From the NCBI RefSeq assembly GCF_009676705.1, contig NZ_CP046046.1:868001-932000 (forward strand): a DNA stretch of 64,000 bases, given 5' to 3'. Each line of letters opens with the position of its first letter. Within the stretch, counting starts at the first letter, position 1. Under the pieces are notes generated by a model. It was not told the DNA's origin and made no database searches. It saw only the letters and a list, made by a program, of their open reading frames with translations. Source of the DNA: Spiribacter sp. 2438. GTDB taxonomy: Bacteria; Pseudomonadota; Gammaproteobacteria; Nitrococcales; Nitrococcaceae. Position numbers and translations under genes: made by a program. This document shows positions 1 to 64,000 of the stretch, piece after piece.

Positions 1-105
1 GGACACCCGCAGCGGAGCATCCAGGCTTTCAAATGGCCGCGCATGCGCTTCTTTCAGCAGGGCTCCCCGAAGGGGATGGGCCGTGATTCCGATGATTTCC
101 GGCAT
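1..105 (-). CDS. DUF3422 family protein, N-terminal fragment (runs off the window)
   Basis: Only the first 35 codons lie in the window; the rest is beyond base 1. The translation opens MPEIIGITAHPLRGAL and continues with EAHARPFESLDAPLRVS. The HPLR...EAHARPF...P.R pattern is how I remember the start of DUF3422 proteins, a poorly characterised proteobacterial membrane-associated family. The ATG (103-105) follows a GGGA about 8 nt upstream. The gene is divergent from the rhomboid gene and shares a 96-bp promoter interval with it. The function is unknown. The family call rests on this short stretch only. Confidence 0.72.
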   Translation of the reverse strand, partial: MPEIIGITAHPLRGALLKEAHARPFESLDAPLRVS

Positions 106-189
106 TTTTTGATTCCCGCGGGAGAACAGGACAGCAAGCTAACGCCCCGAGTGCCGGCGAGCAAGTGGCGTCGCCCCGGACTTGACCCG

Positions 190-195
190 TATCAT
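190..195 (+). promoter_or_regulatory. Candidate -10 box for a leaderless rhomboid mRNA
   Basis: TATCAT (5 of 6 to TATAAT) ends 6 nt before the rhomboid ATG, which would put the transcription start at or beside the A of the start codon. No Shine-Dalgarno precedes the ATG. The -35 region (around GGCGTC) is poor, so this is a hypothesis. Confidence 0.3.
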
Positions 196-201
196 CCATC
201 C

Positions 202-864
202 ATGGGACCAAGAAATCTGTCCGAGACCCCCGTCGTACTGGGGATGCTAATCGCCAATGGGCTCGCCTTTCTGGCGCTGATCGCCATCGGCCCGGCACTC
301 ATCGTCAACTTCGGGCTGTGGCCGCTGGGCACCGAGGGAGCCAGTCTTCGGTTTGCCACTGACATCCCGGGTTTTGAAATCTGGCAGCTGGTCACCTACG
401 GCTTTCTGCACGGCGGCCCGCTGCATCTTTTCGTGAACATGTTCGCGCTGTTCATCTTCGGCACGGCACTGGAGAGCCTGTGGGGCTCGAGGCCGTTTCT
501 AACTTACTACATGGTTTGTTTGATCGGTGCCGGTCTGATCCAGCTGGTGGTGGCCACCAACGCCGTGGAGCAGGGCAATATCTATCCCACGGTGGGCGCG
601 TCGGGAGCGGTCTTCGGGATGCTTTTGGGTTTCGGGATGATGTTTCCCAACGAGCGTCTGGTGCTGATATTCCCGCCGATTCCGATCAAGGCCAAGTATT
701 TTGTCCTTGGATATGGGGCCTTCGAGCTTTGGGCGGGTGTGACTGGCACGCTCTCCGGGATTGCCCACTTCGCCCACCTGGGCGGCATGGCGTTCGGTTT
801 CGTGATGATCCTCTACTGGCGGGGTAAGCTGCCGATCAAGCCCTCACGCATCCTCATGCGTTGA
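202..864 (+). CDS. Rhomboid family intramembrane serine protease
   Basis: Polytopic inner-membrane protein of 220 aa, predicted to cleave transmembrane substrates within the bilayer. Visible motifs are GFLHGGPLHLFVN (His70, His75, Asn79, matching the conserved His/Asn of GlpG), the nucleophile motif GASGAVFG (Ser134) and the catalytic-His segment AHFAHLGG (His192), with about six hydrophobic segments. The chosen start, MGPRNLSETP, places the first membrane segment near the N-terminus; an upstream in-frame ATG at 43 would add a poorly conserved tail antisense to DUF3422. The 3' end overlaps convergent dusB by 11 bp. The substrate cannot be inferred. Confidence 0.88.
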   Translation: MGPRNLSETPVVLGMLIANGLAFLALIAIGPALIVNFGLWPLGTEGASLRFATDIPGFEIWQLVTYGFLHGGPLHLFVNMFALFIFGTALESLWGSRPFLTYYMVCLIGAGLIQLVVATNAVEQGNIYPTVGASGAVFGMLLGFGMMFPNERLVLIFPPIPIKAKYFVLGYGAFELWAGVTGTLSGIAHFAHLGGMAFGFVMILYWRGKLPIKPSRILMR

Positions 865-1822
865 GGGCGGCTAGCGCCTCGTCGACCATGCCCAGCTGCT
901 CGTCGGCGGCCTCGACCCTCACCAATTGCTGCCGCCACGCCTCACCCCCCGGGGCGCTTTTCAGATACCAGCCGATGTGTTTTCGGGCAATTCGGACACC
1001 CTGATGCTCGCCATAGAAGTCGTGCAGGTCCCGCAGGTGTTTGAGCATGACGGCTCGGATGACACCCGCTGACAGGGACGGGTGGCGGCTGCCGGTATCC
1101 AGATAGTGCTGGATCTCCCGAAAGATCCAGGGACGTCCTTGTGCCGCTCGGCCGACCATAACCGCGTCACATCCAGTCTCCTCCAGGACTCGCCTGGCTT
1201 TCTCCGGGCTGTCAACGTCGCCATTGGCAATGACCGGGATCGCGACCTCATCTCGCACCGCACGGATCGTGTCGTATTCCGCCTGTCCTTTGTAGTGCTG
1301 CTTCCGGGTACGGCCATGGACCGCCACGGCCGAAATACCGGCGGCCTGGGCGAGGCGGGCGATGCGCACGGCGTTGCGGCGCTCGGAATCCGGGCCGGTG
1401 CGGATCTTCAGGGTGACCGGGACCTCAACGGCAGCCACCACCGCCTCAAGAAGCCTTGCGACCAGCGGTTCGTCGGCCAGCAGGGCCGACCCCGCCATCT
1501 GATGACAGACTTTTTTCGCCGGACAACCCATGTTGATGTCGATGATTTCGGCACCCTGCGCGACGTTATAGCGCGCCGCGTCCGCCAGCAGCGCCGGATC
1601 GGCCCCGGCGATCTGCACCACCCGCGGACTCGGCTCCCCCCGGTGATCGATTCGCAGCCGTGATTTGCGGGTATTCCGAAGTGCCGGATTGGATGCAACC
1701 ATTTCGGAGGCTGCCAATGCCGCTCCGAGTCTGCGGCAGAGGATTCGAAAAGGGCGGTCGGTTACTCCGGCCATGGGCGCCAGCAATACCTTGCCCTCGA
1801 GTGCATAGCTACCGATTTGCAT
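854..1822 (-). CDS. dusB: tRNA-dihydrouridine synthase B
   Basis: FMN- and NADPH-dependent enzyme that reduces specific uridines in the tRNA D-loop to dihydrouridine. The 322-aa length matches DusB. It opens MQIGSYALEGKVLLAPMAGV followed by TDRPFR, the Dus signature. The catalytic cysteine is Cys100 in INMGCPAKKV, and HGRTRKQHYKG with NGDVDSPEKA carry the FMN/phosphate-binding TIM-barrel motifs. In enterobacteria dusB heads an operon with fis, but no fis follows here because the 3' end runs into the convergent rhomboid gene. Three DnaA-box-like sites lie 35-69 bp upstream and could touch its promoter. Confidence 0.95.
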   Translation of the reverse strand: MQIGSYALEGKVLLAPMAGVTDRPFRILCRRLGAALAASEMVASNPALRNTRKSRLRIDHRGEPSPRVVQIAGADPALLADAARYNVAQGAEIIDINMGCPAKKVCHQMAGSALLADEPLVARLLEAVVAAVEVPVTLKIRTGPDSERRNAVRIARLAQAAGISAVAVHGRTRKQHYKGQAEYDTIRAVRDEVAIPVIANGDVDSPEKARRVLEETGCDAVMVGRAAQGRPWIFREIQHYLDTGSRHPSLSAGVIRAVMLKHLRDLHDFYGEHQGVRIARKHIGWYLKSAPGGEAWRQQLVRVEAADEQLGMVDEALAALNA

Positions 1823-1856
1823 CGGTATAGCCTAGCAGGTTGACCGGCAATGTCTG

Positions 1857-1891
1857 TTATCCACAAAACCTGTGGATAAGTCTGTGGATGA
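1857..1891. other. Cluster of three DnaA-box-like sites in a 348-bp intergenic gap
   Basis: TTATCCACA at 1857-1865 and its reverse complement TGTGGATAA at 1871-1879 are exact E. coli-type DnaA boxes. TGTGGATGA at 1883-1891 differs by one base. An AT-rich stretch follows (about 1936-1990), rare in this GC-rich window. The gap 1823-2170 also holds a palindrome (1976-1991) and a TATAAG box (2000-2005), and no convincing ORF. No dnaA, dnaN, gyrB, mnmG or parAB is nearby, so it may be a secondary DnaA-binding locus, a DnaA-regulated promoter of dusB, or an origin in an unusual context. Confidence 0.6.
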
Positions 1892-1975
1892 AAAAAACTT
1901 CAGCGGTCGGGAACCCTTTGGTACCGGGGGTTGTCCTCAAATTGTTGATTATTTAACCAATGCCATAAAACGTTT

Positions 1976-1991
1976 GTAAACAGTAGTTTAC
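1976..1991. repeat. Inverted repeat GTAAAC-4-GTTTAC upstream of the dehydrogenase gene
   Basis: Perfect 6-bp arms with a 4-nt AGTA spacer, about 180 bp upstream of the gene at 2171, followed 9 bp later by TATAAG. The geometry suits a dimeric regulator operator or part of an AT-rich unwinding region next to the DnaA boxes. It is too weak for a terminator. Confidence 0.4.
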
Positions 1992-2170
1992 CCGCCCTTT
2001 ATAAGAATCCGCCTCGTCATATTCCTGCAACCTCTGACTTATCGCGCTCGCTCATTGTTCTCGGCAACTGTCAATGGCCCTTGTGCATAACAGCATGGTC
2101 CATTGGCGCTTCGTTGTGGTGCATTGCCTGAGTTAGGCTGTGACCTTGGAATTCATGGGGGAGCGAGCAA

Positions 2171-3130
2171 ATGGCTGACGTCGTAATGCTGGATCGCGGC
2201 ACACTGGATCTTGGGGACCTGGATCTGAGTGCACTGGAGGAGGGGAGTGCCGAGTTCATCAGCTACGAGCGAAGCTCCCGCGAAACAGTGATTGAGCGGG
2301 CGAAGGATGCCCGGATCATCATAACGAACAAGGTGGTGATAGACGCGGAGGTCATGGCGGCCTGCCCCCGGCTTGCGCTGATTTGCGTGGTTGCCACCGG
2401 CGTCAACAACATCGACACCGACTCGGCGGCGGCCCGGGGCGTTCAGGTGGTCAACTGTCGTGGCTATGGCACCGACTCCGTGGCTCAGCACGCCATAGGA
2501 TTCATGCTAGCGCTCAGCACCGGCCTGGTGTCCTACGTCAACGCTGTCCGGAGCGGACGCTGGGAGCAGGCCCCGGACTTCTGTTTTCTCGACTTTCCGA
2601 TCAGGGAGCTGGCAAGCATGAAGCTGCTGGTCGTGGGCTACGGAGAACTCGGTCGGGCAGTGGCTCGTCTGGCGGAAGCCCATGGAATGGAGATACTGAT
2701 TGCGGAACGCCCAGGTGTCGAGTCGCCGCGAGAAGGGCGGGTCGCCTTCGATGAGGCTGTCGCCGAGGCGGATGTCATCACGCTGCACTGTCCCCTGAAT
2801 GACCAGACCCGTCACCTCATCGATGAGGCGGTGTTGCTTCGGATGAAGCCCACCGCCTTTGTCATCAACACCGCCCGGGGCGGGATCGTTGATGAACAGG
2901 CGCTGGCGGATGCACTGCGTCGCGGTGAAATTGGCGGTGCTGGCATGGATGTGCTGACCGAAGAGCCCCCGCGCCAGGGCAATCCGTTGCTGCAACCGGA
3001 CATCCCCAATCTGCTGGTGACCCCACATTCCGCCTGGGGGAGCCGCCGGGCCCGCCAGCGAATCGTCGAACAAACCGTAGAGAATATTAACGCCTGGGAG
3101 CAGGGCGACCCTGTGCGAATCGTGGTGTAA
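2171..3130 (+). CDS. D-2-hydroxyacid dehydrogenase (hydroxypyruvate/glyoxylate reductase-like)
   Basis: Cytosolic NAD(P)H-dependent reductase of 2-keto acids, 319 aa. An N-terminal catalytic half contains TNKVVID and VATGVNNIDTD. The Rossmann motif GYGELG is at residues 156-161. The catalytic triad sits in NTARGG (Arg), TEEPP (Glu) and TPHSAWGS (His). The TNK segment resembles the glycerate dehydrogenase/hydroxypyruvate reductase (HprA) subgroup, so reduction of hydroxypyruvate or glyoxylate is likely, but the substrate is not proven. A GGGGGAG ribosome-binding site precedes the ATG. The SDR gene follows 9 bp downstream and is probably co-transcribed. Confidence 0.88.
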   Translation: MADVVMLDRGTLDLGDLDLSALEEGSAEFISYERSSRETVIERAKDARIIITNKVVIDAEVMAACPRLALICVVATGVNNIDTDSAAARGVQVVNCRGYGTDSVAQHAIGFMLALSTGLVSYVNAVRSGRWEQAPDFCFLDFPIRELASMKLLVVGYGELGRAVARLAEAHGMEILIAERPGVESPREGRVAFDEAVAEADVITLHCPLNDQTRHLIDEAVLLRMKPTAFVINTARGGIVDEQALADALRRGEIGGAGMDVLTEEPPRQGNPLLQPDIPNLLVTPHSAWGSRRARQRIVEQTVENINAWEQGDPVRIVV

Positions 3131-3139
3131 GGAGCAATC

Positions 3140-3880
3140 ATGTCGACCGGATTGGTGGTGATTACCGGCGCCAGCAGTGGCATTGGACGGGCAATGGCGC
3201 AGCGGATGGCCAGCCAGGGTCAGACCGTGGTGGCCATCGGCCGGCGCGCTGTCCCGCTCGAGGCGTTGGCGGCAAGCGCTCCCGACATCGAGGCCTGTGT
3301 GGCCGATGTTGCCACGGAGGGCGGACAGGCGGCCATTGTCGCGGCCGTGAGCCAGCGCCCGGTGCGCTGGCTGATCCACAATGCGGGGGTGCTTGAGCCT
3401 GTTGGGCCGTTGCTCTCACAGGACGCTGCGGCCATTCGGGGCAGTCTGGCCATCAACCTGGAAGCCCCCATCGCGTTAACCCGCCAGTTGCTACCGGTCA
3501 TGGAATCGGGCGGGCGGATCCTGCATGTCTCATCGGGTGCCGCCCACCGGGCTCTGGCCGGCTGGGGCGCTTATTGCATCAGCAAGGCCGGGCTTTACAT
3601 GGCCTATGAGGTCTTGCGCCAGGAGCTGGATGGGACTGGCGTTGCCATCGGCACGCTCCGCCCGGGGGTTGTGGATACGCCCATGCAGACGCTGATTCGG
3701 GAGCAATCCATCGAGGATTTTCCGGCGGTGGAGCGGTTCCGGGCCCTGAAAAGCGCCGGGGAGCTGAGCGATCCGGTGGATGTGGCCGCTTTCATGGAGC
3801 AGGTACTGAGCCTGTCGGATACCGAGCACTTCAGTCGCGGGGAGTGGGACATCCGCGAACATTACCCTCTGAACGGGTAG
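3140..3880 (+). CDS. Short-chain dehydrogenase/reductase
   Basis: Classical SDR of 246 aa. The cofactor motif TGASSGIG is at residues 9-16, the NAG motif at 81-83, and the catalytic Ser-Tyr-Lys are Ser131/132, Tyr145 and Lys149 (YCISK). The lack of an acidic residue after the second strand (IGRRAVP) suggests NADP(H). AAGGAG lies 6 nt before the ATG. It sits immediately after the hydroxyacid dehydrogenase, so the two may act on related carbonyl substrates. The Ser residues and the C-terminal PGVVDTPMQ segment resemble sepiapterin-reductase-like SDRs, but substrate assignment is not possible. Confidence 0.85.
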   Translation: MSTGLVVITGASSGIGRAMAQRMASQGQTVVAIGRRAVPLEALAASAPDIEACVADVATEGGQAAIVAAVSQRPVRWLIHNAGVLEPVGPLLSQDAAAIRGSLAINLEAPIALTRQLLPVMESGGRILHVSSGAAHRALAGWGAYCISKAGLYMAYEVLRQELDGTGVAIGTLRPGVVDTPMQTLIREQSIEDFPAVERFRALKSAGELSDPVDVAAFMEQVLSLSDTEHFSRGEWDIREHYPLNG

Positions 3881-3974
3881 TACCTGCCATGGCAGTCCTC
3901 TGAGTTCGTCCCAGTCTGCTCATTCAATTATTTAACATAATATATCTTATACGCAGTAGACCATGGGAAAAGAA

Positions 3975-4007
3975 GGGCGGAGAAAGCGTCAATCACGCCC
4001 TCCGCCC
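3975..4007. repeat. Inverted repeat in the SDR/TraB intergenic gap
   Basis: GGGCGGA (3975-3981) and TCCGCCC (4001-4007) form a 7-bp GC stem with a 19-nt loop and no following T-run. The rest of the 222-bp gap (3881-4102) is AT-rich around 3922-3952 and carries -10-like boxes (CATAAT at 3936, TTATAC at 3947) without a good -35. It probably holds the TraB-gene promoter, with the stem in its leader. Confidence 0.35.
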
Positions 4008-4102
4008 GGTCCCGATCTTCGAGGACGGAGCCAATGGGTGCGTTGGCTGGTCAATATTGGCTGCAGCACTGATAATGCAGCGTGTTCCCGGGAAAAGAGA
4101 AT

Positions 4103-5308
4103 ATGTCAGAGATCGAGAATACTCATCTGATCCGGCGGGTCGAGGCCGGCGAAACCACCTATGTCCTGCTGGGCACCGCCCACGTGTCACCAGCCAGTGT
4201 GGCTGACGTTCGCCGGGAAATAGCGACAGGCGACTATGATGCCGTCGCCGTTGAACTCTGTCAGAGCCGCTATCAGAGCCTGATGGATCCGGATGCCCTC
4301 GAGAAACTGGATCTCTTTCAGGTCCTGCGCAGCGGTCGCGCGGGTATGGTGATGGCGACACTGGCGCTGGGGGCCTATCAGCAGCGGCTCGCCCAGCAAT
4401 TCGACATCCGCCCCGGCGAAGAGCTGAAAGCCGCCGTGGAAGGCGCACGCGGCCGCCACCTGCCGGTCTGGCTGGTGGATCGGGAAATCGGTACCACGCT
4501 CAAGCGGGTCTATCGCAGTGTGCCGTGGTGGCAGCGCTACTCGATATTTACTGGGTTGATTGCCAGTCTCCTCTCCCGCCAGAAAGTCACTGCCGAGGAC
4601 ATCGAGCGGCTCAAGGAAGGCGACATCCTCGAGTCCACCTTCAATGAATTCGCCGCGGAATCCCGGGCTATGTACCGGCCGTTGATTGAAGAACGTGATG
4701 AGTACATGGCGGCTCGCCTGCTGGAAGAGTCCGACGAGGCCACCGCGGGCCCGCCCCGGCGGGTCCTGGTGGTTGTGGGCGCGGGGCATCTGAATGGTCT
4801 CGAAGCCCACTTGCGTGAAGGCATTGATGATCCCGTGGAAACCCGCCAGGCGCTGGAGGAGATGCCGCCGCCGTCACGCTGGCCGCGATTGATTCCGTGG
4901 GCGGTGGTGGCGGTGATCCTGACCGGTTTCGCCATTGGCTTCAGCCGAAGCCCGCAATTGGGCTTTCAGTTGGTTGGCGATTGGGTGCTCATCAACGGCA
5001 CCTTGTGTGCCCTCGGGGTGGCCCTCGCGCGGGCGCACCCGCTCACCATCGCCGGTTCGTTTGTGGCCGCCCCGCTCACGTCACTGAATCCGACGGTGGG
5101 TGCAGGCATGGTGGCCGGCGCCATCGAAGTGATGATGCGCCGGCCGCGGGTGGCGGATTTTCGCGAATTGCGGGATGCCGTGGCCCACTGGAGCGGCTGG
5201 TGGCATAACCGGGTCGCTCGGACCCTGCTGGTGTTCCTTTTCGCCGGTATCGGTTCCGGCATCGGCACCTATCTAGCGGGGTTCCGCATTTTGGGGCGGC
5301 TGGTTTAG
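4103..5308 (+). CDS. TraB/PrgY family membrane protein (TraB domain)
   Basis: 401-aa protein with an N-terminal TraB domain (GTAHVSPASVADV, AVELCQSRYQSL, and a late VVVGAGHLNGL motif) related to the Tiki/TraB/GumN putative metalloprotease superfamily. Four or so hydrophobic segments follow from about residue 270 (WAVVAVILTGFAIGF, then LINGTLCALGVALA, and a C-terminal TLLVFLFAGIGSGIG). PrgY/TraB proteins limit pheromone activity in enterococci; the proteobacterial role is unknown. The ATG at 4103 with GGGAAAAGAG upstream is preferred over a GTG at 4082. The stop overlaps convergent tatD-type gene by TTAG. Confidence 0.85.
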   Translation: MSEIENTHLIRRVEAGETTYVLLGTAHVSPASVADVRREIATGDYDAVAVELCQSRYQSLMDPDALEKLDLFQVLRSGRAGMVMATLALGAYQQRLAQQFDIRPGEELKAAVEGARGRHLPVWLVDREIGTTLKRVYRSVPWWQRYSIFTGLIASLLSRQKVTAEDIERLKEGDILESTFNEFAAESRAMYRPLIEERDEYMAARLLEESDEATAGPPRRVLVVVGAGHLNGLEAHLREGIDDPVETRQALEEMPPPSRWPRLIPWAVVAVILTGFAIGFSRSPQLGFQLVGDWVLINGTLCALGVALARAHPLTIAGSFVAAPLTSLNPTVGAGMVAGAIEVMMRRPRVADFRELRDAVAHWSGWWHNRVARTLLVFLFAGIGSGIGTYLAGFRILGRLV

Positions 5309-6093
5309 AACGGCGCTGACCTGACCGATTCGCCCGCCCGCGGGAAGCAGGCAAAGAAGTTCTCGGCGGTTTGCTGGGCCACCGCCGCCGAGGAAAGCGA
5401 GCGGATTTCGGCGAGTTTATCGACCACGGTGCTGACCCAGGCGGGCCGGTTTTCCTGGCCGCGATGGGGCACCGGGGCCAGATAGGGGCAGTCGGTCTCC
5501 ACCAGTAGCCGGTCCATGGGCAGTGCGGCGGCGGTCTCCCGCAGGGCATCGGCGGCCCGGAATGTCAGGATCCCGGAGAGCGACAGATAGAACCCCAACT
5601 CCAGAAATCCCCGGGCGGTGGCCAGGTCTTCAACAAAGCAGTGAATTACGCCGCCGACTTCATCGGCGCGCTCGTCCTGGAGCAGTCGCAGGGTGTCCGC
5701 CGGGGCCATACGACTGTGGACGATAATCGGCAGACCCGCCAGCCGGGCGGCGGCGATGTGCCGACGGAACCGCTCTTTCTGCCACCCATAGTCTCCGGGC
5801 CCATCCCCGTAGTCGAGGCCCGTCTCGCCGATGGCGACCACCCCCGGGTGATTGGCCTGACGGGCAAGCTGTTCCGCTGCTGGGTCCTCTCCGCTACCGC
5901 AGGGGTGGACCCCGACGGAGGTGAAAACCGCCGCGTGGCGCTCGCTAAAGGCCAACAGATTCGGGGTTTCCTCGAAGGCGACAGAAACATTAAGGAAATA
6001 ATCCACGCCGGCCCGTTGGGCTTCTCTCAGAGCCTCGTCGGCGCTTTCCGGGCGTTTCAGCAGATGGAAGTGGCAGTGGGAGTCAACAATCAT
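5305..6093 (-). CDS. TatD-family metal-dependent hydrolase (YcfH type)
   Basis: 262-aa TIM-barrel metallohydrolase, probably a deoxyribonuclease. It opens MIVDSHCHFHLL (metal-binding HxH), then GETGLDYGDG (Glu ligand), IIVHSRMA, IHCFVEDL and VETDCPYLAPVPHRG (Asp ligand). As in E. coli, where ycfH follows holB, it is the last gene after tmk-holB, joined to holB by a TAATG overlap. The pilZ gene often found here in other gammaproteobacteria is missing. A second TatD paralogue lies at 42851-43645 and is clearly distinct in sequence. Confidence 0.9.
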   Translation of the reverse strand: MIVDSHCHFHLLKRPESADEALREAQRAGVDYFLNVSVAFEETPNLLAFSERHAAVFTSVGVHPCGSGEDPAAEQLARQANHPGVVAIGETGLDYGDGPGDYGWQKERFRRHIAAARLAGLPIIVHSRMAPADTLRLLQDERADEVGGVIHCFVEDLATARGFLELGFYLSLSGILTFRAADALRETAAALPMDRLLVETDCPYLAPVPHRGQENRPAWVSTVVDKLAEIRSLSSAAVAQQTAENFFACFPRAGESVRSAPF

Positions 6094-7091
6094 TAATCGT
6101 CCGTAACCTCCTGGATTGCAGAAGAATTGCGCCAGAGGAGAAACAGTGCTTCGGCGGACAGTTCGCGGCTGAGGGGCTGTTCGGAGGCAGCCCGCAACCG
6201 ATTGAGCCGACCGGCCAGAGCGTGCAAGGCAGCCGGCGGTAGCCGTTTGGCAATGGCGGTGATGGCCGGTTGGGCACCGGGGGTGGCCGATCCGGCCTGG
6301 GCCCGAGCCACCCGGAGTGTGATTCGTTGCATCATGACCGCGAGGGGCCGCGCCCCCGTCTCCCGCCAGTCCGCCGCCGTGGCGGTGGCGTCCACTCGAC
6401 CGCTCACAATCCCGGCCAGAGCCGTCAATAGGGCCTGGTCCTGATCCACGGCCTGGTGCTCCGCCAATTGCCGGGCCAGGAACGGCGCCCCGCCTGCCAG
6501 GTCCAGAACCTCCGCCGCGTTGGCGATGCCCTGGGTCTTCAGCCACTGAAGCGACTCGGCCCGGGGTGGCACGCCCAGCCGGAAGATCTGGCAGCGGCTG
6601 CGAATGGTTGCGGGTAACCGGGAGGGCTGGTGACTCACCAGAAGCAGGCACACACTGGCGGGCGGCTCCTCCAGGGTCTTTAACAGGGCGTTGGCCGCGG
6701 ACCGGTTCATGGCCTCCGCCGGTAACAGGCGAGCTACCCGGTATCCACTGTACTGGCTGGTGCGCTGACTGAAATCCACCAGCTGGCGGATAGCCTCGAT
6801 TTTGAGGATGCCGCTGCCGCCCTCCTCGGGTACCAGCAGCCGGGCGTCCGGATGACTGCCGGCGTGTCGCAGGTGGCAGCCCCGACAATGACCACAGGGC
6901 TCCGTGGCGCCCGGCGTCTCGCAGAGCAGCTGGGCGGCCATCAGGTGGGACAGTGTTGTTTTGCCAATGCCGGCCGGACCCGCGAGCAGGATGGCATGGG
7001 GCACGCGGCCATCGACGACGGTCTGGATAAACCGCTGCCAGGCCTGACGCTGCCAAGGCAGCGGGCCGGAGCGCGTGGCCTCCTCAGTCAT
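6093..7091 (-). CDS. holB: DNA polymerase III delta' subunit
   Basis: Clamp-loader subunit of the replicative polymerase, 332 aa. The AAA+ Walker A-like motif GPAGIGKTT lies near residue 35. The zinc module is CGHCRGCHLRHAGSH. The sensor 1 region LKTLEEPPASV and LVSHQPSRLPATIRSRCQ carry the SRC arginine-finger motif. The ATG at 7091 sits 8 nt inside the end of tmk, giving translational coupling. The start was placed at MTEEATRSGPLPWQ because that aligns with the family; a longer in-frame extension overlaps tmk with unrelated sequence. Confidence 0.93.
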   Translation of the reverse strand: MTEEATRSGPLPWQRQAWQRFIQTVVDGRVPHAILLAGPAGIGKTTLSHLMAAQLLCETPGATEPCGHCRGCHLRHAGSHPDARLLVPEEGGSGILKIEAIRQLVDFSQRTSQYSGYRVARLLPAEAMNRSAANALLKTLEEPPASVCLLLVSHQPSRLPATIRSRCQIFRLGVPPRAESLQWLKTQGIANAAEVLDLAGGAPFLARQLAEHQAVDQDQALLTALAGIVSGRVDATATAADWRETGARPLAVMMQRITLRVARAQAGSATPGAQPAITAIAKRLPPAALHALAGRLNRLRAASEQPLSRELSAEALFLLWRNSSAIQEVTDD

Positions 7092-7710
7092 TGAAGTGGC
7101 GCTCCAGGACCGCTTCGATTCCAGCGGTGACCGTTGCCAGGTCAGCGCTGGCGTCAATGCGCCGGATACGCTGGGGCGCCTCGGCGGTCAACTGCGCGTA
7201 CCCCTGACGCACGGCCTCGAAAAAGACCGCTTTCTCGGACTCGAACCGATCCGGGCGACTGCGTCCGTTGGCGCGTCTCAGTCCCAGCTCCACCGGCACA
7301 TCCAGCCACAGGGTCAGATCCGGTTCCAGCCCGGGATGAGTCCACTGCGCGAGGACTTTGATCTGATCCATCCCGAGTTGCCGCCCTGCCCCCTGATAAG
7401 CGCTGCTCGCGTCACTGAACCGGTCGCAAACGACCCATTGTCCCGTCGCCAGGGCCGGTTCGATCAGCGTGCGGAGATGCTCTGCCCTCGCGGCGAACAT
7501 CAGCAGTGCCTCGGTCTCCGGGGCCATGCCGCCCTGCCGATGGGCTAGCAAAAGGCTCCGGATCTCTTCCCCGAGAGGCGTTCCGCCGGGCTCCCGGGTA
7601 ACGACGACGTCATGGCCCTTGCCCTTCAGCCATTGCCGGATGCGGGCGATCGCGGTGGATTTGCCCGCACCTTCAATGCCCTCAACGGTGATGAAGCCTC
7701 CGGATTTCAT
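7084..7710 (-). CDS. tmk: Thymidylate kinase
   Basis: Phosphorylates dTMP to dTDP with ATP, 208 aa. The P-loop is GIEGAGKST (residues 10-18), the DRF motif is VVCDRFSDASSAYQG, and the lid region contains RRANGRSRPDRFESE, an arginine-rich E. coli-type (type II) lid. It starts inside the mltG stop (ATGA overlap) and is coupled to holB downstream. This is the standard pabC-mltG-tmk-holB order of gammaproteobacteria. Confidence 0.95.
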   Translation of the reverse strand: MKSGGFITVEGIEGAGKSTAIARIRQWLKGKGHDVVVTREPGGTPLGEEIRSLLLAHRQGGMAPETEALLMFAARAEHLRTLIEPALATGQWVVCDRFSDASSAYQGAGRQLGMDQIKVLAQWTHPGLEPDLTLWLDVPVELGLRRANGRSRPDRFESEKAVFFEAVRQGYAQLTAEAPQRIRRIDASADLATVTAGIEAVLERHFND

Positions 7711-8735
7711 GGCTCGTCCAGCCCCAGCTGATAGCGTCGCACGGCCTGGCGGTGCTCATCATAGGTGGCGGAAAAGTGGTGGGTTCCGTCGCCCCGGGAC
7801 ACAAAGAACAGCGCATCACCTGGCAGCGGGTCAACCGCGGCGTGGATGGATGCCCGTCCCGCCATGGCGATGGGCGTTGGTGGCAGGCCGTGACGGGTGT
7901 ACGTGTTGAATGGCGTGTCCTCCCGCAGATCCCGGGTTCGGAGGCGGCCATCGAAGCGATCGCCGAGGCCGTAAATCACCGTCGGGTCGGTCTGCAGCCG
8001 CATGCCCTGCTCCAGGCGACGAACAAATACCCCGGCAATGCGGCGGCGCTCTTCCGGCGCGGCGGTCTCCTTTTCGATAATGGAGGCGAGAATCAGGGCC
8101 TCATCCGGCTCATCCAGCGGAAGTTGGCCCACCCGCTGCTCCCAGGCTCGGGTCAACTCGCGCTCCAGAGCGCGGTTTGCGCGTCGCAGGATATCGATAT
8201 CCCGGGTGCCCCGCGCAAACTGGTAGGTCTCCGGCAGGAAGCGTCCCTCGGCGGCCACTTCATCACGATCAATCGCGGCCATGATCTCGGACTCGGTGGC
8301 GTCGGCGGGGAGCGTCGGCGTCACCGCCGGATGCAGTCCGAGTTGCTCCCAGAGCGTGCCGAAGGTCCAGCCTTCGATAATAGTGAACTGATACTGAATC
8401 ACTTGGCCGCGGGCCATCCGACGGACCAGTTCGGCGACGGTCAGTCCGGGTTCGAGCGCATATTCGCCCGGCTGGATCCGGTCGGCGTAGCCGTGCCAGC
8501 GGGCATGGAGCCGCAGGCGGGTGCTGTCGGTCACCAGATCCCGCTGCACCAGCTGATTGGCCACCGCGGCAAAGCTCTGACCAGGTCGGACCTCCACCGG
8601 CGCTGGTTCCACAGTCGCCTCCTCGATCATCGAGCGATTCTCGATCTCGTGGATCCCACTCCAGAGCCAATAGCCGGCACCCGCCACCACTGCGATGATC
8701 GCCAGGCCTGCTGCAAGCAACACGGGTCGAATCAT
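7707..8735 (-). CDS. mltG: Endolytic murein transglycosylase
   Basis: Inner-membrane lytic transglycosylase (YceG family) that cuts nascent glycan strands and so terminates chain elongation, 342 aa. There is one N-terminal transmembrane segment (VLLAAGLAIIAVVAGAGYWL), a LysM-like region, and the catalytic-core motif ASIIEKETAAPEERRRIAGV with the catalytic Glu. The downstream segment MRLQTDPTVIYGLG and the C-terminal FFVSRGDGTHHFS are family signatures. It is coupled by 4-bp overlaps to pabC upstream and tmk downstream. Confidence 0.94.
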   Translation of the reverse strand: MIRPVLLAAGLAIIAVVAGAGYWLWSGIHEIENRSMIEEATVEPAPVEVRPGQSFAAVANQLVQRDLVTDSTRLRLHARWHGYADRIQPGEYALEPGLTVAELVRRMARGQVIQYQFTIIEGWTFGTLWEQLGLHPAVTPTLPADATESEIMAAIDRDEVAAEGRFLPETYQFARGTRDIDILRRANRALERELTRAWEQRVGQLPLDEPDEALILASIIEKETAAPEERRRIAGVFVRRLEQGMRLQTDPTVIYGLGDRFDGRLRTRDLREDTPFNTYTRHGLPPTPIAMAGRASIHAAVDPLPGDALFFVSRGDGTHHFSATYDEHRQAVRRYQLGLDEP

Positions 8736-9589
8736 GGTGTCCCGAGAACCTCCGGTGACAGGGCCAGCCGTTCTTCATTAACGATCGCCTGCAGCTCGCG
8801 AACCCGATCAGGCCAGCGGGCGTCGCGGCCATCGATGGAGCGAACGGGCCAGACGCCAATCAGGCTGTTGCAGAGCATTACGCCGAGACTGGAATCGACG
8901 CTCCTCGAAGCAATGAACCGGTGCTCGTGGCGGATACCCCGGACGATGGCCCGATCCAGTAGTGCCGCCTGCATGATGCCATCCACGCCCGCATTGCGGG
9001 TATCCGGGACAATCAGCTTATCTCCGTCATCGATAATCAGGTTGGAGGCGGTGGCCTCCACCAGGCGGCCGTCCGGTGTGGTCATCAGACCTTCAGCGAC
9101 CTCCGGATCGGTCCACTCCGCCCGCGCCAGCACCTGTTCCAGGCGGTTGAGATGCTTAATGCCGGCGAGACGCGGCTGAACCGCCAGGTGCGTGGCACAA
9201 TGCCGGACCTTGACGCCGTCCCGCCACCAGGCGGCGGGACGGGCCGGCGCTTCCGAGACCTCGACGATGCGATTGACCGCAGGTGACGCGGGCGGTTGGT
9301 AACCGCGCCCACCCGGCCCCCGGGTGCAGGTCAGTCGCAGCAGTCCGAACCGGGGCAGTGACAGCTGGCCGATATCGGCCAGGAATGTGGGTCTGGATGG
9401 CGCGTCAAAGCCGAGACGAAGACAGCCGTTTTCGAGACGTTCCAGATGCGGTTCAAGGAGCGCGGGGGCGCCATCGACAATGGCCAGGGTTTCGAAGACC
9501 CCATCGCCGTACCGCAGCCCTCGATCACCCGGGTCCAGCGCGGCGCCGGCCTCGCCATTGATCAATCGCTGCGTGCCGGGGTTGCTCAC
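8732..9589 (-). CDS. pabC: Aminodeoxychorismate lyase
   Basis: PLP enzyme of folate synthesis that converts 4-amino-4-deoxychorismate to p-aminobenzoate and pyruvate, 285 aa. It is a fold-type IV aminotransferase: RGLRYGDGVFETLAIVDG at the N-terminus, the PLP lysine in AGIKHLNRLEQ, and VEATASNLIIDD. The start is GTG, overlapping the fabF stop (GTGA). The last codons overlap the mltG start. This position after fabF is typical of E. coli and relatives. Confidence 0.92.
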   Translation of the reverse strand: MSNPGTQRLINGEAGAALDPGDRGLRYGDGVFETLAIVDGAPALLEPHLERLENGCLRLGFDAPSRPTFLADIGQLSLPRFGLLRLTCTRGPGGRGYQPPASPAVNRIVEVSEAPARPAAWWRDGVKVRHCATHLAVQPRLAGIKHLNRLEQVLARAEWTDPEVAEGLMTTPDGRLVEATASNLIIDDGDKLIVPDTRNAGVDGIMQAALLDRAIVRGIRHEHRFIASRSVDSSLGVMLCNSLIGVWPVRSIDGRDARWPDRVRELQAIVNEERLALSPEVLGTP

Positions 9590-10830
9590 GCTTCCAGGGC
9601 GCGGAATATCACCGTGCCGTTGGTGCCCCCGAAACCGAAGGAGTTGGACAGTGCCGCACGGATCCGTCCGTCCCGGGCCTCGTTGGCCACAAAGTCCATC
9701 ACCAGGTCATCATCGGGATTTTCCAGGTTGATGGTCGGTGGCAGCACGCTATCCCGCATGGCCATCAGCGTGAACACCGCTTCGACGCCCCCGGCGGCGC
9801 CCAGCAGATGTCCGGTCATTGACTTGGTGGAGCTCATTGCCAGCTGTCGGGAATGATCCCCAAAGCTGCTCTGGACGGCGAACACCTCGGCCCGATCTCC
9901 GGCCGGCGTCGAGGTGCCGTGGGCATTGATGTAATCGATGTCCTCAGGGTTCATGCCGGCGTCCTGCAGCGCCAGGCTCATGCAGCGTGAGGCCCCTTCC
10001 CCGCTTTCCGCAGGCAGGGTCATGTGGTGGGCATCGCCACTCATTCCGAATCCGGCAACTTCGGCGTAGATATCGGCACCGCGCTGGCGGGCATGCTCGA
10101 ACTCTTCCAGTATCAGGACGCCGGCCCCGTCACTGAGGACGAATCCGTCCCGGTCCTGGTCCCAGGGCCGGCTGGCAGCGGTGGGATCGTCGTTGCGGCT
10201 GGAGAGCGCCCGCGCCGCGGCGAATCCCCCCAATCCGGTGGGGGTGGTGCCGAACTCAGCTCCGCCGGCAATCATCACATCCGCGTCGCCGTAGGCAATC
10301 AGTCGCGCACTCTGGCCAATGTTGTGCGTGGCCGTGGTGCAGGCGGTCACGGTGGCCAGGTTGGGTCCTTTGGCCCCGAGCAGAATGGAGAGATTGCCCG
10401 ACACCATGTTGATAATGGCGCTGGGAATGAAAAACGGAGTAATGCGTCTCGGCCCGGCATTAAGGCAGGTCTTGTGGCCTTCCTCAATGGAATGAATGCC
10501 GCCGATACCGGAGCCCACCGATAGCCCCACGCGCTCAGCGTTGTCCTCACCAATGGTTAAACCCGCGTCGGCCAGCGCGTCCACGGCGGCGGCAATGCCG
10601 TAGTGGATAAACGGGTCCATTTTGCGAGCGTCCTTTCGGCTGAGATATTCCGTGATATCGAAATCACGGATTTCACCGCCGAATCGGACGGGAAAAGCCT
10701 CGGTATCGAACCGTGTGATGGGTCCGATGCCACTGCGGCCCTCCCGAATGGCTTCCCAGGCGCCGGCCACCGTGTTCCCCACCGGTGAGACGATTCCCAG
10801 GCCGGTGATGACTACCCGTCTTCCGTTCAA
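9586..10830 (-). CDS. fabF: Beta-ketoacyl-ACP synthase II
   Basis: Condenses malonyl-ACP with acyl-ACP in fatty-acid elongation, 414 aa. The catalytic Cys is in TVTACTTATH, and the two catalytic His are in INAHGTSTPAGD and KSMTGHLLGAAG. The start is placed at TTG 10830 (NGRRVVITGLGIVSPVGN), with a GAGGGTGA ribosome-binding site about 8 nt upstream. This gives the usual family length; a GTG 27 bp further upstream is less likely. A hairpin terminator between acpP and fabF (10863-10889) probably reduces read-through relative to acpP. Confidence 0.95.
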   Translation of the reverse strand: MNGRRVVITGLGIVSPVGNTVAGAWEAIREGRSGIGPITRFDTEAFPVRFGGEIRDFDITEYLSRKDARKMDPFIHYGIAAAVDALADAGLTIGEDNAERVGLSVGSGIGGIHSIEEGHKTCLNAGPRRITPFFIPSAIINMVSGNLSILLGAKGPNLATVTACTTATHNIGQSARLIAYGDADVMIAGGAEFGTTPTGLGGFAAARALSSRNDDPTAASRPWDQDRDGFVLSDGAGVLILEEFEHARQRGADIYAEVAGFGMSGDAHHMTLPAESGEGASRCMSLALQDAGMNPEDIDYINAHGTSTPAGDRAEVFAVQSSFGDHSRQLAMSSTKSMTGHLLGAAGGVEAVFTLMAMRDSVLPPTINLENPDDDLVMDFVANEARDGRIRAALSNSFGFGGTNGTVIFRALEA

Positions 10831-10862
10831 GTGCTCACCCTCACCGGATTCGACCACCAGAC

Positions 10863-10889
10863 AAAAACCGGGCCGGACAAAGCCGGCCC
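10863..10889 (-). terminator. Intrinsic (probably partial) terminator between acpP and fabF
   Basis: Read on the minus strand, GGGCCGG, a 6-nt loop and CCGGCCC are followed by GG and five T. It sits 49 bp after the acpP stop and before fabF within the same gene order. It could let the abundant acyl carrier protein mRNA end separately while some transcription continues. Confidence 0.72.
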
Positions 10890-10938
10890 CGAGGTTGCTC
10901 GCCTGACGTGCCGGCAGTCCGGCTCGTCTATAACGCGA

Positions 10939-11178
10939 TCACTGTTCCAGATGGCGATTGATGTAGTCGATCGCCTGCTGAACCGTCGTAATTTTCTCAG
11001 CTTCTTCGTCAGGAATTTCGCACTCGAATTCCTCTTCAAGCGCCATTACCAGCTCCACCGTGTCCAGGGAGTCGGCACCGAGATCGTCGACGAAGGAAGC
11101 TTCGGCATTGACCTCTTCTTCCTTCACCCCCAGTTGCTCCACGACGATCTTCTTGACGCGTTCCTCGATACTGCTCAT
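10939..11178 (-). CDS. acpP: Acyl carrier protein
   Basis: Acidic 79-aa carrier of acyl chains in fatty-acid synthesis. The phosphopantetheine attachment serine is in [15 protein letters not shown] (about residue 38). It opens [18 protein letters not shown] and has the expected four-helix length. A strong ribosome-binding site, TAGGAG, precedes the ATG. An 89-bp gap to fabG and a terminator downstream suggest it may have its own transcript, as acpP does in E. coli. Confidence 0.97.
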
Positions 11179-11267
11179 CTCGCTCCTACCTCTCGGTTTA
11201 CGGAATTGGGCCGGGCCCGAATGCGCCCGTATTCTAGGGAATCCTCTTGCAATCTGCCAGCGGTGAA

Positions 11268-12017
11268 TCAGGGCATCAACAATCCGCCATTCACACTGAG
11301 GGTCTCACCGGTGATAAAGCCGGCCGCCGGCGACGCCAGAAAGCAGACGGCGGCGGCAATGTCCTCCGGCGTGCCGAGGCGCTGCAGCGGCGTCTGCGCC
11401 ATCAGCGCGTCCCGTTGGGCGGCTTCCAGCTCGTCGGTCATGTCAGTGGCGATAAACCCCGGGGCGATGGCGTTGACGGTGATGTTGCGGCTGCCCACCT
11501 CGCGGGCCAGTGATCGGGTCAGCCCCAGCAGACCGGCCTTGGCGGCTGCATAGTTGGTCTGGCCGGCATTGCCCATCAGGCCGATCACCGAGCCGATGTT
11601 GATGATCCGGCCGCCACGGGCTTTCATCATGCCCCGGAGAACGGACCGACTGACCCGGAAAACCGCACTCAGGTTGGTGTCGATCACCTGGTCCCAGTCG
11701 TCGTCGGCCATGCGCATGGCCAGACCATCCCGGGTGATGCCGGCGTTGTTCACCAGAATGCCGGGCGCACCCTCGCTTTTGGTGATGTCGGCGACCAGGC
11801 TGTCCACCGCGCCCCGATCCGTAACGTCCAGCGCGACCCCCCGACCGTTCAGGCCGGCTTCGGTGAACTGGCTGGTGATTCGTTCGGCGCCATGGGGGGT
11901 GGTGGCCGTGCCGATGAGCGTGGCACCGCACTCGGCCAAACCGTGTGCGACGGCGGCACCGATGCCCCGGCTCGCGCCGGTCACCAGCGCAACGGATCCC
12001 TGCATGTCCAGATTCAT
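11268..12017 (-). CDS. fabG: 3-oxoacyl-ACP reductase
   Basis: NADPH-dependent SDR that reduces 3-ketoacyl-ACP, 249 aa. The cofactor motif is TGASRGIG (residues 14-21), then [29 protein letters not shown] with the catalytic Ser, Tyr and Lys, and the C-terminal SLSVNGG-type ending [11 protein letters not shown]. The ATG overlaps the fabD stop by 4 bp, so the two are translationally coupled. Confidence 0.96.
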
Positions 12018-12964
12018 GGTTCCTCCAGTGAATTCAGCGCCGATGCCAGCGTATCAGCGTCGTAGATGGCCTGTGAGTTGATGCGACGGTCGATCCGCCG
12101 GTTGAGGCCGGCCAGTACCCGACCCGGGCCGCACTCAACTGCCTGCTCGGCCCCGCGCCGGACCAGTGCCTGAACGCATTCCGTCCAGCGGACCGGGGAG
12201 CGGACCTGATCCACCAGCCGCTGGCGGATTGCTTCGGCGGAGTCACTCACCTGGACATCCACGTTGTGGACCACCGGCACGGCGGGCATCTCGATATTGA
12301 TCCGGGTCAGTCGCTCGGCGAGTTTTTCAGCGGCAGGTTCCATTAGCGAACTGTGCGCCGGGACACTCATCGGCAGATGGACCGCGCGCTTGGCGCCGGC
12401 GGCTTTTGCCGCTTCCAGTGCCGCGTCTACCGCCTGCCGATGACCGGCGATCACCACCTGACCCGGCGCATTGAAGTTCACCGGCTCAACGACTCCGTCA
12501 GCGGTGGCCGTGGCACACACCGACTGGATGGCGTCGTCGTCCAGACCCAGCACTGCAGCGATGCCGCCCTCACCTTCCGGCACCGCTTCCTGCATGAACC
12601 GGCCGCGGTCACGGACCAGTTCCACGGCGGTGGGAAAATCCAGGGACTCGGCGCACACCAGGGCGGTATATTCCCCCAAGCTATGTCCGGCCATGAAACC
12701 GGGCCACGGGCCGCCGCCCTCCTGCCAGGCTCGCCAGACGGCTACGCCGGCGGTGAGCATCAGAGGCTGCGTGTGGTCGGTGCGGTTCATTAGGGATTCT
12801 GGCCCTTCGGAGGCCAGTTTCCAGAGATCTTCCCCCATGGCCGCCGAGGCCTCGATGAAGGTTTTCTGCACCACCGCGTGGCGCTCGGCGAGATCCCCCA
12901 GCATGCCGATGGACTGGGATCCCTGACCCGGGAAAAGAAATGCAAGATCAGCTCGTGCGGTCAT
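12014..12964 (-). CDS. fabD: Malonyl-CoA:ACP transacylase
   Basis: Transfers malonyl from CoA to ACP, 316 aa. Signatures are FLFPGQGSQSIGM, the nucleophile motif GHSLGEYTAL (Ser about residue 95), and the catalytic His in VPAHSSLM. It lies 11 bp after fabH and overlaps fabG by 4 bp. Confidence 0.96.
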   Translation of the reverse strand: MTARADLAFLFPGQGSQSIGMLGDLAERHAVVQKTFIEASAAMGEDLWKLASEGPESLMNRTDHTQPLMLTAGVAVWRAWQEGGGPWPGFMAGHSLGEYTALVCAESLDFPTAVELVRDRGRFMQEAVPEGEGGIAAVLGLDDDAIQSVCATATADGVVEPVNFNAPGQVVIAGHRQAVDAALEAAKAAGAKRAVHLPMSVPAHSSLMEPAAEKLAERLTRINIEMPAVPVVHNVDVQVSDSAEAIRQRLVDQVRSPVRWTECVQALVRRGAEQAVECGPGRVLAGLNRRIDRRINSQAIYDADTLASALNSLEEP

Positions 12965-12975
12965 GATGACTCCGG

Positions 12976-13947
12976 TCAGTAGCGCACCAGCGCGGATCCC
13001 CAGGTGAATCCGGCGCCGAACGCTTCGAGAAGGAGAAGGTCACCCCGCTGGATGCGGCCGTCCCTCACGGCAGTGTCCAGTGCCAGGGGGATGGACGCGG
13101 CGGAGGTATTGCCATGCCGCTCAACGGTGCTGACCATCCGGTCCACCGACAGCCCCAGCTGGCGAGCCGTGGCGGTCATGATGCGGATGTTGGCCTGATG
13201 GGGAACCAGCCAGTCCACGTCGCTGCGATCCAGGCTATTCGCCGCCAGAGTTTCGTCCACGAGGGCGCCCAGGGTACGGACCGCGACACGAAAGACTTCA
13301 TTGCCACGCATGCTGACGGTTCCAGTGTCGCCGTTGAGTGCGTCGTATCCCTGCCCGACGCCCCAGGGAACGTTCAGCAGGGGCTCCTGACGGCCGTCGG
13401 CGTGCAGGTGACTGGACAGCACTCCGGGCTGCTCGGATTGCTCCAGGACCACGGCGCCGGCCCCGTCCCCGAACAGCACACAGGTGCTTCGGTCCGTCCA
13501 GTCCAGAATTCGTGAAAAGACTTCTGCGCCGACCACCAGAGCGCGACGGGCGCCACCGGTGGCGATGAACCGGGTGGCCGTGTCCAGGCCGTAGACGAAT
13601 CCCGAACAGGCCGCTGCCATGTCAAAGGCCGGGGGTCCGCCATGAATGCCCAGGCGCTCAAGGAGTCGGCAGGCGGTGCTGGGAAAGACCTGATCCGGTG
13701 TCGATGTGGCCACAATGACCAGGTCGATGTCCTCCGGCATCAGACCGGCCGCTTCAATGGCCCGGCGGGCCGCCTGTTCGGCAAGATCCGTACAGCATTC
13801 CGAGGGATCCGCAATGTGGCGCTCAATGATGCCGGTGCGCTCACGAATCCACTGATCAGAGGTGTCCACCAGGGATTCAAGCTCGGCATTGGTCATGGCT
13901 CGGGCGGGGAGATAGCTGCCGGTGCCAGCGATACGGGCATGGCTCAC
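12976..13947 (-). CDS. fabH: Beta-ketoacyl-ACP synthase III
   Basis: Starts fatty-acid synthesis by condensing acetyl-CoA with malonyl-ACP, 323 aa. The catalytic Cys is in [13 protein letters not shown], the His in VPHQANIRI and the Asn in [13 protein letters not shown], completing the FabH triad. The start is GTG, overlapping the plsX stop (GTGA). The order plsX-fabH-fabD-fabG is conserved in gammaproteobacteria. Confidence 0.96.
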
Positions 13948-14972
13948 AGCCGGTTCTCCCCGTGCAACAGGGCACTCAGGCGCTCGTCAATGCGGTCCGG
14001 AATGCGCTCCCTCGCCTCCAGCACGCCGGTTTCAATGGCCTGCTCAAAAGCCGTCTGATCGGCGCTGCCGTGGCTTTTTACCACCACGCCTCGCAGTCCC
14101 AGCAGACTGGCGCCGTTGTAGCGGCGATGGTCCATTCGCCGCCGCAGTGAGCGCAGCACCGGCAGAGCCACCAGCCCGGCCAGGCGGGTGAACGGGCTTC
14201 GCCGGAACTCCTCGCGCAGATAGTCGGAGATCATGGCAGCTACGCCCTCACTGCTTTTCAGGGCCACATTGCCCGTGAAGCCATCGCAGACCACGACGTC
14301 CGCCACATTGCGAAACATCCGGTCGCCTTCAACGTAGCCGATGTAGTTGAGGTCGCTGTTCTGGGCCATTTGTGCGGCCTGCTTGACCTGGTCGTTGCCC
14401 TTGATTTCTTCTTCGCCCAGATTCAGCAGCCCGACCCGAGGGCGATCGCTATCCCCGCTCGCCTCAACCAGGACGGCGCCCATGACCGCGAACTGGAACA
14501 GGTGTTCGGCGGTGCAATCAATGTTGGCTCCCAGGTCGAGCATCCGGAAATGCCCGTCGCGGCAGGGAATGGTGGTGCAGATCGCCGGACGATCGATGCC
14601 CGGCAGGGTTTTCAGGACATATCGGGCAGTGGCCATCAGCGCGCCGGTGTTTCCCGCGCTGATGCAGGCGTCGGCGTCGCCATTCTTGACCAGATCAATG
14701 GCCACCCGCATGGATGAGTCTTTCTTGAACCGCAGCGCCTGGGAGGGTGCCTCGTCCATGTCCACTACCTGAGTGGCAGTCTGGACCCGGAGTCGGTCCC
14801 GATTCTCATCCGGACAGGTTCTCAGAGCCGACTCGATGGCGGCCGACTCCCCCACCAGGATGAGTTCCAGTGCCGGATGCCGATCGAGAACGGCCAGCGC
14901 GGCGGGTACGGTCACGGTGGGCCCGTGGTCCCCGCCCATGGCATCGATGGTGAGCCTGCAACGATCGGTCAT
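13944..14972 (-). CDS. plsX: Phosphate acyltransferase
   Basis: Makes acyl-phosphate from acyl-ACP for phospholipid synthesis, 342 aa. It opens [40 protein letters not shown] and [16 protein letters not shown] are family blocks. It lies 81 bp downstream of rpmF, with a GC-rich hairpin (15004-15031) between them that may attenuate transcription. Confidence 0.96.
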
Positions 14973-15003
14973 CAGCGCTGGATTATCCTGCCCATAAATA
15001 AAC

Positions 15004-15031
15004 GGCCGCTCCCGCCGATGCCGGAGCGGCC
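15004..15031 (-). terminator. Hairpin between rpmF and plsX (possible attenuator)
   Basis: On the minus strand GGCCGCTCC and GGAGCGGCC form a 9-bp stem with a 10-nt loop, followed by a weak T-rich tract GTTTATTT. It lies 22 bp after the rpmF stop. It would favour ribosomal protein expression over the downstream lipid genes, or it could be a 3' stability stem. Confidence 0.5.
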
Positions 15032-15053
15032 TCCCCGGAAACCCCGGGTGAGT

Positions 15054-15233
15054 TTACTCGTCGTCGCCGGAGGTCACCTTGCGGCCACGATAGTAGCCGT
15101 CCGCGGAGATGTGATGCCGTCGGTGGGTTTCACCGGTGGTGGGCTCGGTGCTCAGGGTCGGTCCCTTCAGCGCGTCGTGACTGCGGCGCATGCCCCGGCG
15201 GGACGGCGTTTTACGCGATTTCTGTACGGCCAT
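15054..15233 (-). CDS. rpmF: 50S ribosomal protein L32
   Basis: 59-aa large-subunit protein. It opens [20 protein letters not shown], an unmistakable L32 signature, and ends [14 protein letters not shown] plus an acidic tail. It contains no zinc-ribbon cysteines, as in the usual gammaproteobacterial form. The start at MAVQ was chosen over an upstream in-frame ATG five codons earlier. The yceD-rpmF-plsX order is classical. Confidence 0.97.
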
Positions 15234-15260
15234 GTCGAATCCTGCCAATTGGTTGAATGT

Positions 15261-15785
15261 TTAATCGTCCGAGTCCCGGTTCCGGGACCGGAGTGACTCC
15301 AGTACCGAAAACGGAGAAACCTTGTCCGTCGGCGCGGCCTCGGGCCCGAATGATCGGTGTCCGCCATCGCACTGTTCATCCTCGTGCCGCGGGACCACGG
15401 GCAGTGCCAGCATCAGCTCGTCTTCGAGCAATTCCCGCAGGTCCAGACGCCCACCAGCAAGCTGAATCTCTTCGATGGCCTCACCGGCGTTGTCCGTGTG
15501 GGTCAGCGCCGCGACCCCCCTACCCTCGAACTCTACCTCAATTTCGGTCTCGAAGGGTTTCAGGCAGCGCTCGCAGACCGGATCCACGCCCGCCCGAGCT
15601 CGCCCCTGAATCAGGGGCGGCCCGTAGTCCCGGATGATCCGGACCTCGGCCTCCGCCCAGGCCACTCGATGCACCGCCTCTGACAGCCGCCCCAGCCACT
15701 CGCCGGGAATCCGGCCTGACCAATGCCATTCCCCCGCGCCCAGGGCGTCGAGGTCGATTTCAGGCGGCAGCCCCGCGGTATTCAT
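15261..15785 (-). CDS. yceD: YceD family protein (23S rRNA accumulation protein, DUF177)
   Basis: 174-aa protein of the DUF177 family, involved in 23S rRNA accumulation in E. coli. A CxxC pair (DPVCERCLKPFE, about residue 67) and the conserved LRELLEDELMLALPVVPRH are visible, with a late Cys in DEQCDGG. It is the first gene of the long operon. The ATG at 15785 has no Shine-Dalgarno and lies only 9 nt from the -10 box of an excellent promoter, so the mRNA may be leaderless. Confidence 0.9.
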   Translation of the reverse strand: MNTAGLPPEIDLDALGAGEWHWSGRIPGEWLGRLSEAVHRVAWAEAEVRIIRDYGPPLIQGRARAGVDPVCERCLKPFETEIEVEFEGRGVAALTHTDNAGEAIEEIQLAGGRLDLRELLEDELMLALPVVPRHEDEQCDGGHRSFGPEAAPTDKVSPFSVLESLRSRNRDSDD

Positions 15786-15794
15786 AGCCCGCGA

Positions 15795-15823
15795 ATGATA
15801 GGGAGGGCGCCGAAGCCTGTCAA
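15795..15823 (-). promoter_or_regulatory. Sigma-70-type promoter of the yceD-rpmF-plsX-fab operon
   Basis: On the minus strand TTGACA (15818-15823), a 17-bp spacer and TATCAT (15795-15800) make a near-consensus promoter. The -10 ends 9 nt before the yceD ATG, so transcription would begin about 2-5 nt upstream of the start codon. Confidence 0.75.
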
Positions 15824-15907
15824 AACGGCGCGGATGCCGTTGCTGCCGGTTAGGGAAGCGATGACAATTGGCGTACCGACACCGGGCTGTTGAATACGGA
15901 GTGATCC

Positions 15908-16486
15908 ATGCCTGCCCTGATTCTGGCCTCCTCTTCCCCGTACCGCGCCGAGCTCCTGGCTCGGCTCGGAGTGCCCTTTGAGCAGCAAAGTCCCGATATC
16001 GATGAAACCCGGCGACCGGACGAACCCGCTGAAGACTACGTGTGCCGATTGGCTCGGGAAAAAGCGGCCGCCATCGCCGAGGGCCGGCCGGATGCCATTG
16101 TGATTGGCTCTGACCAATGCAGCGAATTTCGGGGTGAGATTCTTGGCAAACCCCACACCGAGGACCGTGCCATCGAGCAACTGATGCAGGCATCGGGTCA
16201 GGCCGTCACCCTCTGGACGGCGCTGGCCGTGCATGACCCGGCAAATGGGCGGATCCGTGTCGAGCAGGTGCCCACCGTGGTGCAGTTTCGGCGGCTTCAG
16301 CGGGAGGCCATCCGTCGGTATGTCTCCACAGAAAAGCCCCTGGACTGCGCCGGGGCGTTTCGGGCCGAGGGCCTGGGTATCGCACTGTTCGAGCGAATTC
16401 AGGGAGACGACCCTAACGCGCTGATTGGCCTTCCATTAATTGCGCTCGTTCGACTGCTCTCTCAGGTGGGCATGACACTCCCCTGA
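15908..16486 (+). CDS. yceF: Maf-family nucleotide pyrophosphatase (YceF type)
   Basis: 192-aa house-cleaning enzyme; the E. coli orthologue hydrolyses 7-methyl-GTP. It opens LILASSSPYRAELLARL. The catalytic Asp is in VIGSDQ, and GKPHTEDRAIEQL, DCAGAF and GLPLIALVRLL match YceF rather than the dTTP/UTP-hydrolysing Maf. GGAG lies 7 nt before the ATG. It is divergent from yceD, and yceF-yceD proximity is also seen in E. coli. Confidence 0.92.
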   Translation: MPALILASSSPYRAELLARLGVPFEQQSPDIDETRRPDEPAEDYVCRLAREKAAAIAEGRPDAIVIGSDQCSEFRGEILGKPHTEDRAIEQLMQASGQAVTLWTALAVHDPANGRIRVEQVPTVVQFRRLQREAIRRYVSTEKPLDCAGAFRAEGLGIALFERIQGDDPNALIGLPLIALVRLLSQVGMTLP

Positions 16487-16502
16487 CCCTCCCCTGACCC
16501 GA

Positions 16503-17447
16503 TCAGGTCTGCCAACCGGGCTGCTGCATCTGTATCCAGACCCGGGCGGCGGCGCCCCCCATGCGCTCGAACACCCGCTCCAGCAGGTTCCGCGGGGGCG
16601 TGTAGTCAACCCGTCGTTCGGCACCAATCACGGTGGTGGCGACGCTCTGGGGTGTCCCCAGCGCATCCGCCAGGCCAAGTTCAATGCCGTGGCGGCCGGT
16701 CCAGATCCGCCCGGAGAAAATCGCATCGTTTTCCTCGGTCAGGCGATCACCCCGCCCCTCGCGCACGGCAGCGATGAACTGCGCATGAATGTCATCGAGC
16801 ATGGTCTGAAGGTGCTCGACGGCCTCGGGGTCAGGCGCTTCGAAGGGGTCCAGCGCGGACTTGGCATCGCCGGCGGCATAAGTCCGCCGTTCGATGCCCA
16901 GTCGGTCGATGGCATCCGTGAATCCGAAGCCTCGGCTGATGACGCCGATGGAGCCCACCACCGTGGCGCCGTCCACGTGGATCCCATCGGCGGCCGCGGC
17001 GACGTAGTAGGCGCCGGAGGCCAGGCTGTCACCCGCCACCACGTGAACCGGCATGTCCGGGTTGGCGGCCCGAAGCGCCACGATGCCCTGGTAGATTCGG
17101 CTCGACTCCACCGGGGAGCCGCCCGGGCTGTTGATTTCCAGCATGACACCCAGGGCGTTTTCCGCCTCGAAGGCCCGCTGCAGGCCAGCCAGGACGCGGT
17201 CGGCACTGGCTGCACTATCGGCCATGATCGGCCCTTCGACCTTGACCACGGCGGTATGGGGACCCACCGCGCGATCTTCCGCCAGCCCGAGCAGCGGCCG
17301 CGTCGAGAAAAACAGCAACGCGAACAGGTACAGCAGGACGAGCAGCTTGAAGAAGATTCCCCAGCGCCGGGCCCGGCGCCGCTCGCGAATTCCCTCGAGA
17401 GCGATTTCCCGAAGGCTCTCTCTTGCCCAGTTGTCGTCATCCTGCAT
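16503..17447 (-). CDS. sppA: Signal peptide peptidase SppA, 36K type
   Basis: Membrane-anchored serine protease that degrades cleaved signal peptides, 314 aa. There is one N-terminal transmembrane segment (FFKLLVLLYLFALLFF) and a ClpP/crotonase-like fold. ISPGG-like EINSPGGSPVESS, the nucleophile in AGDSLASGAYYVAAAAD and VGSIGVISRGFGFTD are conserved. The general-base Lys is probably in AAGDAKSALDPF. The start overlaps the rluC stop by 11 bp, so it is the second gene of an rluC-sppA operon. It is the short, single-domain form. Confidence 0.92.
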   Translation of the reverse strand: MQDDDNWARESLREIALEGIRERRRARRWGIFFKLLVLLYLFALLFFSTRPLLGLAEDRAVGPHTAVVKVEGPIMADSAASADRVLAGLQRAFEAENALGVMLEINSPGGSPVESSRIYQGIVALRAANPDMPVHVVAGDSLASGAYYVAAAADGIHVDGATVVGSIGVISRGFGFTDAIDRLGIERRTYAAGDAKSALDPFEAPDPEAVEHLQTMLDDIHAQFIAAVREGRGDRLTEENDAIFSGRIWTGRHGIELGLADALGTPQSVATTVIGAERRVDYTPPRNLLERVFERMGGAAARVWIQMQQPGWQT

Positions 17448-18375
17448 GGTTCAGTTGCTCCGTTAATGTCTGCAGGGCGGCCGGGAGCGGCGCCCATATG
17501 TTAATGGGTCCCGTGGAGTCCAGATCGAACCGGATCGACTCCGCATGGAGAAAAAGCCGTTTCAGGCCCAGATTCCGTAACGCCTGGTCCCGGTTCCGGT
17601 CACCGTATCGCTCATCCATGGCGATGGGATGATCGATGTGGGCGGCGTGCGCCCGGATCTGGTGCATCCGCCCGGTTCTGGGAACGGCCTGGACCAGGCT
17701 CCAGCCCCTGTACGACTCTTTTTGAATGAAATCGGTTCGCGCGGGCTGACCCTCGGGATGAACCACCATGATGCGTTCGCCGCCCTTTCCGGTCTGCGCC
17801 CTTAGCGGCGCATCCACTCGGCGGCGGACTGCCTCGAGGTGACCGGCCACCAGCGCCAGGTAACGTTTTTCTACCGTCCCTTTCCGGAACGCCTCGTGAA
17901 GCTCCCGGAGTGTGGAGCGCCTTTTGGCGATCACCAGGCAGCCGCTTGTGCCCCGGTCGAGGCGGTGAGCCAGATCCAGCAGCTGGCAGTCCGGGCGCAG
18001 CTGCCGGAGGCTTTCGATGACGCCATAGGCGATGCCTGAGCCGCCATGGACGGCGAGTCCCGCCGGTTTGTCTATCACCAGCAGTCGTTTGTCCTCATGG
18101 AGGATGCGAGTCTCAAGATCGGCGAGCACCCGGTCCGATGGCGAAACCGATTCGGACTCGATCCGCCTCACCGGCGGGATGCGGATTTCGTCACCCGCCT
18201 GCAGCCGGTGGGTGGGTTTGACCCGTCCGCTGTTCACTCGCACCTCGCCACGACGCAACAGGCGATAAATCCGGGTGCGAGGCACACCCTTCAATATCCG
18301 CAGCAGGTAATTGTCGATCCGTTGTCCGGCGAGTTCCGCCGGCACGGTTTCCTTGCGAACCTGGCTCAATGTCAT
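17437..18375 (-). CDS. rluC: 23S rRNA pseudouridine(955/2504/2580) synthase
   Basis: Isomerises uridines in 23S rRNA. It has an N-terminal S4 RNA-binding domain (RIDNYLLRILKGVPRTRIYRLLRRGEVRVN is split by its turn near residue 30), then the catalytic Asp motif HRLDRGTSGCLVIAK, and the C-terminal GRMHQIRAHAAHIDHPI block. The start is uncertain: ATG 18375 has AGGCGGAG immediately upstream, while ATG 18387 lies four codons earlier. It is divergent from rne, exactly as in E. coli. Confidence 0.93.
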   Translation of the reverse strand: MTLSQVRKETVPAELAGQRIDNYLLRILKGVPRTRIYRLLRRGEVRVNSGRVKPTHRLQAGDEIRIPPVRRIESESVSPSDRVLADLETRILHEDKRLLVIDKPAGLAVHGGSGIAYGVIESLRQLRPDCQLLDLAHRLDRGTSGCLVIAKRRSTLRELHEAFRKGTVEKRYLALVAGHLEAVRRRVDAPLRAQTGKGGERIMVVHPEGQPARTDFIQKESYRGWSLVQAVPRTGRMHQIRAHAAHIDHPIAMDERYGDRNRDQALRNLGLKRLFLHAESIRFDLDSTGPINIWAPLPAALQTLTEQLNHAG

Positions 18376-18426
18376 CTCCGCCTGCATCGGTGGGCAAGGG
18401 TGCCACATTGCCCCCGGGAGGGCATT

Positions 18427-18456
18427 TTGGACGGTGGCCCTGGCAAATGCTATTCT
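18427..18456 (+). promoter_or_regulatory. rne: Candidate rne promoter
   Basis: TTGGAC (18427-18432), an 18-bp spacer and TATTCT (18451-18456). It would give a 5' leader of about 298 nt, comparable with the long regulatory leader of E. coli rne. The boxes match the consensus only partly. Confidence 0.45.
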
Positions 18457-18457
18457 C

Positions 18458-18547
18458 CGCCGGCGAGATGGAGCCGGCGCCATGCTTTTCAGCACCGGCT
18501 GGCCCACTCGGCAGAATGCTTTCGAGAGGCGGGCAAATCCGTCTCTC
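18458..18547 (+). other. rne: Two hairpins in the putative rne 5' leader
   Basis: CGCCGGC (18458-18464) pairs with GCCGGCG (18473-18479). GAGAGGCGG (18524-18532) pairs with CCGTCTCTC (18539-18547), with one G-T pair and a 6-nt A-rich loop. In E. coli, hairpins in the rne leader let RNase E cleave its own mRNA. The remaining part of the 385-bp rluC/rne gap shows no ORF or other feature. Confidence 0.45.
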
Positions 18548-18760
18548 CCGACAACAATTCATCAACCAGACAGAGCGCCTGCCCCGGCGCCCGCGAGCCA
18601 ACCCTCATGACGGGTCCCATTGTCCTGCGAATCAGTCCTCTCCCGATGCCGACCCATGGCACGGGCGTGCTGTTGACGCTTGCCGCTTCTGCGCGGCACA
18701 GCGCCGGCACGCGGATCTCGCTGGCGTGTCTCAGGGGCAGTCGCCGGAGATCCATTCGGC

Positions 18761-21220
18761 ATGAAAAGAATGCTTGTCAACGCCACGCAGCCCGAAGAGC
18801 TGCGCGTGGCCCTGGTCGACGGTCAGTTCCTTTATGACCTTGACATAGAGACACCGGCGCGGGAGCGCAAGAAAGCCAACATCTACAAGGGGCGGATTAC
18901 CCGGGTCGAGCCCAGCCTCGAGGCCGCTTTTGTCAACTATGGCGCCGAACGCCATGGTTTCCTGCCCTTCAAGGAAATCAGCCGCGAATATTTCCAGGGC
19001 AGCGATGACGCCGACCCGGGCAAGGTTTCCATCGGCGATGTCATCAAGGAAGGCCAGGAAGTGGTCGTCCAGGTCGAAAAGGAAGAACGCGGCAACAAGG
19101 GCGCCGCGCTCACCACGTTCATCAGCCTGGCCGGTCGTTATCTTGTCCTGATGCCCAACAACCCGCGGGCCGGCGGGGTCTCCCGTCGGATCGAGGGCTC
19201 CGAGCGGAACGAAATCCGTGATGCCCTGCGGGAGCTCAACACCCCCGAGGGCATGGGGCTGATTGTCCGCACCGCCGGTGTTGGCCGAAATGTCGAAGAG
19301 CTGCAATGGGATCTGGACTACCTCCTGAATCTCTGGAGCGCCGTCAGCAAGGCAGCCACCACCCGAGCCGCGCCATTCCTGATTTATCAAGAGAGCAACG
19401 TCATTATTCGTGCGCTCCGGGATTACCTGCGCTCGGACATCGGCGAAATTCTGATCGACGACCGCGAAGTCTATGAGCGCGCCCGGGAGTTTGTGCAGCA
19501 GGTCATGCCGCACAACCTGCAAAAGCTCAAGTTTTATGACGATCGGGTTCCCCTGTTCAGTCGCTATCAGATTGAAAGCCAGATCGAGTCGGCGTTTCAG
19601 CGCGAAGTTCGGCTCCCCAGCGGTGGGGTCCTGGTGATTGATCATACCGAGGCGCTGATTTCCATCGATATCAACTCGGCCCGGGCCACCAAAGGCTCGG
19701 ACATCGAAGAGACCGCCCTCAAGACCAACCTGGAAGCCGCCGACGAGATCGCCCGGCAGTTCCGTCTTCGGGATCTGGGCGGTCTCATCGTCATCGACTT
19801 CATCGACATGGGGCCGAATCGTAATCAGCGGGATGTAGAGAACCGGCTGCGGGACGCGGTCAAGCAGGACCGTGCGCGGGTTCAGCTCGGGCGGATTTCC
19901 CGTTTCGGCCTGCTGGAGCTTTCCCGCCAGCGGCTGCGTTCCTCGCTGGGCGAATCCACCGTTGAGGTCTGCAGCCGTTGTGGTGGCGAAGGCACCATCC
20001 GCAATGTCGAGTCGATCGCGCTCTCTGTGCTTCGGATCATTGAAGAAGAAGCCATGAAAGACAAAACCGGGAAAGTGCTGGCGCAGCTGCCGGTGGATGT
20101 GGCGACCTTCCTGCTCAACGAAAAACGGGCCGTGATTGCCGAGCTGGAAAGTCGCAATGGCATCGAGGTCATTCTGATTCCCAATATTCACGTGCAGACC
20201 CCGCACTACGAGTTGCAGCGTCTGCGGGGCGACGAGGAGCCGGAAGCCGCTACCAGCTATCGGATGGCTCAGAAAGAGGCGCCCGCCAGCAAGGCCGAGG
20301 AGCTGCTGACGGCGGATCGCCCTCGAGCCGAGGAACCCGCGGTCAAGGGCGTGACGCCGAGCACACCGGCACCGGCTCGCCCGGAACCCGCGAAACCTTC
20401 CCGGCGGGATAACGGCGCCGAAAAGGCCAGTGCGCCGACATCGGCGCCCGCCGAAACCACGGCTCAGGGGCCGGGCCTGCTGGGCTGGTTGAAGCGGCTG
20501 GTGGCCGGCGCTGAGAATGAGGCGCCCGCCTCTGAAGCGGACCGCCGGAAAACCCCGTCCGAGCCGGAAACCCAGCGATCCGAGTCGGAACCCACTGGAG
20601 ATGACACGAATAAGGATAGCCGTTCCGGCAGTGGCCGGCGTCGGCGCGGTCAGGGAGACGGTGGCCGTCGGGGCACGGGTGAGCGTGGTGGCCGTCAGCG
20701 CCGCGGAGGCCGCGGTGGCGCTGCCGGCGATGGCAGCCCGAAAACCCCGGAAAAGTCCGCAGCGAAATCGTCAGGCGCTGATGAGGAACCCGCGAAGGTG
20801 ACGGGGTCTGGCGACGAGAGTGCCGCGGCGGAGTCCGCCCCCAAACCGGCGGACGAGCAGACCGAGGGTAAACCGTCCGGACGGAGTCGTCGTGGCCGTC
20901 GCGGTGGTCGCCGCCGCCGGCGTGGTGGTGGCAATGGTGCCACCGCTGCCGAGGGGAGCGAGTCCACGTCAACATCCACCAACGGTGAGGAAGCCGCTCC
21001 AACGCCCGCCAACGGCGCGGATACCGCCGCGACCCCGGCGCCCGAATCGCCGCCAGCCGAGTCTGGCGTCGTCACTCAGCGAAAAACCCGGTCTTCGGGT
21101 CAGACTGCCCCCGCCGAGAAGGATCCGAGACGCTGGTCGGGGCGGCCGAGGATTCCGGCCGGCGGCGCCCAGGCGAGCGGCAGCGAAACCGAGACCGAAA
21201 AGGCGTCCGGGGAGAGCTAG
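18761..21220 (+). CDS. rne: Ribonuclease E
   Basis: Main endonuclease of mRNA decay and rRNA/tRNA processing, 819 aa. The catalytic half has the S1 domain ([20 protein letters not shown] near residue 40), the RNase H-like/DNase I-like core ([19 protein letters not shown] with catalytic Asp, and LIVIDFIDM), and the zinc-link CSRCGGEG. From about residue 510 the sequence is low-complexity, Pro/Ala/Glu-rich, with two Arg/Gly-rich RNA-binding-like tracts (about residues 645-680 and 706-727). The start [13 protein letters not shown] matches the family. The stop interlocks with convergent kdsB at CTAG. Confidence 0.96.
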
Positions 21221-21972
21221 GCGCCCCGGGCGATTTGTGTCTCCGCAGCGATCAGATCCGCGGAGGTATCGATGCCGTGGCCGGGTTCGGTCATGGCATC
21301 CGCCACCTGAATCCACTCCCCCGCCGCCAGCATTCTGAGCTGCTCCAATTGCTCGAGTTGTTCGAAGACACTCGGCGCGAGTTGCTGATAACGTTGCAGA
21401 AAACCAGCGCGATAGGCGTAGAGCCCGAGGTGGCGTCGGGCGCAGGTCAGCAATGTCTTCGTGTCCCCACTGCGATCCCACGGGATGGGCGCTCGACTGA
21501 AGTACAGCGCACGGCCCTGGCGGTCGGTGATGAGCTTGACGGTGTGCGGGTCATGCATCGTGTCAATGTCCGTGATCGGTGCGGCCAACGTTGCCACGGC
21601 GGCGGCGCCCTGTGCCGCCAGCGTCTCTGCCACCTGTTTGATCAGTGCTGGCGGCATCAGTGGTTCGTCGCCCTGCAGGTTGACGACGATGGCGTTGGTG
21701 TCGAATGAGGACTTTGCCGCCACTTCCGCCAGGCGGTCGGTACCGCTGGGATGGTCGGTCGCCGTCATGCAGACCTCGCCCTGAAACCCTTCCACCGCCT
21801 CGGCGATCCGCGGATCATCCGTGGCAACGATGACGCGAGTGGCCCCGCTCCGAATGGCCTTCTCCCAGACGTGAGCAATCACCGGTCTGCCGCCGAGTTT
21901 CAGGAGTGGTTTGCCCGGTAGCCGCGTTGATCCATAGCGGGCCGGGATGACGACAACGAATTCGGTACTCAT
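21217..21972 (-). CDS. kdsB: 3-deoxy-manno-octulosonate cytidylyltransferase
   Basis: Activates Kdo as CMP-Kdo for lipopolysaccharide core synthesis, 251 aa. It opens [19 protein letters not shown], then [23 protein letters not shown] and [11 protein letters not shown], all KdsB signatures. A short LEQ tandem occurs near the C-terminus. It overlaps the lpxK stop by 4 bp and is the last gene of the envelope operon. Confidence 0.95.
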
Positions 21973-22979
21973 GGGACTCCTTGACCCGCGGGTTTGTGGG
22001 TAATGCGCCCCAGCAGCCGGGTGAGCCGGCGCTGAGTGGGCTCGTCCGGTGAAGCGTAAACCGGCAGGATCCAGCTGTTGGTGAGCGGGAATCCGTGGCA
22101 CTTCACCGCGTCTTTTTCGGTCATGATCAGCGGTTGGCCGTTGGTTGCAAATTCCAGATCCGCAGGCTGGAAGCCGTGATGGTCGGCAAAGGCATGGCGC
22201 GTCACCCGAAATCCCAACGACTCCAGCGTGGTGAAGAACCGCTCCGGATGGCCAATGCCCGCCACCGCATGCACGGTCTGGCCGGGCTGAGGTGGCGATT
22301 GTGTTGCCGAAGTCGGCGTCAGTGGCAGCAAATCGGCGGGCCGGAGTTCGAACTCGCCGTCTGCCCCGGGCCAGCCGCTGCCATTCGCGAGGATCAGGTC
22401 GACGGTCTGGAGGCGGGCCGGTGGCTCCCGCAAGGGGCCGGCGGGCAGGCAATGCCCGTTACCCAACCCGCGCCGGGCATCAACCACCGCAATCTCTCCG
22501 TCCCGGCCTAGCGGATAGTGCTGGAGACCATCGTCGCTGATCACCAGGTCCACATCACCCCGATCCAGCAGAGCCTTGCCGGCGGCCGGCCGATCCCGAC
22601 CGATCACCACCGGGCAGTGGGTGCGCCGGGCAATCAATACGGCCTCGTCCCCGACCTCCCGGGGGTCGGACTGCGGCGAGACGGCTTCGGGACCTGGCCG
22701 CCGTCCGCCGTGGCCCCGGAGGATCACTCCAGGCCGATGGCCGAGGGAATGGGCCTTTTCCACCAGCCAGATGACCAGTGGCGTCTTGCCGGTACCGCCA
22801 ACGGTCAGGTTGCCCACCACGAGAACGGGAGCGGGTAATCGCCCCTCGGCGTAGGGGTTGCGGCGGTAATAACCCCGTCGGGCCGCGACCGCCATTCGAT
22901 AGACCCCCTCCAGAGGAGTCAGCAGCGGCACGGGCCATCCGCCCTGCTCCCAGAAGCGTGGAGAGCCCCTGGCGGTCAC
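21969..22979 (-). CDS. lpxK: Tetraacyldisaccharide 4'-kinase
   Basis: Inner-membrane kinase that phosphorylates the lipid A precursor to lipid IVA, 336 aa. The P-loop is GNLTVGGTGKTP, with the DDGLQHYPLGRD motif and MTEKDAVKC. The start is taken as GTG 22979 (TARGSPRFWEQGG...), which lies 34 bp after comEC and gives the family's length; ATG codons further upstream lie inside comEC. No msbA precedes it, unlike in E. coli. Confidence 0.92.
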   Translation of the reverse strand: MTARGSPRFWEQGGWPVPLLTPLEGVYRMAVAARRGYYRRNPYAEGRLPAPVLVVGNLTVGGTGKTPLVIWLVEKAHSLGHRPGVILRGHGGRRPGPEAVSPQSDPREVGDEAVLIARRTHCPVVIGRDRPAAGKALLDRGDVDLVISDDGLQHYPLGRDGEIAVVDARRGLGNGHCLPAGPLREPPARLQTVDLILANGSGWPGADGEFELRPADLLPLTPTSATQSPPQPGQTVHAVAGIGHPERFFTTLESLGFRVTRHAFADHHGFQPADLEFATNGQPLIMTEKDAVKCHGFPLTNSWILPVYASPDEPTQRRLTRLLGRITHKPAGQGVP

Positions 22980-23013
22980 GGCGAGTTCCGGTGCCGTGGA
23001 AGTGGGTAATGAG

Positions 23014-25368
23014 TCAGCAAGAATCCTTTTCCCTGGTGGCTGTCGGCATCCCGAGTGACGCTGGATCATAAGGGATATTCGGATCCGGCCGGAAGTCGGG
23101 CCGCCGCGAGCCGGCATTGAGCAGCCGCGCCCGGCGGAAGCGCTCCCCCCGCTGAATGGCGAAACCCTCGGGAGTCAGTTGGGCCTGAATCGCCCCTTTC
23201 AGGCCCAGGTGGTGGACGGTTGCGCCTCGGCACTGCAGGGCGGTCATGGTGTTCAGGCTTTGATCGTCGTCTTGCCGGGGGTAGCCGGCAGAGATAATTC
23301 CGTGGGCCGAGTTCGCCAGGTTCATCAATCGTTCGGTGATCTCCGGGGCGCGGCCGTGATGGGGAACCTCCATAATGTCCGCAGCAAGGGGCGCACGGTG
23401 GTGAAGAAATCCCTGATCACTTTCCCGCAACCCGCCGGCGAAAAGAATGCGTCCGCCGCCGGTCTCCACGCTCAGAAGACAATAAGACGCCCCGCCGGGT
23501 GCCGGCGATCCGTAACCCGGACTGATGAACCGAAAGCGCACCCCATCGGCGGTCCACTCCCGCGGACTGCGGCAGGAAGCGGCGAAGGACACCGCCCCGA
23601 AGCCGGGCGGTGCATGCACCCGACCCAGGGAAAATTGCTCCCGCAGCGCAATGGAACCGCCCCGGTGCGCTGAATCATCCCGGGTGATCACCAGGTGATC
23701 AATGGTGTCGATGCCCCGTTCCTGCAAGTAAGGGATCAGGGTGAGATCCGCCGCCGACCGACCGCCGGACCAGCCGGGGCCGGTGTCCACCACGGTGACC
23801 GTGGATTGCGTCTGAATCACCGCAGCACTGCCCGCTCCGACCTCGAGCCAGGTAATGGAGGCCTTTCCCGGAGCGGGGACTTCGGTCTTGCCCAACAATA
23901 GCGGCACCAGCAGTGGCGCCATCAGCCAGCGCCCCGGGGTGCCGGCAGGCAGGAGATACAGCGAGACCGCCGTCAGCGCGGCCATCATCACGGCCAGCGT
24001 CGGCGGTGCAACCGTCTGGAAATCCAGGCCCAGGTCCACCAATCCCCGGCCCAGGCTCAGTAGCCCATCGATGGCCCTGGCGAGGGCGGTCAGCAACCAT
24101 TGCGCGGGCACCGGAGCGATGGGCGTCAGGGCGGCACCGATGAGCGCCGCTGGCACGATCAGCATCGAAAAGACCGGGATGACCAACAGATTGGCGATCA
24201 GTCCACCGGGGCTCCAGCCCCCGAAGAATGCCGCGGTCAATGGCGCCAGACCGAGGGTCAAGCCCACCTGAATACGAATCAGTCCACCGATCATGGACTC
24301 CGTGCCAGTGCGGGCGAGGCACAGAATCAGCGCCACCGCGGTGAATGAAAGCCAGAAGCCGGGCGCCAGTGCGGCGGCAGGATCCAGGGTCAACACCAGC
24401 AGCGCGGCCACCAGCAGGCCCCTGGACGGCGACACCCGCCGAGCCAGCAGGGAGGCCATGGCCACCACACCGAACATGATCAGCGCCCGCTGGGTGGGAA
24501 TGGAGAAACCGGCCAGGGCCGCATACCCGGCGGCCGCCACCGCCCCGGCGACGGTGGCCGTGAAATGCCTGGGCCCCGGCAGTGGCGCACCCCGCCAGAG
24601 CAGACGCCCCCCGAGCAGGCCCAGCCCAGCTACCAGCCCGATATGCAGCCCTGAGATCGCCACCAAGTGAGTCGTCCCCGTGGCGCGCAATGTCTCCCAG
24701 GTGGCATCGCTGAATGCGCGACGATCCCCGGTGATCAACCCTCTCAGCACCGCCGCCCCCTGACTGTCTCCGGCCATGTCCGCGATTCGGCCGGACAGTG
24801 CCGCGCGCCGATGGTGAAGCCCCTGGGGCGGAGCCAGTCGCCGAGCCGTGTGCGGGTCGATTCGGTAGCCGGTGGCATCAACATGGCGGGTCGCAAGCCA
24901 GCGCTCATAGTCAAAGCCCACCGGGTTCATGAAGCCCCGGGGACGCTGGATGCGAAGCCGCATCCGCCACTTTTCGCCGGCCCTGACCCGCATGCCGCGG
25001 TCGTGGATCGACACCCGGATATGGCGCGGCTGGGGGCCAATCGCTGGCTCCATGGCATGGACTCGCAGGCGAAAGCGCTGTCGCCCACGCTCGGTTTCCG
25101 GCAGATCCACCACGGTGCCGGTCACCACGCGATCGGTGCCGGCGGTCATGTCGGGTCGCTGATCCAGCACCCATCCCTGCCAGGCCAGCGCGAATAAAAC
25201 ACCGGCAGCCAGCCCGGCGATGAGCGTGCCAGCGCCACCGGCAGCCAGCAGAGGCAGCGCTACGAAAAGCGGCAGGGTCCACACCAGCAGCCGCTCCGGC
25301 AACAGCATCGCCAGCAGGATGCCGGCCAGAAGCATGGCAATCAGCGCAGACGAACGGGATGCAAACAC
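23014..25368 (-). CDS. comEC: ComEC/Rec2 DNA-uptake channel protein
   Basis: Predicted channel that moves single-stranded DNA across the inner membrane during transformation, 784 aa. An N-terminal hydrophobic region and DUF4131-like domain precede the competence core (TTHLVAISGLHIGLVAGLG), followed by many membrane helices and a C-terminal metallo-beta-lactamase domain (VVDTGPGWSGGR). That domain's usual HxDxDH motif reads RDDSAH here (residues 563-568), so metal binding looks impaired. The start is GTG. It lies between lolD and lpxK. Confidence 0.92.
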   Translation of the reverse strand: MFASRSSALIAMLLAGILLAMLLPERLLVWTLPLFVALPLLAAGGAGTLIAGLAAGVLFALAWQGWVLDQRPDMTAGTDRVVTGTVVDLPETERGRQRFRLRVHAMEPAIGPQPRHIRVSIHDRGMRVRAGEKWRMRLRIQRPRGFMNPVGFDYERWLATRHVDATGYRIDPHTARRLAPPQGLHHRRAALSGRIADMAGDSQGAAVLRGLITGDRRAFSDATWETLRATGTTHLVAISGLHIGLVAGLGLLGGRLLWRGAPLPGPRHFTATVAGAVAAAGYAALAGFSIPTQRALIMFGVVAMASLLARRVSPSRGLLVAALLVLTLDPAAALAPGFWLSFTAVALILCLARTGTESMIGGLIRIQVGLTLGLAPLTAAFFGGWSPGGLIANLLVIPVFSMLIVPAALIGAALTPIAPVPAQWLLTALARAIDGLLSLGRGLVDLGLDFQTVAPPTLAVMMAALTAVSLYLLPAGTPGRWLMAPLLVPLLLGKTEVPAPGKASITWLEVGAGSAAVIQTQSTVTVVDTGPGWSGGRSAADLTLIPYLQERGIDTIDHLVITRDDSAHRGGSIALREQFSLGRVHAPPGFGAVSFAASCRSPREWTADGVRFRFISPGYGSPAPGGASYCLLSVETGGGRILFAGGLRESDQGFLHHRAPLAADIMEVPHHGRAPEITERLMNLANSAHGIISAGYPRQDDDQSLNTMTALQCRGATVHHLGLKGAIQAQLTPEGFAIQRGERFRRARLLNAGSRRPDFRPDPNIPYDPASLGMPTATREKDSC

Positions 25369-25414
25369 GTGCGGACATCCTGGGTCATCAGGGGTCCGAC
25401 GCTAGCAGAGCCAA

Positions 25415-26104
25415 TTAGACGTTGATGAGCGCGCCGTCGGCGAGTTGCAGCCGTCGGTCCATCTGTCCGGCGACTTCCAGGTCGTGGGTGACCAGCACGA
25501 CACTGGTGCCGTACTCCCGATTCAGGGACGCGAATAGCGCCATGACCGCCTGAGCCGTCTGGCGATCCAGGTTGCCCGTGGGCTCGTCCGCCAGCAGACA
25601 GGCCGGGGTGGTCACCAGGGCGCGGGCAATGGCCACCCGCTGTCGCTCCCCACCGGACAGCTCCGCCGGGCGATGTTCGCTGCGGTGAGAGAGATCCACC
25701 CGGGCCAGCATGGCTCTGGCCGCTGATTTGGCGTCTGTCGGACTCTCGCCGCGAATGAACAGCGGCATGGCGACGTTCTCGAGCGCAGTGAACTCACCCA
25801 GCAGGTGATGGAACTGATACACGAACCCCAGCGCCCGGTTGCGAAGCCTGCCCCGAGCCACCGCACCCAGCCGGCTTATGGGCTCACCAGCGATATCGAT
25901 CTGCCCGGTATCGGCGTTCTCAAGCCCGCCGAGCAGGTGGAGTAATGTGCTTTTGCCGGAACCCGAGCGACCGAGGATGGCCACCTGCTCCCCCGGCGCC
26001 ACCTGCAGATTGAGTCCCTCCAGGACGTTGACGCTGAGCCCGCCCTCCCGGAAGCCCTTGTTCACGTCGCGGCAGTCGATGACCGGCGGACTGGTCTCAT
26101 TCAT
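25415..26104 (-). CDS. lolD: Lipoprotein-releasing ABC transporter ATPase LolD
   Basis: ATPase that powers release of outer-membrane lipoproteins from the inner membrane, 229 aa. Walker A is [12 protein letters not shown], the signature is [16 protein letters not shown], Walker B is [12 protein letters not shown] and the H-loop is VLVTHD. It overlaps the preceding lolC by 8 bp. It partners the permease encoded at 26097-27344. Confidence 0.95.
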
Positions 26105-27344
26105 GCCGCAGGGCCTCCGCCGGTTCCGTTCGCGCCGCCCGCCAGGCCGGATAGAGCGTGGCGATCAGGCTAAGCCCGATGGCGGCGGTGGTGATGCGCC
26201 AGACGTCTTCCATCCTCAGGTCCGAGGGCAGGTCACTGATCCAGTAAATGTCTCCGCTGATGAATTCCACCCCCAGCAGCCCCTCGATCGCTGGCACGAT
26301 GGATTCCACGTTCAGGGCCAGCGCCACGCCTCCGGCGACCCCGATTAATGTGCCGATGATTCCCAGTAGAGAGCCCTGGATGATGAATATTCCCATGATG
26401 GTGCGGGGACGGGCACCGAGGGTGCGGAGGATGGCAATGTCCGCCTGCTTGTCCTGAACCGCCATCACCAGCGTGGAGACGATGTTGAAGGCGGCCACCG
26501 CGACAATGAGCATCAGGATGATGAACATCACGGTCTTCTCCATGGCCACCGCCCGAAAGAAACTCTGGTGCTCCATGGTCCAGTCGCTGACCCGGTAGTT
26601 GCCCGGTAGTGAACGGGCGATATCCCGAACCCGTTGCGGCGCCATCATGAGATCCGTGAACTCAAGCCGGATCCCGCTTACTCCCTCCTCCATGCGCAAC
26701 AGGCGCTGAGCATCCTGGAGGTGGATGAGCGCGAGGGAGCCGTCGTACTGCGCCATGTCGACATCGAAAATGCCGCCCACCTCAAACCGGCGCATTCGCG
26801 GAATCACCCCCGCCGCGGAGGCCCGGACCTCGGGAGTGATGGCATTGACCGAATCGCCAACGCCGACGCCGAGTTCAGCCGCCAGCCGATGGCCGAGTAC
26901 AATCCGCCAGGCGCCGGGTTCCAGCTGCTCCATGGAACCCTGAACAACACTGTCGGCGACCCGCGACACCGACCTCTCCAGGGCTGGATCCACCCCCCTG
27001 AGGAGGCTGCCGGTGACCGCGCTGCCGCGGCTGAGCATGATTTCACCGCGAATGAAGGGCGCGGCGCCCACCACGTCCTGCCGCTCAGTCAGCTCCGGCA
27101 GCAGTTCAGGCCAGTTGCCGAGGCTGCCCTCAAAGTCCTGCACCGTGGCGTGGGAGACCATGCCCAGGATCCGGTCCCGCAACTCTTTTTCGAATCCGTT
27201 CATGACCGACAATACGGTAATCAGGGCGGTCACACCGATGGCGATCCCCAGCATGGAGCTTGCGGAAATGAAGGAAACAAATCCGTTGCGGCGGCGGGCC
27301 CGGGTGTAGCGGAGGCCGACGAAAAGCGGCAGGGGTCGAATCAC
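26097..27344 (-). CDS. lolC: Lipoprotein-releasing ABC transporter permease LolC/E
   Basis: 415-aa inner-membrane permease with a MacB-like periplasmic domain between the first transmembrane segment (residues about 20-45, [20 protein letters not shown]) and three C-terminal segments with the FtsX-like fold. The Lol signature [14 protein letters not shown] is present. Only one permease gene accompanies lolD, so the transporter may be a homodimer (LolF type) or a second permease may lie elsewhere. The stop of sfsA overlaps its ATG. Confidence 0.93.
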
Positions 27345-28045
27345 GTCTCCACCTCGACCCGCCGATCGATATGAATGCCCTTGTCGCCCGGGCAGGCCCC
27401 CAGTCCAATGACCGTGACACCGGCCGCCATGGCGCGTCGCAGGGCCTGCCCATAGGCCGGATCGATCTGATCGGCCGGACGGATCACCCGGACATCACTG
27501 CGTTGCGCACAGAACACCAGCATGGCTGGAAGCCCCTCCTCTGCCAGGGACTGAAGAACCTCCAGATGGCGAACGCCCCGGCTGCTGACGGCATCCGGGA
27601 AAACCGCGACTCCGGACTCAACTGCGGCGGTGACATTTTTAACCTCAATGAAGCGCCCGTCCCCCTCCAGGCGAAAGTCGGCGCGCATGGGCCGATCGGG
27701 CACGGTGACTTCAGCTCGAGCCGGGCCATGACCCGCGGTTTCCGGCATCAACTCGGGGTCGTCCAGCACCTCGGCCACCAGCCGATTGGTCCGTCCGGTG
27801 TGGATGCCAACGCGCAAATCCCCGGCCACCGCCACCTGTTCCCAGGTGTGGGCATACTTGCGCCCGGGTCGATCGGAGTGCGACAGCCAGACGCGCATGC
27901 CCGGATCAGCACAACCGAGCATGGATCCGGTGTTCGGGCAGTGAGCGGTAATGGCTTCTCCGGAGTCCAGCACCACATCGGCCAGGAAACGCTTGTAGCG
28001 CCTTGTCAGAACGCCGCTGAGCAGCGGGGTGTCATAATTCATCAT
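27341..28045 (-). CDS. sfsA: SfsA family DNA/RNA nuclease
   Basis: 234-aa protein of the sugar fermentation stimulation family, now considered nuclease-like. Signatures are RRYKRFLADVVLDSG, CPNTGSMLG, EVKNVT (catalytic Glu/Lys) and FPDAVSSRGVRHLEVL. It heads the leftward operon sfsA-lolC-lolD-comEC-lpxK-kdsB, as it overlaps lolC by 4 bp. It starts with two successive ATG codons. It is divergent from mfd across 95 bp. Confidence 0.93.
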   Translation of the reverse strand: MMNYDTPLLSGVLTRRYKRFLADVVLDSGEAITAHCPNTGSMLGCADPGMRVWLSHSDRPGRKYAHTWEQVAVAGDLRVGIHTGRTNRLVAEVLDDPELMPETAGHGPARAEVTVPDRPMRADFRLEGDGRFIEVKNVTAAVESGVAVFPDAVSSRGVRHLEVLQSLAEEGLPAMLVFCAQRSDVRVIRPADQIDPAYGQALRRAMAAGVTVIGLGACPGDKGIHIDRRVEVET

Positions 28046-28140
28046 TCCAGTTTACCGGGGCCAGCGGGCCCGATCACCCCGTTTCTCCCGGCCATGCCAT
28101 TGGTTAGACTCTGCGACCCATTCCGCGATCCAGAAAAAAC

Positions 28141-31100
28141 ATGTCTGTTGCTGATTCTCCGCTCCTGTCGCCCGAGCCACCCAGCCGTCCGGGCGATCGC
28201 CAGGAGTGGTTCGGGCTGGCCGGCGACTCGCCGGCCCTCGCAATTGCCGAGGCCGAGGTGCGCCATCCGGGTGTGCTGCTCGTCGTGACCGCGGGAAGCG
28301 CCGAGGCGCAGCAACTACGCCGCGGGCTGAAGTTCTTTGCGCCGAATGTCGCCGTCGAGGTGATGCCCGACTGGGAGATCCTTCCCTACGATGTGTTCTC
28401 GCCCCACCAGGACATCGTCTCGGAGCGGTTGCGAGCGTTACACCGGCTGCCCCGCCTGCAGAGCGGGATCGTCATCGTGCCGGTCGCCACCCTGGTACAG
28501 CGCATCGCGCCGCCGGCGTTTCTCGAGTCGACAGTGGTTCGGCTGGCCGCCGGCGACAGCCTGTTCCTGGATGACATGCGTCGCCAGCTCGAGGCAGCGG
28601 GTTATCGCTGCGTCTCCGAGGTGCTGGAGCACGGGGAGTTCGCCGTGCGGGGGTCGATTCTCGATCTCTTCCCCATGGGCGCCAGTGCTCCTTATCGCGT
28701 GGACCTTTTTGATACCGAGATCGACTCCATTCGGCGCTTTGACCCGGAGACCCAGCGCAGCGAGGAACGGCTGGACGCCATCGAAATCCTGCCGGCCCAC
28801 GAATTCCCGTCGGATCCCGAGGGGATCGCCCGCTTCCGCCGTCAGTATCGGGCGCGATTCGAAGGCGACCCCATGGAGAGCACCGTGTACCGCTCGGTCA
28901 GTGATGGCCACATTCCCGGCGGCGTCGAGGCTTATTTGCCGCTTTTCTTCGAAGCGACCGCCAGCCTGTTCGATCATCTCCCGGGTGACGCCCTGGTGGT
29001 GCGGCACGGCGATGCGGATGGGCGGCTTGAGGAGGAGTGGCGCGCTATCGGTGAGCGTTACGAACAACGCCGACACGACCGGGAACGTCCCCTGCTCGCC
29101 CCCGCCGAACTCTATCTGGCCCCGGACGACATTCGTCAGGCCATGAACCGCCACCCGCTGGTGGATATTCCGGCGGATTACCGTCAGGAGGCTAGCCGTG
29201 CCCGGGATCGCCTGTTGCCGGCGGGACCGCTGCCCCCGGTGGCGCCGGCACGAGGCGATGACACCCCGCTGGAGACCCTCAAGGGCTTCCTGGCGGAAGC
29301 TGAGGGCCCGGTGCTCTTCACCGCCGAGACCGCCGGTCGCCGGGAGGCGCTCCGGGAGCGACTGGCTGCTGCGGGCATTCAGCCATCGGCCGTGGAAAGC
29401 TGGCCCGCCTGGCGGCAATCCGCACCGGCCGTGGGGCTCGCCGTCGCCCCGCTGGATCATGGCTTCCGCTGTCTGGAGAGCGGCGCCGCGGTGATTCCCG
29501 AGGCGGAGCTGTTCGTGCAGCGGGCGGAGCAACGCCGACGTAGGCATTCCGCACCCCAGCGGGATCCGGAAGCGGTGATTCGTGACCTGACCGACCTGCG
29601 GGCGGGTTCGCCGGTGGTCCACGAGCAGCACGGCGTGGGTCGCTATCAGGGCCTGCAGATGCTGACCATCGACGGGGTGGCCACGGAATTTCTCACCCTG
29701 GAATATGCCGACGGTGACAAGCTCTACGTGCCAGTGGCCAGCCTGCATCTGGTGAGTCGCTACACGGGGGCTGACGCGGATACCGCACCGCTGCACCGGC
29801 TCGGCAGCGGCCAATGGGAAAAGGCCCGGCGCCGGGCCGCCCAGAAAGCCCGCGACGTGGCCGCCGAACTGCTGGATATCTATGCCCGTCGGGAAGCCCA
29901 GGGCGGCACGGCTCACACCATTCCCGACGAAGAATATGACCGGTTCGCGGCCCAGTTCCCCTTCGAGGAGACCCCGGATCAGGAGACCGCCATTCATGCG
30001 GTGCTCCAGGATCTGAAACAGCCGCGACCGATGGACCGGGTGGTCTGCGGTGATGTGGGATTCGGCAAAACCGAGGTCGCCATGCGGGCGGCGTTCGCCG
30101 GGGTGCAGTCCGGCCGACAGGTGGCGGTACTGGTGCCCACCACCCTGCTCTGCCAGCAGCATTATCAGAACTTCAGTGACCGCTTCGCCGACTGGCCGGT
30201 GCGCATCGCCCAGCTTTCCCGTTTTCAGTCCAGCGCGGAACAGGCGCAGGTGCTGCAGGATGCCGAGAATGGACGCGTGGACATCGTCATCGGCACCCAC
30301 AAGCTGCTTCAGAAGTCCGTGCATTTCCGCAACCTCGGCCTCCTCGTCATCGACGAAGAGCACCGGTTCGGGGTTCGGCAGAAAGAGGCGCTCAAACGGC
30401 TGCGGGCCAATGTCGATGTCCTCACCCTGACCGCGACCCCCATTCCCCGCACATTGAACATGTCGCTTGCCGGTCTGCGGGATCTTTCGATTATCGCCAC
30501 GCCGCCGGCGCGCCGGCTGGCGGTCAAGACCTTCGTGAGCGAGTGGAACGAGGGCATGGTTCGGGAAGCGTGTCTGCGCGAGCTCCATCGTGGCGGGCAG
30601 GTGTACTTTCTGCACAACGATGTCGATAGCATCCAGCGAGTCGCCGAGGAGCTGGCCGATCTGATTCCCGAAGCGCGCATCCGCACCGCCCACGGGCAGA
30701 TGCCGGAGCGGGAACTGGAGCGGGTGATGCTGGATTTCTATCACCAGCGGGACAATATCCTCGTCTGCACCACGATCGTCGAGAGCGGGATCGATGTGCC
30801 CACCGCCAATACCATCGTCATCAACCGAGCTGACCGACTGGGTCTGGCCCAGCTCCACCAGCTGCGCGGTCGGGTGGGACGCTCCCACCATCGAGCCTAC
30901 GCGTATCTGCTCGCCCCACCGCGGCGCAGTCAGACGGCAGATGCGGCCAAGCGACTGGAGGCCATTGCCTCCCTGGAGGACCTGGGCATCGGGTTTGCGC
31001 TCGCCAGTCACGACCTCGAGATTCGGGGGGCCGGTGAGCTACTGGGTGAAGGCCAGAGCGGCCAGATTCACGAGGTGGGATTCAGCCTGTACAACGATCT

Positions 31101-31614
31101 GCTGGACCGGGCGGTCAAAGCGCTCAAATCCGGCAAGGAGCCGGCGCTGGACCAGCCGCTGGCCGACATGACGGAGGTGGATCTGCATGTCCCGGCCCTG
31201 CTGCCGGAGGACTACCTGCCGGATGTCCACACCCGGCTGGTGATGTACAAACGGATCGCCAACGCACCCGATGAGGGGGCGTTGCGGGATCTGCAGGTGG
31301 AAATGATCGACCGGTTCGGGCTCCTTCCGGAACCGGCTCAAAACCTCATGGCCGTCTCCCGCCTGCGGCAGCGGGCCCAGGCACTCGGCATCGATCGGGT
31401 CGAGGTGGGTCCGGGTGGCGGCATTCTGCAGTTCTCTTCTCAGGCCCAGGTGGACCCGGCCGCTCTGGTGCGAATGGTTCAGGAGGAATCCTCGGTGTAT
31501 CGTCTGGAGGGGCAGGAGCGGCTTCGATTCAGTCGGGAGACTGAGACGGCCGAACAACGGGTGGCGGCCGTTGAGCGCATCCTGGATCGAATCACCCTCA
31601 AAGAGGCTGCGTGA
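28141..31614 (+). CDS. mfd: Transcription-repair coupling factor
   Basis: 1157-aa ATP-dependent DNA translocase that removes stalled RNA polymerase and recruits UvrA. In order: UvrB-like domains (residues about 1-350), the RNA-polymerase-interacting CarD-like domain (SPVVHEQHGVGRYQGL, about residue 490), a RecG-like helicase core (Walker A GDVGFGKTEVAMRAA, box II IDEEHRFGV, motif III TATPIPRTLNMS), and the C-terminal TRCF domain. The length is typical. No clear Shine-Dalgarno precedes the ATG. Confidence 0.97.
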   Translation: MSVADSPLLSPEPPSRPGDRQEWFGLAGDSPALAIAEAEVRHPGVLLVVTAGSAEAQQLRRGLKFFAPNVAVEVMPDWEILPYDVFSPHQDIVSERLRALHRLPRLQSGIVIVPVATLVQRIAPPAFLESTVVRLAAGDSLFLDDMRRQLEAAGYRCVSEVLEHGEFAVRGSILDLFPMGASAPYRVDLFDTEIDSIRRFDPETQRSEERLDAIEILPAHEFPSDPEGIARFRRQYRARFEGDPMESTVYRSVSDGHIPGGVEAYLPLFFEATASLFDHLPGDALVVRHGDADGRLEEEWRAIGERYEQRRHDRERPLLAPAELYLAPDDIRQAMNRHPLVDIPADYRQEASRARDRLLPAGPLPPVAPARGDDTPLETLKGFLAEAEGPVLFTAETAGRREALRERLAAAGIQPSAVESWPAWRQSAPAVGLAVAPLDHGFRCLESGAAVIPEAELFVQRAEQRRRRHSAPQRDPEAVIRDLTDLRAGSPVVHEQHGVGRYQGLQMLTIDGVATEFLTLEYADGDKLYVPVASLHLVSRYTGADADTAPLHRLGSGQWEKARRRAAQKARDVAAELLDIYARREAQGGTAHTIPDEEYDRFAAQFPFEETPDQETAIHAVLQDLKQPRPMDRVVCGDVGFGKTEVAMRAAFAGVQSGRQVAVLVPTTLLCQQHYQNFSDRFADWPVRIAQLSRFQSSAEQAQVLQDAENGRVDIVIGTHKLLQKSVHFRNLGLLVIDEEHRFGVRQKEALKRLRANVDVLTLTATPIPRTLNMSLAGLRDLSIIATPPARRLAVKTFVSEWNEGMVREACLRELHRGGQVYFLHNDVDSIQRVAEELADLIPEARIRTAHGQMPERELERVMLDFYHQRDNILVCTTIVESGIDVPTANTIVINRADRLGLAQLHQLRGRVGRSHHRAYAYLLAPPRRSQTADAAKRLEAIASLEDLGIGFALASHDLEIRGAGELLGEGQSGQIHEVGFSLYNDLLDRAVKALKSGKEPALDQPLADMTEVDLHVPALLPEDYLPDVHTRLVMYKRIANAPDEGALRDLQVEMIDRFGLLPEPAQNLMAVSRLRQRAQALGIDRVEVGPGGGILQFSSQAQVDPAALVRMVQEESSVYRLEGQERLRFSRETETAEQRVAAVERILDRITLKEAA

Positions 31615-31639
31615 TGAACGGACCCGGGGAGCATTGCCC

Positions 31640-32278
31640 GTGAACAAGTGGTGGTTGGTGTTGGGCCTCATCTGGCTGCTCGCCTCAGTGACGGGGACTG
31701 CCGGCGCCGATGAGCCCCTCACCGCTGATGACCCGCCGCCGAGCTATCGCGTCGAAGTCATTGTTTTTACGCAACCTCCGATTCAGGGAGCGTATCAGGA
31801 GGCCCCCCGGGTTGACGCGGTGGACCGTCTGGCCCGGTTCGCCTGGCCGCTGCGGGATCCCGGCGATGAAGGACTGGGGTATCAGCGACTTCCGGGTAGC
31901 GAGCTGCAGCTGGCCTCGGCGGCCCAACGCCTCGAGATGCGGGAAGGCTTCAGGGTGCATTGGCATGCCGCCTGGGAACAGCCGGGCCGGGAGCGGGAAT
32001 TGAGCCAGGCGGTGGCTGTGCCGGCCAACCCCGATGAGGTTTCGCCCGAGGGCATGATCCGCGTGTATCTCAGCCGTTTTCTGCACGCGGAAATCGATCT
32101 GCGGATGGACCCGGATGATGACACCCTGGAGCGCTTTGATCTCGTGGATGACGCTCGAGACTCAGCGCGGTGGATGCTCAGGGAAAGCCGTCGGATGCGG
32201 AGTGCGGAGACCCATTACATCGATCATCCGGCACTGGGCGTGATCATTCGGGTGGAGCCGGTGACGCCTGCGCCGTGA
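31640..32278 (+). CDS. csiV: CsiV family peptidoglycan-binding protein
   Basis: 212-aa exported protein with an N-terminal signal peptide (WWLVLGLIWLLASVTGTAGA). The mature part begins with the family-typical YRVEVIVFTQP and ends with conserved RMRSAETHYIDHPALGVII and RVEP. CsiV in Shewanella/Vibrio binds peptidoglycan and links to D-amino-acid control. It follows mfd by 25 bp, an arrangement also known from pseudomonads. The start is GTG 31640 with GGGGAG upstream. The 3' end overlaps the convergent phosphorylase by 35 bp. Confidence 0.82.
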   Translation: MNKWWLVLGLIWLLASVTGTAGADEPLTADDPPPSYRVEVIVFTQPPIQGAYQEAPRVDAVDRLARFAWPLRDPGDEGLGYQRLPGSELQLASAAQRLEMREGFRVHWHAAWEQPGRERELSQAVAVPANPDEVSPEGMIRVYLSRFLHAEIDLRMDPDDDTLERFDLVDDARDSARWMLRESRRMRSAETHYIDHPALGVIIRVEPVTPAP

Positions 32279-33002
32279 TGGCCTGCAGGAGTCTGCCGAC
32301 CCGGGCCATGCCGGTCTCCAGATTGCGGCGTATCTGCACCATGGACAGCGCCTCTCCGTCATCCAGACCGGCGGCTCGATTAGCCACCACCGCACAGGCG
32401 GCGTAAGGCAGCTCAAGTTCCCGCGCCAGCGCCGCCTCGGGCATGCCGGTCATGCCCACCATCTGACACCCATCCCCAGCCAGACGCCGGATCTCTGCCG
32501 CGGTTTCAAGCCGGGGTCCCTGGGTGGCGGCGTAGCAGCCATTTCTGCGGGCATCCACCCCGGCCTGTTCGGCGGCCTGGCAGAGCTGTTGGCGCACCTC
32601 GGCGCTGTAGGGCTCGGTAAAGTCGATGTGGTTCACGGGTTGGCCGGCATCGTCGCAGAAGCTGCTGATCCGCCCCCAGGTGTAATCAATCAGCTGATCG
32701 GGAAAGGCGAGCCGGCCCGGAGCCAGATCCTCGGCGATGCCGCCTACGGCGGCGACGGCAATGATCCGGTCGGCGCCGGCTTTGTGCAGAGCCCACAGGT
32801 TGGCCCGGTAGTTGATCCGATGGGGGGGCACGCTGTGATCGGTGCCATGGCGGGCGAGAAACAGCGTCGGGTGGCCGTTCAGCAGGCCCTGGCTGAGGGC
32901 GACGGGTTGATCGGTGTAGGGGGTCGGGATCCGTTGTTCGGCAACGTCCTGCAGGCCATCCAGCCCATACAGCCCGGTTCCGCCAATCACCGCCAGGGTC
33001 AT
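32244..33002 (-). CDS. S-methyl-5'-thioinosine phosphorylase / MTA phosphorylase family
   Basis: 252-aa purine nucleoside phosphorylase of the MtnP family. It has IGGTGLYGLDGL at the N-terminus, the phosphate-binding LARHGTDHSVPPHRINYRAN region, and TQGPRLETAAEIR with MVGMTGMPEA. In Pseudomonas the orthologue at the same locus prefers methylthioinosine and yields hypoxanthine. Here the hypoxanthine phosphoribosyltransferase gene is immediately upstream, with one base between them. This supports the pathway methylthioinosine to hypoxanthine to IMP. Confidence 0.85.
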   Translation of the reverse strand: MTLAVIGGTGLYGLDGLQDVAEQRIPTPYTDQPVALSQGLLNGHPTLFLARHGTDHSVPPHRINYRANLWALHKAGADRIIAVAAVGGIAEDLAPGRLAFPDQLIDYTWGRISSFCDDAGQPVNHIDFTEPYSAEVRQQLCQAAEQAGVDARRNGCYAATQGPRLETAAEIRRLAGDGCQMVGMTGMPEAALARELELPYAACAVVANRAAGLDDGEALSMVQIRRNLETGMARVGRLLQAITAQASPAPPE

Positions 33003-33003
33003 G

Positions 33004-33579
33004 TCAGTCCTCGTCGTCGGGGTGCGCCGCGTAAATCTCGTTCAGATTGCGCAGGTAGCCCTTGTAATCCATGCCCACGCCAAACACGTAGCGCTCCGGG
33101 ACCTGCAGTCCGGCGAAACTGGCCTCCAGCCCGGGCACCCGGCCGGGGTTGGGCTTGTCTGCCAGTACCGCGGTATGCACCGAAGCGGCGCCCTCTTCCT
33201 CGCAGGCCGCCAGAAGACCGCGGAAGGTGTGCCCCTCATCGAGGATGTCATCCACCAGCACCACGTGGCGATTCCGCAGTGGGGTCTGCGGGCGCGCCAG
33301 CCAGATGAGTTCTCGGCCGGTGGTGGTCTTGTGGTAGCGCGTTGCGTGGATGTAATCCACTTCCAGCGGGAAATCCAGGCGCCCCAGCAGCCGCCCAAGA
33401 GGCACGATCCCGCCGGTCATCACCCCCAGCAGCAATGGCCGAGTGCCGGCGAGCGCATCGGTGAGGCCCAGAGCCAGGCGATCCAGCGCCTGTTCAACCG
33501 CAGTGGCATCGTGGAGGCATTCCGCCCGCGCCATGATGCCGGCCAGTTCCTCTGCGGTGAGCTCTACGCCCTGTGTCAT
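33004..33579 (-). CDS. hpt: Hypoxanthine-guanine phosphoribosyltransferase
   Basis: 191-aa type I phosphoribosyltransferase that converts hypoxanthine to IMP with PRPP. The PRPP motif is VVLVDDILDEGHTF, and a conserved DFPLEVDYIHATRYHK segment precedes it. The pairing with the adjacent thioinosine phosphorylase suggests salvage of methylthioadenosine-derived purine, since the first gene product's base is the second's substrate. Confidence 0.88.
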   Translation of the reverse strand: MTQGVELTAEELAGIMARAECLHDATAVEQALDRLALGLTDALAGTRPLLLGVMTGGIVPLGRLLGRLDFPLEVDYIHATRYHKTTTGRELIWLARPQTPLRNRHVVLVDDILDEGHTFRGLLAACEEEGAASVHTAVLADKPNPGRVPGLEASFAGLQVPERYVFGVGMDYKGYLRNLNEIYAAHPDDED

Positions 33580-33623
33580 CGCCGTCTCCAGATGCTAGCT
33601 GACAGCGCAGTATAGCGGCGGCT

Positions 33624-34637
33624 TCAGAGTCCAGCCAGAAGGGTCCGTGCGGCCTGATAAGCTGGTTGGGCCTGAAGATCCTCGATGTCCGGCGCTTGTC
33701 CCCTTGCGTGCAGTCTTGCCCGACGCAGGGCGCCCTCGGCGGGGGTCGACGGCTGGCGGCCCAGCACGGCGTCGGCGCCGCGTCCGGCGTTGCCCAGTAC
33801 CGCCATGTCGCATCCGGCCTGCAGCGCGGCTTCCACCCGCTGTGGCAGCGCGCCGGCTGACTCCGCTGCGGCCATCCCCAGGTCATCAGTGAACACTGCC
33901 CCCTGAAAGCCGAGCTCGCGGCGCAGGTATTGAATCCAGCGCGTCGAGAATCCCGCCGGTTGCGAATCCAGGGAGGGATAAATCACATGAGACATCATGA
34001 TCGCGGCCAACCCGTTGTCCATCAGCCGGCGAAAGGGCAGCAGATCGGCATGGATCAGATCGGCGACCGCCCGGCCATCAATGGCGGCCTCGTGATGGGA
34101 GTCCGGCGCTGTACCGCCATGTCCGGGGAAATGCTTGCCGACGCAAATCATGCCGGCCTGTCGCGCGCCCCGTTGCCACGCCAGAGCCATTCGAGCGATG
34201 ACCTCGGGGTCTCCACCAAAAGCCCGCTCACCGATGACACGACTGAGGCCCCGGTCTACATCAAGTACCGGGGCGAAGCTGAAATCGATGCCGTGGGCCC
34301 GCAGCTCGGCAGCCATGAGCCAGCCGGCCGATTCCGCGGCTTTGAGCCCCAAAGCCGGGGCCTCCCGGTGCGCGCCGACCAGCTGGCGGGCCGACGGCAA
34401 TGGAGTGAATCCCTCCCGAAAGCGCTGCACCGGGCCACCCTCCTGATCCACGGCAATCAGCAGCGGGGGCCGTCGCAGTCCCTTGATTTCCGCGGTCAGT
34501 GCCTGCAGCTGCCGGGAGGTTTGGTAATTTCTCGAAAACAGGAGGACGCCACCGACTTCAGGGCGTTGAAGCCGCTCCTGCTCCTCGCCAAGGAGCGTGA
34601 GCCCCTCGATTCCCAGCATCAGCGGCCCCAGTGTCAT
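33624..34637 (-). CDS. nagZ: Beta-N-acetylhexosaminidase (NagZ)
   Basis: Cytoplasmic family-3 glycosidase that removes GlcNAc from anhydromuropeptides during wall recycling, 337 aa. Signatures are AVDQEGGPVQRFR, the acid/base loop KHFPGHGGTAPDSHHE (Asp-His dyad), and the nucleophile Asp in VFTDDLGMAA. The start at MTLGPLMLGIEG matches family length. The gene overlaps the preceding L,D-transpeptidase by 4 bp and is followed by hpt after 44 bp. Confidence 0.95.
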   Translation of the reverse strand: MTLGPLMLGIEGLTLLGEEQERLQRPEVGGVLLFSRNYQTSRQLQALTAEIKGLRRPPLLIAVDQEGGPVQRFREGFTPLPSARQLVGAHREAPALGLKAAESAGWLMAAELRAHGIDFSFAPVLDVDRGLSRVIGERAFGGDPEVIARMALAWQRGARQAGMICVGKHFPGHGGTAPDSHHEAAIDGRAVADLIHADLLPFRRLMDNGLAAIMMSHVIYPSLDSQPAGFSTRWIQYLRRELGFQGAVFTDDLGMAAAESAGALPQRVEAALQAGCDMAVLGNAGRGADAVLGRQPSTPAEGALRRARLHARGQAPDIEDLQAQPAYQAARTLLAGL

Positions 34638-35119
34638 GCCTCGGCCTCGATCAGAACGGGCATGCCGGCAAAACAATGGCCGAAGAGTGTGATCACGTCC
34701 GGGTTGCGCATCCGGATGCATCCCGCGGAGACCGGGCGGCCGATGTTGGTCTCATCCGCCGTGCCGTGGATGTAGATGAACCGGCGCAGTGTATCCACCG
34801 TTCCGCCCCGATTATGGCCGGACTCGGTGCCGGTGAGCCAGAGAATCCGGCTGAGGATCCAGTCCCGGCCTGGCCAGGCCGCGGCCAGCGAGGCATCGTA
34901 AATCTCGCCGGTGGGCCGGCGGCCACGGAAAACGCTGCCCGCGGGAAGCCCATCGCCGATGCGCAGGCGAATGCGGTGCCAGCCCCGGGGTGTCTGACCC
35001 GTGCCGTTCCGTTCCCCGGCGCCTGCCAGCCCGGTGGACACCGGCCAGGACGCGCTGGCCCGTTTACCATGATGCAGCGTCAGGGTCTGATAAGGGATGG
35101 AAACATGCAGCCAGTCCAT
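34634..35119 (-). CDS. L,D-transpeptidase family protein, short form without signal peptide
   Basis: 161-aa YkuD-domain protein. The catalytic motif is visible as IYIHGTADETNIGRPVSAG followed by CIRMRN, giving His, Ser and nucleophile Cys. It starts MDWLHVSIPYQTLTLHH with no hydrophobic leader, so the protein looks cytoplasmic unless a start was missed; an in-frame extension upstream runs into divergent gpmA and adds no signal peptide. Coupling to nagZ (4-bp overlap) suggests a role with recycled muropeptides. Confidence 0.82.
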   Translation of the reverse strand: MDWLHVSIPYQTLTLHHGKRASASWPVSTGLAGAGERNGTGQTPRGWHRIRLRIGDGLPAGSVFRGRRPTGEIYDASLAAAWPGRDWILSRILWLTGTESGHNRGGTVDTLRRFIYIHGTADETNIGRPVSAGCIRMRNPDVITLFGHCFAGMPVLIEAEA

Positions 35120-35209
35120 GGTGGGCGGTTGGCCTTCGCTGATGGGCTCATGGCGCAATGGTACCCTACGCAACCTGATTGAACTGCCAATAAGAGGACG
35201 ATCCGACCC

Positions 35210-35908
35210 ATGAAACGCCTCATTCTGCTGCGCCATGGCCAGAGCACCTGGAACCTTGAGAACCGCTTTACCGGCTGGCACGACGTTGACCTGAGCGATG
35301 AGGGCCGCGCCGAGGCCACCCAGGCCGGCGAGTTGATGCAGTCGGCGGGACTGACCCCCGAAGTGGTTTACACCTCGGTGCTGATTCGGGCCATTCGCAC
35401 GGCGTTCATGAGCCTGGATGTGCTGGGCCGGATCTGGATCCCCATGCTCAAGGACTGGCGTCTGAACGAGCGGCACTACGGTGGATTGACCGGGTTGAAC
35501 AAATCGGAAACCGCCGATGAGTATGGGGAAGACCAGGTACACATCTGGCGACGCAGCTTCGCCACTCCCCCGCCGGCGCTGACGGACGATGACCCTCGTC
35601 ATCCACGGCATGACCCCCGTTATGCCAATCTCGATCCAGCGGTGCTGCCGGCAACGGAATCGCTGAAGGATACGCTGACCCGGGTCATGCCCTTCTACCA
35701 ATCCGACATCGTCCCGGCGCTGCAGCAGCATGACTGTGTGCTCATCGCCGCCCATGGCAACAGCCTTCGCGCCCTGGTCAAGCACCTGGAGGGGCTCTCC
35801 GACGACGCCATCACCGGGGTGGAAATCGCCACCGGCGACCCGCTGGTCTACGAACTGGACGATCAGCTGGCGGTGCGGGACAAGCGCTCCCTTCGGGACT
35901 CCGCATGA
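35210..35908 (+). CDS. gpmA: 2,3-bisphosphoglycerate-dependent phosphoglycerate mutase
   Basis: Glycolytic/gluconeogenic enzyme that interconverts 3- and 2-phosphoglycerate, 232 aa. The phospho-histidine is in [20 protein letters not shown], and the second His in [30 protein letters not shown] is conserved. AAGAGGA precedes the ATG. It overlaps moaC by 4 bp, an unusual partner that suggests a shared transcript without an obvious metabolic link. Confidence 0.95.
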
Positions 35909-36378
35909 GCCGCCTGACCCACCTCAATGCGGAGGGCGAAGCGCACATGGTCGATGTGGGTGACAAGCCGGACACCCACCGGGTGGCGGTGGCCGAAGGG
36001 CGCCTTTGCATGGAACCCGCCACACTGGAAGCGCTCCGCGCCGGCAATGTGGGTAAAGGCGATGCGCTGGGTGTTGCAAGGGTTGCCGGCATCATGGGAG
36101 CGAAGCGCACGGCAGACCTGGTGCCGCTCTGCCATCCATTGCCGCTGACCCGGGTGGAGGTCTCGCTGACTCCAACGGAAGAGCCGGCGGGCGTTCACTG
36201 CGAGGTCACCGCGGAAACGCGGGGTCCCACGGGCGTGGAAATGGAAGCGCTGACCGCCGTGCAGGTTGCCCTGCTGACCCTCTATGACATGTGCAAGGCG
36301 CTGGATCGGGGAATGGAGATTGAAGCGGTGCGGCTCACCCACAAGCGTGGTGGCCGCACCGGCGAGTGGAACCGTTAG
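35905..36378 (+). CDS. moaC: Cyclic pyranopterin monophosphate synthase MoaC
   Basis: Second step of molybdenum cofactor synthesis, 157 aa. It opens [20 protein letters not shown]. Conserved blocks are [37 protein letters not shown] and the C-terminal HKRGGRTG. No other moa gene is in the window. It ends tail-to-tail with the pterin dehydratase gene at TTAG, an adjacency of interest since both enzymes handle pterins. Confidence 0.96.
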
Positions 36379-36707
36379 CTACCCACCGCCTCGTTGACCT
36401 TGGCGGCGTAGATGAAGTCATTTTCGTGGAGTCCGCCGATGGCGTGGGTGTAGATCTCCACTTCGCAGAACCCATAGCCGAATCGGATCTGCGGGTGATG
36501 ATCTTCCTGCTCAGCGACATCCCCCGCCTTGTTGGCGATGGACTGGGCTTCGGCGAAGTCGCTGGTGTCAAACCGACGGGTGAGACGGGTTGAATCATCG
36601 CTCAGCACCCAGCCGGGGACGTCGAGCTGGTAGCGCTCGGCCTCTTCCCGGGTCATGGGGTCAATGCCGCCCTGGCACGGGGTGCATTTCTTTTCGGTCA
36701 AACTCAT
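36375..36707 (-). CDS. phhB: 4a-hydroxytetrahydrobiopterin dehydratase (PCD/PhhB)
   Basis: 110-aa pterin-4a-carbinolamine dehydratase. The hallmark EDHHPQI and [16 protein letters not shown] motifs contain the catalytic His residues. The family normally recycles pterin for phenylalanine hydroxylase, but no phhA is here and some family members have been linked to molybdopterin metabolism. A perfect AAGGAGGT ribosome-binding site precedes the ATG. It is 87 bp after mazG on the same strand. Confidence 0.92.
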
Positions 36708-36794
36708 GTGACCTCCTTCTAATGTGGACTGGGTTGGTACGCTTTCAACAGCACAACATGTTGCGCCGGCTCTGGCAATGCCCAGTATTCGTGG

Positions 36795-37607
36795 TCAGGC
36801 TTGGCTATCCCGCACCTTCGCTGACTGATAGGCCGCTTCCAGGCGGTCAAAGTTCACCGACTCGGGCGTCTCATCCGTCTCCTTTAAAACCGCTTCCAGA
36901 CCGCGGAAGCGGCGCTCGAACTTGGCGTTGCCGGCACGGAGCGCCTGTTCCGGGTCCACGTCCAGCTTGCGAGCCAAGTTGACGCAGGCCAGCAACAGGT
37001 CGCCCACTTCTTCGGCAACATGGGCCTGATCCCTGGGCTGGTGATCCATGGCCTCTTCCAGTTCGGCCAGTTCTTCACGGATCTTGCCCACCACCTGACT
37101 GGACTCCGGCCAGTCGAACCCCACCCGGGCGGCTTTCGACTGGAGCTTTCGGCTCCGGGTCAGCGCCGGCAGGTTGAGCGGCACGTTGTCCAGCACGCTG
37201 GGCGGCCAATCAGCCGGGGCTGCGGGTTCGCGGGCGGCCCGCTCCTCGGCCTTGATGGCTTCCCAGCGATGTCGCTGTTCCGCCTCGGTGCGGGGGGCTT
37301 CATCGGCAAAGACGTGGGGATGGCGGCGGATCAGCTTATCCCGGATGCCCGCAGCGACTCCGTCAAAGTCAAAGCGCCCGTCTTCCTCGGCGATCCGTGC
37401 CAGAAAAACCACCTGCAGCAGCAGGTCGCCCAGTTCGTCCCGGATGTCATCACTCTCACCCCGCTCGATGGCGTCGGCCAGTTCATAGGCTTCTTCCAGG
37501 GTGTGCGGAATGATGGTGGCGTAGGTCTGCCGGACATCCCAGGGGCAACCCGTCTCCGGGTCTCTCAGCCGGGCCATGACCGTCAGCAGCTCGTGGATGG
37601 CACTCAT
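36795..37607 (-). CDS. mazG: Nucleoside triphosphate pyrophosphohydrolase MazG
   Basis: 270-aa enzyme that hydrolyses NTPs and dNTPs to monophosphates. It has two MazG domains: residues about 1-110 with HTLEEAYELADAI and DELGDLLLQVVF (Mg-binding EExxE/ExxD pattern), and a second about 155-220 (REELAELEEAM, EEVGDLLLACVN). CPWDVRQTYATI is the family start. Its ATG overlaps the stop of yfcG by 4 bp. Confidence 0.95.
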   Translation of the reverse strand: MSAIHELLTVMARLRDPETGCPWDVRQTYATIIPHTLEEAYELADAIERGESDDIRDELGDLLLQVVFLARIAEEDGRFDFDGVAAGIRDKLIRRHPHVFADEAPRTEAEQRHRWEAIKAEERAAREPAAPADWPPSVLDNVPLNLPALTRSRKLQSKAARVGFDWPESSQVVGKIREELAELEEAMDHQPRDQAHVAEEVGDLLLACVNLARKLDVDPEQALRAGNAKFERRFRGLEAVLKETDETPESVNFDRLEAAYQSAKVRDSQA

Positions 37608-38296
37608 CGTTTCTGATACTGGGTGCGGCCGAACAGCTGCTCACGGGCTTCATCATCCAGCGCCGCCGGACGCGCATCGGCCAGGACTTCAAGCCCGCGG
37701 GCTACCGCAGGGCGCGCGGAAATTGTTTCATACCAGCGCTTTAGATTGGGATAGTCATCCAGATTCTGCCCCTGGTTTTCATGGGGCCGAATCCACGGAT
37801 AAGCGGCAATGTCGGCAATGGTGTAGGCGTCGGCGGCCAGCCACTCACGCTTGGCCAGTCGACGATCCATCACCCCGTAGAGCCTTGCTGCTTCATTGGT
37901 ATATCTGTCCACGGCGTAGTCGATCTGCTCGGGGGCATACTGACGGAAGTGATGGGCCTGGCCGAGCATGGGCCCCAGCCCACCCATCTGAAACATGAGC
38001 CACTCCAGGGTCTCGAAACGGCCGCGAATGTCCCGCGGCATCAGCTCGCCGGCCTTTTCGGTCAGGTAGAGCAGGATCGCCCCGGATTCGAAGATCGAGA
38101 TGGGCTGATGGCCCGGTCCCTCGCTGTCGATGATGGCCGGAATCTTGTTGTTGGGGCTGATGGTCAGGAATTCTTCGCTGAACTGATCACCCTGACCGAT
38201 GTTGATCGGGTGAGCCGTGTAAGGCAGACCCAGTTCTTCGAGGGCGATGTGGACCTTGTGTCCGTTGGGTGTCGGCCAGCTATAGACGTCGATCAT
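37604..38296 (-). CDS. yfcG: Glutathione S-transferase-like disulfide-bond oxidoreductase (YfcG type)
   Basis: 230-aa GST-fold protein with glutathione-dependent disulfide reductase activity in E. coli Yfc[44 protein letters not shown] and [19 protein letters not shown] align well with that subfamily. The ATG at 38296 with AAAGGA upstream is preferred to a start seven codons earlier. It is divergent from ispG with only 28 bp between starts. Confidence 0.9.
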
Positions 38297-38311
38297 GGCG
38301 TCGTCATCCTT

Positions 38312-38317
38312 TATCAT
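38312..38317 (+). promoter_or_regulatory. Candidate -10 box for a leaderless ispG mRNA
   Basis: TATCAT ends 7 nt before the ispG ATG, which has no Shine-Dalgarno. No good -35 is seen because the region is also the start of divergent yfcG. Low confidence on its own. Confidence 0.3.
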
Positions 38318-38324
38318 CGATGCG

Positions 38325-39566
38325 ATGGAACAGATTCCCGGATATCAGAGACGCGTTAGTGTGCCGGTGAAAGTCGGTCACGTCACGGTGGGCGGTGACG
38401 CTCCCATCGTGGTCCAGTCCATGACCAACACTGACACGGTGGATGAAATACGAACCGCCGTTCAGGTGGCGGACCTGGCCCGAGCCGGATCCGAGCTGGT
38501 GCGGATCACGGTCAATAACGAAGACGCCGCGCGGGCGGTGCCGGGCATCCGTCAACGCCTGGACGACATGGGGATCGAAGTGCCGCTGGTGGGGGATTTC
38601 CACTTCAACGGCCACAAGCTGCTGCGCGCCGTGCCCGAGTGTGGACGTGCGCTGGGCAAACTGCGGATCAACCCCGGCAATGTGGGCAAGGGCAGTCGCC
38701 GCGACCCGCAGTTCGCCGAGGTGGTGGAAATTGCCCGGGATCTCGATCGCCCTATTCGGATCGGCGTCAATTGGGGCAGCCTCGATCAGGATCTGCTGTC
38801 GCGGCTGATGGATGAAAACGCCCGCCGCCCCGATCCCGCGCCGCCGGAGGCGGTGATGCAGGACGCGGTCATCACATCCTCGCTACAAAGCGCGGAGCGC
38901 GCCGAGGCGCTGGGGCTGCGACATGACCAGATCATCATCTCCTGCAAAATGAGCCGGGTTCAGGATCTGATCAGTGTCTACAGTGATCTGGCAAAGCGTT
39001 GTGACTTTCCGCTTCATCTCGGGCTCACCGAGGCCGGCATGGGGTCCAAGGGGATCGTTGCCTCGACAGCGGCCCTGTCCGTGCTACTGCAGCAGGGGAT
39101 CGGCGACACCATCCGGATCTCTCTGACGCCGGAGCCCGGCGGGGATCGAACCCAGGAAGTAATCGTCGCCCAGGAGATTCTTCAGACCATGGGCATCCGT
39201 TCGTTTACGCCGCTGGTGGCGGCGTGCCCGGGATGCGGTCGAACCACCAGCACGTTTTTCCAGGAGCTGGCGGATGAAATCCAGTCTCACGTGCGTGAGC
39301 GCATGCCCGAATGGAGTCGCCGTTATCCCGGCGTGGAGTCCATGAGTCTGGCGGTCATGGGCTGTGTGGTGAATGGTCCCGGGGAGAGCCGCCAGGCGGA
39401 CATCGGCATCAGTCTGCCGGGCACCGGCGAAAAGCCCGTCGCCCCGGTGTATGTCGACGGAGAGAAGACCGTGACGCTCAAGGGAGAGCGCATTGCCGAC
39501 GAGTTCAAGGAAATCGTCGAGCAGTACGTGGAACGACGCTACGGCAGCGGCGCCCCCGCCGGTTAA
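38325..39566 (+). CDS. ispG: (E)-4-hydroxy-3-methylbut-2-enyl-diphosphate synthase
   Basis: [4Fe-4S] enzyme of the MEP isoprenoid pathway, 413 aa. It has [40 protein letters not shown], and cluster ligands in [11 protein letters not shown] and [19 protein letters not shown]. The start [10 protein letters not shown] fits the family. fdxA, encoding a ferredoxin able to feed electrons to such enzymes, is convergent 27 bp beyond. Confidence 0.95.
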
Positions 39567-39593
39567 ATCGGGAAGGCCCGGAGGACGCGCGGC

Positions 39594-39917
39594 CTATTCC
39601 TGGAGTTCGGCTTGCTTGTCCTGAACGTCTGCCCAGCGGTCGGCATCCGGCGGCGGTGCCTCCCGTCGGTTAATGACGGGCCATTGCTGCGCCAGCCGGG
39701 CATTGATCTCCAGATAGTGCTCCTGTCCGGAAGGAACCTCGTCATCCGGATAGATGGCATCCACCGGGCATTCCGGGACACAGACGGCGCAGTCGATGCA
39801 TTCCACCGGGTCAATCACCAGGAAGTTGGGGCCGCCGTGGAAACAATCCACCGGGCACACCTCGACGCAGTCGGTGTAGCGGCAACGGATGCAGGGCTCG
39901 GTCACCACATAGGTCAT
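39594..39917 (-). CDS. fdxA: Ferredoxin FdxA ([3Fe-4S][4Fe-4S])
   Basis: 107-aa low-potential electron carrier. The N-terminal [18 protein letters not shown] and second [16 protein letters not shown] segments carry the cluster cysteines, as in the Azotobacter ferredoxin I family. Its ATG overlaps the stop of the Rrf2 regulator by 4 bp, so expression of the two is coupled. Iron-sulfur supply to neighbours such as IspG is plausible. Confidence 0.94.
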
Positions 39918-40399
39918 GAGCGGGGCTGCTCCGCAGGGGAATGGCGGCGGGTGGCCAGGGTGCCACAGACGTCACAGCGCCATTGACGCCCCGAGTACTG
40001 ACGCAGAATGGCGTCCCGGATCTGGGGGCGGCTGACGAAGTCAGCCAGGGTGATCTGACTGAGAAATCCGTCAATCCGCCGCCGGAGCTCCGCCCAGAGG
40101 GCGGCATCCAGCGCCGAGGCGGGGGCATTGCGGCGCCCTTCCCCATCCAGCAGCAGAATCACTTCACCAATGGAAATGACGTCGGGCTCCCGCCCGAGCC
40201 GGTAACCGCCGCCCGGACCGGGTGTTCCCACCACCAGGCCTTCACGCCGCAGTCGCCAGAAGATCTGATCAATGTAGGACATGGAAATCCCCTGGCACAC
40301 CGAGACTTCAGACAGCGGCACCGCGCCGGCATCCCGATGCATCGCCAGATGCATAAGGGCGCTGACTGCGTAACGGCTTTTGGCGGATAACCGGATCAT
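39914..40399 (-). CDS. Rrf2 family transcriptional regulator without IscR cluster cysteines
   Basis: 161-aa winged-helix regulator. [19 protein letters not shown] and [20 protein letters not shown], then [10 protein letters not shown] match IscR closely. However, the loop that carries the three [2Fe-2S] cysteines in IscR is shortened ([19 protein letters not shown], residues 82-100) and has no Cys. A C-terminal CDVC pair (Cys142, Cys145) and Cys35 remain. It lies 13 bp after thiD and overlaps fdxA, which it may regulate. It could be an apo-IscR-like or redox-sensing form. Confidence 0.9.
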
Positions 40400-40412
40400 G
40401 CGGTCATTATGC

Positions 40413-41237
40413 CTACCCTGACTCGGGTTCGGATAGATCGAAGTCCGTGACCGTGTGGCCATGACGAACCGGGCCATGGCCGTTGCCCAGCGGTGTCGCC
40501 TGCTGCAAGGCAATCTGAAGATAATGACGACCCCGCGCTACGGCCTTGTCCAGGGGTAGGCCGCGGCCGATCCCCTCGGCGATGGCCGATGCGAGGGTGC
40601 AGCCGGTGCCATGGTCACATCGTGTCGGTATCCGGGGATGTCGGAACGTGGTGCAGCCCCGATCGGTGGCGAGCACGTCAACCAGCTCGTCTCCGGCCAG
40701 ATGACCGCCTTTCAAAAGAACCGCCTCGCACCCCAGTTCCCTCAGTGCCTGGGCCGCCGGCTCCATCTCCTTCTGGGCCGCGAGCCGGGTACCGAGCAGT
40801 GCCTCGGCCTCCGGCACGTTCGGGGTCATCAGGGCGGCGCCGGGGACAAGACGGCTGCGCAAGCGCTCCACGGCCTCCTCGCTGACCAGGCGATCCCCAC
40901 TCTGGGCCACCATGACCGGGTCCACCACGCGGGGCACCGTCGGCGCCATCTCCTCGAGACAGGTCGCCACGACATCGATCACCGTCGGTGAGTGGAGCAT
41001 CCCGGTTTTGATGCAGTCGGCGCCCAGATCCGTCAGCACGGAGCTGATCTGTGCCCGAATGAAGCCCTCGGGGACCCCCATCACCTCCTGGACGCCAAGG
41101 GTGTTCTGCGCTGTCAGGGCGGTGATGGCCGTCATGCCATATCCCCCCAGCGCCATGGTGGTCTTGAGGTCGGCCTGAATGCCGGCACCGCCTCCCGAAT
41201 CAGAACCGGCGATAATCAGTACCCGGGATGGTGTCAC
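40413..41237 (-). CDS. thiD: Hydroxymethylpyrimidine/phosphomethylpyrimidine kinase
   Basis: Phosphorylates HMP and HMP-P for thiamine synthesis, 274 aa. ribokinase fold with LIIAGSDSGGGAGIQADLK at the start, DPVMVAQSGDRL, VLLKGGHL, and the anion hole/catalytic GTGCTLASAIAEG. It overlaps the upstream AMP-ligase by 4 bp. No thiE or thiamine riboswitch is seen here. Confidence 0.94.
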   Translation of the reverse strand: MTPSRVLIIAGSDSGGGAGIQADLKTTMALGGYGMTAITALTAQNTLGVQEVMGVPEGFIRAQISSVLTDLGADCIKTGMLHSPTVIDVVATCLEEMAPTVPRVVDPVMVAQSGDRLVSEEAVERLRSRLVPGAALMTPNVPEAEALLGTRLAAQKEMEPAAQALRELGCEAVLLKGGHLAGDELVDVLATDRGCTTFRHPRIPTRCDHGTGCTLASAIAEGIGRGLPLDKAVARGRHYLQIALQQATPLGNGHGPVRHGHTVTDFDLSEPESG

Positions 41238-42820
41238 TTCGTTGTCTCCTGAGGATTGTGCAGATGGGCCGCCTGCGCGGCACGACGATCCAGCTTACCC
41301 GCGCCGGTGAGTGGCAGCGTATCCACCAGGCGGATGGCAGCCGGGCATTTGTAACTGGCCAGCCGCTCCCGCAGCCAGGCGGACAGTTCCGCCGTGGACA
41401 ATTCACTCTCGGTGGCAGTGGTCACCCAGGCCACCGGGCGCTGGCCCCAGGTGGGATCCGAAACGCCGAACACCAGCGCGCCGGCAACCCGGGGGTGGGC
41501 CTGTAATGCAGCCTCCAACTCCTCGGCGGCAATGTTTTCGCCACCGCTCAGGATCACGTTGTCCAGTCGACCGAGGATTTCCACCTGATGCGCGTCGACT
41601 TCGCATGCCAAGTCGCCGGTGCGCACCCAGCCATCGTCGGTCAGGCGCTCGGTGGTCGCCGTCTCATCGTCCACATAACCCTCGAAGGTATGAGGACTGC
41701 GGAGTTGCAGTTCGCCGGGTTGGCCCGCGGCCACCGAGTGATCAGAGCCCGGAGCGACAATCCGGAAATCGCAGTGGAAGAGACCGCCTCCGACGCGGCG
41801 GTGGGTCGCTCGCAGCTGGCTGAGGCTCTCGCCGTCCCGGCTGCGCGCAAAATTGGAGGGTCCGGCCTCGGTGAGCCCGTAGGCCTGGCTTACCGGAATG
41901 CCCCGCTCGAGAAAGGGATCCATGCTCTCCGGGGCACAGGGGCCGCCGGCGGTGGTGATGCCCGTGAGGCTGGTGAGATCGGTGTCGGCAAACGTCGGTG
42001 AGCGGCTCATGGCCTGCAGCATGGCCTCCACGGCGCCGAAATGGTTCACCTGGTAACAGGGAATGCAGGCCAGCGCCGCCTCGGGGTCAAACCGCGCCTG
42101 CAACACGACGCAACCGCCGCCGTACAGAACCGGGACCACGGTATTCCAGCCGCCCACATGAAAAAACGGGAACAACACCAGTTCCCGACGGTTGCCCAGA
42201 CCATCCGGGCTGGCCGCCAGCAGCTCCACCGCGTTCCAGACCATCTGTCGATGGCTGATGCGGCAGAGCTTCGGTAATCCGGTGCTGCCGCCGGTGTGGA
42301 CGATCATCGCGGTATCTGCCAACGCCAGTGGCTGGTTGATTGCCTCGTTCCGGCTCGGCTCGGACGGGGAGCTGTCCGGGGTACTCATCCCTTCAAGCAA
42401 TATCGCGGGGCGACCGGGCGCGAACTCACTTAGCGCCTCGACATAAGCCGCCCGCCCGACGTCGTGAAAAACCCCGACCGGTTGAAGCCGGTTTAGCAAT
42501 GAACCCGCTTCAGCCGCGGCCAGGCGATGACTGACGGGGGCAAGTACCGCCCCGAGCTTGCCACAGGCGAGAAAGAGCTCCAGCGCCTCCAGACGGTTGT
42601 CGCTGATCAGCGCAATCACGTCACCCACACCAACCGAGTGCTGATTCCTTAGCCAGTAAGCGCGTCGGGTGGCCCGTTCATCGAGGTCGGCAAAAGATAA
42701 CGAGCGATCATTGTCGGCATCGATCACTGCCAGGCGCCCTGGAGAAAGGGCTCGCCGCCGGCCGGCCCAGTCGCCCACCCAGTTCATGGGCTGGCGATCA
42801 TGGTCGATGGGAGTATTCAT
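41234..42820 (-). CDS. Class I adenylate-forming (acyl-CoA synthetase-like) enzyme
   Basis: 528-aa AMP-binding enzyme. Core motifs are IVHTGGSTGLPKL (A3), QAYGLTEAGPSNF (A5), DDGWVRTGDLA (A7), GRLDNVILSGGENIAAEELE (A8) and the catalytic Lys in PLTGAGKLDRR (A10). It activates a carboxylic acid as acyl-AMP, probably then to a CoA thioester. It resembles MenE and medium-chain acyl-CoA ligases but no men gene or acyl partner is nearby. The start (42820) could also be ATG 42787. It is coupled to thiD. Confidence 0.85.
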   Translation of the reverse strand: MNTPIDHDRQPMNWVGDWAGRRRALSPGRLAVIDADNDRSLSFADLDERATRRAYWLRNQHSVGVGDVIALISDNRLEALELFLACGKLGAVLAPVSHRLAAAEAGSLLNRLQPVGVFHDVGRAAYVEALSEFAPGRPAILLEGMSTPDSSPSEPSRNEAINQPLALADTAMIVHTGGSTGLPKLCRISHRQMVWNAVELLAASPDGLGNRRELVLFPFFHVGGWNTVVPVLYGGGCVVLQARFDPEAALACIPCYQVNHFGAVEAMLQAMSRSPTFADTDLTSLTGITTAGGPCAPESMDPFLERGIPVSQAYGLTEAGPSNFARSRDGESLSQLRATHRRVGGGLFHCDFRIVAPGSDHSVAAGQPGELQLRSPHTFEGYVDDETATTERLTDDGWVRTGDLACEVDAHQVEILGRLDNVILSGGENIAAEELEAALQAHPRVAGALVFGVSDPTWGQRPVAWVTTATESELSTAELSAWLRERLASYKCPAAIRLVDTLPLTGAGKLDRRAAQAAHLHNPQETTK

Positions 42821-42850
42821 GGTTGGATCCGATTCCAGCAGAATAGCGGC

Positions 42851-43645
42851 ATGCAGTACAACCAGCTTATCGACATCGGCGTCAATCTGACCCACAGACG
42901 CTTCGCGGATGATCGGGGCGCGGTGATTGAGCGGGCCCTGGCCGCCGGTGTTCACCGCATGATCGCCACCGGCGTGACGCTGGCGGAGTCCCGGGCGGCG
43001 CTCTCACTGGCGGCGGAGTATCCGAACGTTCTGTCCGCGACCGCCGGCGTCCATCCCCATCATGCCAGCGAGTGGACCGGCGACAGCGAGGCCGAACTGG
43101 CAGAACTGCTTGCGATGCCCCGCGCCGTGGCGGCGGGAGAGACCGGACTCGACTACAACCGGGATTTCTCTCCCCGGGATGCCCAGCGGCGGGCATTTGA
43201 GGCCCAGTTGAGCCTGGCGGCGGCGCATAACCGGCCGGCTTTCCTGCATCATCGAGACGCGGAATCGGATTTTCTGGCCATCCTCAAAGAGCAGCGTGAC
43301 GGCCTGAGCGCGGCGGTGCTGCACTGCTTTACCGGCGATCGGGCTTTTCTGTACCGATGCCTGGACCTTGATCTGCATATTGGCGTGACGGGCTGGGTCT
43401 GTGACAGCCGTCGGGGCACTGATCTGCGGGCCTGTGTCGCCAGCATTCCGGAAGACCGGCTGATGATTGAGACCGACGCCCCCTTCCTCCTGCCCGCGGA
43501 CTTGCCGGAGAAACCACCCAAGCGTCGCAATGAGCCGGCCTTCCTGCCCCACGTCCTCGAGACGGTGGCCGATCTTCGGTCTGATGACCCCCACTCCCTG
43601 GCAATGCGAACGTCGGCGAACGCCCGACGTTTGTTCGCGCTCTAG
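42851..43645 (+). CDS. tatD: TatD family deoxyribonuclease
   Basis: 264-aa 3'-5' exodeoxyribonuclease/metal hydrolase. MQYNQLIDIGVNLTHRRF, TAGVHPHHASEW, GETGLDYNRDFSPRDAQ, FLHHRDAE, LHCFTG, GVTGWVCDSRRG, and IETDAPFLLPADLPEKP closely match E. coli TatD rather than YcfH. It is unlinked to tatABC here. The stop interlocks with convergent dusA at CTAG. Confidence 0.93.
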   Translation: MQYNQLIDIGVNLTHRRFADDRGAVIERALAAGVHRMIATGVTLAESRAALSLAAEYPNVLSATAGVHPHHASEWTGDSEAELAELLAMPRAVAAGETGLDYNRDFSPRDAQRRAFEAQLSLAAAHNRPAFLHHRDAESDFLAILKEQRDGLSAAVLHCFTGDRAFLYRCLDLDLHIGVTGWVCDSRRGTDLRACVASIPEDRLMIETDAPFLLPADLPEKPPKRRNEPAFLPHVLETVADLRSDDPHSLAMRTSANARRLFAL

Positions 43646-44676
43646 CGGGCGGCGGTGGCTGCAGCGGCTTCCGGCGCCTCGGCGCGGCGTGCCATAACCG
43701 CTCGCCATTGAGCCAGGGCATCATCGATAACGCCCGGCCCGGCACCTGGCCGTGCGGCGCCCTCGCTGAGCGCGCGTCTCCAGACTCTGGCACCGGGCAG
43801 TCCCTGGAAAAGGCCGCTGAGATGTCGAGTGAACCGGGATATGGGGACGCCGGGTCGGTGCTGCCGGACCACGTAATCCCGATAGTGCCGGGCCACTTCC
43901 ACCCGATCGGGGATCGCCGCTTTGGTATCGGCGAAAATCCGGCGATCGGCGAAGGCCAGTAACCAGGGGTTGTGATAAGCCTCGCGGCCAACCATGACGC
44001 CATCCAGGGTTTGCAGCCATTCGCCGCACGTCTCCAGATCGCGGATGCCGCCGTTCAGGACCAGGGGCAACTCGGGGAAATCCGCCTTCAGTGCCGCCAC
44101 GCGGTCATAACGCAGGGGCGGAATCTCGCGGTTCTGCTTGGGCGAGAGGCCATTCAGCCATGCCTTGCGGGCGTGAACGATGAGCGCGCTGACCCCGGCG
44201 GCCAGCACCGATTCGGTGAAATGGCATAGCTGCGAATAATCGTCATCGTGATCTACCCCGATACGGCATTTCACGGTCACGGGGCGATCGGTTTCTTCCC
44301 GCATGGCTCGAACCAGATCGCCCACCAGGGCCGGCTCCCTCATCAGGCAGGCGCCAAACCGCCCGGAACGGACCCGCTCACTGGGGCAGCCTACATTGAG
44401 GTTGATTTCATCGTATCCCCACCGGGTGCCCAGCCGTGTCCCGTACGCCAGTTGCTCCACATCGGCTCCTCCCAACTGAAGGGCCACCGGGCGCTCCGAG
44501 GGATCGCCGCTGAGGAATCGGGCTGGATCGTTGTGCCACAGGGCCTGGGCCGGGACCATTTCGGTATAGAGCCGGGTGTGCCGACTGATCAGTCGCAGCA
44601 GATACCGGCAGGCCGGGTCGGTCCAGTCCATCATCGGGGCCACGCTGAGGCGCAAATCCATGGGGCTGATTGGCAT
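43642..44676 (-). CDS. dusA: tRNA-dihydrouridine(20/20a) synthase DusA
   Basis: 344-aa FMN enzyme, the second dihydrouridine synthase in the window. LRLSVAPMMDWTDPACRYLL, NLNVGCPSERVRSGRFGACLM (catalytic Cys) and IVHARKAWLNGLSPK, the latter specific to DusA. DGVMVGREAY and the C-terminal helical domain follow. GGAT precedes the ATG; an in-frame ATG five codons later is possible. It is divergent from the glutaredoxin-like gene. Confidence 0.95.
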   Translation of the reverse strand: MPISPMDLRLSVAPMMDWTDPACRYLLRLISRHTRLYTEMVPAQALWHNDPARFLSGDPSERPVALQLGGADVEQLAYGTRLGTRWGYDEINLNVGCPSERVRSGRFGACLMREPALVGDLVRAMREETDRPVTVKCRIGVDHDDDYSQLCHFTESVLAAGVSALIVHARKAWLNGLSPKQNREIPPLRYDRVAALKADFPELPLVLNGGIRDLETCGEWLQTLDGVMVGREAYHNPWLLAFADRRIFADTKAAIPDRVEVARHYRDYVVRQHRPGVPISRFTRHLSGLFQGLPGARVWRRALSEGAARPGAGPGVIDDALAQWRAVMARRAEAPEAAAATAAR

Positions 44677-44735
44677 TGCTTATCCGGGGTACTATTTCCT
44701 GCAGAACGGGCAGAGGTTATCACGGGGCGCTCAGC

Positions 44736-44978
44736 GTGAAGGTCATGCATTTCTACACCACGGAAGGCTGTCGGCTTTGTGACGAGGCACTGCAATGGGT
44801 CATTCCGATCATGGAACGGCTGAGTGTGAAACTCGAGGTGATCGAAATTATGGATGAGGCGTCGCTGGAAAAAGCCTACGGGGAGCGGATTCCGGTGCTG
44901 GCGTGGTCCCATGGTGCGGAATCGCTGGATTGGCCTTTTGATCGTGCTGCCGTCTACCGCTTTGGGATGCACTCATGA
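44736..44978 (+). CDS. Glutaredoxin-like (DUF836) thiol protein
   Basis: 80-aa thioredoxin-fold protein with an early MHFYTTEGCRLCDEALQWV motif containing a CRLC dithiol, followed by the cis-Pro segment ERIPVLAWS. It lacks a signal peptide. The start is uncertain: GTG 44736 with GGGG upstream, or ATG 44745. It overlaps the following exported L,D-transpeptidase by 4 bp. The substrate is unknown; the catalytic Cys of the partner is a tempting but unproven target. Confidence 0.85.
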   Translation: MKVMHFYTTEGCRLCDEALQWVIPIMERLSVKLEVIEIMDEASLEKAYGERIPVLAWSHGAESLDWPFDRAAVYRFGMHS

Positions 44979-45538
44979 AACGCGGATGGTGCCGGATACG
45001 GCTATTGGCTTGCCTCGGCATCATGTTGGCCGCCCCCCCAGGCATGGCGGCTTACGACGGCATCTGGGTCCATGTGGACACCAATCAGTCCGTGACCGAG
45101 GTCCGGCGCGGGGACCAGTCCCTGCTGGTCCTCGACCACGTGGCTTTTGGCCGCGGCGGGTTTGAAGAGGTCCGGCTGCGGGGCAGTCATCAAACACCCC
45201 TTGGTGAATTCCGGATTAACCGCATCAATCGTCAGAGCCGCTTCCATATTTTTCTTGGCATTGACTATCCCCGCCGTACCCATCTGGACGAGGCCCTCGC
45301 GCGAGGTCTCATCGATCAGAGCCAGCACCGTGAGGCCGTGGCCTACGTGGAGCGCAACGGTTACGTCTCCCAGGTCGGTCCCCTCGGCGGCCATTTGGGT
45401 TTCCACGGGATTGGGGCCGGCGACCCGGATATCCATGACCGTTTCCACTGGACTCAGGGATGCATCGCGATGACCAATGAACAGGTCGAGGCGTTCTATG
45501 AATTCGTTGACGTGGGTACACCGGTGGTTATTGAGTAG
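44975..45538 (+). CDS. L,D-transpeptidase (YkuD) with signal peptide
   Basis: 187-aa exported enzyme. The signal peptide is residues 1-25 (CRIRLLACLGIMLAAPPGMA). The YkuD motif reads FHGIGAGDPDIHDRFHWTQG followed by CIAM, with His, Gly and the nucleophile Cys. SHQTPLGEFRINR is the substrate-loop region. Such enzymes attach Braun lipoprotein to peptidoglycan or form 3-3 crosslinks. The lpp-like gene lies 124 bp downstream on the same strand. Confidence 0.88.
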   Translation: MKRGWCRIRLLACLGIMLAAPPGMAAYDGIWVHVDTNQSVTEVRRGDQSLLVLDHVAFGRGGFEEVRLRGSHQTPLGEFRINRINRQSRFHIFLGIDYPRRTHLDEALARGLIDQSQHREAVAYVERNGYVSQVGPLGGHLGFHGIGAGDPDIHDRFHWTQGCIAMTNEQVEAFYEFVDVGTPVVIE

Positions 45539-45624
45539 CCGCGGGAGGGGTTGAAACGTTTCGGGGGAAGCGTAATCATGCGTCGGACGCGAGCGGTGAG
45601 CGAAATTCGCCGCCCCGGTCAATG

Positions 45625-45647
45625 CGATTGCAATCGATAAGTATCGA
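45625..45647. repeat. Overlapping palindromes in the lpp leader
   Basis: CGATTGCAATCG (45625-45636) is a perfect 12-bp palindrome and overlaps TCGATA-AG-TATCGA (45634-45647), just upstream of the lpp-like gene's AGGAG. Another palindrome, GAAACGTTTC, is at 45553-45562. They may be operators or mRNA stems stabilising an abundant lipoprotein message. Confidence 0.4.
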
Positions 45648-45662
45648 AACAGGAGTTTAATA

Positions 45663-45914
45663 ATGAGTCATTCGCTGAAAACGCTGCTCAAGCTGACTGC
45701 AGCCAGCGCCGCTCTGGCCCTGCTGGTAGGCTGTGCCGCCCAGCAGGCCGAGATTGATGAGGTTCGTTCCATGGCCGAAGCCGCCATGGATGAAGCCAGT
45801 GCCGCCCGCTTCACGGCTGAGGGTGCCGAGATGGCTGCCAGCCGCGCCCAGGACACGGCAGACGAGAACAGCGAGAAGATCGATCGCATGTTCGAGCGGT
45901 CGATGTACAAGTAA
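45663..45914 (+). CDS. lpp: Lpp-like (Braun-type/OprI) outer-membrane lipoprotein
   Basis: 83-aa lipoprotein. A signal peptide ends in the lipobox LLVGC with lipid-anchored Cys23. The mature protein is an Ala-rich heptad coiled coil (AEAAMDEASAARFTAEGAEM) like Lpp/OprI. It ends ERSMYK, and a C-terminal Lys is the residue that L,D-transpeptidases link to meso-DAP. AGGAG lies 7 nt before ATG. A strong terminator follows. Flanked by two L,D-transpeptidases, it is very likely their substrate. Confidence 0.9.
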   Translation: MSHSLKTLLKLTAASAALALLVGCAAQQAEIDEVRSMAEAAMDEASAARFTAEGAEMAASRAQDTADENSEKIDRMFERSMYK

Positions 45915-45933
45915 GCAGGGTTCACTCTGCATG

Positions 45934-45962
45934 AAAAGCCCCGCTCCGGCGGGGCTTTTTTT
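45934..45962 (+). terminator. Strong intrinsic terminator after the lpp-like gene
   Basis: AAAAGCCCCGC, loop TCCG and GCGGGGCTTTT form an 11-bp stem followed by seven T in total. It is also a reasonable stem for the convergent gene ending at 45966, where it leaves a shorter T tract. Confidence 0.92.
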
Positions 45963-45965
45963 GTC

Positions 45966-46961
45966 TTAGTCGAGCGCGGATAGGGGTCCAACCAGTGACT
46001 CCCGACCCTCCCGGGCCGCGGCCGGATGCCGGGAAATGACTTCAGGGATGCCGTCCGCTTCCTGAACGCTGCGGGTCAGCCGCTGGTGATCAATCCGCCC
46101 GTCCCCTCGCTCAAGCGCCGTTGCAACCGCCAGCACCGCCTCTTCCAGCGTGGGTGGCTCGGCAGCATCAAAGCCGTTCTCGGCATCATCCGGCAGCACC
46201 GGGTGGATCTCCACCAGAAGCCCATCCTCTGACCAGCCCGCCTTTACGGGTTGATTGACGATGTTGACCCGTGTGCCCCGGGGGACACGATGGAAGAGCG
46301 ACTCGACATCCTCGGGAAACATGCGAATGCACCCGTGGGTCACTCGCATTCCAATGCCCCGCGGCTCATTGGTGCCATGGATCAGGTAAGCGCCACCGGG
46401 AATATCCAGCCGTATCCGGTGACGGCCCAGCGGATTGTCCGGCCCCGGCGGTACCACCTCGGGCAGTGGTCGACCCTGACGGGCCCGCTCTTCGCGAATG
46501 GACTGCGGTGGGATCCAGTGCGGGTTTTCTGTTCGCTCGGTTATCCGGCTGACTCCCAGAGGTGTCGACCAGTCCATGCGACCCACACTGATGGGATAGG
46601 TCTCAACGGTCCCCGCCTTGTCGCTGTAATCGCCGGGATAGTAGTAAAGCCGCATCTCCGCCAGGTTGATGACGATGCCTTCGCGTTTCGCATCCGGGAG
46701 GATGAATCGGTTCGGGATGACAATTCCAGTGCCCTCCCCCGGGAGCCACGTATCGACTCCGGGATTGGCGCGCCGCATTTCCTCGAATCCAACACCGTGT
46801 TCACGTCCGAGTGAGAGCAGGGTGTCCTCATGGCGGGCTTCCAGCGTTCGCACCTCCCCGACGACATCGACGCCGTCCGGTGGCAATGGGAAACTTTGTC
46901 CATTGGCACTGCCCACGACGAATATCAACAACAGAAACAGAATGTTGTGGCGTGATGACAC
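45966..46961 (-). CDS. ErfK/YbiS-type L,D-transpeptidase with LysM-like domain
   Basis: 331-aa exported enzyme. The start is GTG 46961 (SSRHNILFLLLIFVVGSANG), where AGGGTGGA lies upstream and a textbook signal peptide begins; longer ORF extensions add no signal. A LysM-like stretch (ARHEDTLLSLGREHGVGFEE) precedes the YkuD domain with HGTNEPRGIGMRVTHG then CIRMFPED. The layout matches E. coli ErfK/YbiS/YcfS, which attach Lpp to the wall. It is convergent with the lpp-like gene. Confidence 0.9.
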   Translation of the reverse strand: MSSRHNILFLLLIFVVGSANGQSFPLPPDGVDVVGEVRTLEARHEDTLLSLGREHGVGFEEMRRANPGVDTWLPGEGTGIVIPNRFILPDAKREGIVINLAEMRLYYYPGDYSDKAGTVETYPISVGRMDWSTPLGVSRITERTENPHWIPPQSIREERARQGRPLPEVVPPGPDNPLGRHRIRLDIPGGAYLIHGTNEPRGIGMRVTHGCIRMFPEDVESLFHRVPRGTRVNIVNQPVKAGWSEDGLLVEIHPVLPDDAENGFDAAEPPTLEEAVLAVATALERGDGRIDHQRLTRSVQEADGIPEVISRHPAAAREGRESLVGPLSALD

Positions 46962-47011
46962 TGGTTTTTCCACCCTCAGATCATTTCTACTGGCGATGAT
47001 TCTCGCGCTTT

Positions 47012-47033
47012 CCGGTCTGATAAGCGAGACCGG
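47012..47033. repeat. Inverted repeat in the divergent L,D-transpeptidase / OM-barrel promoter gap
   Basis: CCGGTCT (47012-47018) and AGACCGG (47027-47033) are perfect 7-bp arms with an 8-nt spacer. It lies about 50 bp before one divergent gene and 94 bp before the other. Nearby are TAAAAT (47072-47077) and TTGACA (47078-47083) without a clear partner box. A shared operator is possible. Confidence 0.4.
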
Positions 47034-47126
47034 CAATGGGAACCCGTGCTCGCTAACAATCCGTTTAACGCTAAAATTTGACAATGCGGGGTTCGTTTCG
47101 TGCCGGAAATGCGCAATACTGTCGGT

Positions 47127-47696
47127 ATGAAGACATGGAAGCCGCTCCTCGCTATCGCAACCGTTGCCGGCAGCCTTTTGGTGGCGGGGCCTGCGTTTGC
47201 GACCGGCTGGGCCGCCGGGGATCAGCCTGACCTCGAGCTCACCGCTCGGCTGAGCGAGCGCTTGGACATCCGCTTCGGTGTTTCCACCACTGACCCGGAA
47301 CCGCTGCTCACTGATGCAGCTGACCGGGCTCTCAATGGGAGCACCCCGACTGCGGTCTCCACGATGGTGGATTGGTCGTTCAACGACACCGGCATGCGAA
47401 TGACCGGCGGGATGCTGTACGGGGCCAATCTGTTATCTGAGGGCTTCAATCCCCCGGCGAGTCTCAACGGCGACGACATGAGAAGCTATGTGGGCATCGG
47501 TTATGACGGGGACCTGGGTATGGAAGGCCGTCTGGGGCTGTCCATCGACATGGGGCTGACGTTTGACAGCTTGCCTGGCACCACCGGGGCGTCCAGTTCC
47601 AGCGACCGGGCCGAACAGGACGCCATTCTGGGCAGCCGATTCGAAAGTTTCCGCACCAGTCCCAGCGTATCCGCGGGCGTCGAATACCGATTCTGA
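47127..47696 (+). CDS. Small outer-membrane beta-barrel protein (hypothetical)
   Basis: 189-aa exported protein. The signal peptide is MKTWKPLLAIATVAGSLLVA with a GPAFA cleavage region. Alternating strands such as VDWSFNDTGMRMTGGMLYGA and DLGMEGRLGLSIDMGLTF and the terminal Phe (SAGVEYRF) are signs of an outer-membrane barrel, possibly eight strands. It resembles small uncharacterised proteobacterial OMPs with a D.SF..G.R..GG pattern. A terminator follows at 47764-47788. The substrate or role is unknown. Confidence 0.72.
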   Translation: MKTWKPLLAIATVAGSLLVAGPAFATGWAAGDQPDLELTARLSERLDIRFGVSTTDPEPLLTDAADRALNGSTPTAVSTMVDWSFNDTGMRMTGGMLYGANLLSEGFNPPASLNGDDMRSYVGIGYDGDLGMEGRLGLSIDMGLTFDSLPGTTGASSSSDRAEQDAILGSRFESFRTSPSVSAGVEYRF

Positions 47697-47701
47697 CAGC
47701 A

Positions 47702-47740
47702 CTCCGCGTCCCAATGGCCTCGCGGCGATTGGTGGAATCC
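47702..47740. repeat. REP-like hairpin repeat, copy 1
   Basis: About 39 nt, 35 of which match copy 2 at 47853-47891. The core CCAATGGCC-4-GGCGATTGG is an imperfect palindrome (one mismatched pair). It lies just after the stop of the OM-barrel gene, outside any gene. Confidence 0.7.
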
Positions 47741-47763
47741 AAACTTTCATCAGACAAATAAAA

Positions 47764-47788
47764 AGGGGCTCATGGCCCCTCTTTTTTT
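47764..47788 (+). terminator. Intrinsic terminator after the OM-barrel gene
   Basis: AGGGGC, a 5-nt loop, GCCCCT, C and seven T. On the minus strand the same stem is followed by TTTTTATTT, so it may also end transcripts from the tRNA side. It sits directly beside the tRNA 3'-end copy at 47790. Confidence 0.8.
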
Positions 47789-47789
47789 G

Positions 47790-47810
47790 TCTGGCGGAGA
47801 GGGAGGGATT
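47790..47810 (-). repeat. 21-bp duplicate of the tRNA-Ser 3' end (tRNA remnant or att-like site)
   Basis: The 21 bp here are identical to 47968-47988, which cover CCA, the 3' acceptor strand and the start of the T arm of tRNA-Ser. Beyond 47810 the similarity stops; a REP-like region replaces the tRNA body. It could be a decayed tandem tRNA unit or a leftover attachment site, though no integrase is near. Confidence 0.8.
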
Positions 47811-47852
47811 GATTCGGCCCTCCGGGCCTCACCCTTCGGGCGCGTCGCTACG

Positions 47853-47891
47853 CTCCGCGTCCCAATCGCCTCCCGGCGATTGGTCGAACCC
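47853..47891. repeat. REP-like hairpin repeat, copy 2
   Basis: Core CCAATCGCC-GGGA-GGCGATTGG (perfect 9-bp arms). It is flanked by GC-rich short inverted segments (around 47816-47848) and by GGGTTCGA boxes reminiscent of tRNA T loops (47908-47920). Copy 1 is 151 bp away. Confidence 0.72.
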
Positions 47892-47936
47892 CATCTTCTG
47901 GCTCCGGGGGTTCGAACCCCGGGCACGGCCAGATAC

Positions 47937-47959
47937 AAAAACGGGCCCTGAAGGGCCCG
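47937..47959 (-). terminator. Intrinsic terminator of tRNA-Ser
   Basis: On the minus strand CGGGCCC, loop TTCA, GGGCCCG and five T, starting 11 nt after the CCA end of the tRNA. Confidence 0.85.
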
Positions 47960-47969
47960 CTTTCGTATC

Positions 47970-48059
47970 TGGCGGAGAGGGAGGGATTCGAACCCCCGGA
48001 GCCCGTGAAGGCTCAACGGATTTCAAGTCCGCCGCATTCGACCACTCTGCCACCTCTCC
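47970..48059 (-). tRNA. tRNA-Ser (anticodon TGA)
   Basis: 90-nt class II tRNA. The acceptor strand GGAGAGG pairs with the 3' end CCTCTCC, followed by encoded GCCA. The D arm, an anticodon loop CTTGAAA with anticodon TGA, a long variable arm typical of serine tRNA, and GGTTCGAATCC in the T arm are visible. It reads UCN serine codons, chiefly UCA/UCG. A terminator follows. Its 3' end is duplicated at 47790-47810. Confidence 0.97.
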
Positions 48060-48100
48060 AGACCGCGTATTGTCGCCGGGAGGTTGTCGGCGGGCAAGGG

Positions 48101-49123
48101 TTACCGATGGCGGACATCACGAATGGCTTGGGCACTGGCTTGAATCAGTCGGGGCCCGTGGTAGATGAATCCAGTGTAGAGCTGAACCAGGTTGGCACCA
48201 GCCTGGATTTTTTCGACGGCGTCGTCAGCCGTCATGATGCCGCCGACACCAATGATGGGCAGGTCGGGGCCGCTGAGCATGCGGATTCGAGCGACGACGG
48301 CCGTGGCACGATCCCGCAACGGCCGGCCGCTCAAACCGCCCTCCTCATCGGCCCGGACGTTCCCCAGCACGGCGGATCGGTCAACGGTGGTATTCGTGGC
48401 CGTGAGACCATCGATCCCGCATTCCAGCAATGCCTCCACGGTCTCGTCGAGCTCGCGGTCATTCATGTCAGGCGCCAGCTTGACCAAAAGCGGTACCCGG
48501 CGTTTATTGGTTGCCGTGAATTCGTCACGCCGAGCCATCAGGGGGCGAATCAGGCCACCGACAGCTCCACCACTCTGCAGATCCCTCAGTCCCGGGGTGT
48601 TGGGGGATGAGAGATTGACCACCACGTAATCCGCCCAGGGCAGAACCGTCGACAGACAGGATTCATAATCCTCCAGCGCCGACTCCAGCGGCGTCGTGCG
48701 GTTTTTACCGATATTGATGCCCAGGGGCAGATCGGTGTCCGCCTTTCGAAGGTTTTCCACCAGGTTTCCAGCCCCGCGATTGTTAAAGCCGAGGCGATTG
48801 ATCAGCGCCTCATGCTCGACCAGCCGAAACACCCGCGGTTGCGGGTTACCCGGTTGGGGCATGGGCGTCACGGTGCCCAACTCCAGGAAGCCGAAGCCGG
48901 CGGTGGCGAGGCCGGCTATGTGCTCGCCGTCCTTGTCCATGCCCGCTGATAACCCGACGGCATTGGGGAACTGCACGCCCATCAGCGTCTGGGGATCGTC
49001 AACTCGCGAGGGTTTGAACGGACCGATGCGTGCCTTGGCCGTCAAATCGAGCCCCCGGAGAGCGACCGCGTGGGCCCGCTCGGGTGGCAGGCGGAACAAC
49101 AGCTTGCGGGCGATTTGGAACAT
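48101..49123 (-). CDS. pyrD: Quinone-dependent dihydroorotate dehydrogenase
   Basis: Membrane-associated class 2 enzyme of pyrimidine synthesis, 340 aa. An N-terminal amphipathic extension (MFQIARKLLFRLPPERAHAV) marks the quinone type. LSAGMDKDGEHI, INRLGFNNRGAGNL, the catalytic Ser in VNLSSPNTPGLRDLQ, VKLAPDMND, and GVGGIMTADDAVEKI are conserved FMN-barrel motifs. It is divergent from the ParA-like gene. Confidence 0.96.
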   Translation of the reverse strand: MFQIARKLLFRLPPERAHAVALRGLDLTAKARIGPFKPSRVDDPQTLMGVQFPNAVGLSAGMDKDGEHIAGLATAGFGFLELGTVTPMPQPGNPQPRVFRLVEHEALINRLGFNNRGAGNLVENLRKADTDLPLGINIGKNRTTPLESALEDYESCLSTVLPWADYVVVNLSSPNTPGLRDLQSGGAVGGLIRPLMARRDEFTATNKRRVPLLVKLAPDMNDRELDETVEALLECGIDGLTATNTTVDRSAVLGNVRADEEGGLSGRPLRDRATAVVARIRMLSGPDLPIIGVGGIMTADDAVEKIQAGANLVQLYTGFIYHGPRLIQASAQAIRDVRHR

Positions 49124-49197
49124 GGAAGCACTCGACCTGGTTGACTGGCCCGCCTAGACTGACGGAGAGCGACAGAATAATAGCAGGGAGGCGATCA

Positions 49198-49965
49198 ATG
49201 CGCCGCGTGGTTTTCAATCAGAAGGGCGGTGTGGGCAAGTCCACCATTACCTGCAACCTGGCCGCCGCCGCCGCTGCTTCCGGGCTTCGTACACTGGTCA
49301 TCGACCTGGATGCACAGGGCAATTCCACCCGCTATCTGCTGGGCGCCAACCCTGATGAGATGGCGGGTACCGCCGCGGAGTACTTCGAAGACACATTGAG
49401 TCATCGGATTTATCCACGGGGCCTTGAGGCGTTCGTTCATTCCTCGCCTTATTCAAATCTGGCGGTCCTGCCGGCCCACGGGGAGTTGGATACGCTGCAC
49501 ACACGACTGGAGTCCCGCTACAAAATCTACAAGCTGCGGGAGGCCCTCGAAGCGCTGGAGGCCTTTGACCGGGTCTATATCGACACTCCGCCGGCCATGA
49601 ATTTCTACACCCGCTCGGCATTGATTGCCGCTGATCGATGTCTCATTCCGTTTGATTGTGACGCGTTTGCAGGTCATGCCCTGAATGAACTCATGGACAC
49701 GGTTCGGGAGCTCCAGGCCGACCATAACCCGGGCCTGGAGGTTGAGGGTGTCGTGGTGAATCAGTTTCAGGCGCGCGCTCGACTGCCGGCGGAACTGGTG
49801 GCCGGGTTGCGGGGCGCTGGCCATCGGATTCTTGAGCCGTACCTGTCCGCATCCGTTAAAGTCCGGGAGTCCCATGAAGCCTCCCGGCCGCTGGTTGACC
49901 TGGCGCCACGGCATAAATTGGCGGGGGAATTCATGGCGTTGCACGATGCGCTGGAGTCGCCATGA
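49198..49965 (+). CDS. ParA-family ATPase (orphan)
   Basis: 255-aa deviant Walker ATPase. Walker A is QKGGVGKSTITCN, switch I is LDAQGNSTRYLLG, and the Asp of YIDTPPAMNFYTRSAL is Walker B. A ParA-like C-terminal region follows. GGGAGG precedes the ATG. There is no ParB or parS candidate here; instead it overlaps a DUF6231 gene by 4 bp. It may position a cellular cargo rather than the chromosome. Confidence 0.88.
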   Translation: MRRVVFNQKGGVGKSTITCNLAAAAAASGLRTLVIDLDAQGNSTRYLLGANPDEMAGTAAEYFEDTLSHRIYPRGLEAFVHSSPYSNLAVLPAHGELDTLHTRLESRYKIYKLREALEALEAFDRVYIDTPPAMNFYTRSALIAADRCLIPFDCDAFAGHALNELMDTVRELQADHNPGLEVEGVVVNQFQARARLPAELVAGLRGAGHRILEPYLSASVKVRESHEASRPLVDLAPRHKLAGEFMALHDALESP

Positions 49966-50438
49966 GCCCGGTCATCGATACCGACGCGTTTCTCGAAGAA
50001 CTGCTGCAGGCAGACGCCCCTGCTTCCCTGCTGATCGTCACCCAGGCTGAAACCCTGGGCCGCCGGGTCGAGGCACAACCCGGTGGGCACTGGATTGACG
50101 GGTACCCCGGGGAAGACGCGCTGCCGCCCGCCGGGCTGGATCTCGCCATTGTGGACGCGTCGGGTGAATGGCCAGCGGGAACCCTGCCAAGCCTGGTCAG
50201 CCGTTTACGCGATATCCTGGCCCGTCGGGTGGTCATACTGGCCCGGGCCGACGACGGCGGAGAGCTCAATCGCGGTGCGCTGGTAGGGCTGGGATTCCAT
50301 CGCCTCGGTCTGAGCCAGGACGACAGCGGACGGCGCCGCTGGTATGAGTTCGATATGGCGCACTATAAGGTGACTCCGGACTGGCTGAATTCCCGCCATT
50401 GGGCCAATCCGGAGTTATGGGACAAATACCGCTGGTAG
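49962..50438 (+). CDS. DUF6231 family protein
   Basis: 158-aa soluble protein of unknown function. The C-terminal YEFDMAHYKVTPDWLNSRHW and following NPELWDKYRW match the strongly conserved tail of DUF6231 proteins, as I recall them in pseudomonads, also beside a ParA-like gene. The N-terminal part is a Rossmann-like alternation (SLLIVTQAETLG, LAIVDASG, RVVILARADD). It is coupled to the ParA-like gene. Confidence 0.72.
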   Translation: MSPVIDTDAFLEELLQADAPASLLIVTQAETLGRRVEAQPGGHWIDGYPGEDALPPAGLDLAIVDASGEWPAGTLPSLVSRLRDILARRVVILARADDGGELNRGALVGLGFHRLGLSQDDSGRRRWYEFDMAHYKVTPDWLNSRHWANPELWDKYRW

Positions 50439-50445
50439 CTGGCCG

Positions 50446-51294
50446 CTACCGCACGCCATCCGCCCAAAGGCCCCTCAGAATCTCGTCCGCCAGATCCGAC
50501 CAGTCCGGTTCCAGCATCATGGCATGGGCCATCTTTGGCATCTCCAACCAGTCGGCGTCCCAAAGCTGGGCGACGAGGCGGGTCTCTCCGGCAGAGAACA
50601 GTGCGTCTCTCTCCCCTGCGATGACGCGAATGGGCGGCGCAGGGTTCACAAGAAACGGCCGACCGCTGCAACTGCCGAGGGACATCTCCCACAGCGCCCG
50701 CTGGGACTCAGGCTGCACCTGCTCCGTGTAGCGCGCCAGTTGATCGCTGCTTAGCCGATCGGAAAACACCGCCCGCCGGGCGATATCGGGGTCCACCTGG
50801 CTACTGCCAATGGTCTGCATGAGGCCGAATTGAGTGAACAGCATCGGGTCAGTCCACATCATCCTCAGGGTGGATGGCATCAGGCCCTGAGGCGGAACGG
50901 GCGCCAATAGAACCGCCGCCTGAGCCGGATGCTGTTCAAGATAGCGCTGAACCACCAACGCCCCCATGGAATGGCCAATCAAAACCGGCGGTGGGCCCTC
51001 GAGCTCGGTGATGACCCATTCGAGATCCTTGACGTAATCCCCGATGCCGGGATACCCGAAGGCGCCGCCGGAATCGCTGCTGCCGTGGCCGCGCAGGCTG
51101 GGTGCAATCGCCCGAAAGCCACGATCAGCAAAGTAGCTCAGAAAATGCTCTGCCCAACACCAGGCTCCCACATAGGCGCCGTGAACAAATACGATCGGCG
51201 TTGCCCGGGCGTCCGAGTCGGCGGCTGGACTTGCCGTCAGAACCTCCAGATTGGGCGATTGCTGCGGTGAAGTGAGTATGGAGTCAACAAACAT
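50446..51294 (-). CDS. Alpha/beta hydrolase
   Basis: 282-aa hydrolase of unknown substrate. The oxyanion region is FVHGAYVGAWCWAEHFLSYF, the nucleophile elbow is LIGHSMGALVVQRYL, the Asp is probably in RVIAGERDALFS, and the His in MPKMAHAMMLEPD. No signal peptide. GAGGA precedes the ATG. It resembles thioesterase/lysophospholipase-like hydrolases. It faces the DUF6231 gene 7 bp away. Confidence 0.85.
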   Translation of the reverse strand: MFVDSILTSPQQSPNLEVLTASPAADSDARATPIVFVHGAYVGAWCWAEHFLSYFADRGFRAIAPSLRGHGSSDSGGAFGYPGIGDYVKDLEWVITELEGPPPVLIGHSMGALVVQRYLEQHPAQAAVLLAPVPPQGLMPSTLRMMWTDPMLFTQFGLMQTIGSSQVDPDIARRAVFSDRLSSDQLARYTEQVQPESQRALWEMSLGSCSGRPFLVNPAPPIRVIAGERDALFSAGETRLVAQLWDADWLEMPKMAHAMMLEPDWSDLADEILRGLWADGVR

Positions 51295-51400
51295 TGGTTT
51301 CCTCGGGTAGGCAGGCGGGATACTCTACGAGATCAAGGTCAGGATATCCGAGCCGCAACTGTGGTCTATACAAGGTCCCACTGACAAGCGAGGCTGGACA

Positions 51401-53482
51401 TTGAGTTACTCAACACCCCGATGGTTGATGACGGCGACCCTTGCCGCACTCCTCATCATGCCGTCGACGGCGATTTCCATCGAACGACTGAGCCCGGAGC
51501 CGGTTCATACCCAGGCGGGCCCGGTCGTTGGCCAACTCCTCTCACGATATCACTATCGGGATCAATCCCTTGACGAAGAGCTCTCCCGGAAAGTCTACGA
51601 CGCCTATTTCGAGGCGCTGGATCCGGAGCGCTATTACTTCCTCGAAGAGGACCTGATGGAGTTCCGGCATCGCGATGACTCGCTGGCGCAGGAGCTGCGG
51701 AGCGGCCGGCTGGATACCGCCTTCGATATCTTTGCGCGTTACCGGCAGCGGGTCGAACAGCGCAGTGATTTCGCGCGGGATATCCTTGATACCTCGCTGG
51801 ATTTCACCACCGATGAAACCTTCGATCCCGATCGTCGGGAGGCCGGGTGGGCCGAAAGCCGCCAGGAGCTTGACGAGATCTGGCGCAAGCGGATTGCCCA
51901 TGATGCCCTGACGCAGATGATGAGCGGGCGGCAATGGGACGAGGTCCGGGAGTCGTTGCAGGGCCGCTACCAGCGGGTCGCGACCAATCTTGAGCAGTAT
52001 GACGCCGAGGACGTCTTCCAGGCCTACATGAGCACTTGGGCTGGTCAGTTCGACCCCCACAGCAGCTATATGTCACCTCGTCGTTCCGAGAATTTCGACA
52101 TCAACATGCGCCTCTCCCTCGAAGGCATCGGCGCGATGCTGAGCAGCGAGGGGGATTTCGTTGAAGTGGTGGAACTGATCTCGGGCGGACCGGCCGCCAA
52201 CAGTGGGCAGATCTCTTCCGGTGATCGGATTGTGGGCGTCGGTCAGGAAGCGGATGGCATTGAAGATGTGGTGGGCCGTCGCCTGTCCGATGTCGTTGAC
52301 CTCATTCGTGGACCAAAGGGCTCAACGGTGTATCTGCGGATCCTCCCCGATGGCGGCGATGGCCGTGAGCGCACCATCGCCCTGGAACGCAATACCGTGG
52401 AACTGGAAGAGCAGGCGGCCCAGGCCGAAGTGCGTGAGGTGGAAAGAGAGGGAGAAACCCTCAACATCGGAGTGATCACCCTCCCCGCCTTCTACGCCGA
52501 TTTTGAGGCCGCCAGCGCCGGTGATGAGGACTATCGCAGCACCACGGAAGACGTTCGGCGCCTGCTGGAATCCGACAAACTGGCGGAGATCGATGGGCTG
52601 ATCATCGACCTGCGGGGCAATAGCGGGGGTTCACTGGAGGAAGCCGTGCGCCTGACCAGCCTGTTCCTGAATGATGGACCGGTGGTGCAGGTCAACCGCA
52701 GCAATGGTCGTCGGGAAGTGCTTCGCGATACCAGCGGCCAGGCCCTTCGCTATACCGGACCGCTGGGCGTGATGGTGGACCATGGCAGTGCCTCCGCATC
52801 CGAGATCTTTGCCGCCGCGGTGCAGGACTATGGTCGCGGGGTGATCATGGGCAATCAGACTTTCGGCAAGGGCACCGTGCAGAGCCTGGTCGGCCTGGAT
52901 CGGTTTGGCGTGGGTGATGCGAATACAACCACCGGCCGCCTCAAGCTCACCATCGCGAAGTTCTATCGGGTGAACGGAGAGAGCACCCAGCTCGAGGGCG
53001 TGACGCCGGATCTGGCGCTTCCATCGCCCTTTACCAGCGACGAGTCCGGAGAGCGCGCCGCCGATCGGGCGCTACCCTGGAACACCATCAGCGCCGCCGA
53101 CTACCGCCGAGTCGGCACGCTGGACGCCCACCTGGATGAACTCCGTGTCCGCCACCTTGACCGCCTGAGTACCGAGCCGGCGCTGATCAGCGTCGCCCGT
53201 GAGGCGGAGCTACTGCGCGAGGAGCGCCGGGAGACCGAGGTCAGTCTCAACGAGGAGGTTCGTCGGGCCACCATGGAAGCGCGGGACCAGGCGCGACTGG
53301 AGGCCACCAACGCCCGTTTGGCCGCCTACGGTCGCCCGCTGCTGGAGAGCCTGGAAGACAAGGACCGAGATGAGTTGCCGGATGTCCTGCTGGACGAAGG
53401 AGTCGAAGTCCTGGGTGACCTGGCTGTCCTGATGGCCAGCGACCGGTCGCTGCTGAAGGCTCAGGGCGCGGCCGCCAACTAG
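51401..53482 (+). CDS. prc: Tail-specific (C-terminal-processing) protease Prc
   Basis: 693-aa periplasmic serine protease. A signal peptide (residues about 7-25) is followed by an N-terminal helical domain, a PDZ domain (about 220-310, LEGIGAMLSSEGDFVEVVEL) and the S41 catalytic core: LIIDLRGNSGGSLEEAV, catalytic Ser in DHGSASASEIFAAAVQDY and Lys in NQTFGKGTVQSL. The C-terminal DUF3340 region completes it. E. coli Prc controls peptidoglycan hydrolases with NlpI. The start is TTG with GAGG 7 nt upstream. Confidence 0.94.
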   Translation: MSYSTPRWLMTATLAALLIMPSTAISIERLSPEPVHTQAGPVVGQLLSRYHYRDQSLDEELSRKVYDAYFEALDPERYYFLEEDLMEFRHRDDSLAQELRSGRLDTAFDIFARYRQRVEQRSDFARDILDTSLDFTTDETFDPDRREAGWAESRQELDEIWRKRIAHDALTQMMSGRQWDEVRESLQGRYQRVATNLEQYDAEDVFQAYMSTWAGQFDPHSSYMSPRRSENFDINMRLSLEGIGAMLSSEGDFVEVVELISGGPAANSGQISSGDRIVGVGQEADGIEDVVGRRLSDVVDLIRGPKGSTVYLRILPDGGDGRERTIALERNTVELEEQAAQAEVREVEREGETLNIGVITLPAFYADFEAASAGDEDYRSTTEDVRRLLESDKLAEIDGLIIDLRGNSGGSLEEAVRLTSLFLNDGPVVQVNRSNGRREVLRDTSGQALRYTGPLGVMVDHGSASASEIFAAAVQDYGRGVIMGNQTFGKGTVQSLVGLDRFGVGDANTTTGRLKLTIAKFYRVNGESTQLEGVTPDLALPSPFTSDESGERAADRALPWNTISAADYRRVGTLDAHLDELRVRHLDRLSTEPALISVAREAELLREERRETEVSLNEEVRRATMEARDQARLEATNARLAAYGRPLLESLEDKDRDELPDVLLDEGVEVLGDLAVLMASDRSLLKAQGAAAN

Positions 53483-55227
53483 GCGGCTGCCAGATGCTCC
53501 ACCACCAGCTGGAGCCGTTCCTGGCCCCGGAAGTGGTTGACGTCCAGTCGGAACACGGCTTCGACGCGCCCCTCTCCCAGCTGGTCCCAACCCCGGTCCA
53601 TGGCATTGAAAGCAATGGCATCCAGGGCACTCGCATCGCCGGTAGTGGGCCTGAGACTCAGCTTGAGATGCCCCTGACCGACTTCCCGTTGGGTGAGAAT
53701 CGTGAAAAATCCCCGAAAACAGGGCTCTGGAAACCCGGGGCCCCAGGGGCCGCCCTCCCGAATCGCCCGCGCGCATCTCAGGGTGAACTCATCCGGGTTC
53801 AGCTCACCATCCGTCTCGATCACCAGGCCGTTGTCGGATAGTCCCGGCCAGTCGGCACTGACCTGGTCCAGGACCTGCTGGAATGTGTCGTACTGCGTCT
53901 CGCGTAATGTCAGACCCGCTGCCATGGCGTGACCGCCGAACTGCTGGATGAGCTCGCCGCGAGTCCGGGTGTCGATGGCCTCAACCAGATCCCGTATGTG
54001 GACGCCGGGTATTGAGCGACCAGACCCCTTGATCCAGCCATCTTCGCCCGGCGCAAAGGCGATCACGGGCCGCTGAAAGTGGTCCTTGAGCCGGGAGGCC
54101 ACGATGCCGATCACCCCCTGGTGCCATTCCGGATCGAACAGGCATAGCACGCGATCATCGTTATCCGGATTGGCGTCTGCCGCCGCCTGAATGGCGATGA
54201 GAGCCTCCTCTCGCATGCTGGTCTCGAGCTCGCGCCGCCGACGGTTCATGCCATCCAGTTGCGCGGCCAGTTCGGCCGCACGGGCCGGGTCTTCGGTTAA
54301 CAGGAGTTCAATGCCAACGCTCATGTCCCCCAGACGCCCGGCCGCGTTCAGCCGTGGCCCGGCGGCAAAGCCCATGTCCGCCGCGGTCACCCGGCGGGAT
54401 TGCCGGCCGGCGATGTCCAGGAGGGCGTTCACGCCTGCCGTGCCGTGCCCCGCCCGGATTCGTTTCAGGCCGTGGCTCACCAGCAGCCGGTTCATGCGAT
54501 CCATGGGGACCACGTCGGCGACGGTGCCCAGCGCCACCAGGTCGAGCCAGGCCACCAGATTCGGCTCAGGCTGCGCGTCATCAAACCACCCACGCTCCCG
54601 GAGGACGCGCCGGACGCCCAGCATGGTGCAGAAGCACACGCCGACCCCGGCCAACGCCTGGCCCTCGAAGGCTTCACTGTTCACGCGAGGATTAACAATC
54701 GCCACGGCGTCCGGAAGGGATGGACCCGGGAGATGATGATCAGTGATCACCACGGGGATTGAGGCGGCTTTGGCGGCTTCGACGCCCTCATGAGCCGAGA
54801 TGCCGTTATCCACGGTCATGATCAGATCCGGCGAACGCTCTCGTGCAACCTGGACGAGGCCCTCGGTGAGCCCGTAGCCGTACTCGAACCGGTTCGGCAC
54901 CAGGAAGTCGACCCGGGTGGCCCCGAACGCTTCCAGACATCGTATGGCCAGCGCCGTGCTGGTGGCGCCATCCGCATCGAAGTCCCCCACCACCAGCACT
55001 CGGCGATCCGCCATGACGGCGTCCGCGAGCGTCTCGGCGGCGGTCTGCAGGCCCTGGATACCACGGGGATCCGGCAAACTGGCGAGGCGGTAATCCAGGT
55101 CATCCGCGGTTTGCACGCCCCGCGACGCATACAGCCGAGCCAGAACCGGGGACAACTCCGCTGGCAGGGTGGGCAGCGGATTCGGCACGGCCCGATCCTG
55201 CAGGCGCGGCGATGCAGCGCGGCTCAT
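53479..55227 (-). CDS. recJ: Single-stranded-DNA-specific exonuclease RecJ
   Basis: 5'-3' exonuclease of recombination and mismatch repair, 582 aa. Motifs: VVGDFDADGATSTALAIRCL, VDNGISAHEGVEAAK, the DHH motif VITDHHLPGPSLPDAVAIVN, DLVALGTVADVVPM, and DHHA1-type GSGRSIPGVHIRDLVEAI with GGHAMAAGLTL. The start at 55227 overlaps the RpfE-like stop (ATGA). The stop interlocks with prc at CTAG. Confidence 0.94.
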   Translation of the reverse strand: MSRAASPRLQDRAVPNPLPTLPAELSPVLARLYASRGVQTADDLDYRLASLPDPRGIQGLQTAAETLADAVMADRRVLVVGDFDADGATSTALAIRCLEAFGATRVDFLVPNRFEYGYGLTEGLVQVARERSPDLIMTVDNGISAHEGVEAAKAASIPVVITDHHLPGPSLPDAVAIVNPRVNSEAFEGQALAGVGVCFCTMLGVRRVLRERGWFDDAQPEPNLVAWLDLVALGTVADVVPMDRMNRLLVSHGLKRIRAGHGTAGVNALLDIAGRQSRRVTAADMGFAAGPRLNAAGRLGDMSVGIELLLTEDPARAAELAAQLDGMNRRRRELETSMREEALIAIQAAADANPDNDDRVLCLFDPEWHQGVIGIVASRLKDHFQRPVIAFAPGEDGWIKGSGRSIPGVHIRDLVEAIDTRTRGELIQQFGGHAMAAGLTLRETQYDTFQQVLDQVSADWPGLSDNGLVIETDGELNPDEFTLRCARAIREGGPWGPGFPEPCFRGFFTILTQREVGQGHLKLSLRPTTGDASALDAIAFNAMDRGWDQLGEGRVEAVFRLDVNHFRGQERLQLVVEHLAAA

Positions 55228-56258
55228 TCCCGGACCATGAAGGTCGCCAGATCCCGGGGGCGCCGCCAGAAGCGCCACCGGGCCGACGCATCCGCGATGT
55301 GGACACGCCCCGCCCCGTCATGAATGCGGAGCGCTGTGTCGCCCGTCTTTACCGGCGCCAACAGGGGCCCGGCGACTTCCTGCTCGAAGCGTTGAAGGGC
55401 TTCCAGCCATCCCTGGGCGTCGCCACCGAGCATGGCGGTTTCGGCGTCCAGCCAGATGACCAGCGAATCCCCGCTGGCCGTTTGCTGCGAGACCGGAGGG
55501 CGATTGGAGGGCTGCAGGGTTTCAGCCCCTTGAGCGACGGTGCCGCCGAGGCGTGCGAGGCCTCGGCTCAGGGAATCCTTGCCCACCACCGACTGCGCCG
55601 GCAGGGATGTCCCTGACAGCGGACCACCCCCCCAGAACCACAGGCCATTCAGTGTGGGTTCGCCCCGCTGTTCGCGCTCGGTGTTCACCGGGTGGTCATG
55701 CAACAGCATCTGAACTTCGTTAAGCAGTTGTCGCCAGCGGCGCGAAGCCTCTTCTGCCGGCAGGACCGTGTCCAGATAACGCCCGGCGACACGACTAAGC
55801 GGAGGGAGATCGGGGCCGGGGGGGTGGTCACAGAGCAGCAGCCAGTCGCCCTCTTGCCAGATCAGCGCCAATCCATCGCCGCCAAAGTTCCGGTTGAAGT
55901 GTTCGGTCAGGGTGTGGGCTTCTTCCTCGGAGGGCTGCATGGAGTCGCCGGCGAATAACAGCAGGCGATCACGATCTGGTTGCAGATGGACTGCGGAGGC
56001 GCGAAAGCAATGCTGCCCCGTGTCACCGGCCATTTCATGGGCCGCCGCCACCAGGGACCCGGAGGCCGGCAGTTCGGGACGCAGCCCCCTGAGAATGGAT
56101 TCGGCATCATCGCCGGGGAAGGGTTGCTGGCGGCTGCGGGCGAGCAACCATTCGGTGGCGGGGAACGGACCGGCCGATGCCACGGCGCCTGCCAGCGTTT
56201 CGGGGACCGGACCGAGCAAACGAGGCGCGATGCAGTCAACCCGTGCTCTCGCACTCAT
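55224..56258 (-). CDS. RpfE-like / phosphoglycerate-mutase-annotated protein upstream of recJ
   Basis: 344-aa protein with no recognised catalytic motif. The strongest block is QMLLHDHPVNTEREQRGEPT then LNGLWFWGGGP (about residues 175-205), typical of a family variably annotated as a regulatory protein (RpfE) or as phosphoglycerate mutase. In Xanthomonas rpfE also adjoins recJ. The enzymatic name is not supported by visible metal or phospho-Ser motifs. It lies between thrC (4-bp gap) and recJ (4-bp overlap). Confidence 0.68.
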   Translation of the reverse strand: MSARARVDCIAPRLLGPVPETLAGAVASAGPFPATEWLLARSRQQPFPGDDAESILRGLRPELPASGSLVAAAHEMAGDTGQHCFRASAVHLQPDRDRLLLFAGDSMQPSEEEAHTLTEHFNRNFGGDGLALIWQEGDWLLLCDHPPGPDLPPLSRVAGRYLDTVLPAEEASRRWRQLLNEVQMLLHDHPVNTEREQRGEPTLNGLWFWGGGPLSGTSLPAQSVVGKDSLSRGLARLGGTVAQGAETLQPSNRPPVSQQTASGDSLVIWLDAETAMLGGDAQGWLEALQRFEQEVAGPLLAPVKTGDTALRIHDGAGRVHIADASARWRFWRRPRDLATFMVRE

Positions 56259-56262
56259 CCCG

Positions 56263-57399
56263 TTATTCCAGCCGCTCGAGAATCGCCCGCCGCACTGAAT
56301 CCGAGTCGGCATCCACCGTGCTGACCGCCGCTTCCGCGTGACGCTGGGCCACATCCGGGTCTTTCAGGCCGTGTCCGGTGAGCGTGCATACCACCGTGCT
56401 GCCCTCTTCGATGGCGCCTGACCGTATATCCTTGAGCGCGCCCGCAACGGACACCGCGGATGCCGGCTCACAGAAAATCCCTTCACGACTCGCCAACAGC
56501 CACTGGGCTTCAAGGATGGCTTCATCGCTGAACTCGTCGAACCAGCCGCCGGACTCCCGCGAGGCCGTGTGAGCCTGACTCCAGCTCTGCGGTGCGCCGA
56601 TACGGATGGCGGTGGCGACGGTTTCCGGCTGGCTGACCGGTTCGCCGCGCAGAAACGGAGCGGAACCACTGGCCTGATAGCCGACCATGGTGGGTCGGCT
56701 GTTGGTGACACCCTGGTGAAACCGGCAGTCTCCCTGGCAGAAGCTGCAGGCCTCGGTGCCATGATCGGTGGGTGCGAGGGCCATTTCCGAGTAGCCCATC
56801 CAGTAGGCGGTGATATTGCCCGCATTGCCCACTGGCAAGCAGTGATAATCCGGCGCCCGCCCAAGGGCTTCGCAGATTTCGAAGGCCGCCGTTTTCTGGC
56901 CCTGCAGTCGATAGGGGTTTACCGAGTTGACCAGGCTCACCGGCGCGGACTCGGCCATCTCCTTGACGATGCGCATGCCGTCATCAAAGTTACCGCGAAT
57001 CTGCAGCACGGTGGCCCCGTGCATGATCGCCTGAGCCAGCTTGCCCATGGCGATCTTGCCATCGGGAATCAGGACGAACGCCCGGATGCCTGCGCGCGCT
57101 GCATAGGCCGCCGCTGACGCGGAGGTATTGCCGGTGGAGGCACAAATGATGGCCTCGCTGCCCTCTGACACCGCCTGGGTGACCGCCACGGTCATCCCCC
57201 GATCCTTAAATGAGCCCGTTGGATTAAGACCTTCATACTTGACGTAAAGCGCCAGATCCGGAGCGAACTCCCGGGTCAGATTATCGAGCCTGATGAGGGG
57301 AGTATTGCCCTCACCCAGACTGATGGGTCGGGCATTGGCCGCCAGGGGCAGACGATCGCCATAGGCTCCGATCAGACCCGTGTATCGATCGCCGTTCAT
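56263..57399 (-). CDS. thrC: Threonine synthase
   Basis: PLP enzyme that makes threonine from O-phosphohomoserine, 378 aa. The PLP Lys65 is in [11 protein letters not shown], with [13 protein letters not shown] and the phosphate-binding [12 protein letters not shown]. After MGYSEM a segment (residues about 207-232) reads [18 protein letters not shown], with Cys218/221/225 and His213/228, where short ThrC proteins usually have a plain loop. Overlaps hom by 4 bp. Confidence 0.95.
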
Positions 57400-58706
57400 G
57401 CCAGTGTCTCCACGCGAATGCGGATGACCGAGCCGTGAATGGCCTCAAGCGCCTCGATCCGTTCGCAGGCCTCGTTCATCCGCGACTCCCTGACCCGATG
57501 GGTGAGCAGGATCACCGGGACCGTTTCGGCGCCCGGCGCGGGCTGCTTCTGAATGACCGCCTCGATGCTGATGCCCGCGCGGCTCAGAATGCCCGTGATT
57601 TCCGCCAGAACACCGGGTTCGTCCTGCGCTTCCACCCGAAGGTAGTAAGCGGTTTCGACGGCATCCATGCCTACCACGGGTTCATCGGAAAGCGAGTGCG
57701 ACTGAAACGCCAGATAGGGAACGCGGTTCTCCGGCTCCAGGGTGAACTCGCGAACCACGTCCACAAGGTCGGCAACCACCGCGGAAGCGGTCGGTTCGGC
57801 GCCGGCACCCGCGCCGTAGTAGAGGGTAGGCCCCACAGGATCGGCGCTCACCATCACCGCGTTCATGACGCCATCCACATTGGCTAGAAGTTGGCGCTCC
57901 GGCAGCAGTGTGGGGTGCACGCGCAGCCCGATGCCGTCTCCTTCCCGGCGACAAATGCCGAGATGCTTGATCCGGAATCCCAGCTCCCGGGCATAGGCGA
58001 CGTCGTCGGTGCTGATTTGTCCGATCCCCTCCATGTAGACCTTGTCGAATTGCAGCGGAATACCGAAGGCAATGGAGGCAAGAATGGTCAGCTTGTGGGC
58101 GGCGTCCACGCCTTCCACGTCGAAGGTGGGGTCGGCTTCAGCGTAGCCGAGTCGCTGTGCCTCGGAGAGCACGTCGCCAAACTCCCGTCCTTCGTAGAGC
58201 ATCTCCGAGAGGATGAAGTTGCTGGTGCCGTTAATGATGCCTGCCAGCCACTGAATGCGGTTGCCCACCAGCCCCTCGCGGACCGCCTTGATAATGGGAA
58301 TGCCGCCGGCCACCGCGGCTTCGAAGCCCACGGTTACGCCTTTTTCGCGGGCGCGGGCAAAGATTTCATTGCCATGCAGGGCGATCAACGCCTTGTTGGC
58401 GGTGACCACGTGTTTGCCCCGCTCGATGGCGCGCAGGGTCAGTTCCTTGGCCAGATCAGTGCCACCAATCAGCTCAACGATGATTTCCGTCTCCGGATCA
58501 TCCACCACGGCAAAGGCGTCATATTCGAGCCGGATATTCTCGGTCGAGCAGGTCCTGGGGCGATCGGGATGTCTGGCTGCCGCATGGACAACATCCACCG
58601 GCCGACCCGCCCGGCGGGTAATTTCATCCCGGTTGCGCTCGAGCAGATTGACCGTGCCCCCACCGACGGTGCCCAATCCGAGCAGACCTACCTTTACCGG
58701 CTCCAA
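57396..58706 (-). CDS. hom: Homoserine dehydrogenase
   Basis: 436-aa monofunctional enzyme that reduces aspartate semialdehyde to homoserine. The N-terminal Rossmann domain ([18 protein letters not shown]), [11 protein letters not shown], the catalytic region [20 protein letters not shown] and INGTSNFIL, and a C-terminal ACT domain ([20 protein letters not shown]) for threonine feedback. The start is TTG with GGGAG 7 nt upstream. It follows alaC by 15 bp. Confidence 0.95.
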
Positions 58707-58721
58707 AATGTTTCTCCCTGA

Positions 58722-59912
58722 TTACGTGGTGTGACCGTCCCGGCGGAACATCTGCTTGATGCCCCGCACGGCCTGACGTGTCCGATGTTGATTCTCGATG
58801 AGTCCGAACCTGACGTGCTCATCCCCATACTCGCCGAAACCGATGCCCGGCGACGCGGCCACCCCGGCATCCTTGAGCAGTTTCTTGGAGAACTCGAGGG
58901 AACCCATCTCCCGGTAGGGTTCCGGTATGCGTGCCCAGACGAACATGGTGGCGCTGGGCCGACTGACAGGCCAGCCCGCTGCTTCAAGGCCGTCACACAG
59001 CACATCACGACGGGCCTGATAGGTGTCGCGGATCTCCTGCACGCACTCCTGGGGCCCCTCCAGCGCGTGAATGGCCGCCACCTGGATCGGCGTGAACATG
59101 CCGTAATCCAGATAGGACTTCATCCGGGCCAGTGCGGCAATGACCTTGTCATTGCCGCAGACGAAGCCGACCCGCCAGCCGGGCATGTTGTAGCTCTTTG
59201 ACAGCGAGAATGACTCAACCGCCACCTCCCGCGCTCCCTCGACCTGCAGGATGGACGGCGCTTCGTAGCCGTCATAAACCAGATCCGCATACGCGAGATC
59301 ATGGACCACCCAAATGCCGTGCTCCCGGCAGATCGCGATCACGCGCTCGAAAAACCCCAGGTCAACGCATTGGGCGGTGGGATTGGCCGGGAAGTTGAGG
59401 ATCAGCATCTTCGGCTTCGGCCAGGTGTCTTTGATGGCCTTCTCCAGCTCGCTGAAGAAGTCGCCGCCCTCCACCAGAGGGACATGCCGGATATCGGCTC
59501 CGGCGATGACGATGCCGTACGGGTGAATCGGGTAGGCAGGGTTCGGCACCAGCACCGCGTCGCCCGGGCCAAGGGTGGCGAGCGCCAGGTGGGCCAGCCC
59601 TTCCTTTGAGCCAATGGTGACGATGGCCTCGGTCTCGGGATCAAGGGCGACGTCGTAGCGCCGATGGTACCAGCGGGTGATGGCCCGCCGTAGCCGCGGG
59701 ATCCCCCGGGAAACCGAATACCGATGAGTATCCGGGCGCTGGGCCGCCTCGACGAGTTTCTCGACGATATGCGGTGGTGTGGGCAGATCGGGATTGCCCA
59801 TGCCAAAGTCAACGATGTCCTCGCCCCGCGCTCGCGCCTGTGCCTTGAGCTCGTTCACGATGTTGAACACGTAAGGCGGCAGGCGCTTGATGCGCTGGAA
59901 TTCCTCGTTCAA
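58722..59912 (-). CDS. alaC: Alanine transaminase AlaC-type aminotransferase
   Basis: 396-aa class I PLP aminotransferase. The N-terminal [51 protein letters not shown], and PLP Lys in [20 protein letters not shown] match AlaC, which makes alanine from pyruvate and glutamate. The start is TTG 59912 with GGGGTG upstream. First gene of the alaC-hom-thrC-rpfE-like-recJ operon. Confidence 0.88.
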
Positions 59913-60043
59913 GGGTGCACCCCGAGCAGCTATAAAGTAAGTTGGCAGACGCTAGGCCACTAGCCTTCCAACATGATAACCGGTGAACGCTAAAACTGCC
60001 CCCGGCAAGTGTCAAATCGCGGCCCCTGAAGCCGCTTGCCAGG

Positions 60044-60073
60044 TTGCCCGGGGGAGAGGATTCTCGCTATCGT
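60044..60073 (+). promoter_or_regulatory. Candidate promoter of a leaderless Mth938-like gene mRNA
   Basis: TTGCCC (60044-60049), 18 bp, then TATCGT (60068-60073), ending 6 nt before the ATG. There is no Shine-Dalgarno. Rest of the 59913-60079 gap holds no other clear feature. Confidence 0.4.
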
Positions 60074-60079
60074 GCCAGC

Positions 60080-60493
60080 ATGAAGATGAGTCTTGACGGC
60101 GCCGAAGGCGTTTATCGAATCCTCGGCTACAGCGATGGCGAGATTCGCATTAATGATCAGCGGCACGGCGAAAGCCTGCTGGTCAGCCCGGATACCCTGG
60201 TGACCGAGTGGGGACCGGCGTCCATGGAAGCATTGACCCGCACCCATCTGGACAGCGCGCTTGAGCTCAATCCCGAGGTGATTCTTCTCGGCACCGGCTC
60301 GACCCAGGTGTTCCCGGACCGGGAACTGATGCGCTCGTTGCTTCAGTCCGGCATCGGACTGGAGATCATGGACACCGCTTCGGCTTGCCGGACCTACAAC
60401 ATCCTGATGTCCGAAGGGCGGCGGGTGGTAGCCGCGCTCATCCTCGACGGCGCCGAGGAAACCGGTCTCAGGGCAGATAGCTCGCCGGATTGA
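60080..60493 (+). CDS. Mth938-like domain protein (COG3737 type)
   Basis: 137-aa protein of the Mth938/NDUFAF3-like fold. The conserved core is NPEVILLGTGSTQVFPDREL, then GIGLEIMDTASACRTYNILM and a final GRRVVAALIL. Eukaryotic members aid complex I assembly; the bacterial role is not established. The start could be ATG 60080 or 60086. The 3' end overlaps convergent nlpD by 26 bp. Confidence 0.85.
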   Translation: MKMSLDGAEGVYRILGYSDGEIRINDQRHGESLLVSPDTLVTEWGPASMEALTRTHLDSALELNPEVILLGTGSTQVFPDRELMRSLLQSGIGLEIMDTASACRTYNILMSEGRRVVAALILDGAEETGLRADSSPD

Positions 60494-61229
60494 CGGCGGA
60501 TCCCTGCTGACGCACCTCAAAGTGGAGCTGGCCCTCCCGGCCCGCGGTGTTCCCGACCCGGGCAATGGCCTGCCCGCCACTGACCCGGTCGCCCTCGCCC
60601 ACCAGCAATTCGCGGTTGTAGCCGTAGGCCGTCAGGAACCGGTCGTTATGCTTGACGATCACCAGATTGCCGTAACCCCGCAGGCCGTCACCGCTGTAGA
60701 CCACCCGGCCGTCTGCGGCGGAGACCACCTCGGCACCCGGTTCCGCCTGAATGCTGATGCCCCGCTTTCCATCGGCGTTGGCGTTGAAGGAGCGGACCAC
60801 GTCACCCTCCAGGGGCCAGCGCCAGGCAATCGGGCCGCTGGCCGCGTCACTGCTTGCTGCTGAGGTAGTGCCCGCCGACCGGGCGGCGGTGGGCGCGGCA
60901 CTGGCGGCCTCGCCACTGCCACCTGCGGAGGATAGAGCCAACTGCTGGCCGGGATAGATCACGAACGGCGAATCAATGTTGTTCCATCGAGCCAGATCGC
61001 GGAAATCCAGCCCATGCTGCCAGGCGATCTGATAAAGCGTATCGCCCCGCTGTACCACGTGGACCTGTTCCGCCGGGATCACCCGATCCATGCGCCGCAG
61101 CTCGCGATCACTGTCGTAATCGAACTCCGTGCAGCCGGCAACCATCAGCGCCGCGAACAGCCATACCGCCAGCCGCGTTAGCGGGTGAGGATAAAGGCGG
61201 CGACAATCAATATCAGGACGGACAACCAA
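60468..61229 (-). CDS. nlpD: NlpD-like lipoprotein (LysM + degenerate M23 domain)
   Basis: Outer-membrane lipoprotein activator of amidase AmiC, 253 aa. Lipobox LMVAGC, a LysM repeat (HVVQRGDTLYQIAWQHGLDF, PGQQLAL), an Ala/Ser linker, and a M23 domain (ISIQAEPGAEVVSAADG, GYGNLVIVKHNDRFLTAY, LHFEVR). The zinc ligands of active M23 enzymes are missing, as in NlpD. The start is uncertain: TTG 61229 with GGAG upstream, overlapping yqaA by 52 bp. rpoS does not follow. Confidence 0.88.
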   Translation of the reverse strand: MVVRPDIDCRRLYPHPLTRLAVWLFAALMVAGCTEFDYDSDRELRRMDRVIPAEQVHVVQRGDTLYQIAWQHGLDFRDLARWNNIDSPFVIYPGQQLALSSAGGSGEAASAAPTAARSAGTTSAASSDAASGPIAWRWPLEGDVVRSFNANADGKRGISIQAEPGAEVVSAADGRVVYSGDGLRGYGNLVIVKHNDRFLTAYGYNRELLVGEGDRVSGGQAIARVGNTAGREGQLHFEVRQQGSAVNPASYLP

Positions 61230-61756
61230 CCAATGCGCTCCGTGTAACGCCTCAACCACGGCTCCAGACGGGGGCCACCCCAGGCCAGGAGACCGGCAAC
61301 CAGAAAAAACCGGGCGCCGCGGCCAATCAGTGAAGCAACAATGAACGGCAGAAGCAGAACCGCCATGGCGCCCGCGGCAATGGTGAAGACTTTATAGGGG
61401 ATCGGTGAGAATCCGGCCACCAGCACCACCCAGAACCCCCAGTCGGCAAACCACTGTTGAGCGGTGAGATAGGCGGGTTCATGCCCGACTTCAATAATAA
61501 TTGGCATGACCAGTTCAAGGGCAAGCGCGCCTATGAAATAGCCGAGTACCCCGCCGGCCACGGAAGCCACGGTGGTAATCAGGGCAAACCGCATGGCCCG
61601 GGACGGACGCGCCATGCTCATTGGCGCGAGCATGACATCCGGTGGAATCGGGAAGAACGACGATTCGGAGAAACTGATGACACCCAGCAGCCAGGGGGCG
61701 CGACGGTGCGCTGCCCAGCGAAGCACCCGCTCGTAGAGCCAGGTGAATGGGCTCAT
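61178..61756 (-). CDS. yqaA: YqaA family inner-membrane protein (SNARE-associated/DedA type)
   Basis: 192-aa membrane protein with about five hydrophobic segments and the family signature SESSFFPIPPDVMLAPM. A later FSPIPYKVFTIAAGAM block is the second conserved repeat of the VTT domain. DedA-like proteins are thought to flip or handle membrane lipids. It starts within the pcm stop (TAATG). Position between pcm and nlpD matches many gammaproteobacteria. Confidence 0.9.
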   Translation of the reverse strand: MSPFTWLYERVLRWAAHRRAPWLLGVISFSESSFFPIPPDVMLAPMSMARPSRAMRFALITTVASVAGGVLGYFIGALALELVMPIIIEVGHEPAYLTAQQWFADWGFWVVLVAGFSPIPYKVFTIAAGAMAVLLLPFIVASLIGRGARFFLVAGLLAWGGPRLEPWLRRYTERIGWLSVLILIVAAFILTR

Positions 61757-62415
61757 TACTGAACGCCCGGGCGCATGGGCACAAAGGTCACCGGTTCGAT
61801 GCCTTCTTCCACCAGAGCACCGTCCTGCCGTCGGTAAATCCGCAATTCCTGCACCTCACCGCCCACCGGGGCCAGGAGTTCGCCGCCCTCCTTGAGCTGT
61901 TCAAACAGGGCAGTCGGGATGGTGGGAGTCGCAGCGGTGAGAAGAATCGCGTCGTAAGGTCCGGCCGTTGACCACCCCTCGTGCCCATCCGCCAGCCGGC
62001 TGCGGATATTGGTCAGGCCGAGGCGTCGGAAGAGCTCCCGGCTGCGTTCGTGCAGCGCACGGATTCGCTCGACGGTGTAAACCTGGCCGACCAGCGCCGA
62101 GAGCACCGCCGCCTGGTAACCGGATCCGGTGCCGATCTCCAGCACCCGCTGCGGCATCCCGTGGCGAATGACAATCTCGGTCATCCGCGCCACGACGAAT
62201 GGCTGGGAGATGGTCTGGCCGTGACCGATTGGCAGGGCGGTGTCTTCGTACGCCCGGGTAGCGAGGGCTTCGTCCACAAAAAGATGCCGGGGAATGTGCC
62301 GAATGACGTTAAGCACATGCACGCTGCGGATACCGGCATCCCCAAGGCGCCCGGCCAGTCGCTCCCGGGTGCGGTCCGATGTCATCCCGATGCCGCCCAG
62401 GCCATTGCTGTTCAC
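61756..62415 (-). CDS. pcm: Protein-L-isoaspartate O-methyltransferase
   Basis: 219-aa repair enzyme that methylates isoaspartyl residues with [40 protein letters not shown], and the SAM motif [18 protein letters not shown] are conserved. The start is GTG overlapping the surE stop; ATG ten codons later ([11 protein letters not shown]) is possible and nearer the usual length. surE-pcm pairing is classical. Confidence 0.94.
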
Positions 62416-63164
62416 CGCTCGATTCCTCCTATCCAGCCAGAGATCTGGTCAAGCGCAGGATAGCGGGTCAGATCGACCTCGATGGGTGTGACGGAGACAA
62501 AATGGCGGCGCACGGCGTCGAAATCCGTGCCGGCGCCGGCGTCCTGCTCGGCACCGGGTGGGCCAATCCAGTACACCGGCCGCCCGCGGGGATCCTGCAT
62601 GGCAATCGCCGCTTCGGCGCGATGACGCTGTCCAAGTCGGGTGGCTTCGAATCCCCTGACCTGATCCCAGGGAATATCGGGGACATTGATGTTGAGAATG
62701 GTGTCCGCCGGCAGTGGATCATCCCGCAGTCGTCGAATCATCCGCCGGGCCACCTCGGCACCGGTCTGATAATGGGTTGGGTCGGGGCCCACCAGCGAGA
62801 TGGCGATGGCCGGCAGCCCCAGGGACCGTCCCTCCATGGCGGCGGCCACAGTGCCGCTGTAGAGCACATCGTCACCAAGATTGCCGCCGGCATTGATCCC
62901 CGAAACCACCATGTCCGGAACCTCGTCCAGCAACCCGGTGATCGCCAGATGGACGCAGTCTGTCGGCGTGCCATCGACCCGGTAGATCCCTTCACTCATT
63001 TCCACGGCGCGGATCGGGTATTCGAGGGTCAGCGAGTTACTGGCGCCGCTGCGATCACGTGACGGTGCTACCAGCACCACACCGTCTTTTTCGAGCAATG
63101 TGTCTCGAAGGGTTCGTATACCGCGGGAATCAAACCCGTCATCGTTGCTGACCAGAATCCTCAT
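62412..63164 (-). CDS. surE: 5'/3'-nucleotidase SurE
   Basis: 250-aa metal-dependent phosphatase of nucleoside monophosphates. Opening [19 protein letters not shown] with the Asp-Asp metal ligands, [44 protein letters not shown] are signatures. AAGAGAG precedes the ATG. It is the first gene of surE-pcm-yqaA-nlpD, divergent from the Smr gene. Confidence 0.95.
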
Positions 63165-63234
63165 ATCGCTCTCTTGTCGAACTGTGTATTAGCCCGTGTA
63201 CTATACCGATCAATGCGCTTTGCGGGAGCCAGCC

Positions 63235-63771
63235 ATGCACGATGAAGATCCGGACACCGCTTTGTTCCGGGCGGCCATGTCCGACGTGCGGCCACTTCGG
63301 CATCGTCAGCGCGCGGAGCTGAGGCGGCGCCGTCCGCCACCGATTCCCGGGCAGCGGCATGCCGATGATCGGGCCGTGCTCCGGGAACTGGCGGAGGGCG
63401 AACGCGACGGCAGTGCCCTGGGCGCGGAAATGGGGGAAGCCCTGGCCTATGCGCAACCCGGCCTTCAGAAACGCACGCTAAAGCGTCTCCGCCGGGGTGA
63501 ATTCAGCGTCATGGCCGAGCTGGATCTTCATGGCCAGACGGTGGAGCCGGCCCGCCGCCTGCTCCATGATTTCCTCAATGAGTGTCGTCAGCGCCATCTC
63601 GGCTGTGTTCGGGTGATTCATGGCAAGGGACGCCGCTCCAGCAATGCAGGCCCCGTGCTCAAGGGCCAGGTCGATCGGTGGCTGCGCCAGCGGGATGACG
63701 TGCTGGCCTTTTGCTCGGCCCGCCCGGTAGATGGCGGTACCGGCGCGCTGTACGTGCTACTCCGGCGCTGA
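63235..63771 (+). CDS. smrB: Smr domain protein (SmrB-like ribosome rescue nuclease)
   Basis: 178-aa protein with an N-terminal charged helix and an Smr domain: ELDLHGQTVEPARRLLHDFL, VRVIHGKGRR, and AFCSARPVDGGTGALYVLLR. The DLHG and HGKG motifs are intact. E. coli SmrB cleaves mRNA between collided ribosomes. GGGAG precedes the ATG at 63235. It overlaps convergent truD by 15 bp; its placement between truD and surE interrupts the truD-surE operon of E. coli. Confidence 0.85.
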   Translation: MHDEDPDTALFRAAMSDVRPLRHRQRAELRRRRPPPIPGQRHADDRAVLRELAEGERDGSALGAEMGEALAYAQPGLQKRTLKRLRRGEFSVMAELDLHGQTVEPARRLLHDFLNECRQRHLGCVRVIHGKGRRSSNAGPVLKGQVDRWLRQRDDVLAFCSARPVDGGTGALYVLLRR

Positions 63772-64000
63772 CCAGTTCACCACTTCCCGGAGCACCGTGG
63801 TGGCGTAGCCACCCGGTGGCAGGGTGAACTCCAGCACCAGCTGGTCGGGCTCGGGTTGATGCCAGCAAAGACCGCTTGGCAAAAGGCGCAGCGAGCGGCG
63901 GCTGGCCTCCAGCTTCATTTCGGCAAGCCAAGCGGGGACGTCCCTCATGGCGCCCAGCGCCTGCGCCTCGTGCTCCATCAGCGATGGCTGGAGTTCCATA
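63757..64000 (-). CDS. truD: tRNA pseudouridine(13) synthase TruD, C-terminal fragment
   Basis: Only about 80 codons of the 3' end are in the window. The visible tail contains SLRLLPSGLCWHQPEPDQLVL and FTLPPGGYATTVLREVVN, matching the end of TruD (LPAGSFATSVVREL in E. coli). TruD modifies U13 of tRNA-Glu. The start lies past base 64000. Confidence 0.85.
   Translation of the reverse strand, partial: MELQPSLMEHEAQALGAMRDVPAWLAEMKLEASRRSLRLLPSGLCWHQPEPDQLVLEFTLPPGGYATTVLREVVNWSAPE

Follow-up and report, generated by a model that had tools for sequence, protein, structure and literature searches.

An intergenic cluster of DnaA boxes in the chromosome of Spiribacter sp. 2438, a small, salt-loving bacterium, is probably a DnaA-reactivating site of the DARS type, situated close to the terminus of replication; judging from its sequence and its comparison with relatives, we give this reading a probability of roughly three in four. 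DARS sites turn ADP-DnaA back into ATP-DnaA. The window, by which we mean the whole stretch of 64,000 nucleotides that was analysed, spans C1:868001-932000; the genome is a single contig, 1,900,931 bp long, that starts at dnaA. The locus extends over 235 bp (about 1857-2090), and the features that define it and its surroundings are the following, in window positions:

854 to 1822, - strand: dusB (TIGR00737 above cut-off), a gene absent in some relatives
1857 to 1865, + strand: DnaA box I, TTATCCACA, exact; TTNTCCACA is constant in 13/13 Spiribacter copies of the locus
1871 to 1879, - strand: DnaA box II, TTATCCACA, exact; invariant in 13/13 Spiribacter copies
1883 to 1891, - strand: DnaA box III, TCATCCACA, one mismatch; TGTGGA is invariant in 13/13 Spiribacter copies
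1937 to 1959, + strand: accessory module cAAATTG...TTnaCCA, a conserved sequence
1976 to 1991: palindrome GTAAACagtaGTTTAC, containing the IHF-like site
1978 to 1990, + strand: IHF-like site AAACAGTAGTTTA, one mismatch to WATCARNNNNTTR, called by consensus match
2082 to 2090, - strand: fourth DnaA box, TTATGCACA, absent from the initial annotation
2171 to 3130, + strand: 2-hydroxyacid dehydrogenase gene, adjoining the core in 13/13 Spiribacter loci
3930 to 3957, - strand: dif site ACTGCGTATAAGATATATTATGTTAAAT, near the skew maximum and absent from the initial annotation

The initial annotation had described two exact DnaA boxes in opposite orientation and a one-mismatch third within 35 bp, and all three lie where it placed them. 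Box II stands head to head with box I across a gap of 5 bp, and box III has the orientation of box II, from which 3 bp separate it. The cluster is intergenic, between the two genes named by the annotation, dusB on one side and the hydroxyacid dehydrogenase gene on the other. The AT-rich DNA reported after the boxes is likewise present (30% GC over 1932-1991), and the palindrome within it is, by its match to the consensus, a putative IHF site. DnaA boxes with at most one mismatch number 15 in the window, against 5.05 +/- 2.33 in shuffled sequence, and 0/100 shuffles reach 15. The 1.90 Mb genome contains the exact box TTATCCACA seven times, the locus accounting for two, and its reversed pattern four times; on an independent-base estimate that allows the third box one mismatch, the chance of such a triple in the genome is 1.8e-10.

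The box offsets, 0 (+), 14 (-) and 26 (-), are identical in the window and in DARS1 and DARS2 of E. coli K-12, whose bioD-uvrB (DARS1) and rppH-mutH (DARS2) regions were scanned for box triples. One report describes both E. coli sites as having a three-box core of equal spacing with box I opposed to boxes II and III (PMC5742627), and the Spiribacter locus has this core of boxes I-III, with box I opposed and at the same spacing, in an intergenic location. With DARS2 (rppH/ygdT-mutH, 2.97 Mb) it shares core order, orientation and spacing, the intergenic position, extra DnaA boxes in the flank, and the side of the core on which IHF-like sites lie, at +93 and +109 in DARS2 and at +121 here. It differs in lying near dif, whereas DARS2 is mid-arm, in having core boxes nearer the consensus, and in a flank with one DnaA box at +225, the accessory module and no convincing Fis site. 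DARS1 (bioD-uvrB, 0.81 Mb) has the same core geometry and, by eye, a GCGG-N10-AATTG in common in the flank, at a nearly equal distance from box III, but it is mid-arm and has no IHF-like match (at most one mismatch) within 320 bp. In E. coli the core layout recurs in degenerate form, as TTATCCCAG-5-TGTGGATAA-3-GGTGTAAGA, at a distance of 316 bp from the core of DARS2 (L129, 1952-1986), with a perfect IHF consensus at +119.

The layout is widespread. Searching with the pattern TTNTCCACN6TGTGGATAAN3TGTGGA, we find it at up to three mismatches in 40/40 genomes (sp. 2438 and 39 relatives) and at up to two mismatches in 80 of the 97 genomes of a gammaproteobacterial sample, every one of which bears a family label of its own; the reversed pattern, used as control, has zero matches in both the 40-genome set and the 97-genome class sample. 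Conservation of DARS-like sequences in many proteobacterial species is also stated in the literature (PMC4245941, PMC8682772, PMC10380432). Multiple DARS-like cores at up to three mismatches are seen in genus g12 of family f5, with 12 in G038:C1, 8 in G028:C1 and 10 in G034; several of these are near-identical and clustered, for instance at 2.14-2.29 Mb in G038.

Among 14 Spiribacter genomes, the window locus (copy A) is present in 13 and a second core (copy B) in 12, with both in 11. The initial annotation held that a canonical oriC elsewhere together with poor conservation in close relatives would speak against it, and the boxes are well kept: mean column identity among the A copies is 0.92-0.95 over 1857-1886 and 0.77 at the fourth box, with 0.38-0.48 over 2037-2066. 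G003 shows copy B only; its apparent lack of copy A comes from a contig that breaks off within the dehydrogenase gene, short of site A. G007 (74% complete) and G011 (99% complete) have copy A only. In sp. 2438 (G000) the core of copy B is at G000:C1:319085-319119 (L189, 1001-1035), 0.168 of the genome, or about one sixth, from dnaA, and lies between convergent zapE and histone-deacetylase-like genes (gene calls checked in G000 and G001). Expressed as a fraction of the main contig from dnaA, in the six genomes with a large main contig and leaving out the further contigs of G002 and G008, A lies at 0.458-0.496 and B at 0.151-0.186. A mid-arm location, typical of the sites in E. coli relatives without being definitional, is thus found for B and not for A.

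The flanking sites keep nearly fixed distances from box I. The fourth box is TTATGCACA at +225 to +229 in 11/13 A copies and TTGTACACA at +227 in 2/13, while in copy B a DnaA box with at most one mismatch is found at +193 or +194 in 12/12. An IHF-like site (at most one mismatch) lies at +121 to +123 in 12/13 A copies, G004 being without it, and at +120 in 12/12 B copies; single-base shuffles, run for this place, give an expectation of 0.0045 per copy. By consensus matching the A site is perfect in three copies only (G005, G006 and G012). Copy B has a second IHF-like site at +148 in 12/12, ten of them perfect; in the sp. 2438 copy of B the IHF consensus stands at +148 and the DnaA box at +193. 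In the A copies of three family members outside the genus (G015, G017 and G018), the IHF-like site is seen in one and a later DnaA box in two, at +204 and +207. The accessory module recurs in A, in B and in other relatives, about 80 bp from box I. In sp. 2438 alone, its - strand matches the IHF consensus perfectly, as AATCAACAATTTG at 1938-1950; as an IHF site this candidate was set aside, its perfect match recurring in no other genus copy, in favour of the shared site at +121 to +123. Matches to the Fis consensus (at most one mismatch) have no shared place in the A copies beyond 5/13 at +216, and one at +86 in 10/12 B copies. The exact and conserved core geometry, together with accessory sites at near-fixed distances, argues for the DARS-type reading.

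The position of the locus in the chromosome is unusual for such a site in E. coli relatives. GC skew, sampled in 60 stretches, has positive values between dnaA and about 0.88 Mb, with two exceptions, and negative values beyond that point, again with two exceptions; over 800-940 kb its cumulative maximum falls at 875,176 (window position 7176). The motif GGGNAGGG occurs 10 times on the + and 4 times on the - strand up to 859,980, and once and 11 times, respectively, from 875,384 on. The sequence at 3930-3957, 2.07 kb from the boxes, we take to be dif, called with three mismatches to a gammaproteobacterial consensus. One study describes dif sites as near the skew maximum, intergenic and AT-rich, with a well conserved XerD half (PMC2731167). 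The skew maximum, the switch in GGGNAGGG bias and dif 2.07 kb away together place the boxes near the terminus. At the other end, in the stretches around dnaA, cumulative skew has a shallow minimum at about C1:2139, and dnaA is followed by what we take, from reading of the translations, to be dnaN, recF and gyrB. The dnaA-dnaN gap (G000:C1:1336-1550), the likely oriC, contains one exact DnaA box and zero one-mismatch boxes.

Copy A and dif share a contig in 12 of the 14 Spiribacter genomes and are 2.0-8.4 kb apart in 12/12 (1,984-2,701 bp in 11 genomes and 8,369 bp in one). For G004 a separation of A from dif was considered and rejected, the contig ending inside the dehydrogenase gene. In the family set of 23 genomes, nine of them outside Spiribacter, the linkage is also present in G017 (9.1 kb) and G018 (3.0 kb), and in G015 and G016 core A is beside dusB and the dehydrogenase gene with dif on another contig. 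The five genomes of genus g2 that were searched have no copy A; a weak core in one of them, G019, lies 76 kb away from dif. In another family, the core of G031 is 10.8 kb from dif. Among the cores listed for the class sample, 14 genomes besides sp. 2438 have core and dif on the same contig, one at 11.4 kb (G116, a two-mismatch core) and 13 at more than 100 kb, measured along the contig. Among the cores listed, then, the linkage looks rare outside the order of Spiribacter, and synteny inherited from an ancestor could explain it.

A rhomboid gene lies on the other side of core A, with or without dusB between, in 12/13 loci, the contig of G007 ending there. dusB is found in 6/14 Spiribacter genomes. 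At the site itself, leaving G003 and G007 out of the count, it is missing from G001, G002, G005, G006, G012 and G013, in which core A is kept beside the rhomboid gene, the gap between core and rhomboid match being 5-18 bases when the stop codon is counted. Between the dehydrogenase gene and dif there is an SDR gene wherever the stretch reaches; in G002 an additional 6.4 kb separates it from the dehydrogenase gene. Beyond dif, a TraB-type gene is present in G003, G004, G005, G006, G011 and the window, and was not seen within 1.5 kb in G001, G008 and G012. In sp. 2438 dusB lies close to dif and is not next to the fis homologue (G000:C1:1713854-1714096), while in E. coli dusB and fis form a pair; in G017, G024, G030 and G031, too, dusB and dif are no more than about 9-20 kb apart.

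The initial annotation left open whether the boxes titrate DnaA, reactivate it or mark a moved origin; the exact and conserved DARS geometry favours reactivation, and the last proposal is not supported. The locus does share DnaA boxes, an AT-rich neighbour and an IHF-like site with oriC, and the single exact box in the dnaA-dnaN gap might also be taken as a hint that the origin has moved, that the chromosome has a second one, or that the origin of a plasmid or phage has been integrated. However, the locus has no array of boxes and lies at the end of the chromosome opposite dnaA. The skew minimum that the annotation proposed to look for is not at the boxes but around dnaA, the boxes being near the maximum, at the change in GGGNAGGG bias and close to dif; a moved origin was rejected on these grounds. 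The five neighbours scanned include no replication gene, and a phage origin was rejected, a search confined to phages returning no match to the intergenic DNA. An origin of any of these kinds is therefore extremely improbable. A promoter at which DnaA represses or activates dusB, the dehydrogenase gene or both is unlikely, if easier to entertain: in the window, 35 bp separate box I from the start of dusB downstream of it, cores are upstream of dusB also in G015, G016, G017 and G031, and the constant presence of the dehydrogenase gene beside A in the genus (13/13 loci) makes a promoter role possible. A promoter would not need the DARS-exact geometry, though, and none is expected between the convergent genes around copy B; with the core also kept in the six genus genomes lacking dusB beside the rhomboid gene, a dusB promoter is insufficient as the sole role.

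These same two observations, a core kept without dusB and a copy between convergent genes, favour the DARS-type reading. A DnaA-titrating cluster without reactivation, either datA-like or a simple sink, would account for the crowding of four DnaA boxes into 235 bp together with an IHF-like site, and datA, compared here by description only, has DnaA boxes and an IHF-like site too (PMC5742627). It is characterised by boxes 2, 3 and 7, its IHF site lying between the first two of these. It is near oriC in E. coli (PMC10380432), unlike the Spiribacter locus. Titration alone leaves the fixed geometry unexplained, in which head-to-head boxes I and II and box III stand at the exact spacing common to DARS1, DARS2 and most of the class sample; the boxes are also few, and one would look for a sink in early-replicating DNA, not at the terminus. 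We regard simple titration as quite improbable.

The trans-acting factors of a DARS site appear to be available. IHF alpha and beta are encoded, above NCBIfam cut-offs, with a third, HU-like protein below them, and a Fis homologue is present in 24/24 genomes searched (sp. 2438 included), away from dusB in the latter. DnaA is 68% identical to E. coli DnaA; R227, D269, R285, L290 and R334 are kept, and E21, H136 and V211 differ. The presence of both IHF subunits and of a Fis homologue, and the retention of R227, D269, R285 and L290, add to the case for a DARS-type site. In E. coli, according to three papers, ADP-DnaA placed head to head on boxes I and II releases its ADP, and DARS2 is driven by IHF and Fis (PMC4245941, PMC8682772, PMC10380432). 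Transposing this to Spiribacter, ADP-DnaA molecules would face each other on boxes I and II while a third occupied box III, and IHF, perhaps with another factor at the accessory module, would bend the flank toward the core. ADP would then be released, apo-DnaA would depart and take up ATP, and ATP-DnaA would rise for the next initiation. DnaA and IHF binding, ADP release and an effect on initiation at this locus are what we infer from the features described.

Several points count against the DARS-type reading. In most A copies the IHF-like site departs from the consensus, and in G004 and in 2 of the 3 family copies examined it is absent; the A copies share no Fis site, G007 and G011 show only A, and genus g2 shows no A. 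E. coli DARS2, moreover, is less effective near terC: when it was moved there, initiation became asynchronous and origins fewer, with some function retained, and DARS1 showed little position preference (PMC5010248). The result for DARS2 also counts against a further proposal, which we offer tentatively, that one of the two Spiribacter DARS sites is tied to dif so that recharging of DnaA is coupled to completion of the chromosome. Being tied to dif, copy A would be among the last loci to be duplicated. Among the papers listed by searches of an open-access library, no title or abstract beginning mentions a DARS beside dif, DnaA boxes by dusB or DnaA regulation in Spiribacter; Fujimitsu 2009, the founding DARS paper, may list such sites.

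If the coupling were real, the next initiation would be licensed from the terminus instead of from a locus part-way along an arm, and Spiribacter would show in nature an arrangement that, engineered in E. coli, weakens DARS2. The placement of DARS sites is thought to matter for the timing of initiation, and a DARS-type core kept 2-8 kb from dif, even where dusB is missing, may provide a natural test of completion-timed DnaA reactivation. The I-5-II-3-III pattern would serve as an easy signature for finding such sites in Gammaproteobacteria.
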